Source: Liolophura sinensis
Taxonomy: Eukaryota; Mollusca; Polyplacophora; Chitonida; Chitonidae
NCBI RefSeq assembly: GCF_032854445.1
Contig: NC_088307.1
Span: forward strand, 5,208,001 to 5,272,000
DNA length: 64,000 nt
Reading direction: 5' to 3'
The first letter of the stretch is position 1, and every line of letters begins with the position of its first letter. Below, piece by piece: positions 1 through 64,000 of this stretch. Under the pieces are notes generated by a model, which worked only from the letters and a program-made list of their open reading frames with translations, did not search any database and was not told the origin of the DNA. The position numbers and the translations under genes were made by a program.

Positions 1-471
1 ACAGCAGTCTTTGATTTCGTGAGGTAGTGACCACACCCACTATTCCTAAAGCCAACAACAACTGCACTGGCTTCAATGATCATATCCATGTAGACACACA
101 TGTACATGAATGTCCACAGTTAATGTATGCAGCGATTGTGAATTGTGCATTCTGCGAGAGAGGAAATGTTGAATAGCTTTTTTTGTGTGTGAATGGATTA
201 TATATTAATACATGAACTTCAGGTTCAAGGAACTGTTGTTGATGTACATGACTACAGTGAATGGGTTTCCACCAGGCTATTGAACCATCAAAGACAGACT
301 GTATACATGTACATGTGCTGGGGTCTACATTTATTATTCCGTATATATCAGGATACGTCACAACGAAGAAAATATGTTTTCCAGAGGTGCGATGTACAGA
401 TGGCTGTACAGTAACATATCTACATGGAGTATATTGTTGACAGAATAGTCATGTGTGCATTTAAATATCTG
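1..471. other. Non-coding, no feature recognised
   Basis: AT-rich, with several acatgtacatg palindromes. Short open frames on both strands show no domain or splice context. Probably an intron or flank of SUCO. Confidence 0.5.
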
Positions 472-683
472 CTTCTCAACTTTTCAACCACAAAAGCACT
501 TTTTTGAGTAATCGTTTTTAAAAGCACTAAAAACGATTACTCATTTTGTGTTATACCAAGGGATCAAAAGTTTGTATTATTAAAGATGCAAGCCTCATAA
601 AACTTTCTACACCCTACAGTTCTCTCAGAATGTTTTAAGATATTGGTGGCAGAGGCGGTTGAAAAGATTGAAGAATTGGGTAT
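472..683. mobile_element. MITE-like element, version 1
   Basis: Starts ctcaacttttcaaccac and ends ggttgaaaagattgaagaat, i.e. imperfect terminal inverted repeats. The interior (acaaaagcacttttttgag ... taaagatgcaagcctcataa ... ttctctcagaatgtttt) matches the copies at 2944, 13470 and 16972. Non-coding. Confidence 0.7.
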
Positions 684-740
684 GGACAGTGTGCAAGTGC
701 ACTGTAGCTGTCATCACGTACATGCACGTAGCAAGGATTT

Positions 741-977
741 TTTATTTGATTTTGATTGGTGTGTTGTGCCGTACATAAGAATATTTCACTTATATGACAG
801 CGGCCAGGATTACAGTGAGAGGAAAACGGGAAGAGCGCTGGTGAACCCCATGAGCAATCACAGGTTGCTGACAGACCTTCCCACATGTGACCAAATTAGA
901 CAGCATGACCTTGATGAGAGGCTCTTGAGTCTTTGTTGTGCACTAGCACTTTAACCACTTGGCCAATGTGGCCCCCA
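741..977 (-). mobile_element. tRNA-derived SINE (family A), full length, diverged
   Basis: Read on plus it runs from the tail (tttgattttgattggtgtg) through gccgtacataagaatatttc and aatcacaggttgctgacaga to the tRNA-like head, degraded at aaccacttggccaatgtggc. Orientation is therefore minus. See the copies at 29249 and 59929 for intact examples. Confidence 0.75.
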
Positions 978-1782
978 AGTAGCACATATTTTATGGCATG
1001 TACAGTACAGGTATGTGAAATATAGAACATGGCCTCAAGCACCAATCCAACAGAGAAGCTGATATAATTTAGATTGTTCGTAGGTGATGTTGGCATATAC
1101 ATTTTTTGTTGTGGTTTTGTTTTCTTCTGAATTTGTATTATCAGAGTGAAATTTTAATTGGTTTTGAAATGTTTAATTTAACCGAGCCACATGGATTTCA
1201 TCGTTAATTGTTTTCTTAGTGATATCATTGGAAAATATCTGGCACTGTCTGTTGAGAGAGAAGTTTTCTTTCCTTTCCTCTAGATTCGTAGATTTTCAGG
1301 ATATGCAAAGTTTTTATCCTCCATATCAGTAAGTTTAAATCTCATGATTGGTTTCTTCGTAAATTACGTGTATTCTTTTAGAGGATGTCATTACAAAATA
1401 GTTTTCACAATTCATGATGATATTAACATTCCCCTAAAACATGTACTGATAAATTTCCTCTAGATTGGCAGTTGTTGAGCGCATGACAGGGTCCTGTTAT
1501 TTCCTGTCTCCCAGTATTGTGTATGTACATGTAAAATGAAGTTGCCGGTCCATCAAAGATAGCCCTAATCTCCGTTCTGTTTAGATTATACTATGTATGT
1601 ACTGAGCGCTGCCGTCAGCTGTGACTGATGCTTACTGCTGGAGGGTGTGTGTCTGTCACAGAGTGTGTTGACATCTATGGATTTCCACTCGTTAATTAAT
1701 ACCTGTGTTCGTATACATTAGATCCATAGGTATAAAAACACCATCTACAGATCTATATGCCTACATGTGTGCAGATCATTGT
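978..1782. other. Non-coding, no feature recognised
   Basis: AT-rich sequence with a few tacatgta motifs; no exon, repeat unit or domain seen. Confidence 0.5.
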
Positions 1783-1985
1783 ACTGTAATTCTTCAACCT
1801 TTTCACATAGTTGCAAGGTACTTATTAAAGCATATTTTGAAGGCCCTATTTCTGTGTAGACTGATAAAATTATCTTTTTTGTGAAGCCCTGAAATTGGCC
1901 AATCCAACCAATGTAGTTTTGTCTTGAAAATTATAAATATGCATAAATTGCCTTGTCATATACCAAAAGATTGAAGAATTAGGGT
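1783..1985 (+). mobile_element. MITE-like element, version 2
   Basis: Begins ctgtaattcttcaacctttt after a TA and ends aaaagattgaagaattaggg. The interior reads gcaaggtacttattaaagc ... aagccctgaaattggcca ... accaatgtagttttgtc. Inverted ends, no coding potential, about 200 bp. Confidence 0.75.
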
Positions 1986-2029
1986 GATGTGCAATTTTTT
2001 TTAAGTCATAAATTATGTTATGACTCATA

Positions 2030-2166
2030 AAATTATACTTTTCTTAAAGCCCTGAAATTGGCCGATCCCACCAATATAGTTTTGTTTTTAAAATCAAATG
2101 AAACATGTGCATAAAGTGCACCGCAAGTTGCTCTTTCATGTGTAAAAAAGCTTTAGGAATTAGGGT
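2030..2166 (+). mobile_element. MITE-like element, version 2, partial
   Basis: Carries the right two-thirds of the version 2 element (aaagccctgaaattggccga ... gttgctctttcatgtgtaaa ... aggaattagg). The left end is missing. It lies directly after the copy at 1783, so this may be a local duplication. Confidence 0.7.
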
Positions 2167-2943
2167 GTATACTTCAGGTTTTTCTGTCAAGGCTGTCATA
2201 TATCCCCACTGTAACAGAGTCGTTATTAAAAGGAAACAAATTACATAAAATACAAAGTCGGAGATGACTTTGTGAACCCAAGATTTGGACAAATTCCACA
2301 AAGCCAGTTTTCAATTAAGTCAGAATTTGAAATTTGATACACTTAAAGACTTATCGTTTGACCCATATAACTAAGATTAGGACTGAGAAAAAGTGTTATG
2401 TATAGAGCCAATTTCTTCACAACCTAAACTTCTGGAGCTGTAAATTACACAACGTAATGGAGTTAAAATTTTGAATTTAATAAATTGAAGTCAGATATCT
2501 TTCTGCGGAATTGGTTGGAGATTTTGTAATTGATTAACTTTGGTGTGTATGTGAAGTTGAAAGGACCCTTTGTCCTTTGTACACAGTACAGGTATGACAC
2601 GGTCTTACATATACACACATTCCTTAGGAGAGAAGCAAACTGTATGGGTGTATGTTCTTTTGGCAAGGTTTAAATCATAAGCAAACATCATTTTTCAAAG
2701 GAAGTGCCTTTTTAAAGCCTAATTGGTGTTGGTGTGAAGTCAGTGATAATTATATTCTCTGTGTTGTGTGCAGACAGCTCAAGGCCATACCAGGGGCAAG
2801 TGTTATCCAGACTGGGTCTTTTTCCGTTTGCCTATATGCAATACAGACATGCCTGAATCCTGCACTGTTAGACTAGTTTTTGCAAAAGCTTACAACCTGT
2901 ATGTACATTTATATTTGTGTATTATAAAAACTAATATACCCAG

Positions 2944-3165
2944 ATTCTTCTACCTTTTCAACCGCAATTGCAACCAATATTTAATTTTCAAACATTCGGA
3001 GGGAACTGTGGAGTGGAGAGAAATAATTTGCACAGTTTTATGAAGCTTGCATCTTTATTGGCACAAAGAAATCATTTTTAGTGCCATTTTCATAATGAAC
3101 GTATGCATAAATTCCACTGAAATAAGTTCTTTAGTGGTTGAAAAGGTTGAAGATTTACAGTAATA
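2944..3165. mobile_element. MITE-like element, version 1
   Basis: Runs from ttctaccttttcaaccgcaa to gtggttgaaaaggttgaaga followed by tttacag. It contains attcggagggaactgtgga and gcttgcatctttattggcac in inverse order to the copy at 472. Confidence 0.72.
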
Positions 3166-3242
3166 CTGTAACTGTGATTTCCTTTCTAGATATCTAGTGA
3201 TTTATTACTGTACTGATATGTATTATTTTGATGGAAGGAAGA

Positions 3243-3312
3243 ATATGGCTCAGTGGTAATATGCCCTTCTCCCATCTGCTGCCACAAGGCCCAGGTTCAA
3301 TCCTGACCTTGG
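3243..3312 (+). mobile_element. tRNA-like SINE head (different family)
   Basis: tatggctcagtggtaatatg (A-box-like) is followed about 45 bp later by caggttcaatcctgac (B-box-like). The segment cannot fold as a complete tRNA with an acceptor stem as far as I can tell, so a SINE head or tRNA pseudogene is more likely than a tRNA gene. Confidence 0.5.
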
Positions 3313-3533
3313 ACAAGAAATTTCTAGATTCTCCTGCTCTCTTTGTCTGTGTGGCCTTGGTTGCAGTCTAATGTTTATTGATGAGCTTATCTTTTAACAA
3401 TATAGATGCAAGATGATGTGTACAATGTACAAACTCACGAGAAAGTTTGACACATAACTTGTTCATAGTTGGTGGTTTCCCTGGACATTTCTGTTTCTTC
3501 CTCACATAAAAACTAGTAATCACATATCCATGT

Positions 3534-4005
3534 GAAAAATTTAAAAAACAGTAAAGCAGTTAGCTTAAAAAGCAAATGTACCAAATGATCACCATATGAG
3601 GTGGGGGTGGGGAATTTTTGAAAAATTCATAACCAGCAATGAAATTTGAAAAATTAAAAAAACAGTGAAGTAAAGCAATCAGTTTAAAAAGCAGATGTAC
3701 CAAATGATCACCAGCCTATATATGAGGGGGGGTGGGGGGAATTTTTTAAAAATTCATCACCAGCAATGAAATTTGAAAAATTAAAAAAACAGTGAAGTAA
3801 AGCAATCAGTTTAAAAAGCAGATGTACCAAATGATCACCAGCCTACATATGAGGGGGGGGGGGAATTTTTGAAAAATTCATAACCAGCAATGAAATTTGA
3901 AAAATTAAAAAAACAGTGAAGTAAAGCAATCAGTTTAAAAAGCAGATGTATCAAATGATCTTCAGCCTATATATAAAGGGGGAAATTTTTGAAAAATTCA
4001 TACCC
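3534..4005. repeat. Tandem repeat, unit about 122 bp, four copies
   Basis: Each unit has a gaaatttgaaaaattaaaaa segment, gcaatcagtttaaaaagcag, atgtaccaaatgatcaccag, a run of 4-9 G and ttcataaccagcaatg. Copies differ mainly in the length of the G run. Confidence 0.85.
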
Positions 4006-5471
4006 AGCATTAAAATAAATAAACCCTAGTGTATGCTTACAGTACATGTACATTATATAATGATGTATGTGTGCAGAAGTTATTTCACATGTACAGTACA
4101 AACACATGTACAACCCTCATGTGTTTGCACTTGACACGTAATTGTGATCCATGATGAGATAAAATCCGTTCAAGTCATGTCAGCTGTGAGGCCATTTTCC
4201 TGTGAAGAAATCTGCTGGTTCACTCGTATAATATATGAGGTTGTACTGTATTGCATCATACACTATGCATGGCTGCTTCCTGCTTTTTGTGTCACATTAG
4301 CAGGCTTTTGGTGGCTATTAAAACCTCACATACATAACATGTACATGGATCAGTTTTGCCACGATGTTACCCAGTTCTCTTTCACATACATGCACCACCT
4401 GTTCAAGGCTCAGTGGCTTTATATTTAAGTGTTCGATGTTAGTCTTTGTTACAAAGTTCAGTTTTGGAGTTCGGAGTTTCAACGTTATGACAGTGTTTCG
4501 ACATAACTTTGTGGCAAGGTGGCGTAAATTAGTAAATTTTAACACTGCCAGGTATATATAATAATGACAAGAACTAGGGCTGCTTTTTTGCTTCACCTCG
4601 CAAATTATTAATAATCATGTAAAATAAATATTCCCGGAAATAAAAGTCATTGATTATGGATAATATTACATGTAATTATTGCAGACAGCTGTGTACATGT
4701 AGATGTACCCACCCTTGTTAAAATGCACTGATTTGTCAGAATAGGGCATCTCAGTGAGATGGGTGGGGTCATCTTGGCTCTGTGACTACCGACTCTTTGC
4801 ATTCCATGTTATGCTGCCAATAAGATACATGACGAGACATATCCTGTCACACCAGGTAGATGCACTCTACCGATTCTCAATGGGTGACTCAGTATTTTGA
4901 TGGCTTGACACTGTCGATGGGCGATGTTGTCATTAAATATTTAAAGGCAATGGACAGCCTAGATGCATATGACGAAATACAATCTCTTAATTTGTTTAAA
5001 GATATCTAATGTTTTTTCACCATTATGTAGCCAAATTTTTGCCAATACAGCGTTAAGCAACATGCATTTGTTTTTTTCATTCATGACAGCCGTAATGTAC
5101 GTGTATGTGTGAATGAAAGTATTCATGAACAAACAAGCAAGAGTGACATATTCTAAATGGCCTAAGATTTTGTCCATCATGTCCATGGGGAAGTTGGTTA
5201 TGTTACCGGATCATGAGAGATCAGATTCTATTGATGTTAGAAAGGAGTTTTGATGAATTGTTTGGACAGTGGGATGATATCCTGTCCCAAAGAATGCAAG
5301 ATTCAGCAAAAAAAGTAATATTTTATGACATTTATTTGCCTCTAAAAGTGATATTCATGTGGTTGAAATTTACAGCACTGTAATCTTGAGTATCGTATGA
5401 AATCATATTTGTATGCAATTACTGTATGTACATAAATCTAATAGGATGTTTTTCTTGTTTTTTTCTTGTAG
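4006..5471. other. Non-coding, no supportable exon
   Basis: AT-rich with acatgtaca palindromes near 4043, 4090 and 4340. An open stretch at about 5162-5390 (+) reads ILLMLERSFDELFGQWDDIL, but has no matching acceptor and no counterpart I know in SUCO, so I do not call it. Confidence 0.45.
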
Positions 5472-5657
5472 GAATCCTCTGCTGATCCAGACCTGGTTCC
5501 TGTACCCGCAGGAACCATTGATCACACGGCCACACCTGTCCAAGAAGCAGATCTCGTTAGTAGCCAGGTAATAGCACCTGAGACTGTGTTGGACACACCC
5601 ATGAAGGATGATATCTCAGGTAGCAAGGCTAATGGACCAGGTGATCAAATAGATCAG
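5472..5657 (+). CDS. SUCO: SUCO exon (acidic N-terminal region), first exon in window
   Basis: A 62-codon exon that starts after a pyrimidine-rich ...tcttgtag acceptor and ends at CAG|gtgggt. It begins [14 protein letters not shown] and is rich in D, E, T and S. Phase 0 at both ends. It has no domain of its own. Its assignment rests on frame continuity with the next exons and on the acidic composition expected before the SUN domain in this family. Earlier exons were not found in 1-5471. Confidence 0.75.
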
Positions 5658-8600
5658 GTGGGTATATGTGCTCACTTTACCAGATCCTGACGCAGGAAAT
5701 TCTTGTACCCACCAAAAGTGTTATAGGGTGATAAGTTTAGGATCCCACATGATAAATTTTCAAACATTTTGGCACATGTGTTTTGTGTATAAAAATGGTG
5801 AAACTAGCAGTGTAGCAGTACAAAATGAGTGTCCAAACTGTTCACCTGTTTGTAGATCAATCCCAGCTTACCTGTATGTGAGTGTACCTGGTATTTCTGT
5901 GTCTTGTGGTTGGGGAAACAGGTAACATGCCATAACAACATGTACCTGACTGATTGGAACCATATTGCATGTAGGTGTGTCAAACCATATTGCATGTAGG
6001 TGTGTCGAACCATATTGTATGTAGGTGTGTCGTACATGCACAGGTGTCACTGCGGGGGCTTTGATTCAGTATTGTAGGTATGATGACTGTCTATATCATA
6101 GACCGCCGTCGTATGAGTGAAATATTCTTGAGTACAGCGTAAAACACCAATCAAATAAATAAATAAACTATATCATAAAACAAAAGGCAAAGATTCAACT
6201 CTGGATAAAGCCTCCAAAGCACAGGTACAGGAAGAAAATAGAAAGGGCAAATTATACAAATTTTTTAGTAGGAGAATTAAACAGCAAGGCAATTTGAATG
6301 ATATGTTTTTAATTTGATTAATCACTGTTAAAAATGTGATTTTATTAATATTAATTATTATGTAGTACATTTGAACACTTTTTTAGTGTTTTTAGCTCAA
6401 ATTATTTAATGTAATTAAAGAGCATCCACGTTTAATTTGGAGCTGATTTGACCCTAATATAAAATGCATATGTTCATAAAGTTCAAGTATATAAAGTTTT
6501 GCCAAGTAAAGCCAGCTGTTTAACAAGGGGTGATTTCATTTGCTAGAAATTTTGCCCGTGGTATAATTGTCTGTGTTCCTCTTCTGCATTAATACCACTG
6601 ATGGTACATGTACGTCACATGTATCTGTGTATGCGTTGTTCTGGCTGTCTTTAACATGTGTTCAGGTATGTCGCATGGCATCTGTAGCACATAGCCCCTG
6701 ATAACAGGTCCAGCTGTGACTACCCGATCTCTGGCTGCCAATTGATTCTCTGTCAGATACTGGTACATTTAGTTTTATAAGTGGTGGGGGGGGGGGGGGG
6801 ATTCGTGCCCTCAATTCAGGCAGAAGGTGGCCATGTTAGGCTGCATGAAGTGTCCACCAAAACTGATCAATGAAAAAGTTTAAATTGATGTGTCACAGAC
6901 TTTGAGTTTATGGATTATGGGTACTGAATTTTTTTTAAAAGATTGCAAACTGTATCAGTGAGTAGCTAAACCTGTGGAATGAGTTAAATCTAAGCGTTAA
7001 AAAAAACTATATTCGTACATCAGCCATCAAGCAAAATGGACATTCCAGGTCAATATTAAATCCCAAGTCCAGTTCTCAAAATAGCAATCTAAGAACTAAG
7101 AGAGTATGCAAAGCATGAAATTAAGCTGGATTTATGCAAAGAAAAGCATAAATTAGTGAACTTTGTATCCGTATTGTGTACACAGGCAGTCTGACTCAGA
7201 AGTGTACAAACACCTCAGCATGATTCAGTCTAGTTAGTCCTACTGAGGTGGAACTATTAAGTTAGGATTTTTCTTTCATTTATAAAAATACAAGCCCCAC
7301 AACTCCATAAGAGTCTGGAATGTGATGTTATTTTGCCAGTAAGCTGCTGGAATTGTATACTGTGATTCTTCAACCTTTTCGTGTGTTCACAAGGTGTTTA
7401 TTCAGGCATTCTGAAGGCATTATTCTGTGTAGACTGATAGAATTACACTCTTTGTGAAGCCCTGAAATTGGCCATACCAACCAATGTAGTATTGTCTCCA
7501 AAATAAACTTTAAAATGTGCATATTTATTTATTTATTTGATTGGTGTTTTACGCCGTACTCAAGAACTTCTCTGAATTTCAAGTTCAGAAATTGTGAGAA
7601 CTCTGTACAGGTCTACAAGTGATTGAATTTCTTCAGGATTTTATAGGTTAGTAACGTGTCCATAAGAAGTGCAGCTGTGATAATTACACCATGGATTCCA
7701 TATATAGCAGTGGTTATTTAATCATGTAAAACTGTATGACAGGGATAAAATATTGTGAATTAAGTTAGGCAATAAGGCACACACGGTAGGCAATAAGGCA
7801 CACATGGTTTGCCATAAGGCACATAAGGTAGGCAATAAGGCACATATGGTAGGCAATAAGACACATAAGGTAGACAATAAGGCACACATGGTAGGCAATA
7901 AGGCACACATGGTTGGCCATAAGGCACAAAAGGTAGGCAATAAGGCACACATGGTCGGCAAGAAAAGACATAAGGTAGGCAGTAAAGCACACATTGAAGG
8001 TACTAAGGCACACATGGTAGGCAATAAGGCACCCATGGCTAGCAATAAGGCACATGGTGGACAATAAGGCAGGCAATAAAGGCACACAAGGTAAGCAATA
8101 AGGCACAATGGTAGGCAATAAGGCACAATGGTAGGCAAGAATGAACTGTAAGCTCAATGCAGCACAAGTGAAAGAGTCTGGAAGAATGTACATAAGATAA
8201 TAATGAATGGAAGAAGCACAATGTTGAGACATGCTGAATCTGCCTGTGTATTGAAACTATTGAGTCACAGTATACATGTACCCGGTATTTCTACTTACAG
8301 GCTTTATAAAATGTACATGTGATACACACCTGGTATATATGGGTGTGTGCCCGTATACATGTACACGATATACATGTGGCTACTCAGTGTCTGACTGTGT
8401 GAACCTTCAGTGGCATAGCTGTGGTCAAATCCTCCTTGCCTGTGTGACTTATCCCCCCTTGGACAATTCTGAAGGACTAGGATATCCGACCCAAAATTTT
8501 CCCCATGACTGAATTGCACATTACCCTAATTCTTCAACCTTTTTCCAGGTGAAAGAGCAATTTCCAGGGCAATTTATACATATTTATAATAAGATTTTGG

Positions 8601-11600
8601 AGACAAAACTATATTGAATGGATTGGCCAATTTCAGAGCTTCACAAAAAATATAATTTTGTTACCTTACATGGAATAAAGCCTTCAGAATATGCTTAAAT
8701 AACCCTTTTTATAAATGAACACTTTGCGAACATGGAGGAAAGTTGAAGAATTACATTACTCTTGATTTTGTTTGTTAATCAGAGGAATACAGCTAGGAAT
8801 GTTAAGGTTTAATACTTAAATCAAGTCTTTGTATATATTAAACTACAGCCTACATATGCTTGTTTGCCCAATATTGATGAAATCTTGCATACATTTGATG
8901 TGAACGTCGATAGAACTCAACCATTTGAACAAGCTTTTCTGGTTTTGCAATCAGTACGTGTAATTAGTTGTGCATGTAGCTTGGTTTATGCAGAAATAAG
9001 TGAAGGGTGATGCAAATGTATTAATGAGTTGTGGGGGGGGCGAGTAATTATGAGATAGGTTGGCCTTTGATGAAAGGGTGATAAGACAGTGTTCAGTTTA
9101 AGACCGGTATCCTAGATGCACACATGGATCTCAAGCTTGTGTACATGTATACATTTAGCTACTCAATGCAGTTCTGTTCGTTGATGTGTGAAGGTTGTTA
9201 AATTAAATAACAAACTATTAAAAGCAAGCATGCCAGTTTGTCTCAAGTTCAGTTAGCTTTTGTGGTAATAAAGTACCTTTTAAATTAAGTCATTCATTTA
9301 TTTATTCACTTATTTATTTGTTTATTTATGGGATTATCATGTAAAGTAGTACTGAGAATATATTGTCACTGATATTATGGCTGTCACATGCCTGAGTGGA
9401 GGAAATCAAAGTGCCCATCTGAAAAATAAAACCAGTGCCCTTCAGCAGGTAGCTGACAAACCTCCAGACTCAAACCCACAGCCCTTTAAAATAGCAAAGA
9501 TCTAGGACCTCATTAGGAATGTTGTAGTATTACATTCAGTACTTTAAGTCTGTATTATGTTTTTCAGAATAAAGGAAATGAAGTCAGTTTGGAAAACCCA
9601 GATCAGAAAGTAACACATGTTGAAGAAATTATCAAAGGAGCATCAGATGAGGAACTCTCCAGTCATCAGAGGGAGGAAAATGCCATCCCTCCAGTATCAA
9701 TATGCACAACAAGGTATGTCTCGCTGTAGTACAAATATCAAATGTTTGTTGATGTTTTCTTTCATTTGATCAATCTCGACTCCTGCATTTATTAAGTTGA
9801 AATTTTATTGGCATTTATAATATCAGAGGTACATTTGGGATGTGGTCAGCGCTGTAAATAATATATGAAAAAAAAAAGCTAAGTCATTTTAAGCTCGCTG
9901 TTGCCAAGAAACTTAAAGTACATGTATATATATATAATGTGGAAAGCGAGGTGTATGGATGATGTGAGAAAGTGTTACTGTCTGTGTCAAAAACAATTTC
10001 TCCAGGCGTAGGTGGGAAGGTCTTTCAGCAACCTGCGGATGGTCGTGGGTTTCCCCCCGTTCTCTGCCTGGTTTCTTCCCACCATATTGCTAGCCGCTGT
10101 CATATAAGTGAAATATTCTTGAGTACGGCGTAAAACACCAATCAAATGAATAAAGAAATCAAAATCAATTTTGGTGTAAACCAGTGGTTGTTTGCATACA
10201 TGTACAGTGTATTTATTTATTTCATTGGTTTTTTACGCTGTACTCAATATTTCTCTTATCCGATGACGCCCAGCATTATGGTGGGATGACAATGGACAGA
10301 ACCCATGTACAGTGTACATTTGTTATCACCCTTGTTTATTACAAAGTTTACTTTTAAACAAAGAGGTGAATATTACGTGTATTGTGCCTGAGCTTTGTAT
10401 CCACCAACTTGATACAATGTGTAGGTCCAGTTTAATTCTCGACGGAAATGAAGAATCTAATTGTCATTTATAAACAGTTGCGCACAAGAGAAAAAAATTA
10501 GCATACATGCAGTTTGCTCTGCTAATGGATTTACTGTCTGTATTAAACAAACATTCGACATCAGTCACAGTTTAGTGTGCAAGCTGTTTGAACATGTATT
10601 TTGATGCACATGTCAGTAGAAACCATCAAGGATGTTTCTGAATTCCTTTCATGTTTACAGGTTTGTTTACCTGTGCACATGTACATGTATTTCAGTGTAG
10701 TTTATAAATATCACATGCTATGGAACTTCGGCCACTGTGACCTTACTGTGATTGTACCCGGACATTTCATCACAGGCACTGGAATACGCATGGTGTAGAT
10801 TACAATGCTTTCTGGAAGAAATATCTAATAAAAGAATGTGCATATTTTCATGTATTGTATTCTCTTTGGAAGAAACAATTTTACCGTGTTGAAAATTTTG
10901 GGGGATACAGACACACATTGATTGTTAAAATATAAAGCTGCTGTCTATCCAATATTTTATTAATATTGAGGGTAAAAAATGTCATGTTTATAAACACGTA
11001 TTTTTGGTATTCTGCACATGTTGTCATAATTTTTTTACAATAAAAGGGGAGAAGATAATTCCCAGATACATTATATACATGCTATTTAACGTGAAATAAG
11101 AGCCTAGAGCTTTGATATGTGCAAATTAATACTGCCGTGGCATTTCGCTGAAATTCTGTTCGCATCGGTTTATGTAGATTTCATATTTTAAACAGTTTGT
11201 GCCCAGACTTTTAATGTGTGTAATAAAATCCGACGTTAGTTTAGGGTTGGCTTGGATTGGGTGATCTCACATTACATGTGCGTAACAGGTAACAGCTGCT
11301 CAGCTACACGTAGCTTGTGTCGTTACGAGACGTAGGAGACAAGGAAACTGTCTTCAGTTCTGATAAGATTTTAAAGAGGACACGAGATTCCAGTCTGCGT
11401 TGGCAGACTTTTTATAGCATGTTGTTCTGATCAGATTTTTTATGATGTGTCTCTTGATGTTGTGTACGATGTGGCATGTATTGTATGTTTCTTGATAATA
11501 CAGGTGAGCAGTTTCCGTCAAATGGTACAAATGCAAACCTTCAATAAAACAGCAACTCAAAACTTATGAACGACAAACCGCAGGATGTACTAATGTAGCT

Positions 11601-14600
11601 GCATTTCCTGTATATGGTTGTGTTGTGTTGTGTTTTGGAGTTTCACGAAACTCGATGAGACATCTTCTCGGTTTTAGCAGGAGCTGTACCACAAAATGAG
11701 CGGTGTTTCTGTTGAAATAAGGCTCTTCATAGCTTTTAATTGTGATTAATGCATCAGTGACCCATTTAAAAGTAGTTCATCGGGAATAAATAAACCACAG
11801 GAGACATCACACATGTACGATACACATGTACAAACATTTTCAGTCTATTTTGATGGTTAACAGGCATGTGTAATTTTCAGTTTTTGTATTTGGTGTTTTT
11901 TTTTTTTTTTTTTCTGATTTATTCTGAAAGTGCCAAAATGCATTCACGGAAGTAGGGTTTAAAGTGCAGTTTCATTAATAGCTTTTAATAGCATTAAGGA
12001 GCCCATTACAGCTAAGTGTTTGGTCCATTATGTTTGGTCAGTCACTCATTTTTAACAGTTTGAAATAATAGTGATGACAGTACATTGAAACTCATACAAA
12101 TATTTGTAATTTTAAGAGACATACTGTTGAAAGAAATTCAGGATTTTTGAGGTGAAATACAGCAATAAGTTGCATTTGACTCCTGAATAAACCTCTGAAG
12201 CCTATATTTCCCGAAAATTGTCAGTTGTGAGAATTGTAAAGGGAAATCTGTCACTGATCTGAACTAACTGTTCGATGAGATAACATGTAAATGAGGCAGC
12301 ACAGGGAATCCCCAAATCCAACTTTTGCTCGTGGATCGCACATGGAAAGTAAAACTGAGCCACAGATTCAACACAGCCGATTATACAGGCAAGTCTGGTA
12401 AACCAGAAGCGATCTTCCTTTCTATCGATTATGTGTTATAAAGTATCCATTTTATTCTCGACTGTACAGAAGAACTGAAGTTACATGGTAGACCACATAA
12501 TTACGGCACAATACCATGTCTGACATATCAAGTTCGCTGAACTTCTCCCGTCATCTCAACAACAAGGGGAGGTCACTGACTTAAAAGAAGTCAGTCTTTC
12601 TAAATATAGAGATTTGAGGGTTGAAGGGAAACCCCAGATAAAAGTGAATATTTGATTGTTCACTCAAAGTCAAAAAAATGTCAGTAGCCACCTGGAAGTC
12701 TCAACTTTATGTAGATGACGTTTAAAATAACAGTAAAATAATTTCTCCGCAATCGCCAGTATGTCTATTTAAGACACATAAATCATTATTTGATGTATTT
12801 TTTCAGTTATTTGATATTTGATATATTTTTGCAGTTTTACATTGTCTGTATTAAAATGAAATCCAATATATTTGCAGCTTTATGTCATATTGGATGACCT
12901 CATTTCTTGTTGAGGCCGTCACTGTGAACGGCTGAAAATATCAAACACCTTGACCCCTGTAACATAAAGCATGTTATATCCATTTTTTTAATAAGTAAAA
13001 TGGCCTGTGTGTGTAGGGTTCCCTCTGTTAACAAATAGCAGCTGCTAGACACATTAAAGCTCTTGTGATGCTTTGGTATAAAAAGTGGAATGGGGGGAGA
13101 TCGGCCATTGTTTGAGAACAGTTCCGTCAATGTCAGTTAGTGCATAAATATTAAATGCAGCCTGCCATTCATGCACGCAGCAGGAAAATGCTGGTTACAG
13201 GACTGATTGCACTGCGGCCATATTTTGGCCATGTTATGTCTATTATGAGGCCCATTAGTACTGCCACCCTGGGGTAACTTATTTATTTGGCTGTAGTGTT
13301 TTTCCATGTAGTCTGGGATGGTTTGAGACAATTTCAACATGTATACTACCACTGGGGTTGTGTTTATGTGAAGGATATGGATGAGCCACCAGTGATATAT
13401 ATACTCACGTGAAATCATTAGCCCATTATACAGTATTTTAACACCTATATTAATCAGGAGAAGAATAACATCTGCAACCAATACTTCCAAACATTCTGAG
13501 AGAACTATTGAGTGTAGAGAAATAATTTGCACAGGTTTTTTAATCTTGCATCTTTAGGTATTTATTTATATGATTTTTGGTGTTTTACGCCATACTCAAG
13601 AATATTTCATTTATATGATGGCGGCCAGCATTATGATGGGAGGGAAACGGGGCATAGCCCGGGGGGAAACCCACAACCATCCGCAGGTTCCATCTTTAGG
13701 GACACAAAAAAAAAGTTTTTAGGGTTGTTTTTGTAATGATTGTATGGAGAAATTTCAGGGAAAAATTTGCCTTTGAGGATGAAAAGGTTGAAGATTTAGA
13801 GTAGGTCTTATCCACTTTTGTTTCTGGATCCACATACTTATGCAGATAACATACAAGATTAGTTTGCGACGACTTCTCGAGGGATTCAGAGCATCAGAAA
13901 AATCCAGCTGGTTTGTGGATATCTCTTAAGATAATTACTCCCTCCCGCCTGCCATTTTTATAAATAAAGGGGGGTGGACTTGGTTAGCACGCCACCACGA
14001 CGAAATGACCCAGGAGCCTCCCACTCTGGGAACACTTTAACTTTCAGAAGCATGACAGCACGATACTTCTGATCCCAACACTTAAGTTTTCGTGATAAGA
14101 AATCAATCAAACTTCCCAAAAAAAAAAAAAATTTTAAGTTGCCCAACATGAGTAGTATAAGGTGGGCAAATGATACAGAATTTTGAAAGCTTAATTATTA
14201 TAGGTTGGATAAATCAAGCATGGATATATCAGTCAAAATTAAGCAAAATATAGCATGTATAAATCAGTCAGAATCAAGCGAAATATAGCATGGATTAAAT
14301 CAGTCAAAATCAAGCGAAATAAAACGTAGATAAATCAGTCAAAATAAAGTGTGGATAAATCAGTCAAAATCAAGCAAAATATAGCCTGTATAAATCAGCC
14401 AAAATCAAGTGAAATGTAGCATGTATAAATCAGTCAGAATCAAGCGAAATATAGCATGGATAAATCAGTCAGAATCAAGCGAAATAAAGTGTGGAAAAAT
14501 TAGTCAGAATCAAGTGAAATATATCATGGAAAAATCAGTCAGAATCAAGCGAAATATAGCATGGATAAAGCAGTCAAAATCAAGGAAATAAAGCATGGAT

Positions 14601-17600
14601 AAATCAGTCAAAATCAAGCAAAATATAGCCGGAATAAATCAGTCAAAATCAGGCAAAATATAGCATGGATAAATCAGCAAAAATCAAGCAAAATACATGT
14701 ATATTGTGGATGAATCAGTCAGAATCAAGCAAAATAAAGCATGGAAAAATCAGTCAGAATGAAGCGAAATAAAGCATGGAAAAATCAGTCAGAATCAAGC
14801 GAAATATAGCGTGGATAAATCAGTCAAAATCAAGCAAAATACAGCATGAATAAATCAGTCAAAATCAAGCGAAATACAGCATGGATAAATCAAGCAAAAT
14901 ATAGCATGGATAAATCAGTCAAAATAAAGCATGGATAAATCAGCCAAAATCAAGCAAAATAAAGCATGGATAAATCAGTTAGAATCAAGCAATATATAGC
15001 ATGGATAAATCAGTCAAAATCAAGCGAAATACAGCATGAATAAATCAGTCAAAATCAAGCGAAATACAGCATGGATAAATCAAGCAAAATATAGCCTGTA
15101 TAAATCAGTCAAAATAAAGCATGGATAAATCAGTTAGAATCAAGCAATATATAGCATGGATAAATCAGTCAAAATCAAGCGAAATACAGCATGGAAAAAT
15201 CAGTCAGAGTCAAGCGAAATATAGCATGGATGAATCAGTCAAAATCAAGCAAAATAAAGCATGGATAAATCAGTCAGAATCAAGCAAAATGTGCAACTTG
15301 AAAAAAAGTTGAACTTTAAGTAAAATATAGTACTTTTGTTGTCCGGTTGTATTGGTATATATTGGTGTATTAAATTTATTGACAGATTATGATGCCAGGT
15401 TGTTTGTCTAAACTTTCAACAGTCCAGTGAGACAAAACTCACAATAAACACAGTGAGCATAACTTTCAACAGTCCAGTGAGACAAAGCTCACAATAAACA
15501 CAGTGAGCATTGAGTCACTTAGTGACCCAGTGAGGAGGTAAAAGCATTTCCATGTTACACATTTCTAACTGATAATCGCAGACCTTTGTATAAATTCCTC
15601 TGCAGACTTTTTTCTCCTGCTGTGTAGAATTTGGATTGCTGAATACCGGTTTTGTCTGGTTTACACTGGTCAGGAAATGTTTTGGACAGAGTTTAGGTCA
15701 AGGTTCGGCCTTTTATACAGGGACCACATACAATGGCCCATACACATTTGAAGGTCGTAGAGTGCAGCAGTTGATTAGCAGAGTTTGACATTTAAATCTC
15801 CTGCATGTATATATGTAGACAGACTTTGTCACGACTCTTGAGCAGCTGCATTGGTATGCTGGCTTAGCAAATTGTGTATTGAAGATTAAAGGTGTAATTA
15901 AATCGACATTATTGCAATGTTTGATTTGAAACTCAAAACATGTTTCCTGATTGTAGCATAATACATACGTGTAAGTTGACACAATGGCAGTTTTAAATTT
16001 TTTGAGAAAAGAGATCTAGTACTTTAAAGTTAATAGATCATCTTTGTTAGCACATCAGCATAGCGCAATGACACTGGCTTCCTCTTTGACCGTACGTGGG
16101 AAGGTCTGCCTGCAACCTGCTGATGGTCATGGTTTTCCCCGGGCTCTGCCCAGTTCCTCCCACCATAATGCTGGGCACCGTTGTATAAGTAAAATATTCT
16201 TGAGCACGCCGTAAAACACCAATCAAATAAATAAATAAATGACGTAATATACATGACTATAAATGCTTTTCCCCTGCAATGAATATATGTACATCTGTAT
16301 AAATTATGAATGGCTTGGAGGCTTTATAAAATGATGCAGTAGACAGATATGGGTGAAGAAAAGTTTTATACACATGGGTCAAATTAGCCCAGGTAGTACA
16401 TATACATGTAAAATATGATTTGTCTCTTCAGATGCACAGGCGTTGTAATCATAGCTTTGTGTGATATCTTGTTTTTGTTCGAAAAAAAAAACCTTCCTGT
16501 CTAGACTGCTGGTATTATTAGTAAAATTCACCACAGTAGCTACCGTTACAGCTAAGAAAAAATTTGATTCTCTGTGTGGCATTTTCACGTGCCACTGTCA
16601 GGCACTCAAGGGTGCATTATTGGCTTTTCTTGGCAAACTTTAATTTTTACCAAACTTCAAAAATCCTGTCTTCATAACCTTTTAATGACTGCCAGTATCA
16701 AGGTCATTTGGTTTTTATTGTTGATATTTGACCCTGAAGGAAAGCTGTTGATCATGTTTTTTTGTTCAGGAAAAAACGTAAATCACCACCTGTTACCTTG
16801 GGCTTCTTTTTTTGGATAATACCATCCAATCATTGTATAAAGGATACTTCATACGCTTACACCTATGGTTGAAGAGTTCGCTGACATGACATCCTAAAAT
16901 GAAATAGACACAGCATTTTAGTGAATTTCCGTATGGCTATTGAAATGGGTTGATGTCAAAAAAATGTAAATTACTGAAAATCTTCAACCTTTTCAACGAC
17001 AAAAGCACTTTTTTCAGTGGAATTTAGACATACATTTATTTATGAAAATCACAATAAAAATGGTTTCTTTGTGTCACTAAAGATGCAAGCTTCATAAACT
17101 GTGCAAATTATTTCTCTACACCTAATTGTTCTTTCTTAATGTTTCAAAATATCATGGTTTCAGAGGTGGTTGAAAAGGTTGAAGAATTAGAGTATATCCA
17201 GTGTAATAGGTTGGATGAAGACTTATTCTATTTATACTGCATGGCATTCACGATAAAGTCCGAATTGACCTTATGGTTTGATACACTTCTAGGGCATGTC
17301 AGTTTGTACATTGTTTTCCTCAGTATTTATGCCATTACAGCAGACGATAATGTTAACATCCATGGCTGAAGCCTTCCTGAATTTTGTGTCAAGCCTAAGG
17401 TTATGATCCTGAAGATTTGTTCTACTTGCATGGATTTATTTATTTATTTGATTAGTGTTTTATGCCCTACTCAAGAACATTTCACTTACATGTATGCAAC
17501 AGCGGCCAGCATTATGGTGGGTGGAAACCAATGGGAGTGCCTGCGGAGAACCCACAACCACGACAGGAGAAGCCAGCATGAGCTGGACTTAACTCATCAT

Positions 17601-20600
17601 ATTGGATGGAAGTCGGAATCTACATGTACATGTATGTGCATGGGTGTTTCAACTGTTTTTTGGTGTGGTTTCTTAAACCTTTCTTCCACTTAACTATTAA
17701 TTTATTCATTCTAGAAAAGAGAACTGAACGTGTTTAACTTTCTGGAAACATTTATTTATTTATGAATTCTTGTCTGATACCGACAGTACATGCATATCCA
17801 CTCACAGATCTTTCCTTCAGATTTGTTGTTTTTGCAAAATCTGAACTTCTTTTGAAATTGCACGGTATGATTCATGTGTTCAGAAAGTTTATTAAGCACT
17901 GTGTAAAAGGGGTGTGTGTGTGCTATTCAGGTTGGATTATTGCGGAGGAACAGGGCTTAAGTACAACTGACCAGTCTGGCCAGGTGTGCTTTGTCTGGGC
18001 TCTGATTTTTACAAGGTAATCAACAGGTGGGCAAGCTACCTGTGCAGAGTGAGTCAACTAATTCAGACACTATAAAGGCTGTAACAAGGACATGTAGGTC
18101 CTCACCTGTCACTCCCTCTTATAGGAAAGTGATTATTGTTCACAAATCATGCCTGTAGTGTACTCAGGCATGTTCTGCCAGCTTGGTGACACCTTATCAA
18201 GGTATGCACACAGTGGATTTGGCTATCTTGAAGGTGCTGTAACCAATGTCATCTGCTTAGTCAGAACTCTTGTGTGAGGCTTGACCAATTGCTCCCTGAC
18301 CCCTTTATGTCCCCTCCCCCCTCCTTCATGTCCCTGGATCCACTCTTCCCTAATCACACCCACCCCTAATCGCACAAACCCCACACTGGAAGGAAACAGG
18401 CCAGCAGCAGTCCTAACCTGTTAGAGATGTAACTATCAACAAGCCCTAATTTCCACATTGCCTATGCACTACCTATACACATACAGTGTAGTACCACAGC
18501 ATGCACACATTTGGCTATGGATAGACCTTAGAGCAGACCATCTCCCTTCAGTGCATGTATGTAGATGTAAGCTTGATTTGTCCAGATCTCTAATGGGTCA
18601 GTGCTGTAATTGATGCTACATGTATGTAAGGGACTTGGTTAAATTTCCCCCATGACATGCACACAGCAGGGATTACAGCCAGAACTGATGTGAGGCTTAC
18701 CTGAGTGTGCTCGTACTGTACCGCCGTTAAGGTAGCCTGAGGGTACAGGTGTAAATTTACCCTATCAGTCTTAGCTCCGTGGATCATCAACCGCTGACGT
18801 GGGTAAAGGAGAGACGACAGCCTGGCGTACATTGCTGCAGTGATAACTGAGCGTCCGACCCTTCTTATTACATGCACATGTGAGGTCTTAGTGAATGGCA
18901 CTGGCTCAAGGTAACACTTTGTAATGAGGACAGCAGTTACAGGCACCTGTTAGGTCAGAGATTTTCAAAATTTAACATTCATACAGCAGTCAAACTTGAC
19001 CTGGTTTTGTGCTATAGTGAATTCACGACGTTGACAGTCCAGTTTTAAATAGTCCTCAAACCCATCCATATGGTTACCAGTATCAGCCACAACGTCTGTT
19101 GGCAACTTCAACCATGATGGATATAATAGAATGATAGAATAATTCCACCAGATCTCTGAGGAGTTGTCCAGGAGCATTCATCATCACCAGTAGATTCTGG
19201 CTGTCAGCAGTGTGGAATTAATGTGACTTGTAGTCACAGTGGTTTTACATTGCTAATTATCTGGAAGTTAAAAGTGGTCCTGATAGATTCCAAGGTGGTA
19301 TTTGGTCTCAACTACAGCATACCGCAGTTGCTGGCTTGTCCAAGGACAGTGCAGTTGTTGAAGAAAAATTTGAGAGCAGTTGTGTAAGTGATTTCTGATT
19401 TGAGATTGCTGTCCAGGTAAAAGGGTGAGGCTGCTGGGAATGTCGCCTTTGAAATGTTATTAAACCACCATATTGCAAGATAGTCAGGAGACAGTGTTGT
19501 CCGCCCTAAGGGAGAACAGCGGAGAGCGCACAGGGTTGATTTTCAAAAACTGATGCATGTGTTTATTTTGAAGTATTAGGTTTTTTTTTTTTTTGCTATC
19601 TTTGGAGCACTTGGACAGAACTGTCACTTCAAGATACCAGATTAGGTGCACATGTGACCACATGTGAAAAGTGGTGTTCACGCAAGTAAAACAAGGCATT
19701 TTTCTGAAGGCAGCATTGTTGTGTGAAAAAAGAAAAAAACTCTATGAATGTCTCCATCATTAGACCGCCGGCCTCGCAGCTGTCCTGCCATGGCTTTCCT
19801 CTGTCTGATCAGCTACATCTACCTGGGATTTCTCTCCAGGTAAGTTACCTGTGGAGGTTAACAATGAAAGCGCTAAACAGCTTTCAAAATAACAGATATT
19901 GTCTGTTGACACCCTCTTGAAGCTGTCCAGGGTCTTACAGAGATATATTTCATCTGTGAAACAACATGTGTAATATTTTCTTACTTTAAGTCTTTGAATT
20001 TAGAAATGGTTGTGTAATGGTTGAAGGATAATTTCCTCTTTGAGTCACAATGGTTTGTGAACTTGAATCTCCTTGCTTACAGTCCTGTAGAATGTACATT
20101 TGTGACAAAACCAGGTAAAAATTAAATACCAGTACTGTGCATATGTAAAACAGTGCACTTACTATGAGTTCATTTCACTTTAGATTTGCATTCTGTAAGC
20201 AAAAATTTATGTTAAACTTTGTCATATCTCCTGTTTTTGGGTGCACTGGCCTCCTGTCATAGTGGGCAAGTTGAGGATACAAATGTGAGGCTCTCATACC
20301 TAGCTTTATGGGAACGTGCCACCGTATTCTGTAAGACAGATCGGAAGCTAGAGACCACTGGGTGGGTAACAAACCTGGTGTATGAAGAAAATGGTCCTCC
20401 CAAAGTTAGTGCATAGGAAAATGCCTATTTTTAATCGCTGTCAGCGATCTTGTATCCGTTGGATTTGATCAGATCAGATTAACGTTCTTGCAGCATGTTA
20501 CACAAGATAATTCTATTCTGAATGATACTAGCGATGTTTTTTGAGAGAAATGAAGTATAATTTTGAATGGATTTGGGAGTGTTTACCTGGCTGAAAGGTA

Positions 20601-23600
20601 TTACATAACCAACGACAACAAAGAAAAAGATCACTTGGTATGGTACAGGTAGAGTCTTTGGCACCTGGTCTCAGAAGCAGGTAGAACTAGACCAGGTAGA
20701 TTGGATAAACTAACTCAAGGCAACTGAGCTTAAGGGGAATTCCCACTGTTAAATGGTATATATGTACAGCTAGTGTAAGCACAGGAAAGCTGCTCCAGTG
20801 ATGTCACTACCCCACATAAATCTGTGTGGGGAGGAGAATTTTTTAAAATTTTCAGCCTTTCAAAGCTTTTACCAAATTGTCTTTCATTCCACAAATGTAT
20901 GTTCGTGAAAGTATATACGTATGTATGTGTATGCATGAGATGACCTGCAATAAGCATTAATAATTACGTAGGTGTTATAAAGCTATGATGCATGCATCAT
21001 GTTTTACCATCAAGCCTGTCATTACCAGCCTGTTCAGTTGCACTTAGGGGAACAATAATACTGGGATTTTGTTTACACATTCAGGGTGTCTGTGTATGCT
21101 TATCAGCTGACGGCATTACACTGTTTGATCAGGTACATGTATCAGTTGACACATGGGCACTGTCGCCTATACAGGATAAGCAGAAAGTAGCTCCTGCCAA
21201 ATTCCAGCCAATCGCTGTTGATATGTAGATTTAGTTCAGACTAATGGGTTAGCCAGCAGTTGATAGTTTTGGATGTTCAAGCTACAGGTAGGCAATTTTT
21301 GATATGTGAATGTGGCATCTCTGCATAGTCATCGCTGTGCGTTGGGTAATTTTGGAGAGTAATTTTCAGATGATTTGGAGTGGAATTTGGGTGGCCAGCA
21401 GTGGTGCCAGTTGGCCGCGAGAACATGTCTCAACAAACAGAAACTCTGTTACAATAGATGCATGCCCTATATGCAACACTGCCATGGCACAATGACTTAA
21501 ATAATATAGGGTCAAGAAGTCAAATGTGTAAGAAACTAGAATTCCATTTCAAACTGGGTTATTGCCTGTGAGTTAAGGCCTAAGACTTTGCCATCTTACA
21601 TGTAACTTCATAATAAAGGTCTCATAAAGGTACCTGTATGTAATTACCATGGCAACCAGTATTTTACCCATGGCGTTGCCATGGTACAGAGAACATGAAT
21701 GTCTGCATGTGGAACAGCCAGTTACAAGGAGAGGCTGTTATGATAGGACTGATATGATGGTGAAAGAGTGATTTAAAAAAAACCCCAAGATTCCTGGACT
21801 CTTTTGGGTTAAATCCTGCTCTGGGTTTGTCATTTCCAAACATTTTTTTATTTAATTATTTTTTTTGAATACAAATTTACCAAGTCAATTGCAGTTCCTA
21901 CATCAAACGGAGAACATTTAGCCGAAACAGCATGTACTTGTAAAGTCTTGTGTGACTAAAGCCCAGTGCATAGGAGAGGATTCCCCTAAACTACAGAGTT
22001 ATTCTCAGTTGGTCAGCGTGTTAGCACAGCATAATGACCCAGGAGCCTCTCACCATTGCAGTCGCTGTGAGCTCAAGTCCAGCTCATGCTGGCTTCCTAT
22101 CGGACGGCACAGGAGACAGTCTGCAAACAACCTTCAGATGGTCATGGCTCTGCCCGGTTTCCTCCCACCATAATGCTGGTCGCCACCGTATAAGTGAAAT
22201 ATTCTTGAGTACGACATAAGACATCAATCAAATAAATAAATAAATTAAAAAAAAGTTATTTGAGGCATCTTAACGCGATTCTCGCGTCTGGTATCACAGT
22301 AAAAGGAGAGCTAGCGACAGGTGATTAGTTAGTTGTGTGATATTCCGGGTTGTAGTAATTTCGCTGACTAAATTAGTGCAATGGCCACTTCTCTAACATC
22401 TACCTAATCACTAGAGCCACTAGAGCAATCACTAGAACCACAGCAATCGTCAAAATTTCTGACAGAAGAGACAAGAAATTATGTCAAATGTTGAGTACTT
22501 TGCTAACTGCCTGTTGTGGCAAAAACCTCATTAAAAGCTGCGCATAAACAGAGGTTGTGGTGTAGGTGACAGCCACACCTGACTGTCAGCTCGGCCCTAT
22601 CTGCTCGTTTGCGACCACCTTCAGGTGACAAATGGAAATTCTGCTATCTTACACAAATATAGCCAGGTTCTGTGTGGGTGTCCATTTGTTAATAATGCAT
22701 AGCTAATATATTAGAGTACATACTAGAATACAGTTCCCCTGACAGCTGTCCAGTTTCACACACATACAATGTACACACTGGCTGTGTTTATCTAGATACT
22801 GCCATGTTTTTTTTTTTCATGTTATTGTTCACTGGCATCTCTGAGTATTAAATTGTTCAAGAGATGTCATTGTTGGCCATATACCCTATTTCTTCTACAA
22901 TTTGGGACACTGGTCTGCTCTTTTTAGCCAATATATTTGTAATTCTAGCAGAAATATTGAGTTTCTTTTTTCTCACATGGTTATGAACAACGTACTCATG
23001 TCTGTACGTTTCCAAAAGGCTGGTAAAGTAATGTATTCTTCTACTCTCAACACTTAATATCTGTCCCAAATTTTTAGAAGATTTTTATTTTAATGACTGA
23101 AGCTTGTTCTGAGGAAGTGATGTGTAGTGTAAGCCAGAAGATGTCTTGTCAGCACTGTTAACAGGTAGCTACAGTATGACATATAGTTAACTGGTTAGAG
23201 ATGTTGCAAGGTGTTTATTCAAGCATATTCTGAAGGCATTATTTCATGTAAACTTACAAAATTATACTTTTTGTGAATCCTTGAAACTGGCCAACCCAAC
23301 CAATGTAGTTTTGTCTCCAAAATCAAATAAAATTGTGTATAAATTGCACTGAAAGTTCCTGTATCATATGTGAAAATGTTTTTATGTGAAACCATTCTTT
23401 AAAAATCGCTTCATTGGGTGAAACGTGACGATATGAAAAGAGGCATATGTCAGTGGGGAAAAACATGAAAAAGATACAAGAGATTTGCATAAAAGATTGT
23501 GCACAGACAGGCCTTGAGTTGCATACACCAGTCCATTACAATTTGGTGGTGAGCTGGATCCATCAGTTTTTATATGTTTTTATATGAGTTTCAGCCCTTT

Positions 23601-26600
23601 GTCTGTAGTGTGGGAATTTGTACATTTAGCCCTGGCAGAGGTTTGTGCTACTGGAGTGCATTTTAGTTTTCTCAAGTTGAGATGGTCTTGTCTATAAAAA
23701 CTCTATAGCCTTACTTTATAGATATGATTTTACCTGTCTTTTCAGTGTGTTTGATACAGATGTCAGCTTGACGCTCACCCAGACCTCAACCCCAGACCAT
23801 CCTGACCATGCCACTCCCAAGGACAACCAACAGGGGAAGGCTGGTGCTCAAGAGGAGGTAACCCTGAATGCTGTACCTGACACAGTGGAGAAGGGAGACA
23901 ACTCTGTTCAAACACTGCGGGCAGATGACACACTTGAGGATGTAAAGGAGTTCATCAAAGAGGCTGCCGATGCCAAAGCTGAGGAAAAAAACAATGATGA
24001 CGTAGTTGCGTACTCTACAACAAAGTAAGTGGATTCAGTTAATATATTTCTGTTACTTACAATATTAATTGACGACTAGTGGTTTTATCTGATAAAAATG
24101 TTAGCCTTGCGATGTAAGACAAAAATGTTCTAAACATGACATAAATTTGCATAAGATTTTCGGTAATTGTTTGAAATGGATATTTCCCCATATAGAAGTG
24201 ACACATTTTTTCAAACCGTCAGAACAGGGTATCTAAATTTTCAGTCCATCACTGTTGTCATATAGTGTCCAAACCATGGGTGGCCTGACACTGGTGAAGA
24301 GTTGCCCTTCCTTCAGCACTTCTTCCCACTGACCATTGACCTCTCAGACTTGAATCCAGCTCTCGCTGCTTTGGTGATGATTTAAGGTGAAGCGGTTTGC
24401 ACCTTACATCTACCTGATGAATTGCAGGGATTTGCCATGTAGTCATCCAGAAACATTGTTGTCAGATATTAGTGAAGAATTCTTGAGTATGGCTTGAAAC
24501 ACCAAATTATTGATTAAATTAAATACACAGGGGACGACTACCATTAGCAAAATACATGAGAAATAATATTCCCCCTTTTATTTCCAGTGAGAAAGAAAGT
24601 ACAGCAACGAATATCGTTCCCGATGTGGAGATAGCTCCCCACGATGTAGAACTCCCCTCAGTAAATATAAGAGAGACCTCAACAATACCACCCCAGAAAG
24701 ATGCCATTGAACTTCAGTTTCCATTAGATGGAGGGGTAGTACAAGAGGTCATCAAGGATGGAGGCGATTCAGGGGAGACAACTGAGGGAGGGCAGGAAGA
24801 GTTTCCCAGCTTTGGAGAATGGACGGCGAAGGTTCTGGCAGAAGAGGAGAAAACCAAACTGGAGCAAGAGAGTAAGTGAGAATTTGCCAAGCTATACTTT
24901 AAATGACACTCCTGGAGGTATAAAATGACACTCCTGGAGGTATAAAATGACACTCCTGGAGGTATAAAATGACATTCCTGGAGGTGTAACATGACACTCC
25001 TGGAGGTATAAAAATGACACTCCTGGAGGTATAAAATGACACTCCTGGAGGTGTAAAATGACACTCCTGGAGGTATAAAATGACACTCCCGGAGGTATAA
25101 AGTGTTTGTAATAACTAGCCAAGCTATCCAGTTTCAAATAGTGCTGAAATTTATTATCAATATCATCGTTTGTTGTACCATCATCAGTGGAAACGTCTGT
25201 CGTAGAATCCCCATGTGATGCATTTTGATAATTTTTTTTTTTTTTTTTTTGCAATTTAACAATATTAGGTATAATTTTGAAATTTGCCGAAGGTAATAAA
25301 GACTTGTTTGGTCAGATTGTTCTTCAAGTGAAATGTTTTCTAGATGTACTTTTTATTTATGAATGAATGCTAAAATGAATGAATGATTATGGCTTAACGC
25401 CACTTCGGCAGTATTTTAGCACTATCGTGGCGATGAATGTCAAATTGTACAGCCTGTCAATAAGCTGACTGAATAGTTTGAAAACTTCTCATCACAATTG
25501 TTTAATGCTACAGCTCCAAATTTGTCCGAACAGAAACTGAATTTTGTCCAGTATTTGACATTTACAAGTTCTTAAGGTGTGAAGATAACTGACACTACAT
25601 CTATATTTTAGGTTTGGGTAACATGCCAGGGGGAGCTGTTCAGCCAAAAACCGTGAAGCAGAGCCGTAACAATTACGCCTTGCGTGATTGCGGTGCTAAG
25701 GTTCTGGCGGCAAATCGAGAGGCTCAGAACACCAATGGTATCCTGAACGGGAACAAGGATGACTATATGACCAATCCCTGTACTGCCAAGAAATGGTGAG
25801 AATCAGAGCTCATTGTCGTGAGTCCTGGACAGTGGGTGGGGAAATAACTGTAATTTATATGTTGATCGCATGTTTGCAAGGGGTTCATTCGGGCATATTC
25901 TGAAGGCACTATAGTGTGTTTGACTGATAAAATTAGACTTTTTGTGAAGCTCTGAAACTGGCCAATTCAGCCAATGTAGTTTGGTCTCCAAAATTAAATT
26001 AAAAATGTGCATAAATTGCACTGTAAGTTGATCTTTCGTATGCGAAAAGATTGAGGTATGTACATTGGTCTGTGTGGTAAATAATAAGTCATTATTGATT
26101 GCTCAGTCTTTGAGACTGCTTTGTTATTTTCAGAAACATCCATCAAGTCTTTCCCTTATGAATACTTTACCCTTACATTCAAGAACTTCTACATTTTGCT
26201 TTCAAGAAATAATCGTGTTCAATATTCTCATTATTTTCATAGACTGTCACATCTGTACCTGTCCCACCTTCACACAAGCGATACTGATTTACTATATTTA
26301 CCTTAAAATTTCTTCCATGTCATTTTTGCCTTTTCCCCTGGGTTCTGTTTTAGACCTATGTCTTAACGTTTGGTTGGAAGGTCTTAGGATAGTCTAGTAA
26401 ACCAAAAGTAATGCCTCTAAAATGTACTTTTTTTCTGGAAATGTTTAGAACCTATACAGGTCCCTGAACAGGATAAGTAACCACCTGCACAAAAAAACTC
26501 CCTTTGTTTCTTTCAGGTTCATCGTTGAACTTTGTGAGCCAATCCAGGTGAGAACAATCGAGCTGGCCAGTTTTGAGCTCTTCTCATCTCAGCCAAAGAC

Positions 26601-29600
26601 CTTCAGGGTTCACCTCAGTGACAGGTAAATTCCTAACATTCGTTAAGAGCATATAGAGTTACCTTTTTATGCCCCTTGGGAATACAGTGGGGGGAGTCAT
26701 ATGTAGCTGTGTGTCTGTGAACCTATTTACTCATCATCGTGGGGAACAGTAATCTTGATATTTTTTGTGAGTTATGCCATCACATTAGTCAACATTTTCA
26801 GTGGTTTGTCAGTGTCAGACATCGTATCAAAACAGTATCTGTCAGCTCTACATAACGAAAAACACCTGTTTGATGTATTTTGGCTTGTGTTTGAGACTTA
26901 CATTGATTTTACTGGCTTATATCATGTTTTGTAAAATTGAAGACGTAATTTACCAAACTCAGTTATGACATGTAGCTGCAAAGAAGTAGCTCTATAAGTG
27001 TGTCAGTTTTTGACATCCTAGCAATTCATGTATTGTACAATCAGAATGCTGGACAATATCTTGTCACAACCATTGCAAATGTAGGCTTGCTGTGTGGAAA
27101 AGAAATGAAAGAAATTGTCCCAGTTAAAATTTTACAAACAGAGTGAATGAACTAAAATTTCATTCTAAGTTAGACATTTTGCCTAATTCTGGGATTTCAA
27201 CTGGTCATAGAAAGCTGTCCTAAGGTTCATGTGAAAGATATCTTACTTTTCAGCACTGAAAGTAAGATTTTATGCCATTTATTTACCTTTAAAAATTCAT
27301 TTTAGTTGCTTTACTGTAGTGTCTCAGGAGTAACAATACAAAAAAAATATGTTAGGGTTTACATGTGTCTGGTGTTTATACCCACAGGTACCCTGCTAAG
27401 GAATGGCACCAGGTGGGCACATTTCACGCCACAGAGGAGAGAAGCACCCATTCCTTTCAGGTGGAGGATGAACATTACACCAAGTTCGTCAAGGTGGAGA
27501 TGGTGGACCACTTCAGGGAGGAGCATTTCTGTCCCATAACCCTGTTCAGGTGAGGATTTATTTCATTTATTTGATTGATTGAGTTTTTAGGCTGTACTCA
27601 AGAATATTTCACTTATACGATGGCCGCCATACAACAGTGGAATCCTGAATAGACAATAGTGGAATCCTGAATAGACAACAGTGGAATCCTGAATACACAA
27701 CAGTGGAATCCTGATTGGACAACAGTGGAATCCTGATTGGACAACAGTGGAATCCTGAATAGACAACAGTAGAATCCTGAATAAACAACAGTGGGACCCT
27801 GAATACACAACAGTGGAATCCTGAATACACAACAGTGGCTGTTATGGAATCCTGAATAGACAACATTGGAATCCTGAATAGACAACAGTGGCATCCTGAA
27901 TACGCAACAGTTGCTGTTGTGGAATCCTGAATACACAACAGTGGCTGTTATGGAATCCTGAATAGACAACACTGGAATCCTGAATAGACAATAGTGATAT
28001 GCATCTGTAAAATTCAACTAGCTCTTAAAGTAATTCTTCAACCTTTTAGCTTAAGAAAGAGCAACTTTCATTGCAATTTATGCACATCTGTAATTTGATT
28101 TTGGAGACAAAACTGTTGCAGTTATTTTAACAGTATACTAAGAAGAATGCCTTCAGAATATGCATAAATAAATACTTTGCTAACATGTGAAACGGTTGAA
28201 GAATTACCGTACTTGAATGATCTGTCTGGTGTTGCAGAGCTTCTTATATTTCCAGTAAAGTAGTCACATATAACATTTTAAGCATACAAAACTGCCACCA
28301 CATATGAATGCTGAAACATGAAAATGTTCCTTATTTGTAGGAGACAGTTATTGCTTGTGTTACATCATACAGTGATAGTCTCTTTCCTTGTTTCTGTATG
28401 CCAGGGTGTTTGGTGTGGACCTCAATTATGATGATGACGGTGACAGTGGTAATGAGATGCAGAACACAGGTAAGCTAATGAGGCATACTACCTGTCGAAG
28501 TGTGAACCTAAGTGCTCATGTGTGGCTTAATGCCACGTGGTGTCAGAGGGTTAACCAGAAACACGATAGCCCATTTCCAAGACTTCATATTTCCTCCCAT
28601 CTCTGCCATGTTAAAGTGGAGACGGAGTCAGCACTGGTTTTCTGTTTAACACGCTCCTGATAAACCTTATGTCTAGTGTGTTCAGTAACTGGCCCCAATG
28701 TTTTCTTCCAAATTTCATTCTATTCTGTAGCCATTTAAGCTTGTAATATCATTGTCCTGCTATTCCTGTGTTGGATTGGGCCTTTACTGGATCATTGGCT
28801 GGAAAAGACCAATCAAACCCAGATAAAACCAGTTTCAGTTATAAATGATTGTACTGTAACTTTTTTCTTCTCTTTTCTAGGTGATATGCTCTCTAATGAT
28901 GAGGAAGGTGGAAATCCAACAAATTTATTTGAAAGTGCCAAAGGTAAGACATGAACAAGAATGGTGTTTTCTTGTCAAATTTTCATGATCAACTCGTTTT
29001 GGTCGGCAGGAATCTGCTTGTACTTGTAAAATGTTAGATTTGCATAAGAAAAAGTCTCCAGGTGTAATGTTTGATTGTGGTGATTGCTTGTCTCAAACTC
29101 GATCAGCCGATACAAGAGTTCCTCTGAATATTCACGCAGTAATGTGTCAGTATTTTAGAACTTAACAGCAGAGGTAAGCTGCAGACAACAGTTATTTTTG
29201 AATATTTTGCGCCATTTTCGTGTTGTCGTTGTTGCTCTTGTACAGATCTTTTTTTTTTTTTTTTTGATTGGTGTTTTACGCCGTGCTCAAGAATATTTCA
29301 CTTATACGACGGCGGCCAGCATTATGGTGGGTGGAAACCGGGCGGAACCCGGGGGAAACCCACAACCATCCGCAGGTAGCTGACAGACCTTCTCACATAC
29401 GGCCGGAGAGAAAGCCAGCATGAGCTGGACTTGAACTCACAGCGACCGCATTGGTGAGAGACTCCTGGGTCATTGCGCTGCGCTAGCGCGCTAACCAACT
29501 GAGCCACGGAGGCCCCTGATCATGTACAGATCATGTATTTCATGTTAAATACGCAGTAGTCAAGTAATCACAATTACACTTCCAATGTAACATCAGACAA

Positions 29601-32600
29601 CCAGATTACTTTCAAGTAACACCAGTCAATCTGATATGAATAAGAGATTATCCATAAGTTTTTGTCACAATATTAAAGAGTTTTTCTTTGAAGGAGTTAC
29701 TTTCTTACTGGCCAAATGAAGACCCTATTTTCAGCAAGCAGCAAACAATATGGTATATTTGAAACTTATGATGGAGAAACCCTTATTTTGTCTTTTGCAT
29801 TGTAAAGCTGTTGATGACTTTTGCATATGACAAAGATTCTACCATTACCATGTTTCTCTTTGATGGAAAGAATCCTGCAAAGAAAATATTATGGCAGTCA
29901 TTGTTAGATATTCTGATCATTTGATTTTAATTGTTGTTTCACAACAGAATAAATCTTTTGTCCAATGTCGGAAGATGGTACTGTGTAACAAAAAAACCCC
30001 TAAAAAATGTCTAATTTGTGGGAAATGTGGACTATCCCTGTAATTTTTTGCTGGTGAAGACATATTTACATAATCAGAAATTTACATGATCTGTCCCCTC
30101 TGACACTGTGATTTGTGGTAGTGTTGTTAACAAGCCTTTAGGTGGAAATGGATTGATTGGTCTACAAGGTAAATAAATGGTATGATCTGTCCCCTCAGAC
30201 ACCATGATTTGTGGTAGTGTTGTTAACAGGCCTTTGGGTGGAAATGGATTGATTGGTCTACAAGGTAAATAAATGGTATGATTTGTCCCCTCAGACACCG
30301 TGATTTGTGGTGGTCTACATAGTAAATAAATGGTATGATCTGTCCCCTCAGACACCGTGATTTGTGGTAGTGTTGTTAACAAACCTTTAGGTGGAAATGG
30401 ATTGATTGGTCTACAAGGTAAATAAATGGTATGATCTGTCCCCTCAGACACCGTGATTTGTGGTAGTGTTGTTAACAGGCCTTTAGGTGGAAATGGATTG
30501 ATTGGTCTACAAGGTAAATAAATGGTATGATCTGTCCCCTCAGACACCGTGATTTGTGGTAGTGTTGTTAACAGGCCTTTAGGTGGAAATGGATTGATTG
30601 GTCTACAAGGTAAATAAATGGTATCATTTGTCCCCTCAGACACCATGATTTGTGGTAGTGTTGTTAACAAGCCTTTAGGTGGAAATGGATTGATTGGTCT
30701 ACAAGGTAAATAAATGGTATGATCTGTCCCCTCAGACACCGTGATTTGTGGTAGTGTTGTTAACAAGCCTTTAGGTGGAAATGGATTGATTGGTCTACAA
30801 GGTAAATAAATGGTATGATCTGTCCCCTCAGACACCGTGATTTGTGGTAGTGTTGTTAACAAGCCTTTAGGTGGAAATGGATTGATTGGTCTACAAGGTA
30901 AATAAATGGTATGATCTGTCCCCTCAGACACCATGATTTGTGGTAGTGTTGTTAACAAACCTTTAGGTGGAAATGGATTGATTGGTCTACAAGGTAAATA
31001 AATGGTATGATCTGTCCCCTCAGACACCGTGATAAGCCTGGTGAAGAAGGTGTTGAAAGTGGAGGATAACGAGCAGGCTCCACAGGTGGAGGAGGTGCAT
31101 TCTGGCAACACAGGTGAGTTGTGTCTCTTGTGTTTTTCAGAAGTTCACCCTGTATGACATACAGCATTATTTTCATGTGTTGTAGCATCTTCATTAAGGT
31201 AACATGGCTAAGGGCAAATGTTGTTGTGGTAGTTACCTGTACAAACTGCATAGTCTACAATCATTTTGTGGTATTTCCATGTTTTTATTTATTCTGTTTC
31301 TGTTTCTGTTTCATTTTTATACATCATGTAGTTTGATAAAATTGTTATACGGCAAAAACGTGTTTTTTTCAGGGAACAGCACAGAGTTGGAGTCATTAGA
31401 GAGTAACCTGACAGAGGACGGTTATCCTCTACCCTGTGTTCCTGATGCAAGGTAATGCAGACTCAACCCAATCTTAAACCTGCAGAATTTCTTGTATTTA
31501 ACGTATTAAAATTCAGTAAAAACATGGTTGACTAGCTTGCAGGGCCTGTTTCCCCTGGCTCACACAAGGTTATTTCTGACCTTCACTCACATCATTTTTT
31601 GTTACCTTTGCAGCATACCTGTTTCCCCTGGCTCAGACACAGACAACAGCACTGTTACCAATTCCACGGACATCCAACCCCAGGAGCCTTACCCACACAC
31701 TGTCAAAAGTAAGTCCTCTGTCAGTCCCTAGGCCCCAGGTACCATATTTATCAAACATCTGGATTTAATTCAAAAATTCAAATACAGGTACAACCAAATG
31801 GTTTGCTGTAGGAAGTTTAAAATTTGTACACCGATTCTTTACTGCAGAACAATGTGCCAATTAAAATTTCTTTCCTTTTCTGAGTTTAGTTCTTTAAGTG
31901 CTTGCTTTTTATGACTGAAGCATAAATGACTTTGCTGCTGAGCACAAGGTTACTTGTTGCTCAGCAGTTGTGCCTTGTGTGCGCACAACTTTGGCTGTGA
32001 TTTTAGGCACGAGAGGAAGTGAGGATTGAATCTCTTGTGATATCCAGTATGCCTTGAAATTCGTACCTAAATCCCAGCGTGTGTCGTTGGCGCTTTGAAA
32101 AGTGCACAGCACAAAGAAGTTGCTGTCCTGGGCTGACGTAACTGGGAATAAATCTATTGAAAGATTAGAGGGATAATTTTTCTGTTCTGTCTTTCTGTTA
32201 CTCTCAAGTGTCTGTGCAGTAGCTGTTCCGAATGTTGTTAAATATTTTGTTACATTTATTTGTGGGATACTAATTGTCTTGTTGGGTTTGTTGCCTTTTT
32301 TTTTTATCCAGATGACAATTTTGTGATAAAACTAGAGGACCATGAACAGCCACCATCGCCGGATCGTCTGACCGAACCTCTCGTCACTCTTATTGACTGG
32401 AACTTCTTCTCCTCCATCGGGAATAAGGAGCTGGCACAGAGCTGCTCCTCATGTCATGGCAACATCTCCGCCTTAAAACAGAGGTCTGAGGGACGTAAGA
32501 ACTGTATCTACATCAACCTGCTGTTAGGGAGTCTCCAGCATCGGCAGTCTTGTCCTGCAAAGCGCAGAAAGTGGACCAAGAAAGTGAAAGTGAAAGACAT

Positions 32601-35600
32601 GGTTGAAGAAACCTCTAGCAATATTTTGTCATCAGAATCAGTCTCTGTGAATGTCCAAGAGACTACCGTGGAAGGTGAAAAGTCAGAAGAAACGAAAGCT
32701 GAGGTATCGGAGGAGAGTGTCACATCAAGCTCTGCAAATGATCCAAATTTTGTGATGATCACCACGGCCACTCCCAGACCGAGAACCACAAAGAGTGTTG
32801 TAGAACATTTACAGAGCTCAGTTACAGAGGTGACGAAGAGTGAGAGTGAAAGTGAAAGCGAGAGCATTGTATCACCAGAGTCAAAGATAGATGTAAGTAT
32901 TGTTGAAGAAACCCTGGTGTCATTCTCATCGACAGTGAGTATCGTAGATCCCAGCAAGGTGGCGACCGACAGCAATGATGTAACGATGCATCCACAGCCA
33001 GGTCATGTGCTGATCCCAACAGCAGTGGCGCCCTCTAGGACAGAGGAATTGTCTCAGGATACAGCAGGCGGTTCATCAGAACTGACACACGAGACCGGTG
33101 AAGATAAGGCTCAGCAGCTACCACCCGTTGAGCTGGAACCATCGTACAACAATCCCTCTGTCACCAAGAAGACTGCCGAGAGCGATGACGCATCCGTGAG
33201 CTCAACACCTGCACTACCTCCCGTTAACGAGGACACTACTGTGTCTCTGAGTCCCCCTGGGCAAAGTGTTACTAATGAAGGGGAAGGAACTACTGAGAAT
33301 GGCCAACAAGCCGAGAAAGCTGATCCCATAAAGGAAGAAGTGACAGATCCACCTGCAGAAGTCACGAGGGACACGACTCTTGTTCAGCCGACACCTGTGG
33401 AAGATGCAGGTGCGTCATTGCAAGACAGCAACAAGGTTATAAAAGCCATTAACCAATCAGATTCATTGGCAGGAGAGGAGGGCAAGAGAGACCTTAACCT
33501 TGTGCGTGTGCCAATCTCGCCTCATATGAAGCGGGAAACGGCGATAATGAGGCTGAATAATCGACTAAAGGCATTGGAGCTAAACGTGTCACTGAGCAGC
33601 CGCTTCTTGGAAGAGCTCAGCAAACGCTACCGCAAGCAGTCGGACGAGGTGATGAAACTGCTTAACAAGACCATGTCCAGGCTCAGCAACACCACCAAAC
33701 TGGTGGAGGAAAAGGTCAGGCCCAAATTTGTTCTCTTTCAGCTGATTGAGAATTCGTAGATTCCCTCGCTCTCACTGTCTGTGCAGTCGAACACGTTCGG
33801 CTCATTGTGGCTGTGTGGCAGTACAGTCCAAGGTTTTGTGGAAGGGAATGTTTGTAACTTCACCCCTTGCACACTGGTCTCCTCCACTCATTAAATTCTT
33901 TTTAAAGTCTTTTAGAGTCTGGGTGTAAAGTAGAGCAAAACATTAAAATGACAAATTCCTGTTCTTTTGTATGAAGAAGAGCGTATTTCGTTGATTTGAC
34001 TACCGTTTCATTCTCACACTCATTATTACAGTGTAGTGATTTCTCTCCATGTTTGTCCATATAGGATCAGCACAATCGTGAACTGATTGGCATCTTGGAG
34101 GCCCGCATAGACAACCTGACTTCCCTCGTGAGCAAGCTGGCAGACAATGTGGGTCACTTGGACCAAAAGGTGAGGAATGCAAAATTACTGGGCTCAAGCG
34201 TTTTCCCAAAATCGAGTACCAGGTCTAAGAGAAAACTGATCTCACTTGACACTTTAAGCAAAACTTTGTAAAACCAATTTTCTTGTAAATTTTTTGTAAA
34301 TGATGTTTGTGTATTTATGCTGTAAAGTTACAAAAGACTGTTTAGTCAATTTCCTGAAGGGTGCCCTGCTGTGATAGGCTAGAACAATTGCTTAAATGGA
34401 CTAAGCAAGTGAAGGGCATCACTGTTGATTATGTATGATTCAAATCTTGAGATTCCTTCCAGCATTTCCTGGCGACCTGCTCATATGTTATTGTTCATTT
34501 CGTTACAGTTAACAGAGCGTAACTTCACGTGGGCCACCATGGAAGTCGTTGTCGTCTTTGTGTTGTTATTGATGAGCTGGCGTCGCACCCAGAGTCCTTA
34601 CATCACCCCAGAGATACAGAAGCTGTTAGAAAACATGCCCTCGGGGCCGGGCCCGCCCAAACGACGACGTAGACGAAACTCCTCCACGGGCACCATAGGT
34701 TACTCCTCTCCTCACCCCCCCCTGGTGAAACACTCCAGCGAAAGTGCTCTAGGTAACGTCCTGTGTAACTTGTGTTGACAGAGGGACCCTAATTCTGCAA
34801 CATTGTTGCAAGCAAAAGAGCAACTTTCAGTGTAGTTTTAGTACCTTTTTGATTGATTTTCTAGACAAAACTGCATTGGTTGGGTTGGCCAATTTTAGGG
34901 CTTCAAAATGTGTCACCAGCCTAAACGGAATAATGCCCTCAGCATATGCTTGAATGAACATCTTGCAAACATGCAAGAATGTTGAAGAATTGTCATCCAC
35001 TCTGGTGAGACACTACAGCGAAAGAGCTCTAGGTATGCCCCCCTTTGTAGTCAGTGCTGATAGAGCCTCTTTCTGTACTTAAAGGCATGTTTAGTATGTG
35101 TAAATATTTCCTTTTATTCTGTGTCATAATGGAAAATCAAAACCCTTAATGAAGTGATAACCGTTCATTGTATGAGAGATTGCACTCTATGGAATAACCC
35201 TCACAGTTGGTGTCTGTGATATAAATTCTTGACGAAGAACTGATGGAATATGTGAAGTTGAAAATTTAGCTCAATTTGTCTCGTGATCTATGACACAATT
35301 TAGCTCAATTTGTCTCATGATCTGTGACGCAATTTAGCTCAATTTGTCTCATGATCTGTGATGCAATTTAGCTCAATTTGTCTCATGATCTGTGACACAA
35401 TTTAGCTCAATTTATCTCATGATCTATGACACAATTTATCTCAATTTGCCTCATGATCTGTGACGCAATTTAGCTCAATTTGTCTCATGATCTGTGGCAC
35501 AATTTAGCTCAATTTATCTCATGATCTATGACACAATTTAGCTCAATTTGCCTCATGATCTGTGACACAATTTAGCTCAATTTGCCTCATGATCTGTGAC

Positions 35601-37410
35601 ACAATTTGGCTCAATTTGTCTCATGATCTGTGACACAATTTAGCTCAATTTGTCTCATGATCTGTGACACAATTTAGCTCAATTTGTCTCATGATCTGTG
35701 ACACAATTTAGCTCAATTTATCTCATGATCTATGACACAATTTATCTCAATTTGCCTCATGATCTGTGACACAATTTAGCTCAATTTGTCTCATGATCTG
35801 TGACACAATTTATCTCAATTTGTCTCATGATCTGTGACACAATTTAGCTCAATTTGCCTCATGATCTGTGACACAATTTATCTCAATTTGCCTCATGATC
35901 TGTGACACAATTTAGCTCAATTTGTCTCGTGATCTATGACACATTTCTCTATTTCTTACAGATACTCAACTTGAATTTAGTATAGTTGAACCGTTGGTTG
36001 CTGCGGTCTCCTCAGATACAAAGGTACATTCTGAATTTCTTGCCTCTCTCAAACTGTTTATTATAATGAGGTTACCAGCTACCTGCAGCCTGCTACTTGA
36101 GTAAAATTTTGGGCAGGTAAATGACCAGATCTCCTATTGTTCTTCATTTAATTAGTGGCTACTTTTCCAGGGTAGCCTTCTACTCACAAGGATAGCAAAA
36201 TCCCTGCTCTTCTTATACAGGCTATGGCGGGAGATTGACCAATGTGGTCAAGGTGTCAAATCCAGATCTTGCTAGGTCACCTGCAGTTTGATAAGGTTTC
36301 TGAGGTACCTTCATGTGTAGCAAATGGCGAGGCTTACTTTTGGCAGCTCTGGTTCCTTCCACCCATGCACCTAACCACCTTGGTATTGCTTACATGCTCG
36401 GAATGTCTAACAGAAACTTGCAACATGATCCGGCTTTTCCCCCCGATCTCTGCCCAGTTTCCTCCCACCATATGGCTGGCCACTGTCGTGTAAGTGAAAT
36501 ATTCTTGAGTACGATGTAAAACTCCAATCAAATAAATAAATAGTATGGCGTAAACACCTGTAAATTAGCAAATACTATTTCTGTATTCTGTTTTCAGCTG
36601 ACAGAGGGGAACAAAAAGAAGAAGAAAAAGAAGCACAAAAATCTTGAGTCAAAGTCCACTATCTATAACAGAATGAGAGAGGTGACACCCTCCAGTAGTT
36701 CCTCATCCAATCAGAGCAGTGCTTCCACAGCTGGAGCTTTTAATGGCCCAGGAATGGCGTGGTTTGATGGGAGTGACAGGTGTCCGTCAGAGAAGCCCCT
36801 GTCAGATTCTCAGCCAGGAATCATGTCGGGTCAGCCGAGTAGTGTATCGGTGAATGGTGTGAAATGCCGACCAGGGTACCAGCCAAGTGACAGCAGTGGT
36901 GGCAGTAGTACCAGTATAGCCAGCACGGTGTGCTCTGAGAGAGACACTGCCGGCTTTTACTCTAAATTCCCCGTGAAGGCATCAACAAGTGCTAGCTTTG
37001 GCGGTTCCCGTCCCATGTCAACCCAGACTGCAGCGGTCAGGATCTCAAAGTCAGCCAGTAATAAGGGACTCTCAAACGCCAATGTGAACAGAAACGCCAC
37101 GTCCAAGAAATCCAAAGAGGTGTGGCACTGCCGCGCGCAATCTGACGGCAATGTCACCATTGACGAGAAGCTGGAGTATTGGAGTGACACATGCAAGAGG
37201 CCTCCAGAAAGCTCTGCAAGCCGGCGTCTAAGCGAAAATAAAGGTGGGGGAGGGGCCAATCGTCAGCAACGCCGTGTCTCTCACCCGACAGAAACTCTAA
37301 GTGCTCTGAATGGGGCGGTTGCGATGACAGACACGCCGAAGTCAGCTAACCAGTCCGACAAAAGTCACAGGTGGCCCGGTAGTTGGAAAAACATCATCAG
37401 CATCAAGTGA
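5472..37410 (+). CDS. SUCO: SUCO: SUN domain-containing ossification factor, 3' part of gene (17 exons)
   Basis: Exons: 5472-5657, 9568-9713, 23746-24024, 24588-24871, 25612-25795, 26517-26624, 27388-27549, 28405-28469, 28881-28943, 31024-31113, 31373-31451, 31614-31708, 32312-33714, 34065-34169, 34509-34752, 35962-36023, 36598-37410. All junctions are AG/GT, the phases match throughout, and the total is 4368 nt with a terminal TGA. In order, numbering from the first in-window residue: acidic Ser/Thr-rich region (1-275), FPSFGEW motif (276-282), SUN domain (about 305-455), low-complexity region with a Cys cluster, coiled coil (about 985-1083), transmembrane segment (about 1091-1107) and a basic, Ser-rich tail. 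The SUN domain carries family features such as [16 protein letters not shown] and HFCP. SUCO/Slp1-family proteins are ER membrane glycoproteins; yeast Slp1 acts with Emp65 to protect folding of soluble ER proteins, and mouse Suco is needed for bone formation. The signal peptide and start lie upstream of the window. Confidence 0.93.
5958..6034. repeat. Tandem repeat, 25 bp, three copies
   Basis: Unit aaccatattgcatgtaggtg + tgtcg; occurrences of ccatat at 5960, 5985 and 6010. Confidence 0.85.
6098..6168 (+). mobile_element. SINE family A, 3' end
   Basis: gaccgccgtcgtatgagtga, attcttgagtacagcgtaaa, caccaatcaaataaataaat: the conserved 3' part and (AAAT)n tail. Confidence 0.8.
6169..7361. other. 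Intronic, no feature recognised apart from a G run
   Basis: Contains an uninterrupted G run at about 6784-6800. No coding signal. Confidence 0.5.
7362..7523 (+). mobile_element. MITE-like element, version 2, right end lost
   Basis: Starts actgtgattcttcaaccttt and follows version 2 to aaatgtgcatatt, where a SINE tail (7524) begins. The SINE seems to have inserted into it. Confidence 0.72.
7524..7566 (-). mobile_element. SINE family A, tail fragment
   Basis: tatttatttatttgattggtg followed by ttttacgccgtactcaagaa; only the 3' end, in minus orientation. Confidence 0.75.
7767..8135. repeat. Minisatellite, 21 bp, about 17 copies
   Basis: Unit taggcaataaggcacacatgg with variants. Because 21 is a multiple of three and the unit lacks stops in several frames, it yields long spurious open frames on both strands (heptapeptide repeats). 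Confidence 0.9.
8522..8762 (-). mobile_element. MITE-like element, version 2, reverse orientation
   Basis: Starts taattcttcaacctttttcc, contains attttggagacaaaactata and ggattggccaatttcagagc, ends ggaaagttgaagaattacat. These are complements of the version 2 interior. Confidence 0.75.
9568..9713 (+). CDS. SUCO: SUCO exon (acidic region)
   Basis: 146 nt between tttttcag and AAG|gtatgt. It reads [15 protein letters not shown] and onward, again acidic. Phase 0 in, phase 2 out (AG left over), which joins T from the next exon to give Ser. The 14-kb intron that follows contains only repeats as far as I can see. Confidence 0.78.
10002..10160 (+). mobile_element. SINE family A, 5'-truncated
   Basis: From ggcgtaggtgggaaggtctt through cagcaacctgcggatggtcg and gtgaaatattcttgagtacg to accaatcaaatgaataaa. 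It lacks the tRNA head. Confidence 0.82.
10209..10302 (-). mobile_element. SINE family A, 3' half
   Basis: tatttatttatttcattggtt, ttttacgctgtactcaatat, gcccagcattatggtgggat. About 50 bp from an opposite-facing copy. Confidence 0.78.
13470..13803. mobile_element. MITE-like element, version 1, interrupted by a SINE
   Basis: Left part (aaacattctgagagaactat, ataatttgcacaggtttttt, cttgcatctttag) and right part (tccatctttagggacac, tttgaggatgaaaaggttga, agatttagagta) flank the SINE at 13556-13690. The repeated catctttag on each side looks like the SINE's target-site duplication. Confidence 0.7.
13556..13690 (-). mobile_element. SINE family A inserted in a MITE-like element
   Basis: ggtgttttacgccatactca, gatggcggccagcattatga, acccacaaccatccgcaggt. 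5' head missing. Confidence 0.8.
14210..15297. repeat. Minisatellite, 35 bp, about 31 copies
   Basis: Unit gcatggataaatcagtcaaa + atcaagcgaaatata with point changes and a few shortened units; AT-rich. Short open frames in it are repeat artefacts. Confidence 0.92.
15411..15510. repeat. 50-bp tandem duplication
   Basis: aactttcaacagtccagtga ... aacacagtgagcat occurs at 15411-15460 and 15461-15510 with one mismatch. Confidence 0.93.
16037..16242 (+). mobile_element. SINE family A
   Basis: Partial head (ttgttagcacatcagcatag, cgcaatgac), then gtacgtgggaaggtctgcct, cctcccaccataatgctggg, and an AAAT tail. The B-box region is partly deleted. Confidence 0.85.
16972..17194. mobile_element. MITE-like element, version 1, complete
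   Basis: Best copy of version 1: begins ctgaaaatcttcaacctttt, ends ggttgaaaaggttgaagaat + tagag. Terminal inverted repeats of about 20 bp; interior acaaaagcacttttttcagt ... actaaagatgcaagcttcat. Confidence 0.8.
17435..17600 (-). mobile_element. SINE family A, 3' two-thirds
   Basis: atttatttatttatttgatt, cagcggccagcattatggtg, agaagccagcatgagctgga; the head is missing. Confidence 0.82.
22008..22244 (+). mobile_element. SINE family A, full length
   Basis: Head cagttggtcagcgtgttagc with A-box, B-box-like gctgtgagctcaagtccagc, body gatggtcatggctctgcccg, 3' gtgaaatattcttgagtacg and (AAAT)n tail. Confidence 0.87.
22251..23204. other. Intronic, no feature recognised
   Basis: Mixed-composition intronic sequence with acatacaatgtacacac-type motifs; nothing coding. 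Confidence 0.5.
23205..23376 (+). mobile_element. MITE-like element, version 2, ends eroded
   Basis: ttgcaaggtgtttattcaag, tttttgtgaatccttgaaac, ccaatgtagttttgtctcca, ataaattgcactgaaagttc. It lies 370 bp before the exon at 23746. Confidence 0.72.
23746..24024 (+). CDS. SUCO: SUCO exon (acidic region)
   Basis: 279 nt, acceptor cttttcag, donor AAA|gtaagt. It encodes a Thr/Pro/Asp-rich stretch ([17 protein letters not shown]) followed by an acidic helix-like part ([20 protein letters not shown]). Phase 2 in and phase 2 out. The open frame is continuous with its neighbours. Confidence 0.85.
24470..24527 (+). mobile_element. SINE family A, decayed 3' end
   Basis: gtgaagaattcttgagtatg, gcttgaaacaccaaattatt, ttaaattaaata. 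The upstream 200 bp may be the decayed body. It sits 60 bp before an exon. Confidence 0.5.
24588..24871 (+). CDS. SUCO: SUCO exon with the FPSFGEW motif preceding the SUN domain
   Basis: 284 nt. Near the 3' end (24802-24822) it encodes FPSFGEW followed by [23 protein letters not shown]-like motif followed by a basic/acidic helix immediately before the SUN domain is characteristic of the Slp1/SUCO family, so this is a strong anchor. The donor A|gtaagt is followed about 30 bp later by a 22-bp tandem array. Confidence 0.9.
24899..25103. repeat. SUCO: Minisatellite, 22 bp, about 9 copies, close to a SUCO donor
   Basis: Unit aaatgacactcctggaggta + ta. It starts about 28 bases after the donor at 24872. 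One unit has an extra A. Confidence 0.92.
25355..25445. mobile_element. Fragment of another dispersed repeat
   Basis: aatgaatgattatggcttaa + cgccacttcggcagtatttt + agcactatcgtggcgatgaa. It resembles in design, but not in sequence, the 3' half of SINE A (target for an end of the type taacgcc). Family assignment uncertain. Confidence 0.4.
25612..25795 (+). CDS. SUCO: SUCO exon, start of SUN domain
   Basis: Encodes [20 protein letters not shown] and onward to [13 protein letters not shown]. The NYA..DCGAK..LAAN..A opening and the YM.NPC..K.W block match the SUCO-type SUN domain, which lacks the KASH-binding features of nuclear SUN proteins. The exon ends inside the Trp codon (TG|gtgaga), completed by the next exon. 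Confidence 0.95.
25865..26056 (+). mobile_element. MITE-like element, version 2
   Basis: tgtttgcaaggggttcattc, tttttgtgaagctctgaaac, tagtttggtctccaaaatta, ctttcgtatgcgaaaagatt + gaggta. Left end eroded. Confidence 0.72.
26517..26624 (+). CDS. SUCO: SUCO exon, central SUN domain
   Basis: 108 nt encoding [20 protein letters not shown] and [17 protein letters not shown]. The [11 protein letters not shown] core is the most conserved part of the family. Acceptor ctttcag, donor AG|gtaaat. Confidence 0.96.
27388..27549 (+). CDS. SUCO: SUCO exon, central/late SUN domain
   Basis: 162 nt encoding [19 protein letters not shown], then [20 protein letters not shown]. The GTFHA.EER block and the HF..EHFCP.TLFR ending are SUN-domain features of SUCO. 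Acceptor cccacag, donor AG|gtgagg. The following intron starts with a truncated SINE and a 22-bp minisatellite. Confidence 0.96.
27558..27632 (-). mobile_element. SINE family A, truncated by a minisatellite
   Basis: atttatttgattgattgagt, ggctgtactcaagaatattt, cacttatacgatggccgcca, then directly the 22-bp array. Confidence 0.78.
27633..28000. repeat. Minisatellite, 22 bp, about 16 copies
   Basis: Unit gtggaatcctgaatagacaa + ca, with a few units extended by ctgttat or tgctgtt. It gives long overlapping open frames on the minus strand that are artefacts. Confidence 0.92.
28029..28211 (-). mobile_element. MITE-like element, version 2, reverse orientation
   Basis: agtaattcttcaacctttta, gaaagagcaactttcattgc, gattttggagacaaaactgt, gaaacggttgaagaattacc. 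Well-kept inverted ends. Confidence 0.77.
28405..28469 (+). CDS. SUCO: SUCO exon, end of SUN domain
   Basis: 65 nt encoding [24 protein letters not shown] is the last conserved block of the domain; an acidic linker follows, as in family members. The acceptor could slip by one G (ccag|ggtg), but the frame fixes the start at 28405. Confidence 0.92.
28881..28943 (+). CDS. SUCO: SUCO small exon after the SUN domain
   Basis: 63 nt, acceptor ttttctag, donor AAAG|gtaaga, phase 1 at both ends. It encodes [20 protein letters not shown], an acidic linker. As a symmetric exon its skipping would keep the frame. Confidence 0.85.
29249..29516 (-). mobile_element. SINE family A, full length
   Basis: Poly-T, gattggtgttttacgccgtg, cagcattatggtgggtggaa, catccgcaggtagctgacag, agccagcatgagctggactt, gaactcacagcgaccgcatt, and the tRNA-like head ctaaccaactgagccacgga + ggcccc. 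Read on minus the head has an A-box (tggctcagttggttagcgcg) and B-box (gtgagttcaagtcc), so it is pol III type. Best reference copy in the window. Confidence 0.92.
30087..31023 (+). repeat. SUCO: 96-bp minisatellite carrying acceptor, pseudo-exon and donor in each unit
   Basis: Ten units (one shortened by 39 bp) precede the exon at 31024. Each has atgatctgtcccctcag, then a 66-nt segment starting ACACC(G/A)TGATTTGTGGTAG and ending GGTCTACAAG, then gtaaataaatgg. Exon-like segments start at 30103 (acceptor mutated to CTCTG), 30199, 30295 (27 nt), 30352, 30448, 30544, 30640, 30736, 30832 and 30928. In the SUCO frame each reads [20 protein letters not shown] + LQ with phase 1 at both ends; the short one also keeps phase. 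Confidence 0.95.
31024..31113 (+). CDS. SUCO: SUCO small exon whose acceptor is the seed of a 96-bp array
   Basis: 90 nt, phase 1 at both ends, encoding [20 protein letters not shown] and onward, a basic amphipathic stretch. The acceptor gtcccctcag and the first ten exon bases (ACACCGTGAT) are identical to the corresponding part of the tandem units just upstream, so the true 3' splice site is the last of a run of near-identical sites. The donor is ACAG|gtgagt. Confidence 0.88.
31373..31451 (+). CDS. SUCO: SUCO small exon
   Basis: 79 nt, acceptor ttttttcag, donor CAAG|gtaatg. It encodes [20 protein letters not shown]. Phase 1 in, phase 2 out. Possible N-glycosylation sequons (NST, NLT) fit a lumenal location. 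No recognised domain. Confidence 0.83.
31614..31708 (+). CDS. SUCO: SUCO small exon
   Basis: 95 nt, acceptor ctttgcag, donor AAAA|gtaagt, encoding [20 protein letters not shown]. It is rich in Ser/Thr/Asp with two NST sequons. Phase 2 in, phase 1 out. The assignment rests on frame continuity and splice sites. Confidence 0.82.
32312..33714 (+). CDS. SUCO: SUCO large exon: Cys cluster, low-complexity region, start of coiled coil
   Basis: 1403 nt (467 codons), acceptor tttatccag, donor AAG|gtcagg. It opens [19 protein letters not shown] segment with five Cys follows (SCSSC, one C in the middle, SCPAKRRK), then about 330 residues rich in Ser, Thr, Val and Glu with many direct repeats of (SE)n. 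It ends with [20 protein letters not shown] and [16 protein letters not shown], the membrane-proximal coiled coil that is highly conserved in SUCO. The low-complexity middle is not alignable by eye to vertebrate SUCO. Confidence 0.93.
34065..34169 (+). CDS. SUCO: SUCO exon, second half of coiled coil
   Basis: 105 nt, phase 0 at both ends, encoding [20 protein letters not shown] and [15 protein letters not shown]. The heptad-like leucine spacing continues the previous exon. Acceptor ccatatag, donor AAG|gtgagg. Confidence 0.92.
34509..34752 (+). CDS. SUCO: SUCO exon with the transmembrane segment
   Basis: 244 nt. It encodes [20 protein letters not shown], then LMSWRRTQ, a short hydrophobic stretch with flanking Arg that matches the C-terminal membrane anchor of the family, followed by a basic KRRRRRN run and a Ser-rich part. 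Donor CTAG|gtaacg. A degraded copy of the last 31 nt and donor lies at 35002-35038. Confidence 0.92.
34722..35080 (+). repeat. SUCO: Duplicated exon end and donor flanking a MITE-like element
   Basis: The last 31 nt of the transmembrane exon (ctggtgaaacactccagcga + aagtgctctag, 34722-34752) recur with three changes at 35002-35032, again followed by a donor (gtatgc). The sequence after both donors is also similar for some 40 bases. A MITE-like element occupies the space between. Confidence 0.8.
34789..34997 (-). mobile_element. MITE-like element, version 2, between exon-end copies
   Basis: ccctaattctgcaacattgt, aagagcaactttcagtgtag, tggttgggttggccaatttt, tgcaagaatgttgaagaatt. Ends diverged. 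Confidence 0.75.
35262..35945. repeat. SUCO: Minisatellite, 34 bp, about 20 copies, next to a SUCO acceptor
   Basis: Unit gacacaatttagctcaattt + gtctcatgatctgt. It ends about 16 bases before the acceptor at 35961, within the region where branch points lie. Confidence 0.93.
35962..36023 (+). CDS. SUCO: SUCO small exon in the cytosolic tail
   Basis: 62 nt, acceptor ttcttacag, donor AAG|gtacat, encoding [25 protein letters not shown]-like sequence occurs at the equivalent place in vertebrate SUCO tails. It follows directly after a 34-bp tandem array. Confidence 0.82.
36430..36542 (+). mobile_element. SINE family A, 3' half
   Basis: gatctctgcccagtttcctc, ccaccatatggctggccact, gtgaaatattcttgagtacg, (AAAT)n. 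A decayed body may start near 36230. It ends 55 bp before the terminal SUCO exon. Confidence 0.8.
36598..37410 (+). CDS. SUCO: SUCO terminal exon
   Basis: 813 nt, acceptor gttttcag, TGA at 37408-37410. It begins LTEGN followed by seven Lys and HKN, comparable to the Lys run in vertebrate SUCO tails, then about 240 residues rich in Ser, Gly and Asn, ending [12 protein letters not shown]. The polar composition suits a cytosolic disordered tail. Confidence 0.92.
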   Translation: MTEGNKKKKKKKHKNLESKSTIYNRMREVTPSSSSSSNQSSASTAGAFNGPGMAWFDGSDRCPSEKPLSDSQPGIMSGQPSSVSVNGVKCRPGYQPSDSSGGSSTSIASTVCSERDTAGFYSKFPVKASTSASFGGSRPMSTQTAAVRISKSASNKGLSNANVNRNATSKKSKEVWHCRAQSDGNVTIDEKLEYWSDTCKRPPESSASRRLSENKGGGGANRQQRRVSHPTETLSALNGAVAMTDTPKSANQSDKSHRWPGSWKNIISIK

Positions 37411-39861
37411 TATTGACTTTACTTGTGTACGATTGATTGTTACGTACATATCAGCAGTACAAGAAAACGAGAGGACTAAGTGGAAAATATACACAATGCG
37501 TTTAGGTATTTACAGGACGTACAACTACAGTATTATTGAAGAATCCCTGTGCTTTGACAGGCCGAGCATGGTGGTGATTTTTTTTTTCTCCATAGGGTCA
37601 CATGCTTATCTTTTGGGAACAAATCTGCAGATCTTGAATTTTTTTTTCTTTTTTTTTGTTGGAGTTAAAATTGTGTAAGGATGTTCCCAGTATTATCATG
37701 GTGCTGCATTAATATCCATCATGTCATCCTGCCTTTCGGCTCAAAAGCTGGCTTCACTCCCTTTGCTTTTTTTATTTGTTGTTGGTGGCCAAGGATTTTT
37801 TCTTCTCATCTTCAGCTGTACTGCTAAGCTCACACATGTACGCATTGCTTACCATCACTTTAATTATTATAAGTGCTTCTCTTTGTAACAGAAAAGAGTT
37901 ATTATACTGAATTTTTTGTGTCAAATCTGAAATTGAAATTGTTTTGTTTTCATTTTACGTATGCCTTCTATAAATGAATGCACATACGTACTGTATTTCG
38001 CTTTTGTGTTTCACACTTGACTGTTCAGAGCCTACAGGCCTCTTTCCATGAGGTTTTTGGTAAATTCTGTATTTGCATATACATGTAGTACGTATTGTGT
38101 ATTTCTCAGTATTAGTACATTTTTCATTCGTGGTTTGCTTGTTTTCACCATGTTCATTTCTGTTTCTGTCTGCTTTTGTCAAGCCCAGCAAAACCTGTTC
38201 TTTGTCTTTTGTACACATTGTTGACATTGTTGACATTTGCACTGGCTGTGATTTTATAATTCCATGTGGTGACAAATATGATGTGATAACACTTTTTGAT
38301 GAATGTCTTAAAAGGCCAACACCGTTATGAACACATTTGGAACAGTTTTCAGTGAGACTAGAAAAAGTCATCATCACCTAATTTTGAAACAGTGAAAAAA
38401 TTGTGGCAAATCATGAACTTTTAATCAACAGTAAAATCAGAAAAATTCTTCATCAGAAATGTTGAAAAAATTAATTATCAGTAAAGTTAGGAGAATTTTT
38501 TGATCAGAAGAATTTGAAACATCAATCGTCCGTGAAATTGGAAAGAATCTTCATCAGGAGATTCAGAGTCAGAAACGTTAGTTATTACAAAATTAGGAGT
38601 ATTCTTTGTCGAAGAAATTCGAAACATTGTTCATCAACATAATTTGAAAAAATCTTCATTAGGACATTTTGAATCCTTTATTATCGTTCGTAAAGTTGAG
38701 AAAGTTTCTCAGCAAATTCTGGATTATTCATCGTCTTCAGATTTGGAAAATTTCATTGTCTTTCAGAATTAGAAACATTCTTCATCTTCAGAATTAGAAG
38801 AAAAAATACTTAACCAAATGCATATCACTGTTCAACGTCCATGCATTGCTTTTAAGTTGATTCATTGGTGCTAGCTACACTGTGGTTTTCAAGGCGCACA
38901 AAGCTTAATATCTGGCAGTAGAGCCGTTTTATTTTCACGTTAACAGGCTAAGTGTTCAGCAGTACAACCAAAGCAATCCAAGTTGTGAGTTCCAGCACAT
39001 TCCTGTCTCATATGGCACAGTGGAACTTGTGTATTACCTTATTTTTAAATGTGTGTAGGCGCAGCAGTTCCGTACTACACATGGTTCACATGGCTGTAGA
39101 GAACGCAAAAATGTACAGATTTCGCCGGGACGGCTTCAGGAAAACTGTTCTTCTGGCTCGTTGTTGTAGCTGTGTACAGCAACAACTTAAGTGGCTAGGG
39201 CCCGCTTGTTTGAGGCCTTTTTAACCATGGTTTAACCATAAAGTGCCATGACAACCAGCAATGTAGGCTGCCATGGCAACCAACAATGTAGGCATTTCGT
39301 CGCCATGTCTGTTACGTCCTTGTAACGTTAAGTGGACCTTGTACAAGTGGGCTCAGGTCATGTTTTCTCAAGGTCATAATACATCACAGTACTCCCGTGC
39401 TTGAATGTTACCGGTTACCAAAGGCATCTATACATTTTTTCAGTGCTTTAAACGTACGTTTTGCTTGGTTTAGGTGTGCATGGTGTCCAGTGTCCCACAC
39501 GTGCCAGAAAAAGTTTATCTGGTTTGCACGGCACACTTGACCTCAGTGTGTACATGAAATAGTGTGTTTGGTTTTTAAATGACAAAGAGCCTCAAGGTTT
39601 GGGGAGTTGTACTGGAAATATTTTTAACAGAATTCGCATTTCAGAATATGAATTAAGTCATCAGTCATCGTCATTTTTTTGTTTTCAGATGTATGCATTA
39701 CTTAATTTAAAACGTGCCATAGTAGTCCATGGTCTCACGGTTTGTAAGGAAACCATGCGAGTCATACTTAAGCACACTTTGCAGAAAGTAGTAACTATTG
39801 TTTTATTTGTTTGTTTCATTGTTGCATACATGCAAAACGTTGTTATTATTTATTGAATAAA
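37411..39861 (+). other. SUCO: Probable SUCO 3' UTR
   Basis: No coding signal. The stretch is T-rich, with two poly-T runs near 37578 and 37640. Between about 38380 and 38830 a diverged motif (gaaaaattcttcatcag and variants) recurs roughly every 50-60 bases. The first clear AATAAA after the stop that I noticed is at 39856. A UTR of about 2.4 kb is inferred, not shown; an earlier non-canonical poly(A) site is possible. Confidence 0.5.
39856..39861 (+). promoter_or_regulatory. Candidate polyadenylation signal AATAAA for SUCO
   Basis: Canonical hexamer within tattgaataaaactcac, about 2.45 kb after the SUCO stop and before the next SINE cluster. Position and sequence fit a poly(A) signal, but no transcript evidence is available. 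Confidence 0.45.
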
Positions 39862-40077
39862 ACTCACATTATCAAGCGCCTTTTGAATGCATTTATTGTG
39901 TACTTATTTGGATACATTGTCTATGAGGTCATTAATTGCCCATGATATTCCAACATCTTTAAAAACTGCCGACTGCTGATCCGTCTTAATTTCGTACTTT
40001 ATATACTTTATTACTTCTTTCGTGGTTTGTGTGGATCGTTGTTTTGGGAATTGGCCCTGCAATTATCGACCTGGATC

Positions 40078-40208
40078 CTTCAGCAACCTGCGGATGGTCG
40101 TTGGTTTTCCCCGGGCTCTGCCCTGGTTCCTCCCACCTTAATGCTGGCCACCATCGTGTAAGTGAAATGTTCTTGAGTACGGGGTAAAACACCAATCGAA
40201 TAAATAGA
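40078..40208 (+). mobile_element. SINE family A, 5'-truncated
   Basis: cttcagcaacctgcggatgg, ttttccccgggctctgccct, gtgaaatgttcttgagtacg, accaatcgaataaata. Confidence 0.83.
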
Positions 40209-40461
40209 TACTGACCTGGAACGTCCATTTTGGTTGACACTGGTGTATGAATGTCTGTATCGACACCTAGATGATACGAATATGCACCTGCCCGTATCAT
40301 GGACAAAAGTTACATTATGGAAGACACTCTAATATTGCAAACTTTCAATCTTCTAGCAAGCGCCTAAGGATGATGAATGAAGAAACTCTTACCGAAAGCA
40401 GGTCGGACCAAAGTTGGGTAATCCATATTACTCTATGATGTAAGTCCTGTATCATATATCG

Positions 40462-40572
40462 TAAGCGGTCGTGGGTTTCCCCCGGGCTTTGGCCGTCTTC
40501 CTCCCACCATAATACTGGCAGCCGTCGTGTTACTGAAATATTCTTGAATACGGCGTATAACACCAATCAACA
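40462..40572 (+). mobile_element. SINE family A, 5'-truncated
   Basis: gtaagcggtcgtgggtttcc, ccaccataatactggcagcc, ctgaaatattcttgaatacg, acaccaatcaa; no tail. Confidence 0.8.
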
Positions 40573-41084
40573 CGTGGTCGCTTTTGCACTGTTTTAACGA
40601 TGTATGTTACACGTGATGATAACGCAGCATTTTGATGAGTGGTTCTGGATCAGTGACGTGAAATAAATTGCATGAAACACCACTGCAATTTTTCTGTCTA
40701 ATTTTGCTAAAGTCATGGTGCTATGGGGCGCAATTTGCTACTATTTAAGCAATTTACATGAATAGTTAGAATTAAACCCTAACTGGGGTAAATTGACAAG
40801 AGGCCGTATATCGCCGGCTACGTGTGACCATTTGCCAATTACCATGCCGGGTTGCCATCGCGCAGTAAAGGGTACCGTATACGCTACACGCCTCCTCGTG
40901 ATGCGCGTCATCGGAAGCTAGAGCTGGGTTCGGTTTTAAGCTGAGAGAAACGCCTTTCGTATATAAAAAAAAGCATGGGTGACCACACTCATGATGCATG
41001 TCCCCTTTAATCTCACTAAATGTTTAGCGACACATCAGATTTTTACACATGCGTTTTATAGGGAACGATTATTCAATAGATGGA

Positions 41085-41905
41085 TGTCCACTTTTCCACC
41101 TTCCTGTCTTGGATTACTGAGCTACGGGGGTCCACCTTCCCATCTGATTATTGAGCCACTGGGATCCACTCTCTTGTCTTTGATCATTATGCCACTCTGG
41201 CCCACTGTCCTGTCTGATTTATGAGCCAACCGGACCCACCCTCCTGTCTGTGATCATTGAGCCACCGGGATCCACTCTCTTGTCTGATTATTGAGCCACC
41301 GCGATCCACTCTCTTGTCTTTGATCATTATGCCACTCTGGCCCACTGTCTTGTCTGATTTATGAGCCAACCGGACCCACCCTCCTGTCTGTGATCATTGA
41401 GCCACCGGGATCCACTCTCCTGTCTTTGATCGTTGAGCCACCGAGATCCACTCTCTTGTCTTTGGTTATTAAGCCACCGGGATCCACTCTTGTCTTTGGT
41501 CATTATGCCACTCTGACCCACCCTCCTGTCTGATTTTTGAGCCACCGGAATCCACCCTCATATGTGGTTATCGAGCCTCCGGGATCCACCTTCCTGTCTT
41601 TGATTACTGAGCCATCTGGACCTACTGTCCTGTCTGATTATTGATCCACCGGGATCCACACGGGATCCACTCTTCTGTCTTTGATTATCGAACCACCGGG
41701 ATCCACTCTCCTGTCTTTGCTTATTGAGATGCCGGTATCGACCCTCCTGTCTTTGATTATTGAGTCACCGGGATCCACCCTCCTGTCTGGTTATTGAGCC
41801 AAAAGGAACCGTTCTCCAGTCTTTGATTTTTGAGCCACTGGGATCCATTCCAGTGTCTTTAATTACTGAGCCACCCGGATCCACACTACACCGGGATCCT
41901 CCGTT
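41085..41905. repeat. Minisatellite, about 36 bp, about 22 variable copies
   Basis: Core gagccaccgggatccactct + cctgtctttgatcatt with frequent substitutions and length changes. Intergenic, about 0.5-1.5 kb upstream of the coiled-coil gene. Open frames in it (both strands) are repeat artefacts. Confidence 0.88.
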
Positions 41906-42419
41906 GGTCCATTTTCTTCACTTCTATATTTTAGATAAGGGTTGTATAAACGTCATTTTGTCCCACTCTTTTTGTTTAACTCATTTTACTTCATTAGACC
42001 TATATTCACTTCCACATGGCATACCACTGTTTCATAATGTTCATATTGATCCACATTGTTCACTCTTCCGTCTTTGTCTTATTCATCTGTACCTACCAGT
42101 CCAACCTTGTTATCTTTGTCACCTCAGTCCATTCTCGTGGAATGGTTCACTTTGTCAGGGGAGTGGGGATTGCTATCTGTGAAATCGTATAAAGTTTGCC
42201 ACATGTAGTTCCTTCTGAACCATCTTTCGTTCGCCTTGTTTTCCGCGCCCCTGTATTTAGAATTAGCGATATGGTAAAATGTTAAAGTTTATCCACCTTT
42301 GTTTCTACCAATTTCCAGTTTCAATCATCAGTCAAATCAACCATCATCAAACACCCTTAAGAAGAGCTAGCACACATGTTTGGTTTGTGTTCATCGCAGA
42401 TCATTCACGACTGGCTATG

Positions 42420-42598
42420 GCAAGGAAACGTCATACGATTATGACGTCATAAAGGATGAGGACTTGGCCACGTCACTTCCGTCGTGGCGTCTGACGTCAG
42501 CTGTATTGTTGTCGCAACAGAGACCGACGTCTCTAGGAAACGACATTCGCAGTTTGAAGTGGGTAATCCTAAACATGGGTTAAATCATTCGTTCAAGG
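42420..42598 (+). promoter_or_regulatory. Probable 5' region of the coiled-coil gene with CRE and X-box-like motifs
   Basis: Within 180 bp upstream of the ATG there are two perfect TGACGTCA palindromes (42442-42449 and 42492-42499), further half sites (acgtcat, cacgtcac) and an imperfect palindrome GTTGTCGCAAC at 42508-42518 resembling an RFX X-box. CREB/CREM bind TGACGTCA and RFX factors drive ciliary genes. Promoter function is inferred from motif density and position. The stretch is also an open frame (42380-42583), which I consider incidental. Confidence 0.5.
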
Positions 42599-42743
42599 AT
42601 GACAACAGATGCAAGAAACGACCAAGTGTTGCGCTGCCCGAGTTGTAGTCGATGTCAGGAGCCCATGGGGCGGTGCGTGAGCTGTAACCGGTTCCTTCCC
42701 ACAACAGCCTCCCCCAGAGAGCCGAAAGCCTGTATGACATGCA
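42599..42743 (+). CDS. Coiled-coil gene exon 1: Cys-rich N-terminus
   Basis: Starts ATGACAACAGATGC and encodes MTTDARNDQVLRCPSCSRCQ, then CVSCNRFLP, ending CMTC + A|gtgagt. Seven of the ten N-terminal cysteines are here. The start is chosen because an in-frame TAA lies six codons upstream and because the frame continues through all later exons. Confidence 0.82.
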
Positions 42744-45700
42744 GTGAGTATGAATGATGGATGCACTTATCCCAAAATGTCCAAACTTGTCCAAACACCC
42801 TAGACAAGGACATGAGTTGAAAAAAAAATTTATCATTTCAGTTGACAGTGAGGGCCTGATAGATATTGGTTTGCATTTTATAAAACAAAACACCTGCTCT
42901 GACATTCTTAAACCCTTGATGCTTTGTACGCCATATTGTTTGACATTACATTGTCTGTCAACATATTTTGTTATATGCATTTTAGACGTTATCAACGTAT
43001 GCAATATATTTCATGTATTCATGTATTTATTCACTTGAATGTTGTTTAACATCATATAAGCAGGAATTTTTCACATGTATGATGGCGGTCAGTATTTTTT
43101 GAGTGGTGGAAACCGAAGTGCCGAGGTAAACCACCGACCTTTGACAATTTACCGTCGAACTTTCCACAAAACATGTTAAGAAGCAAAATAAATTGTCCAT
43201 GTGCTACTTCAATTACCAGTCGCAAAAATTGTGTGCAAATGTTCAGAAAAAGTATATCCCTTTGAGAAATTGATTTTTTACTTATTTCGTTTCTAATTTT
43301 TACACTTACTTGAGGGTAATTTTATTTGAAATTTAAGACGAGCTTTGTGCACAATATTTATGTATATACGTCACATGACAGGTCCCTTTATACTCTTAGT
43401 TCTTGACAAGCCTTTAAGTAATACATTATGCTACATATAAAATAACATATGTAAAAATGACATTTTGAATTTGAAAACGTGGTTTGGACCGAGAAAAGAA
43501 TTAACTATCGCTATCCAACACTACAAGTATATGCTCCGCAAAGAGCCCCTTAGAATTCGAGCCCCAGGATCACGAAGCGATCCTAGACTTAAGTCCAAAC
43601 TTCAGTCATTAGATTTGGTATGTTCCTTCCCGTTATTTTAACTGAAATTCGTTGTAAAATAATTAACCAAAAATTTACGTTTCCAAGCAAAATTTTCATC
43701 TTTTAATATGAGTAACAAACAATTTTAAAGTGATTTGAAATTTTAACTTAATTTTAAGATTGCTTCGTGATCCCGGTGCCAGATATACATGGCCCGCATT
43801 TATCAAACATCTTAAGACTTAAGTCAAAATTTTAAACACAGCTACGATTAAACTGTTTGTTCTGTACGGTAGAACAATGTACGAACCCGAGTTCTTGCCT
43901 GTTTTCAGTTATCCTTTATAAGGATAACTTTATAACTTTAAAGTTGCTTTATGAATACGAGCGCTGAACATAATTCTCCTCAAGAAAAATTCATGTATCT
44001 TAGGCCTTCTCTTCAGGCCTTGTCATGAAATCATTTTCTTCAGGCCTTGTCATGAAGTCATTTTCTTCAGGCCTTGTCATGAACAGTCATTTTCTTCAAG
44101 CCTCGTCATGAACAGTCATTTTCTTCAGGCCTTGTCAGGAACAGTTATTTTCTTCAGGCCTTGTCATGAACAGTCATTTTCTTCAAGCCTCGTCATGAAC
44201 AGTCATTTTCTTCAGGCCTTGTCAGGAACAGTTATTTTCTTCAGGCCTTGTCATGAACAGTCATTTTCTTCAGGCCTTGTCATGAACAGTTATTTTCCTC
44301 AAGCCTTGTCATGAACAGTCATTTTCTTCAGGCCTCGTCATGAACAGTCATTTTCTTCAGGCCTTGTCATGAACAGTTATTTTCCTCAAGCCTTGTCATG
44401 AACAGTTAGTTTCCTCAAGACTTGTCATGAACAGTTATTTTCTTCAGGCCTCGTCATGAACAGTCATTTTCTTCAGGCCTTGTCATGAACAGTTATTTTC
44501 CTCAAGCCTTGTCATGAACAGTCATTTTCTTCAGGCCTTGTCATGAACAGTCATTTTCTTCAAGCCTTATCATGAACAGTTGTTTTCCTCAAGCCTTATC
44601 ATGAACAGTCATTTTCTTCAAGCCTCGTCATGAACAGTCATTTTCTTCAAGCCTCGTCATGAACAGTCATTTTCTTCAAGCCTCGTCATGAACAGTCATT
44701 TTCTTCAGGCCTTATCATGAACAGTTATTTTCCTCAAGCCTTGTCATGAACAGTCATTTTCTTCAGGCCTTGTCATGAACAGTCATTTTCTTCAGGCCTT
44801 GTCATGAACAGTTATTTTCCTCAAGCCTTGTCATGAACAGCCATTTTCTTCAGGCCTCGTCATGAACAGTCATTTTCTTCAGGCCTTGTCATGAACAGTC
44901 ATTTTCTTCAGGCCTTGTCATGAACAGTTATTTTCTTCAAGCATTGTCATGAACAGTTATTTTCTTCAAGCCTTGTCATGAACACTTATGTAGAATATTA
45001 GCTGAGGCGCGATTAAAATGTCAAGCTGTCGTCTAAATTTTACTTTTATTATCGTCCAACTTTGATTCAACGTAATTTCTTTTTTGTTTTTCTTTCTAGC
45101 ATTATGCAGTTTTTGATTTCGTCTTATTCCCTTTTCATTGCCATTTTATCTTGCAGCTCTTTGTGATTGTGCCGAGGTGGGCTGTTTCGGTCGAAAGAAA
45201 CATGAAAGGCGGCATCTCATCAGTGAGTATAGATATCAGGCCGACATGAAGCCCATGGTTCAAATTGTATTACCTGTTAAATGAGACTGGCTGTAACATG
45301 AGGTTGGTGATGGGTTTCTGTCCGGTTCCCTTCCAGCATGACACATGCCGCCGTCGTAGAAGTGAAATATTCCTGCGTACGACACAAAACACCAATCAAA
45401 TAATTAAATGAAGTTTGTGGAAAGTAGCCCTCTCTATTAATCGACTATTTTGTGATGATTTTTTTTCTCTGTAAACTTTATCAGCCGAGACCTTAAAAAA
45501 TACATAAACATTTGCTTTAGTTCGTAATATACAGTTTTAACGTGTGAAAGTGCAAGAAGCTTTCTTCTTGTGTTGTAAAAATGGCTGTAACAACCCGCCA
45601 TTAAATCCGGAGTTTACATATCCTGCAATGGTGATATTTGTCAAAACAACTTTGTGAGGGGAAGAGCCCGAATCGGGGGCACTGAGCTGGTTCTGCGTTC

Positions 45701-48700
45701 CTAATATGTTCATTAATGACATCATTTCCGAAAATTTCCGATGATTGACGGAAAATATGCATAAAAAATGGAGGGGTTATTAAGAGATACCCAATACGCC
45801 TTGTTTTTTTTTTTTTTTTTTTTTTTTGAGGGGGCTGTCTCACCATATTTTTGCAACTTCATTTCCCTTAAATCCATAATCTGTGTTTCAGAGTTTCTTT
45901 CATGTACCTCTTAAGTCAAGTCTTCTTTGCGACTGTCCCCTTCTGTTATACAGGGTCTCACGGTGAGATGGTGGCGGCCATGTCTAACGTCTCCCACGTC
46001 AACGCCACGTTACTGGATCGCGTCAGCAGCGCTGAGGAGAAGGCACGGGAACTGGAGAATAAGTTTGCTCACATGGAGATGGAAGTGGCTAGGAAAGAAG
46101 GTCAGGTAACATTTTGTGTAAAATGTTATGTAAATATCCTCACCGATCAAATAAATAAATAAATAAATAAATACCGGTAGTAATTCCACTGCATAAACTG
46201 TGTGAAAGGGACCACCGGAATTTAGCGCATTTAATTTGTATCCTTTTCTAAAACAACCCAAATGTTACGGGTAAACTTTGGTTAGGCAACAAAATATTCA
46301 GTATTTAATTAAATATATAAATGACAGGTTTGTGTCGATCCACGGAAGCCACTGTTGAAAGTTGCCGGAAGGAAAACGCTAAATTGCGTGAGGAGCTCTA
46401 CATGTTACGTCAGCAGAAGGATGACGTCACGGAGGAGAACAATCGAATGAAGCATTCCATTCAGGAACTGAAAGAGTTGTCCTTCAACGCCCAGGCTGAG
46501 CTCAGCAATGTCAGGGGTACGTGCACGAAAATGTGGACCGGGGTCCAATTCAAGCCTTGTCATTTGTTTGTTCTATTTGTTTGCTTATTTCAGTACATTG
46601 GAAATGCATGCTTGCACGGACACGATTCAACAACTTTACATAGTTAATAGGATATATCGGCGAGTTTTCCTCTCACAACGGGTGGTGCAAGTGTGAATTA
46701 AGACTTGCACGTCATAAGTCTTTTGTTTGGCGACGTGAAACATGTGACGTGTTGCGTTTTCATCTATGACGTATATGATCACTGTGACGTCACGCTGTTG
46801 AAGCTGCAGTGGAGCTTGTTTGGTTCCCTGACTATGCCGTGTACCTTGTTGTCTGGTTCCCTGTCCATGACGTCAGAATCCGCTAATCGTTTCACATTCA
46901 TGGTACGCCGAATACGTCAGGGAACCAGAATAACTATGTACATTAGCGCCATTGGCGCCACTTGACGTCAGCGGGAAGGAAGCGGCCAGCAGTGGAACGC
47001 TCAACGTCTGCGAAATTACGTGATACGATCCACTTCTGACTTCTGTCGGTATCCCGTTTTAAGAAATCATAAATCATGTGTTTTTTTCTTTTTTTATATG
47101 TTTAAGTGCCCCTAAAATTTATTTAAAGACATCTGAGAGTACAGATCCCAAACGATGTAATGAATAGTTTTATGACCCGAATGGAATCATTGTTTTTGCG
47201 CGCAATGCTTTCTGGTGTCATTATGAGATATTACAAAGCTGAAAAAGTTAATTTGACGTTATATTTACAGCCGCTTTGGGGAAGACAAGCAATTGCTTGG
47301 AAACGACAAGTAGGAACAGAGATGTTCTGTCGTCAGAGAAACAAAGTCTAGTGTCCCAAATCAGCCGAATCCAACACGAGCTGGAGGTGGCGCTGAAGAA
47401 AAAACACGAATTGTCAGGTACACACCCGGAGAGAAACCACGTGACTTGATAAAACACGGCTTGCTCAGACGTTGATCCGTTTATCGAAAAGCATCAATTG
47501 TTTAAAATAGCAATTTAATTCTTTGGCTTCCATAGCTTATATATAGAGCTCATGAACGTCCACTACCTCGTCATCATCGTTAAGTAAGCTATACATAGGC
47601 CCCCATAGCCTGTAAAATATCAACACATTTAAAGGTGTCAGGTCTTCCTTTTATGCAGATTAGCGGCTTTCAACCCCATATATTTGACTATGTTGTTTTT
47701 TATTTGTTGTTTGTACAATTTGTTGTGTAAGGCATTTCATCTATTTAGCCTGATTTATTTTCTCTCGTTTCTTTCTGAGTATAGCTGTTTTCACTGGACA
47801 TTTTAGTCTGACAGATTTAACTTTGATGTTTTGTACAATATTATTTCTTGTTTTAATAACGCATTTCATCTATTAAGACATTGTTGATAATCACGCGGAT
47901 GAACGTGAGAAGTTGGAGGCGGAGCTGAAAAAGCTGCGAACAAGCTTGGCGGAAGTGATCGATGAGAAGGACAGGAACGAAAAAGAGGCTCGATGTAACA
48001 CTAACTTCCTTCAGCGAGAACTCTGCAAACTGGCCGGTAAGTGATGGGGAAATTATCCCTTCAGCGGGAACAGTGCAAACTGGCCGGTAAGTGATGGGGA
48101 AACTATTTCTTCAGCGAGAACTCTGCAAACTGGCCGGTAAGTGATGGGGAAATTATTCCTTCAGCGAGAACTTTGCAAACTGGCCGGTAAGTGGTGGGGA
48201 AACTATTCCTTCAGCGAGAACTTTGCAAACTGGCCGGTAAGTGATGGGGAAATTATTCCTTCAGCGAGAACTCTGCAAACTGGCCGGTAAGTGATCGGGA
48301 AATTATTCCTTCAGCGAGAACTCTGCAAACTGGCCGGTAAATGATGGGGAAACTATTCCTTCAGCGAGAACTCAGCAAACTGGCCGGTAAGTAATGGGGA
48401 AATTATTCCTTCAGCGAGAACTTTGCAAACTGGACGGTAAGTGATGGGGAAACTATTCCTTCAGCGAGAACTCTGCAAACTGGCCGGTAAGTGATGGGGA
48501 AACTATTCCTTCAGCGAGAACTTTGCAAACTGGCCGGTAAGTGATGGGGAAATTATTCCTTCAGCGAGAACTTTGCAAACTGGCCGGTAAGTGATGGGGA
48601 AACTATTCCTTCAGCGAGAACTTTGCAAACTGGCCGGTAAGTGATGGGGAAACTATTCCTTCAGCGAGAACTTTGCAAACTGGCCGGTAAGTGATGGGGA

Positions 48701-51700
48701 AACTATTCCTTCAGCGAGAACTTTGCAAACTGACCGGTAAGTGGTGGGGAAATTATTCCTTCAGCGCGAACTCTGCAAGCTTGCAGGTAAATGATGGGGA
48801 AACTATTCCTTCAGCGAGAACTCTGCAAGCTTGCAGGTAAGTGATGGGGAAACTATTCCTTCAGCGAGAACTCTGCAAACTGGCCGGTAAATGATGGGGA
48901 AATTATTCCTTCAGCGAGAACTTTGCAAACTGGACGGTAAGTGATGGGGAAACTATTCCTTCAGCGAGAACTCTGCAAACTGGCTGGTAAATGATGGGGA
49001 AACTATTCCTTCAGCGAGAACTTTGCAAACTGGCCGGTAAGTGATGGGGAAATTATTCCTTCAGCGAGAACTTTGCAAACTGGCCGGTAAGTGATGGGGA
49101 AATTATTCCTTCAGCGAGAACTCTGCAAACTGGCCGGTAAATGATGGGGAAACTATTCCTTCAGCGAGAACTCTGCAAACTGGCCGGTAAATGATGGGGA
49201 AACTATTCCTTCAGCGAGAACTCTGCAAACTGGCCGGTAAATGATGGGGAAACTATTCCTTCAGCGAGAACTTTGCAAACTGGCCGGTAAGTGATGGGGA
49301 AACTATTCCTTCAGCGAGAACTCTGCAAGCTTGCAGGTAAATGATGGGGAAACTATTCCTTCAGCGAGAACTTTGCAAACTGGCCGGTAAATGATGGGGA
49401 AACTATTCCTTCAGCGAGAACTCTGCAAACTGGCCGGTAAATGATGGGGAAACTATTCCTTCAGCGAGAACTTTGCAAACTGGCCGGTAAGTGATGGGGA
49501 AACTATTCCTTCAGCGAGAACTCTGCAAGCTTGCAGGTAAATGATGGGGAAACTATTCCTTCAGCGAGAACTCTGCAAACTGGCCGGTAAGTGATGGGGA
49601 AACTATTCCTTCAGCGAGAACTTTGCAAACTGGCTGGTAAGTGATGGGGAAATTATTCCTTCAGCGAGAACTTTGCAAACTGGCCGGTAAGTGATGGGGA
49701 AACTATTCCTTCAGCGAGAACTCTGCAAACTGGCTGGTAAGTGATGGGGAAACTATTCCTTCAGCGAGAACTTTGCAAACTGGCCGGTAAATGATGGGGA
49801 AATTATTCCTTCAGCGAGAACTTTGCAAACTGGCCGGTAAGTGATGGGGAAACTATTCCTTCAGCGAGAACTTTGCAAACTGACCGGTAAATGATGGGGA
49901 AATTATTCCTTCAGCGAGAACTTTGCAAGCTTGCAGGTAAGTGATGGGGAAACTATTCCTTCAGCGAGAACTTTGCAAACCGGCCGGTAAATGATGGGGA
50001 AACTATTCCTTCAGCGAGAACTTTGCAAACTGGCCGGTAAATGATGGGGAAACTATTCCTTCAGCGAGAACTCTGCAAGCTTTCAGGAAAGTGATGAGGA
50101 AATTAGGAGGTAGTAGCCATTGACGTGTAGTTCCATTAGCCACTGACCAAAGCCGCCACTGCGCCACCGAGCCTGACATCTGTGGAGCCACGGTGACGTG
50201 TATTGGGACGTCAATCTGTGTCCACTGGCGGTCAGATCGACGAATGGAACGTACCTCTATCGTCCGTTCTCTAGAGTGTCTTGTACCTTTGACATCTGTT
50301 CCACACAATGGTCGGTTATTTTGGAATCTGTTCCACGATATGACAAGCTATGAATGCAATTTGCACAATAGTTGGTTAGTATGACACCCATTCCACAAAA
50401 CAGCTGCAAGTTTAGTTTGGAATTCATTCTGCAAATGGAACGTGGAAAGGTAAATACTGAATACAAACAGTTTTTTTGGACAGCATAATAAAAAAGAAAT
50501 TTATTGTAAAATCCACTCAAAAATAAATAAATAAATAAAAATAAAAAAAAAACATAAAAACACTATTCAGTTAGGCTTGGTGTTATATGTTTTAAATTGA
50601 TTATAAACTGGGAATCCGTTCTCAAAAATGCTTAAATCCATTCTACATGATAAGGTGTACATTTGGCGTCCATTCTGGAAAATTGCTAGCGGAAATCATG
50701 TACTAAATGGATGACTATCTCTAACAACACTTTTAGGTGCTGATTACTAACACGCATTGCGGCCAATAACTGAGCGATTTGTAACAAGAAAATCGCAGTT
50801 TGGTGATTGGTTGATTTTATCCAATGAATGCCTGCTTCACAATCGAATTTAAAAGGTTTTGATTCAACGTGCATGAATGACAAAAATATAGATTTTCAAA
50901 AATGGCATCATTTTTATCGGATTTCAGAAAGGTTCAAGAGACGTCAAAGGTTGATTGAGAGGCTTACAGCGGACAAGGAAAACCTGATGGTATGTTGAGT
51001 AGTCATAGTCAAAAAGCGCATGCGTCAGCGGACGTTTCCGAACACCGAATACACCAGTCATAAAACGTTGCTGTAGCGAACGGGTTAACAGAATATCCCA
51101 CGCATACCCTGTGCATTCCTAATGATTGTCTTTTCAGTGACATTAATAAATTATTTGTTATTAAACTGACTGTCTTTTAGAATCAACGCAAAGTGAAAAT
51201 GGATTGCAATATCAAAAGAATGGTGAGATTGTGGGACAGGTTCTGTGTGAGGCATTCGCGTTCATGATAAGCCCCTTAAACTCCCGGCCATCGACATGCT
51301 CATCGACGGTTCTTGGCATTTATTTCATGAAATATCAGTTAAAGTTTGAATCACTATAAGCTATTTATTGCGGTAGTCTTTTATCAAAGAGAAATTCCGT
51401 GGCGACTTTTCCCTTTGAGGAAAATGGCGATTGATTTTCATGTTGGTTACGTCTCCATGTACAGAGGTCCACGTGATCAGATTCCTGCGTTCTGAATGGG
51501 CTATTGGGAAAAAATTCAAACCAGAATGAAAATTACTTTGATTGGTGGATAGAGGTGTGGGTCAGTCAACAATATATAAATGGGGATCTCCGTGGCCTAG
51601 CGGTTAGCGTGCTAGCATAGCGCAATGACCCAAGAGCCCCCAAGAGTTCTGCCGGATTTCCTCTCACCATAATGATGGTAGACGTCGTATACGTGAATTA

Positions 51701-54700
51701 TTCTTGACTGAACGGCGTAAATCTGAAATCAAATAAATTAATCAGTATATAAATGGACGGAGAATATCCTAAGGCAGGGACAGCCTCGACTCTAATTAAA
51801 GTCGAGCTGTGAAGACTTTTGGGACAAATTCACCAAATTCACTGATGAACTAGGGCTTTCTTTTAAATTCAAATTTTCAGGTTTAGATCAGCAGAAATTA
51901 CAGGCTACATCTATTATCGGGAAAGGCCGTCGTGGCTTATAATTGTGTTTATGATTCTTGTACACAGGAAAAGCTAGCCTTTAAGTCTATGTATACATCA
52001 ATTTTCATCAACAGGACTCCCTTCGTCAGAGGACCTCAATGTTCGATACAATGCACACCAGCTGTCACCGACATGTTGGTTCACAGTGCGGGGTGCCAGA
52101 AACATGTGGACAAATCAAAGGTAGGCCTACGTATGTAGACTCGAGACAGATTTAACCTCACACTCCTTACAGCGCATGCACGCTCTCTACGTTTGCTTTA
52201 CATCACTGCCACCACTAGACAAGCTTGACCTTTGGAGCCCGTGCGACGCTCGTAGGCTTGTTTAGACTTAGCCTCGACAGCCTCGGTGTTTTCGGGCGGG
52301 CTATTTAATCAGCATTCAGCAATAAAATTGTTTCAGGTGTTGATTAGAATAATGACCACAGTGTCCCCGTCGTTGTTCAAGATTTTTGTACAAACTTTGG
52401 TAGTGGTGACAGTGATGTCAAGCGAACGCAAGGAACGGGCATGCGCTGTAAAGAGTATGGTTTGACCTCTTGAGCAGGTTCTGTAAAGTTGAAATTGTCA
52501 TAGAATTGGCGGTCAAAATATTCTGGATTTGATGCATATATTTATTAGAAATGTACATGCGCATGCGCAATCTTAGATGCACTTGCGGATTCGTCCCCAT
52601 AAACTGTGGGAAGCAACATTGGTCAGATTAGTTTCAAACATACAGAATGTAAATTCATTACTTTATTCAATATTATTTTCTCTTTTAAACCCACAATTAT
52701 ATATATTCGTATACTTTGTTCTTCATAACACCATATAATTGTATATAACAACAGTTTTAATAACTGAAATGGAAGGCTTAAAACTTTATAAAAAAAAATA
52801 ATAAAACCCTGGTCTCAACCTGTCAGCTGGTTTTGTTATATATAAAGATACAAGTAGCTTTACGTTTTTGCCTCAATACACCGAGAAAACTACTACTCCA
52901 GCTGGGTTTCTGTATTACTTTTCACGTTCATAGGACTGATTTGTTTAATGAACGGAACTTTTCCGGTAAATTAACGCAATGTGTCCATGGCATGTTTTCC
53001 TAAGGACATCTTTCTTTTTTTCTTCTTCCACCGGTGTGAGGTGGAAAACATAAACATTGTAACTGCAACTTTGTTTCCGTTATAATTGATGTTTTACCGT
53101 TTCAAATGCTCAGTTAAATTCAAAGTAAGGTACATTGCTAAAAGTTTTAATGGCAATGTTTTTTTCAGTTTCAACTTGCGACGAAAATCTGAACACAAAG
53201 GTACGTAACATATCACATATATGACAGATATATCCGTCTGAGAAGTATGTACGCCTGAATTACAACTGTTCAAGGCCCCAGGCCAGTGGGGTCGAAGGCT
53301 CGAATCCAGCTCACGACGATTTGACTGCGGTTTGAAGTTATGAGATCTGTCAGGTACCAAGCCAGGAGCGGTGGTAGGCTTATATATACCAAGAGCAATC
53401 TGGTTTGTTCCGCTCAAAAGCTTGACCACCCCCAAACAAGTGAAAAAAATATAATGAATGCAGTGTTAAAAATAAATAAATCAAGAAATCATGGTGTGAT
53501 GTCTATGCCAAAAAGCAACAGTTTTCAACAATACGCATGTATATATTGGTCATCTTCTTCATGCATGTCTTTCTCATGTCGACATATATTTAACGCTGCC
53601 TCACTGGAACGCTGTGCATTACACCCATCAGCACACATTGCACTGCCATCGGGCCGATTAGCGCAAGGTCCATCACCTTACCCTGAGTGCCAAACCAAGG
53701 GAGTATCAAAATCGCCAGTTTTATTATGTTTGGCTTGACATCGGCCGACGTAATTTTCGGAACTCAACTTTCCTTAAAGACAATGGATAAACCTGGCGGC
53801 AAAAGCTTTAAAAATGATTTATATAAATACAGACCTCTTGAATATCACTTCTGTGCTTTTCAAAATATTTTAAAAACAATACCCCATTCGTCTATGTCTC
53901 TGTGTAGATCTTGGATCTCCAGTTACAACTTGACCGTAAGGAGGGGCTTATCAGAGCACTTGAGGACAGAGTCCTCCAACACGAACCGGACTTCTCCATC
54001 AACACGGACGAGGAAACGTTTTTGTATAGGGACGATCTCAGGGGAGACCATTCCCCGACCACATCACGGCCTGCTAAGGTCCCCAGCACCTCCACGCCAC
54101 TCCGCAACTTTCACCTCCAGGCCCCCGATAAAGCCAGTTTGAAAGACTCATTTGTCGGTAAGATATGTGCTTGCATGCAGCGTGTGTATAAACCCGGGAA
54201 CACACTAGACGGATTTTTTCGCTCGTACAGGCGTATTTTGTGAAGTTCTGAAAAATCCACGAAGTGTATTCGCACCGGCTACGGCGTATTTTGCTGGCGA
54301 TCTTGTCCGCCCAAAAATTCGCTTGGATCAAACATATCAGATACTTGCGAAGAAATACGCCGGCGATTTTCACTCTGTCCCCTCCACTGAATTTCGACGA
54401 TCGGGACATTCGAGTTGACCAATCAAACATCGCGTTATTGTGTTGACCTGTGACATTTTGTTTGTGTCACATGGTTTACTAGTGAAATATTCTTCAGTAC
54501 GGCGTAAAAAACCAAACAAACAAACAAAACAAAACACATGGTTTACTAGAGCAATCAAGTTCATCCCTACAAGCGAAAAAAATCCGCCTAGTGTGTCGTT
54601 GGCTTAAGTATTGAAACAGAATGCGGCCTTGCAGACGTTACACATCATGTCTACATACTAATAGAAACAGTGATATGACGGACTCATTTTACGAAAAAAC

Positions 54701-56460
54701 CGCAACTTACGCCAATCGTTGACTTCCTTGACAACATATAGAGTGAGAATATGCATGTGACAAGGCGTTGCGACTGCTTTGCAAAACCAGGGTTAAACGG
54801 AATATTGCATGGGGCCGATCCCAAAGACCTAGTTCTGACCCAAGTTAAAATTTGAAATCTGATTTTAACGCTTGATATGTGTGGACCTTTTGGTTTGAAA
54901 TTTGGTGCGTCTAACAAGTATTAAAAGAGGACAAAGTTGTCACAATTTTAGCCTTTCAGGGCCATACGCTACGCATTAAATTCAAAATTGTTTCTTTCTT
55001 TCTTTCTTTGACTGGTGTTTTATGCCGTACTTAAGAATACTTCACTTATACGACGACGGCCAGCATTATGGTGGGAGGAAACCGGGCAGAGCCCGGAGGA
55101 AACCCACGACCATCCGCAGGTTTCTGACAGACCACTTCAGAATTGTGAGCTAAGTCAAAACTTGCTTTATGGAATCCCTCTCTGATCCGCTAAGAGAGGT
55201 TTTAGGAATATAACAAAGCATTCCAAAGATACCGAGTCGAAAAACTTTTGCAAATATTCCATCTTATAGAATCCCGTGTTGTCCACCCCAAGGTGCCTGA
55301 ACACATGATGTCATACAGCGATGGTCTACGTGTAGCGTATACCGTTCATGCATGGCCAGAGGCGAAAGCGAGCTATGCGTCAGGATACGATAACACTTTC
55401 GCCAGGACATCCCCTGCTGTCCACCCGATTCACTCTTTGGTATTTCGCGTCCAGCATCAGTTAATCCTTGGCCACATGTCAACAAAATCTCTTGAATTTT
55501 TGACATAATGTCAAGTCCGAGTACACTGACTGTTGGTTGAGGAATCTTTAGATACGTCCTATCCATGGCTGCTCAACGTACAGCAGGTTGGATACGTCAT
55601 ATTCATAGGTATTCAACCCACAGCAGGTTGGATGACATATTCATGGCTGATCAACCTACAGCAGGTTGGATACGCCATATCCATGGTTGATCAACCTACA
55701 GTAGGCTGAATACGTCATATTCATGGCTGATCAACCTACACCAGGTTGGATACGCCATATCCATGGTTGATCAACCTACAGTAGGCTGAATACGTCATAT
55801 TCATGGATGCTCATCCTACAGTAAGTTGGATGCGCCACATTCATGGCTGATCAACCTACAGGAGGTTGGGTATTTATTTATTTATTTATTTATTTATTTA
55901 TTTGATTGGTGTTTTACGCCGTACTCAAGAATATTTCACTTATACGTCGACGGCAAGCATTATGGTGGGTGGAAACCGGGCACAGCCCGGGAGAAACCCA
56001 CGGCCATCCGCAGGTTGCTGCCAGACCTTCCCACGTACGGCCTGAGAGGAAGCCAGCATGAGCTGGACTTGAACTCACAGCGACCGCATTGGTGAGATAC
56101 TCCTGGGCCATTACGCTGCGCTAGCGCGCTAACCAACGTCGGCCCCCAGTTGTTTGGATACGTCATATTCATGGCTGCTCCACCTACAGTAGGTTGGATA
56201 CGTCATATTCATGGCTGATTAAACCTAATGAATATGGCGTATCAAATATTCATAAACAATCAGTGTACTCGGACTACGTAATCTGGCATGTCGGAATTTC
56301 ACTTGTTCCTGTAGTTAATTAATGAGCATGATAGTCGCTGAATTCTGTGTTTATTCTTCCCACAGATTCCGGTATGGATTCCGTGAAAATGAAACTAGAG
56401 GACATCTCAACTAGTCCTGTAATGAGCTTACCTACAAAGAACACCCGAGGAAAGTCTTAA
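42599..56460 (+). CDS. Unrecognised protein: Cys-rich N-terminus plus long coiled coil (12 exons, 479 aa)
   Basis: Exons: 42599-42743, 45157-45222, 45954-46100, 46328-46516, 47271-47417, 47878-48036, 50928-50989, 51181-51222, 52015-52120, 53169-53200, 53908-54157, 56366-56460. All introns are GT-AG, the phases agree, and the total is 1440 nt including TAA. The ATG is preceded by an in-frame TAA at 42581. Residues 13-58 hold ten Cys, including CxxC pairs at 13/16, 26/29 and 45/48 and then C51 and C53, which looks like zinc binding but matches no finger type I can name. Residues about 85-319 are heptad-rich coiled coil (for example EEKARELENKFAHMEMEVAR, EKLEAELKKLRTSLAEVIDE). Residues 366-390 form a second short helix (ILDLQLQLDRKEGLIRALED), followed by a polar tail ending NTRGKS. 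Coiled-coil proteins of this kind are often centrosomal, ciliary or testis-expressed; that is only a suggestion here. Confidence 0.85.
43020..43135 (-). mobile_element. SINE family A, decayed
   Basis: tatttattcacttgaatgtt, tttttcacatgtatgatggc, ggtcagtattttttgagtgg, tggaaaccgaagtgccgagg. Strong decay but colinear. Confidence 0.6.
43136..44000. other. Intronic, no feature recognised
   Basis: AT-rich intron of the coiled-coil gene; no coding signal or repeat unit noticed. Confidence 0.5.
44001..44988 (+). repeat. Minisatellite, 29 bp, about 33 copies, with an acceptor-like motif in each unit
   Basis: Unit catgaacagtcattttcttc + aggccttgt. Nearly every copy contains tttt(c)ttcag or ttttcctcaag, a polypyrimidine-AG resembling a 3' splice site on the plus strand. 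It lies in intron 1 of the coiled-coil gene, ending about 170 bp before exon 2. Confidence 0.93.
45157..45222 (+). CDS. Coiled-coil gene exon 2
   Basis: 66 nt, acceptor atcttgcag, donor CATCA|gtgagt, phase 1 at both ends. It encodes TLCDCAEVGCFGRKKHERRH, completing the Cys cluster and adding a basic stretch. A 29-bp tandem array full of acceptor-like motifs ends about 170 bp upstream. Confidence 0.85.
45304..45410 (+). mobile_element. SINE family A, 3' half, diverged
   Basis: gatgggtttctgtccggttc, atgccgccgtcgtagaagtg, aaatattcctgcgtacgaca, accaatcaaataattaaa. Confidence 0.72.
45803..45827. repeat. Poly-T tract
   Basis: About 23 consecutive T in intron 2 of the coiled-coil gene. Confidence 0.9.
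45954..46516 (+). CDS. Coiled-coil gene exons 3 and 4 (45954-46100, 46328-46516)
   Basis: Exon 3 encodes HGEMVAAMSNVSHVNATLLD and AEEKARELENKFAHMEMEVA. Its donor is AAG|gtcagg, preferred over a gtaaca five bases later because only the former keeps the frame. Exon 4 encodes ATVESCRKENAKLREELYML and NRMKHSIQELKELSFNAQAE, a clear coiled coil with a donor AGGG|gtacgt. Exon 4 contains a TGACGTCA at 46422. The small intron carries only an (AAAT)n SINE-tail remnant near 46147. Confidence 0.88.
46705..46975. promoter_or_regulatory. CRE-rich intronic cluster
   Basis: Intron 4 of the coiled-coil gene contains three perfect TGACGTCA sites (46785, 46868, 46963) and half sites (cacgtcat 46709, tgacgtg 46745, atgacgta 46767) within about 270 bp. 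This is more GC-rich than the surrounding intron. It may be an enhancer or internal promoter; the sequence alone does not show which. Confidence 0.4.
47271..47417 (+). CDS. Coiled-coil gene exon 5
   Basis: 147 nt, acceptor tatttacag, donor TCAG|gtacac. It encodes ALGKTSNCLETTSRNRDVLS and VSQISRIQHELEVALKKKHE, continuing the coiled coil. Phase 1 in and phase 1 out, so it is symmetric. Confidence 0.87.
47878..48036 (+). CDS. Coiled-coil gene exon 6, seed of the 50-bp array
   Basis: 159 nt, acceptor ctattaag (weak pyrimidine tract), donor GGCCG|gtaagt. It encodes DIVDNHADEREKLEAELKKL and FLQRELCKLA. Its last 26 bases together with the first part of the intron are the unit of the 50-bp tandem array that follows, so this is the first of about 41 nearly identical donors. 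Confidence 0.87.
48007..50096 (+). repeat. 50-bp minisatellite made of exon 6 end plus its donor, about 42 copies
   Basis: Unit tccttcagcgagaactctgc + aaactggccggtaagtgatg + gggaaactat. The first copy is the real exon end and donor (48037). Donors then recur every 50 bp at 48087, 48137 and so on to 50037 without indels; the copy at 50087 has lost GT (aggaaagt). GTAAGT and GTAAAT alternate. A subset has gcaagcttgcag in place of gcaaactggccg. Each unit also has an acceptor-like attccttcag. Confidence 0.96.
50520..50560. repeat. (AAAT)n / poly-A microsatellite
   Basis: aaaataaataaataaataaa and following A-rich sequence. Could be a SINE tail whose body is lost. Confidence 0.7.
50928..51222 (+). 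CDS. Coiled-coil gene exons 7 and 8 (50928-50989, 51181-51222)
   Basis: Exon 7 encodes ERFKRRQRLIERLTADKENL and M|gtatgt; exon 8 is a 42-nt phase 0/0 microexon encoding NQRKVKMDCNIKRM, acceptor gtcttttag, donor ATG|gtgaga. Both are basic and extend the helical region. Confidence 0.82.
51585..51742 (+). mobile_element. SINE family A with head, internally deleted
   Basis: Head gggatctccgtggcctagcg, gttagcgtgctagcatagcg, caatgaccca, then jumps to gagttctgccggatttcctc and the 3' end gaattattcttgactgaacg. B-box deleted. Confidence 0.8.
52015..52120 (+). CDS. Coiled-coil gene exon 9
   Basis: 106 nt, acceptor tcatcaacag, donor AAAG|gtaggc. It encodes DSLRQRTSMFDTMHTSCHRH and onward. A competing acceptor at 51966 (tgtacacag) gives another open frame, but that choice leads into a stop (TGA) in exon 10, whereas 52015 keeps the whole gene open. 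Confidence 0.7.
52121..53168. other. Intron 9 of the coiled-coil gene, no feature recognised
   Basis: AT-rich, no repeat unit or coding signal seen. Confidence 0.5.
53169..53200 (+). CDS. Coiled-coil gene exon 10 (microexon)
   Basis: 32 nt between ttttttcag and AAAG|gtacgt, encoding VSTCDENLNTK. Support is the good splice sites and the fact that it bridges phase 1 to phase 0 as the neighbours require. Confidence 0.66.
53908..54157 (+). CDS. Coiled-coil gene exon 11
   Basis: 250 nt, acceptor tctgtgtag, donor GTCG|gtaaga. It encodes ILDLQLQLDRKEGLIRALED, then VLQHEPDFSINTDEETFLYR and a Ser/Thr/Pro-rich part. The first helix is the second coiled-coil block of the protein. Confidence 0.88.
54478..54536 (+). 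mobile_element. SINE family A, 3' end with AAAC tail
   Basis: agtgaaatattcttcagtac, ggcgtaaaaaaccaaacaaa; tail is (CAAA)n instead of (AAAT)n. Confidence 0.7.
54993..55140 (-). mobile_element. SINE family A, 3' two-thirds
   Basis: tctttctttctttgactggt, ttatgccgtacttaagaata, acgacgacggccagcattat, gagcccggaggaaacccacg, catccgcaggtttctgacag. Head missing; tail (TTTC)n. Confidence 0.85.
55556..56235. repeat. Minisatellite, 40 bp, split by a SINE
   Basis: Unit catattcatggctgatcaac + ctacagcaggttggatacgt, about eight copies left of 55870 and two right of 56150. Variants alternate tacgtcatattcatgg and tacgccatatccatgg. Confidence 0.9.
55870..56150 (-). mobile_element. SINE family A, full length, inside a minisatellite
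   Basis: Tail (TATT)n of about 30 bp, gattggtgttttacgccgta, cgacggcaagcattatggtg, gaactcacagcgaccgcatt, ctgcgctagcgcgctaacca + acgtcggccccc. Near identical to 29249 and 59929, so probably recent. It interrupts the 40-bp array. Confidence 0.92.
56366..56460 (+). CDS. Coiled-coil gene terminal exon
   Basis: 95 nt, acceptor ttcccacag, encoding DSGMDSVKMKLEDISTSPVM and SLPTKNTRGKS, then TAA. An AATAAA lies at 56617, about 160 bp after the stop, giving a short 3' UTR. Confidence 0.84.
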
Positions 56461-56616
56461 AAGAATATAGTTACACACAAAAAAACGCTAGGATTCAAGA
56501 ATTGATGCTTCATATTGCTCAAATGATAGCCAATATAATCATGAATATATAGTTCATATTTTTGTATACACCTGTACAAACTTAATTTTCATGAAATGGA
56601 ATTTTGAAGAATTAAA

Positions 56617-56622
56617 AATAAA
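56617..56622 (+). promoter_or_regulatory. Polyadenylation signal AATAAA for the coiled-coil gene
   Basis: Canonical hexamer 157 bases after the TAA, in an A-rich context (attaaaaataaataatc). Confidence 0.65.
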
Positions 56623-56734
56623 TAATCTGAGGTCACATTACTTGTTAGTGATTCGACTTGTTTTAAAGTCGTTTAAGTACTTCTAGTTTCTTCAAGATAG
56701 CTAATGTCATTTGCATTGTCTGATTCATTATTCA

Positions 56735-56880
56735 GTAACTTGATTGGTGACAACGCTGTATTCAGGAAATATTCACTTGTGTGACGGTGGTTACGTTTAC
56801 AAGTGGGAGGACACCGGGGTATCTGCAGTACATCAGTATCTGCAGTAACTTACCACATACCATCGCCACGTAGACCCACC
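56735..56880 (-). mobile_element. SINE family A, decayed
   Basis: aacttgattggtgacaacgc, tgtattcaggaaatattcac, ttgtgtgacggtggttacgt, gtgggaggacaccggggtat. Old copy. Confidence 0.6.
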
Positions 56881-56989
56881 TGACAAACGAAATCGCTGAT
56901 CCACTGCAACTGTTGGGAAAACGCTGTTATTAGCGAAATATATAGTCTATACAGGATATACCAAGGTAAGAGACACTATGATACCTTTA

Positions 56990-57110
56990 GTTATAATCTA
57001 GAAGTTTGTAACTTGTAACTTATAACTTCAAACCAGAATAGGTGAACTAATTCAAGTTTGAACTTAGAAGTTACAACTTGTGACTTCTAACTGGAGATCT
57101 TTCACGCGGA
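56990..57110. repeat. Small inverted/direct repeat region
   Basis: gaagtttgtaacttgtaact + tataacttcaaa followed by gaagttacaacttgtgactt + ctaact. These are internally repetitive and partly self-complementary, so a hairpin is possible. Confidence 0.5.
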
Positions 57111-58240
57111 GACAGCGATGAAAATCGATGAATGATTACGGAATGCCTTACTTCGCCGTGTTGTCCTGTTTGTCATGTAGACTGGGCATACATTGCCTTT
57201 CGTTCTAACACCCATGAGTATGACATCCATCATACAGTCGGGTGATGTAGATTTTAGAAAGGTTAAGCCATACTTGAGCTAAGCAAAGCGATGAACTCAT
57301 GCACTGGATGTTGATTACGCCTTGATTGCGCTAACGTTAGCTTTGGCAAATTTTTTCCGGCCGGGCCACCAAACCAACGTTTGAACGCGTACCATTTAAA
57401 AGCCAGATGCCGTTGCCGTGGCAGTGTCACGGCGTTTGAAACAAAATTTAGGTATCAAATACGTTTCAACTGCTTTAAGTTTGAAGGCATTTATGTTCCG
57501 TATCTTTTCGCCTGTCCATTTGTCGTTAGCTCAACGTCGATCTGTTATTTCATTGGCCGAATGGGTCCGAGATTCCTTCGTTATGCTCAAATTGACTGGT
57601 TGTGCTGATAACCGCGACATATTTGACAAGAGCAGGTAATTGCGTCAGGTTTTAAATAGAGCGCGCTGTGACGTTGGTTTTGGGAACAAAAGTTTGCCAA
57701 CTCTAATCTCAGATCAATATCGGACTGATAAGCAGATACCAACAAGCTCTGGAAGTATTGTTTCCGTCAACCATATCTCCTACCGGTTTGAAACGTTAGC
57801 CTAATAGGTAAATTCAGAACACAACGAAAATCGCCATAATTCCATAAAAAATGTGACAAAACGGTTCAAAACTCAGTGAAGCCGTGTACAGTTAAGTTCA
57901 ATTCAGAATAACATCGTTTTTACTAAAGGCCCGCAAAACTGTTTCGTGACAAGGGATAAACGAATGGTCCGTTACTGGTTGGAGACTTACAAGTCAAACA
58001 GAGTTCACTTACATCAACAGCTAATATAGCCCCTTGTTGGTGAAGCAATATGTTGGTCGTAAGCCAGGGCACGTCGGAATTTTGAGCGAGGGCTGAGGGT
58101 TCACTCTGCATAAATTTATTTCACAGAATGCTTAACCGTTAGACTGTAATTGAGAATATTTGACCTACTGGACTGCGGTAAGGTTTTTGTTTGGAAGACA
58201 CAGGCTGGCCCAGAGAAAATAGCCTCCTACTGGACAACCT
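57111..58240. other. Intergenic between the coiled-coil gene and RPL35
   Basis: Open frames at 57381-57608 and 57418-57639 (+) overlap but show no domain; one ends near a donor-like AGCAG|gtaatt. Not supported as a gene. Confidence 0.45.
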
Positions 58241-58249
58241 GCACCCCCA

Positions 58250-58299
58250 TTACGGGTCATTACGCTGCGCTAGCGCGCTAACCGAGTTACGGAAGCCCC
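58250..58299 (-). mobile_element. SINE family A, tRNA-like head only
   Basis: gtcattacgctgcgctagcg, cgctaaccgagttacggaag + cccc: complement of the A-box head, without body. Confidence 0.7.
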
Positions 58300-58440
58300 A
58301 TCATGATGCAGAAAAATGGCCATGACGTCCGGTTCTAAAGCTTGGTCCAAAAACGGAAGTCAACTTACGTTTCACATAATTCTGTCCCAAACATTTTAAG
58401 AAATCCACTAAAATGGACACACACCAAAACTGCGAAAATA

Positions 58441-58446
58441 TTTATT
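58441..58446 (-). promoter_or_regulatory. Polyadenylation signal for RPL35
   Basis: tttatt on the plus strand is AATAAA on the minus strand, about 60 bases after the RPL35 stop. Short 3' UTRs are usual for RP genes. Confidence 0.6.
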
Positions 58447-58506
58447 TTACAGATTTATTTTTTTCTTTTTTTACTCGACACTGTCCAAACATCTGTTAAT
58501 AGTCTT

Positions 58507-58738
58507 TCAACATTTGACGGCGTACTTCCTCATCGGCCAGACACGCTCTTTCTTTGCCTGCTTGTCGGTCTTGCGGCTTCGCTCGTACGGCGTCAAGGCT
58601 CGGCGCATAGCTCGTGTTTTCTTCATACGCAGATCCTTGGGCTTATACTTCTTGCCTCTGTAAAATTTCCTCAAGTTTTCCTTCTGAGTTTGGTTAATGA
58701 CTGTAAGAACACGGGCTATTGACTTCCTCACTGTGCAG
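58507..58738 (-). CDS. RPL35: RPL35 exon 4
   Basis: 232 nt, acceptor ctcatttcag (read on minus), encoding the C-terminal half from [11 protein letters not shown] to the stop. The Ile codon before it is split with exon 3 (AT|C). Highly basic, with the family motifs [10 protein letters not shown] and [10 protein letters not shown]. Confidence 0.97.
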
Positions 58739-61700
58739 CTGAAATGAGAGAATACACAACACGTATAGGTCATGGTTGAATTGAGTAAATAAAACTGTTC
58801 CAAACAGAAATATACAAAGACCAATGATCACAGATGTAAATGAACTCATGTCAGAGTAAATGAACATACAAGAATGCAACTGGAGAGAAAGGACGGTTTG
58901 CAATGAAAATTGGTAAGTACAAACCAAGTCAGACAAGTTCAAAGGAGGGAGAACTCTTTCAGCTAACACTAAAAGACCGCATGGAGTAAAACAAAGGTCT
59001 TCAGTTAGTAACTGGTAAACTTTCCCACAAGCAACAAGGTGTGAAATCAGGAACATTTTTCAAAATTTTTCCTTATTTCCAAATACAACTTAAAGGAGAC
59101 AATATCTGCACATGAAGAGTTAAAATACATTCTGATGTCAAATGAAAGTAACTCCGCTCCACATACCTATCACAATCAATATCAGACCTCAAAAGGTCAA
59201 AACTAAAACATCACACCTAACTCACATTTTAGACAGTTTGTTGGCCTGACCGCCGGTTACCTTGGTTACACGCAGAGTGGCCAGCTCCTGAAAACAGGGA
59301 ATGATTAAATAGAAATTTCACAACATAGGTTTTCAAACAAAAAAACAAAAAAAAAAGCTTCCACCTACAAATTATGGCACGTCAGTCCTATCGATCCAGA
59401 ATGAAATAAGATTCTTCAGATAGTCTCAGATCAGATATTCATCATTTGTGCCAAACATTTTTTTCGATTTATTTCCTATGAGGAGTGTTTTTCGTTTTTA
59501 ATAATTATGGAACGCTTAAGAATATAATAAATGACCTAACGTACTTTCCATGAGCGAGTTTCTCACTTTTGGCTGATTCAGAGAGTTCTATGGATCTTCT
59601 AAAGATTTGAGATTTGTTCGAAAGGTAGGGTCATATTGTCTGGAAGAATGTAAGTTTCATCTGCAAAATTTATACAAATCTACAAAACATTTATTTGCTT
59701 CTAAAAGTGCTGGGAGAAATTTTTGGTCACTTACCCTAATTCACTTTTTCACCCTAGTTCACTTATTTACCCTAGTTCACTTGTTTACCCTAGTTCACTT
59801 ATTTACCCTAATTCACTTACTTGACATCTGCAAGATTTACAGGTAGCAAAACCTTGCTAGTACCCAGAAGAGTGAGCGAGTGAGTGCTTGGGGTTTAACT
59901 TCGTACTTAACAATTTTTCGGTCTTATGATTTATTTATCTATTTTATTGGTGTTTCATGCCATACTCAAGAATATTTCACTTATACGATGGCGGCAAGCA
60001 TTATGGTGGGAGGAAACTGGGCAGAGCCCAAGGGAAACCCATGGCCATCAGCAGGTGGCTGGCAGATCTTCCCACATACAGCCTGAGAGGAAGCCAGCAT
60101 GAGCAGGACTTGCACTCACAGCGACCGCATTGGTGAGAGGCTCCTGAGTCATAATGCTGTGCTAGCGGGCTAACCAACTGAGCCACGGAGGCCCCCAAAA
60201 CATTTGTTCCCATGCCGGGCAGTCACATGAAGACAAAGGAATCCTTAGAGTGCATGCAATGTGCCTCGTTGTTGCAGGACAGATTTCCACCGCTCTTTTA
60301 TCTAGTGCTGCTTCACGGAGACGCCTTACCGAAGGCAAGTAAGCTGCCCCGCCCGAGGCATTATACGCTATCCCCTTCATACTGAACACCAAGCGCTGAA
60401 GTTACAATTTCCTCTTTTAAGGTCTGAGGTATGCCTCGAATAGGATTGACCCCGGATCTACCATTGCCAAAGCGGACACTCTACCAACTGTGCTATCGGA
60501 GCTGGCAGAACCCAAAAGAAAAAACCTTACTTCAGAAAAACAGCTTAATGTGACTGAACATAATACAATTGATGCTCAATGATTCGTTATCAATGGGCTT
60601 ATGATTGTTAGATAGACATATTAGACAAACAAACCAAAAAGTAGCTCTCATAAATCCAGATTAGTTTCTCCGATTGGTGAAAAAGAAAGTAGCTCTCATT
60701 TGTAGGGACTCACATTTTTAAGACTATCCAGTTTTTTCAAAAGGTCATCTTTCTTCTGACCCCTGAGGTCCTTGGCCTTGACCTTCACCTACAACAAGAG
60801 GAATGAAGTGAAACTAATTCAATATATATTTATTAATGAACTCATCACAGGCACACAACTTACAAGCATGAAACAGGAAAACAGAGTTCAGCTTTAAGAC
60901 TTAGGTGAGGGTCTCCTAAAAATTGACTGTCACATCAACCTTTCTCTCCATTCAGTTGTGATTAGGGAATAGTAAGGTTTCAAAAATACATTTTTCCCGA
61001 ATGTACAGTGACTTCAGTAAATCAACAATTTACTCCATACCAGTACTCTAAAGTATTTCAGTATGATTTCTGTCAGGCCAGCATGCCTCCCACTGACACG
61101 AGATATAACCGACAAGTACTTGCGAATATGTAACTTGGATTCCCATTTATTTATTCATTTGATGGGTTTTTTGCGCTGTATTCAACAATATTTCACTTAT
61201 ACGACGGCAGCTAGCATTATGGTGGGAGGAACCGGGCAGAGCCTGGAAGAAACCCAGGACCATCCGCAGGTTGCCGTACTCCATTATACTTATAACGGCA
61301 ACCAGCAGCATAGTGAGAGGAAACCAGAGTTTGAGTGAAACCCACGACCAATCACTTTTTATTGCATCTTTTTTCTCTGCCATTTACAAGTTTCTCCTTA
61401 CCTAAATAACGCTTCTGCACTGTCATCGCAGAAATGTTCTTACTGGTGTAAATGGCCGAGAAACGAGATAAGGCAAAAATGCAACGACATTCTTACAATG
61501 TAAAACTATCAGTGGTGCAGTGATGGAATGCTGGGGTAGGATAGATTATTCGGTGCATACGATACTGTTGTGTTGGTGGAAGTGATTGCTAAATATCCAC
61601 AGGTCATATACTCAGATTAGAAAATCACATGCTAAAATGGTGTTGAGCGTTATCTGTACTGACTGCTTTATTTGTACTTAGTACGACTCCTTAGGGAAAC

Positions 61701-61954
61701 CGTACGAAAACGTCACTGGTTCACACGTGAATACCGATACATGTTACACCACTCAAACACAGAGACGTAAACAACGAGCTACATGACATTATCATCGATA
61801 TTCAAAGTACAAATGGCACCGACAGCAAGTAAATGGACTTTTCAGCTTAGAGTAAATTTATCACTGATTATTTCGGTACAGTGACTGGGCAATTTATTTT
61901 GATCATAGAGACGATTGTCGCAGATGTACATCGTTCTTCGTTTACACTGACCAT
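58507..61954 (-). CDS. RPL35: Large-subunit ribosomal protein L35 (uL29)
   Basis: Four coding exons on the minus strand: 61952-61954 (ATG only), 60714-60788, 59226-59287, 58507-58738. They total 372 nt, that is 123 residues plus stop, the usual length of eukaryotic RPL35. It reads [76 protein letters not shown] and ends [11 protein letters not shown]35 sits near the exit of the 60S polypeptide tunnel. The first intron directly follows the ATG (ATG|gtcagt). Introns carry SINEs. The call of the body is secure; exon 1 is inferred from the splice site, the pyrimidine-rich start and the missing Met. Confidence 0.95.
59226..59287 (-). CDS. RPL35: RPL35 exon 3
   Basis: 62 nt, acceptor gttttcag, donor AAAAT|gtgag. 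It encodes [20 protein letters not shown] + AT. The LRV.KVTGG motif is diagnostic of RPL35. Confidence 0.96.
59734..59822. repeat. 18-bp tandem repeat, about 5 copies
   Basis: Unit ccctagttcacttatttac with small changes, in an RPL35 intron. Confidence 0.88.
59868..60510 (-). mobile_element. SINE family B with tRNA-like head, interrupted by SINE A
   Basis: Left part 59868-59928 (gagtgagcgagtgagtgctt, ggggtttaacttcgtactta, acaatttttcggtcttatga) and right part from about 60215 (cacatgaagacaaaggaatc, cttaccgaaggcaagtaagc, tgccccgcccgaggcattat) end in a minus-strand tRNA-like head at 60430-60507. Read on minus, the head has ctccgatagcacagttggta + gagtg (A-box) and ggggtcaatcc (B-box). Confidence 0.7.
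59929..60197 (-). mobile_element. SINE family A, full length, nested in SINE B
   Basis: tttatttatctattttattg, catactcaagaatatttcac, gcggcaagcattatggtggg, agccagcatgagcaggactt, cactcacagcgaccgcattg, ctaaccaactgagccacgga. Intact A- and B-box head. Confidence 0.92.
60714..60788 (-). CDS. RPL35: RPL35 exon 2
   Basis: 75 nt, acceptor cttgttgtag, donor AAAAAT|gtgagt. It encodes [20 protein letters not shown] and DSLKN. It starts at the residue after Met, so the ATG must lie on a separate upstream exon. Confidence 0.95.
61145..61300 (-). mobile_element. SINE family A, 3' half, partly rearranged
   Basis: atttatttattcatttgatg, gcgctgtattcaacaatatt, gcagctagcattatggtggg, catccgcaggttgccgtact. A second partial motif (cttataacggcaaccagcag) follows at 61288. 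Confidence 0.78.
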
Positions 61955-61985
61955 GTTGGATGAAAGTTGATGGCGGAAAAGGTCA
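61952..61985 (-). CDS. RPL35: RPL35 exon 1: 5' TOP-like leader plus ATG
   Basis: On the minus strand a pyrimidine run (CCTTTTCCGCC) leads after about 20 bases to AACATG|gtcagt. Ribosomal protein mRNAs typically start with a 5' terminal oligopyrimidine tract and have short leaders, and an intron right after the ATG is common in RP genes. CDS part is only 61952-61954; the transcript start near 61984 is inferred. An ACTTCCGG (ETS type) lies just upstream at 62018-62025. Confidence 0.72.
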
Positions 61986-63443
61986 AAACGAGGCTATTTT
62001 CTACCGTAATCCCATTGACTTCCGGTGAAATAGCCTATTATGGGCGCACGTTTCTAGATTCATTTACCATTACAATGGTCTGTACTCGAGCAAGGGTTTT
62101 TGTTCATGAAAGGGGTCGTTTTATTCTAAAAGCATAAAACATTATAACAGAAAAGTTATTTTCAAATTTGCTCCTAAAGGAAATCGAAAAAATATTTAAA
62201 ACCATATTTACAAATAACTTTTGACTCTCTTCCATCTGTAGTTTACATCATTTTTTTTTGCCTTTTAATCTCCTTTAAGGACTAATGCACCATGTGCCGG
62301 CAGAATGTCACGCCACACTTCCACCAAATTTCAATGACAAAGCACGGGCGAGGCAGATGGGATTTGTATAACTCACAGTTGTCTTGTTAACATAGCAATA
62401 AGAAGCCATATCAAAATCTCAGACCCCTTCACGTTTAACTAGATATAGGACCCGAGACCACAAAACTGTTCCAGTCTAAACTTCAACCACTTTCTTCCAG
62501 GAATTCAGTATATCGGTGTTTCCACTTTCAGGCTTGTCTGCAGGGGGCTGGGATTGTCAGAGTGGTCGGGGATATACGCTTTCCCGTCTCTCAGTCCTGT
62601 GCTGCCAAGGATATAGAAATGCCAGTACTTCACTCACCACCCCGAAAGTACATAGTGTTATCTAGAAAAGAACAACTCTGTAGCGTATGCCAGCTTCATG
62701 TCAGGAGAAATCAACTGAAATTCGTCGATGGCTGTCTGAAGGACCAAAACCTTGTTTACTGGACCGATATATAGTGGCTCATGTGCGTTAGAATGGCCAA
62801 AACGTATGGTCGCATTTTATTGTTTTACCTAAATCCGCATAATTAAACTTTATATGTATACATACAAACATATATGAACCTAGAGTTGAATTTTTTTTTG
62901 CTTTTATGTACTTTTTGAACTGCTGCGATGTACATGTGTTTTGTAAAGGCACATACAGTATTGGCCTACATCCAGAACATCGTATCTTAAATGTACTGAG
63001 ACTAAACAATGATATGGGCATTGGAAATTGTCAGTATATCATTGGTCAATAAATACCGAATACCAAAACGGTAGAAATTATCGTTCCACTTTTCATCTGA
63101 AATGGGCCACTTCTTCCCCAATCCACACCAGTAGGCCTACCCAACCTCTACCTCCCGACTGATCCTACGTACGAGCTAGAATTTCTGCGTACCGGCCTGC
63201 ATTTCAACTTAAATTTAGAAACTAAATGCATAATTTGTAAGGGGTTATAAGCTATGGACCAGAACCACGAAACAATACCATTTAATGAAAGAGGACAAAA
63301 GAGAATGGCTGTTGACAATTTCATCTCTCACATGTCAGACGATATTGCATAGGGCTATACAGTCTGTTGGGCATATGATTAGGCTACTGCTGTATGTGCC
63401 GGATGTGCACATGGAACTAAGGTAAACGATGGGAAACCAGTTA
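61986..63443. other. Divergent intergenic region between RPL35 and ARPC5
   Basis: About 1.5 kb without a recognised gene. An open frame at 62562-62774 (+) has no recognisable domain and no good splice sites tying it to a neighbour. No SINE is seen here, unlike most of the window. Confidence 0.5.
62018..62025. promoter_or_regulatory. ETS-type site ACTTCCGG upstream of RPL35
   Basis: Lies about 35 bases upstream of the inferred RPL35 start on the minus strand. ETS/GABP sites are common in housekeeping and RP promoters. Motif match only. Confidence 0.4.
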
Positions 63444-63543
63444 ACTTCCGGGGTGTGACTGGTCGCAGTGTGGTGTTGTCTTTTCCTTCCTGTTTTAGTT
63501 AATAACTCCGGCCGATTTAGGTTAAACCAAGAGGTTTTTTAAC
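63444..63543 (+). promoter_or_regulatory. ARPC5 5' UTR / proximal promoter
   Basis: Contains ACTTCCGG (about 63445-63452, ETS type) and a pyrimidine-rich stretch (cttttccttcctg) about 50 bases before the ATG. No TATA box is visible. Inferred from position. Confidence 0.4.
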
Positions 63544-63712
63544 ATGTCAAAAAATACAGGACAGTCCAGATTTCGCAAAGTCGACGTTGACCAGTTCGAC
63601 GAGGACAAATTTCAGGACGAAAATGTCGAGGAAGACGGCGAAGCCGGACCGAATGAAGGGGAGATCAACACACTTTTGTCACAATATCCTTTGCACGCTT
63701 CACTTGCAAGGC
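63544..63712 (+). CDS. ARPC5: ARPC5: Arp2/3 complex subunit 5 (p16), first coding exon
   Basis: ATG at 63544 begins MSKNTGQSRFRKVDVDQFDE and continues DKFQDENVEEDGEAGPNEGE, the well-known N-terminus of ARPC5 (MSKNT...FRKVDVD...DE). It then reads INTLLSQYPLHASLAR. The subunit belongs to the seven-protein Arp2/3 complex that nucleates branched actin. Identity is lost after SLAR, so I place the donor at 63713 (AGGC|gtaaag), which leaves phase 1. A GC donor two bases earlier (AAG|gcgtaa) is the alternative. The remaining exons lie beyond the window. Confidence 0.93.
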
Positions 63713-64000
63713 GTAAAGCCGTTTCATTCTTTCTATATTTTTACCAAGATACAAGTTCACCGTCGTCGCTTTAACTTGCAGGAGTTCTCTTAAATATCGT
63801 TTAAATGTTATTTCATGTTTTTAAAGTAGAATTAAAGTACTGACTGTGTCTTCAGTTTATGAAGTGTAATGACTCATCCCAGTTTGTCGTAGGACTAGGG
63901 GAGAGTTTATTCATGATGCAACGTTAAACCCTTCATATTGCTGTCTTGTAGTACTTGATAGGGTTCTTCTGCATTATATAATATACCAAAGCAATATTAA

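Follow-up and report, generated by a model that had tools for sequence, protein, structure and literature searches.

A minisatellite made of 42 copies of one exon-intron boundary, splice donor included, runs from the end of exon 6 into intron 6 of a coiled-coil gene in the chiton Liolophura sinensis. It is probably a mirage minisatellite, i.e. a neutral, homogenising tandem array that would be spliced out as an ordinary intron and whose copies would serve no function in themselves. The name mirage was given in amphioxus to tandemly repeated exon-intron boundaries, in Adh3 and globins (PMC3087553), and troponin C and PGBD5 were added later (PMC3902484). Judged by its sequence, the chiton array appears to be a member of this kind in a new phylum, and the kind seems to be frequent among the sampled genes.

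Structure of the donor array

The whole stretch of DNA analysed, 64 kb long, is referred to as the window, and positions are those of the window. The features of the coiled-coil gene and of its array are the following.

47271..47417, + strand: exon 5 of the coiled-coil gene (147 nt), acceptor ATTTACAG, donor GTACAC, in frame with exon 6
47878..48036, + strand: exon 6 (159 nt), open frame ...NFLQRELCKLA, the final 30 nt being the exonic portion of unit 1; in frame with exon 7
48037..48042, + strand: genuine donor GTAAGT of intron 6 (48037-50927), which preserves the frame into exon 7
48007..50106, + strand: candidate 5' mirage minisatellite, 42 units of 50 bp, GT in 41, from TRF and unit cutting
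50057..50106, + strand: terminal unit 42, the most divergent, with 9 differences from the consensus; donor GT changed to GA
50928..50989, + strand: exon 7 (62 nt), acceptor ATCGGATTTCAG; the frame goes on as ERFKRRQRLIERLTADKENLM

Positions 48006-50102 were found by TRF as a single array (period 50, 41.9 copies, 93% matches, 0% indels, score 3585), and cutting it at 48007 gave 42 in-phase units of exactly 50 bp each (48007-50106), with 25 distinct sequences among them. The unit consists of 30 exonic and 20 intronic nucleotides, and unit 1 is the true exon 6/intron 6 junction, continuous with exon 6. Exons 5, 6 and 7 have GT-AG splice sites and are joined through the first donor into the single open frame of a coiled-coil protein. 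The array is real and not a chance pattern. The tandem amplification of the exon 6 end with its donor, as well as the exact 50-bp spacing free of indels, were confirmed as the original prediction had them. Its count of 41 copies is right only for the units bearing GT, and its statement that every copy keeps a donor fails at the last one, since unit 42 (CAGGAAAG) has GGAAAG at the donor and no GT. The predicted GTAAGT or GTAAAT was largely borne out: 26 of the 41 GT copies have GTAAG and 15 have GTAAA, the departures besides unit 42 being units 4 and 15 (GTAAGTGG) and unit 8 (GTAAGTAA). The described split of the unit into 22 and 28 nt, the acceptor-like string TTCCTTCAG and the in-frame TGA directly behind the first donor are also present.

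The number of differences from the consensus is largest in unit 42; it is 4 in unit 2 and 2 in unit 1. The ends of the array therefore escape homogenisation, clearly at the 3' end (unit 42) and weakly at the 5' end (units 1 and 2). When two units were used as a query against the genome, 19 of 19 matches fell inside the array itself (C13:5256006-5258105), although this search passes over very frequent words and assigns scores to the best candidates only, so that absence elsewhere is unproven; on these matches, origin of the 50-bp unit from a dispersed element was set aside. As for the family of the coiled-coil gene, all Pfam and NCBIfam matches were under the curated cut-offs, and the one PDB match had an E value of 0.19.

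Boundary arrays elsewhere in the genome

The window contains a second array of this type, which copies an acceptor.

30086..31033, + strand: second candidate mirage, a 96-bp array copying the acceptor of a SUN-domain gene (tgtcccctcag followed by ACACCGTGAT); 11 sites, AG in 10, the genuine site being the last (31024)
31024..31113, + strand: exon of the SUN-domain gene behind the acceptor mirage; its frame joins the preceding exon

The gene, which we take to be SUCO-like, has a match to Pfam Sad1_UNC (E 9.6e-25) in the upstream portion of the joined exons. The 64 kb thus contain a mirage of each type, one of a donor and one of an acceptor.

In order to estimate the frequency of such arrays, three multi-exon families (dynein, myosin and kinesin) were chosen before any repeats in them had been seen. 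The best-scoring 25 of 90 dynein AAA_6, 25 of 81 myosin and 22 of 132 kinesin matches were sampled, which gave 202,560 bp after merging, with 143 exon matches and 49 arrays (TRF score at least 90, period at least 10, one dubious array dropped). Eight arrays overlapped an exon end among the 143 sampled exon matches, a rough figure, since a match may in some cases end with the domain and not with the exon, and the best-scoring matches favour long exons.

Donor-copying arrays in the sampled genes: dynein C6 (31-bp unit) and C9 (44 bp); myosin C12, twice (66 and 31 bp); kinesin C11 (73 bp)
Acceptor-copying arrays in the sampled genes: myosin C2 (32 bp); kinesin C8 (64 bp) and C9 (27 bp)

In acceptor arrays of this genome the repeat enters the exon at its last copy. 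Together with the pair in the window, ten mirages were found in one genome, six of donors and four of acceptors. An array at C2:23758804, which starts about 10 nt or less from a dynein donor and has no clear copy of it, was left uncounted, as were six others that come within 60 nt of the end of a match and do not overlap it (one on C10, two on C4 and three on C1). The dropped array is a myosin one (C8 stretch, 2339-3021); its overlap with an exon match is 113 nt long, in a frame that contains a stop.

The number of boundary arrays was compared with random placement of the 49 arrays, with an exon overlap of up to 30, 60 or 150 nt allowed and never more than one unit. The mean numbers of boundary matches were 3.2, 4.7 and 7.1, respectively, vs 8 observed (P 0.010, 0.078 and 0.405); with the dubious myosin array kept, 9 were observed vs 4.8 expected (P 0.032). 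Most or all of the boundary arrays are accounted for by ordinary minisatellites that trap a boundary by chance, and a modest preference of arrays for boundaries is possible. A stronger proposal would be that splice junctions are hot spots of tandem duplication, e.g. through exchange at microhomologies resembling AG/GT, so that mirages would be more frequent than by chance and would contribute to the gain or sliding of introns. The strictest null, under which the observed number is about 2.5 times the expected one, speaks for it, and a model of intron gain from mirages was proposed for the amphioxus globins (PMC3087553); the two looser nulls do not separate the arrays from chance, and we consider the hot-spot proposal rather doubtful.

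Arrays are abundant in this genome. Their summed length was 26,030 in the 202,560 bases of the sample and 8,592 in the 64,000 bases of the window (16 arrays, two of them overlapping). Among arrays with at least 6 copies, indels were at 0% in 17 of 24 in the sample and in 4 of 8 in the window. Since 0% indels is usual in the arrays of this genome, the exact spacing of the donor array is not special.

Two other observations were made in the same assembly. Eight matches to the haemocyanin beta-sandwich (PF14830, a molluscan family) lie in a row on C8. On the mitochondrial contig COX1 was found, with TGA read as Trp; one strand of it codes, in this order, for cox3-nad3-nad2-cox1-cox2-atp6 and the other for nad5, nad4, nad4L, cob, nad6 and nad1, the gene names being our own assignments. 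The arrangement is that of ancestral molluscs and of chitons. Gene order and haemocyanin point to a mollusc and not to amphioxus, which had been considered since mirages are known from it; a search for the GFP family found no match, a weak negative because no control gave a signal. Chitons mostly retain the ancestral mitochondrial order, as stated in the available part of the chiton paper.

Reading frame and the use of later donors

The minisatellite of human IFI6 (6-16) reportedly has a unit of about 12 bp. Like the chiton array it consists of copies of a splice donor at an exon end, and its downstream units are used as alternative donors, as stated in a paper that cites the 1995 report; in the chiton array such use would lead to a stop. 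By this precedent, later donors or the 22-nt pseudo-exons could give alternative transcripts, with poison exons tuning the output of the gene. Units 17 and 39, which read GCAG followed by GTAAGTGA, would even favour such use, their computed pairing with U1 being stronger than that of the genuine donor (-13.1 vs -10.1 kcal/mol). The reading frame argues the other way. As the original prediction had anticipated, choice of a later donor gives a stop, in 40 of 40 cases, and because of this no full-length coding isoform of the IFI6 type can arise from the later donors. A frame shift follows if a single 22-nt pseudo-exon is included, and with all the 28-nt mini-introns spliced, so that the 22-nt pieces of units 2-41 are joined, there are two stops and a frame shift. 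Moreover, the intron between adjacent units would be 28 nt long, shorter than usual animal introns. Nor does the array provide the new, spliceable and frame-keeping intron of intron gain by tandem duplication (the Rogers model), in which the duplicated segment supplies both donor and acceptor: its introns would be 28 nt long, and the joined pieces have the two stops and the frame shift. The amphioxus mirages were reported not to disturb splicing (PMC3087553, PMC3902484). Alternative transcripts of this type are therefore improbable.

Variation among the units and the proposed U1 function

A block of three changes (unit positions 23, 26 and 29) is shared by units 16, 17, 27, 31, 39 and 42, and among these only 16 and 17 are neighbours. 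Similarity between adjacent units does not exceed that in shuffled order (0.9405 vs 0.9404, P 0.47), and two longer lags, 4 and 15, are slightly raised (P 0.033 each, with 15 lags tried). The scattered variants and the lack of neighbour similarity fit repeated, conversion-like exchange rather than a simple recent stepwise expansion. Of the two origins offered in the original prediction, recent expansion or homogenisation, the latter is thus favoured over the former in its simple stepwise form.

The same prediction suggested that so many U1-binding sites could pin U1 snRNP, affect splicing or shield against premature polyadenylation. In a functional (telescripting) reading, dozens of such sites would hold U1 snRNP on the nascent transcript and thereby aid the definition of exon 6 or suppress premature downstream polyadenylation. 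The GTAAG copies, 26 of the 41 with GT and including the genuine donor, have a computed U1 pairing between -9.9 and -13.1 kcal/mol, in agreement with such a role. The AATAAA motifs of intron 6, six in number, all lie at 50487-50540, just 3' of the array and only there, a position which neither proves nor excludes shielding. Across the six donor mirages GT was lost in 7 of 110 copies, below the 15.1 expected from the other dinucleotides; since copies share ancestry, no P value is given for this count or for the corresponding one of the acceptors (AG lost in 18 of 87 copies of the four acceptor mirages, 11.9 expected from other dinucleotides).

If the U1 sites had a role, the donor window should be the best-kept part of the unit, yet it is among the more variable ones. 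In units 2-41 the heterozygosity of the 9-nt donor window was 0.100 vs 0.049 for the remaining unit, and only 4 of 50 circular windows exceeded it. Within the array GT ranks 16th of 30 dinucleotides for retention. Position +5, which matters for U1 pairing, has lost its G to A in 15 of the 41 GT copies, and the computed duplexes agree: in 12 copies the pairing, otherwise about -10 kcal/mol, is weakened to -5.3 or -5.5, and in the three copies with GCAG it is -8.5. The existence of acceptor mirages is not explained by the U1 idea, either. The donor array thus lends no support to a function in U1 binding, which we consider quite improbable.

Inflation of one or few copies by the assembler is extremely unlikely, since the HiFi reads (mean 8,347 bp, as given in the available part of the L. 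sinensis genome paper, where haplotypic duplications were purged) are longer than the 2.1-kb array, 25 distinct unit types are present and similar arrays occur at other loci; with a reported coverage of only 14X, the exact copy number could still be off.

Origin and significance of the array

The mirage reading of the donor array would imply the following course of events. A short duplication would by chance have spanned the 3' end of exon 6 together with its donor, as one product of a high birth rate of minisatellites in this genome, which occasionally trap a splice site. The duplication would then have expanded to 42 copies, which unequal exchange or gene conversion, as suggested by the pattern of variants, may have kept uniform. 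Every extra copy sits within intron 6. Since the reading frame requires the first donor, the spliceosome presumably takes the outermost, exon-contiguous one, and the array would be tolerated because it is removed as an ordinary intron.

Strict neutrality is in some tension with the under-loss of GT in the six donor mirages and the over-loss of AG in the four acceptor mirages, in which the copies are not independent; this contrast is a lead for the scanning idea and not a result. In a broader scenario mirages would be pervasive in the chiton (by extrapolation, present at thousands of splice sites, provided that the ratio of 8 in 143 is typical), the spliceosome would routinely take the exon-contiguous site among about 6-42 copies, and selection would be asymmetric: downstream extra donors would be harmless and keep their GT, while upstream extra acceptors would compete under AG scanning and be purged of AG. 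We put this forward only tentatively, as possible rather than likely.

According to the available parts of the amphioxus papers (PMC3087553, PMC3902484), the mirages of Adh3, BflGb6, BflGb9, troponin C and PGBD5 share with those of the chiton the boundary-spanning tandem unit, the occurrence of 5' and 3' types and the many copies with AG or GT, and length instability, germline or somatic, and undisturbed splicing are among their reported features. The 50-bp unit is within the reported range (10-72 bp in Adh3, 150-160 bp in globins; PMC3087553), and, as in other mirages, the dinucleotide is kept in many copies and not in all (41 of 42 in the donor array). The copy number is different, 42 in the chiton vs 6 and 3 units in the haplotypes of BflGb6 and 3 units of 108 bp in PGBD5 (PMC3087553, PMC3902484). 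The chiton, furthermore, is a mollusc, with ten cases in one genome, known here from the sequence of one assembly.

In the literature searched, from which subscription papers were mostly outside, nothing named mirage in this sense was found beyond amphioxus, the human boundary repeats being a near precedent (PMC2812944). These are variable internal tandem repeats of segmental-duplication genes, described in the available part of that paper as boundary minisatellites linked to novel introns; they differ in averaging 4 repeats of 30 bp, in lying in recent paralogues and in being half coding (PMC2812944). A polymorphic intronic minisatellite is reported for a TSSK1-like gene of another mollusc, the abalone, without a stated span of the splice site in the available part of the source (PMC6905558). 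The word minisatellite is absent from the chiton comparative-genome paper, and tandem repeat is absent from the L. sinensis genome paper; the genome was first published as that of Liolophura japonica and later corrected to L. sinensis.

In the papers found, the name mirage has so far been tied to a handful of amphioxus genes. Arrays of about 6-42 copies of a donor or an acceptor are natural competition experiments on splice-site choice, in which the copy next to the exon should be used if exon definition holds, and another one under simple proximity or AG scanning. Such arrays may also mislead gene predictors. Ten of them in one chiton genome, two within 64 kb, suggest that minisatellites copying splice sites arise generally where a genome is rich in minisatellites, in animals only distantly related.

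Arrays at exon ends

In the mirages, the tandem units of a minisatellite span an exon-intron boundary, and the 5' (donor) or 3' (acceptor) splice site is copied with them. One mirage and three arrays near exon ends in which the splice site is not copied, or in the dynein case not clearly copied, were the following:

Window 30086-31033: acceptor-type mirage minisatellite, SUN-domain gene
Window 35263-35943: array without splice-site copying, about 30 bp or less from an apparent exon end
Window 24901-25101: array without splice-site copying, about 30 bp or less from an apparent exon end
L017 (genomic stretch) 1-1235: 75-bp array starting at most 10 nt into a dynein intron, adjoining the donor GTGAGT

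The SUN-domain gene is SUCO-like. Its mirage contains one shortened unit (57-bp spacing, 30295 to 30352), and the AG is absent from the 5'-most copy (30103).

Other loci of the assembly

The myosin-head matches at C3:10779719 and C8:10565775 (stretches L047 and L048) lie within open frames as long as 1339 and 1870 aa, in which introns are few or absent; they may represent processed copies or else genes of an unusual kind. The 108,685-bp contig C99 of assembly G000 carries seven COX1 copies spaced by approx. 15.5 kb (L007, L008) and seems to be a mitochondrial-genome concatemer. Its cox3 adjoins a long TA-rich tract.

Retention of the splice dinucleotides

Over the ten mirages, GT was lost from the donor copies less than other dinucleotides were, while in the acceptor copies the loss of AG exceeded that of other dinucleotides. 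This contrast may point to selection against AGs that lie upstream.
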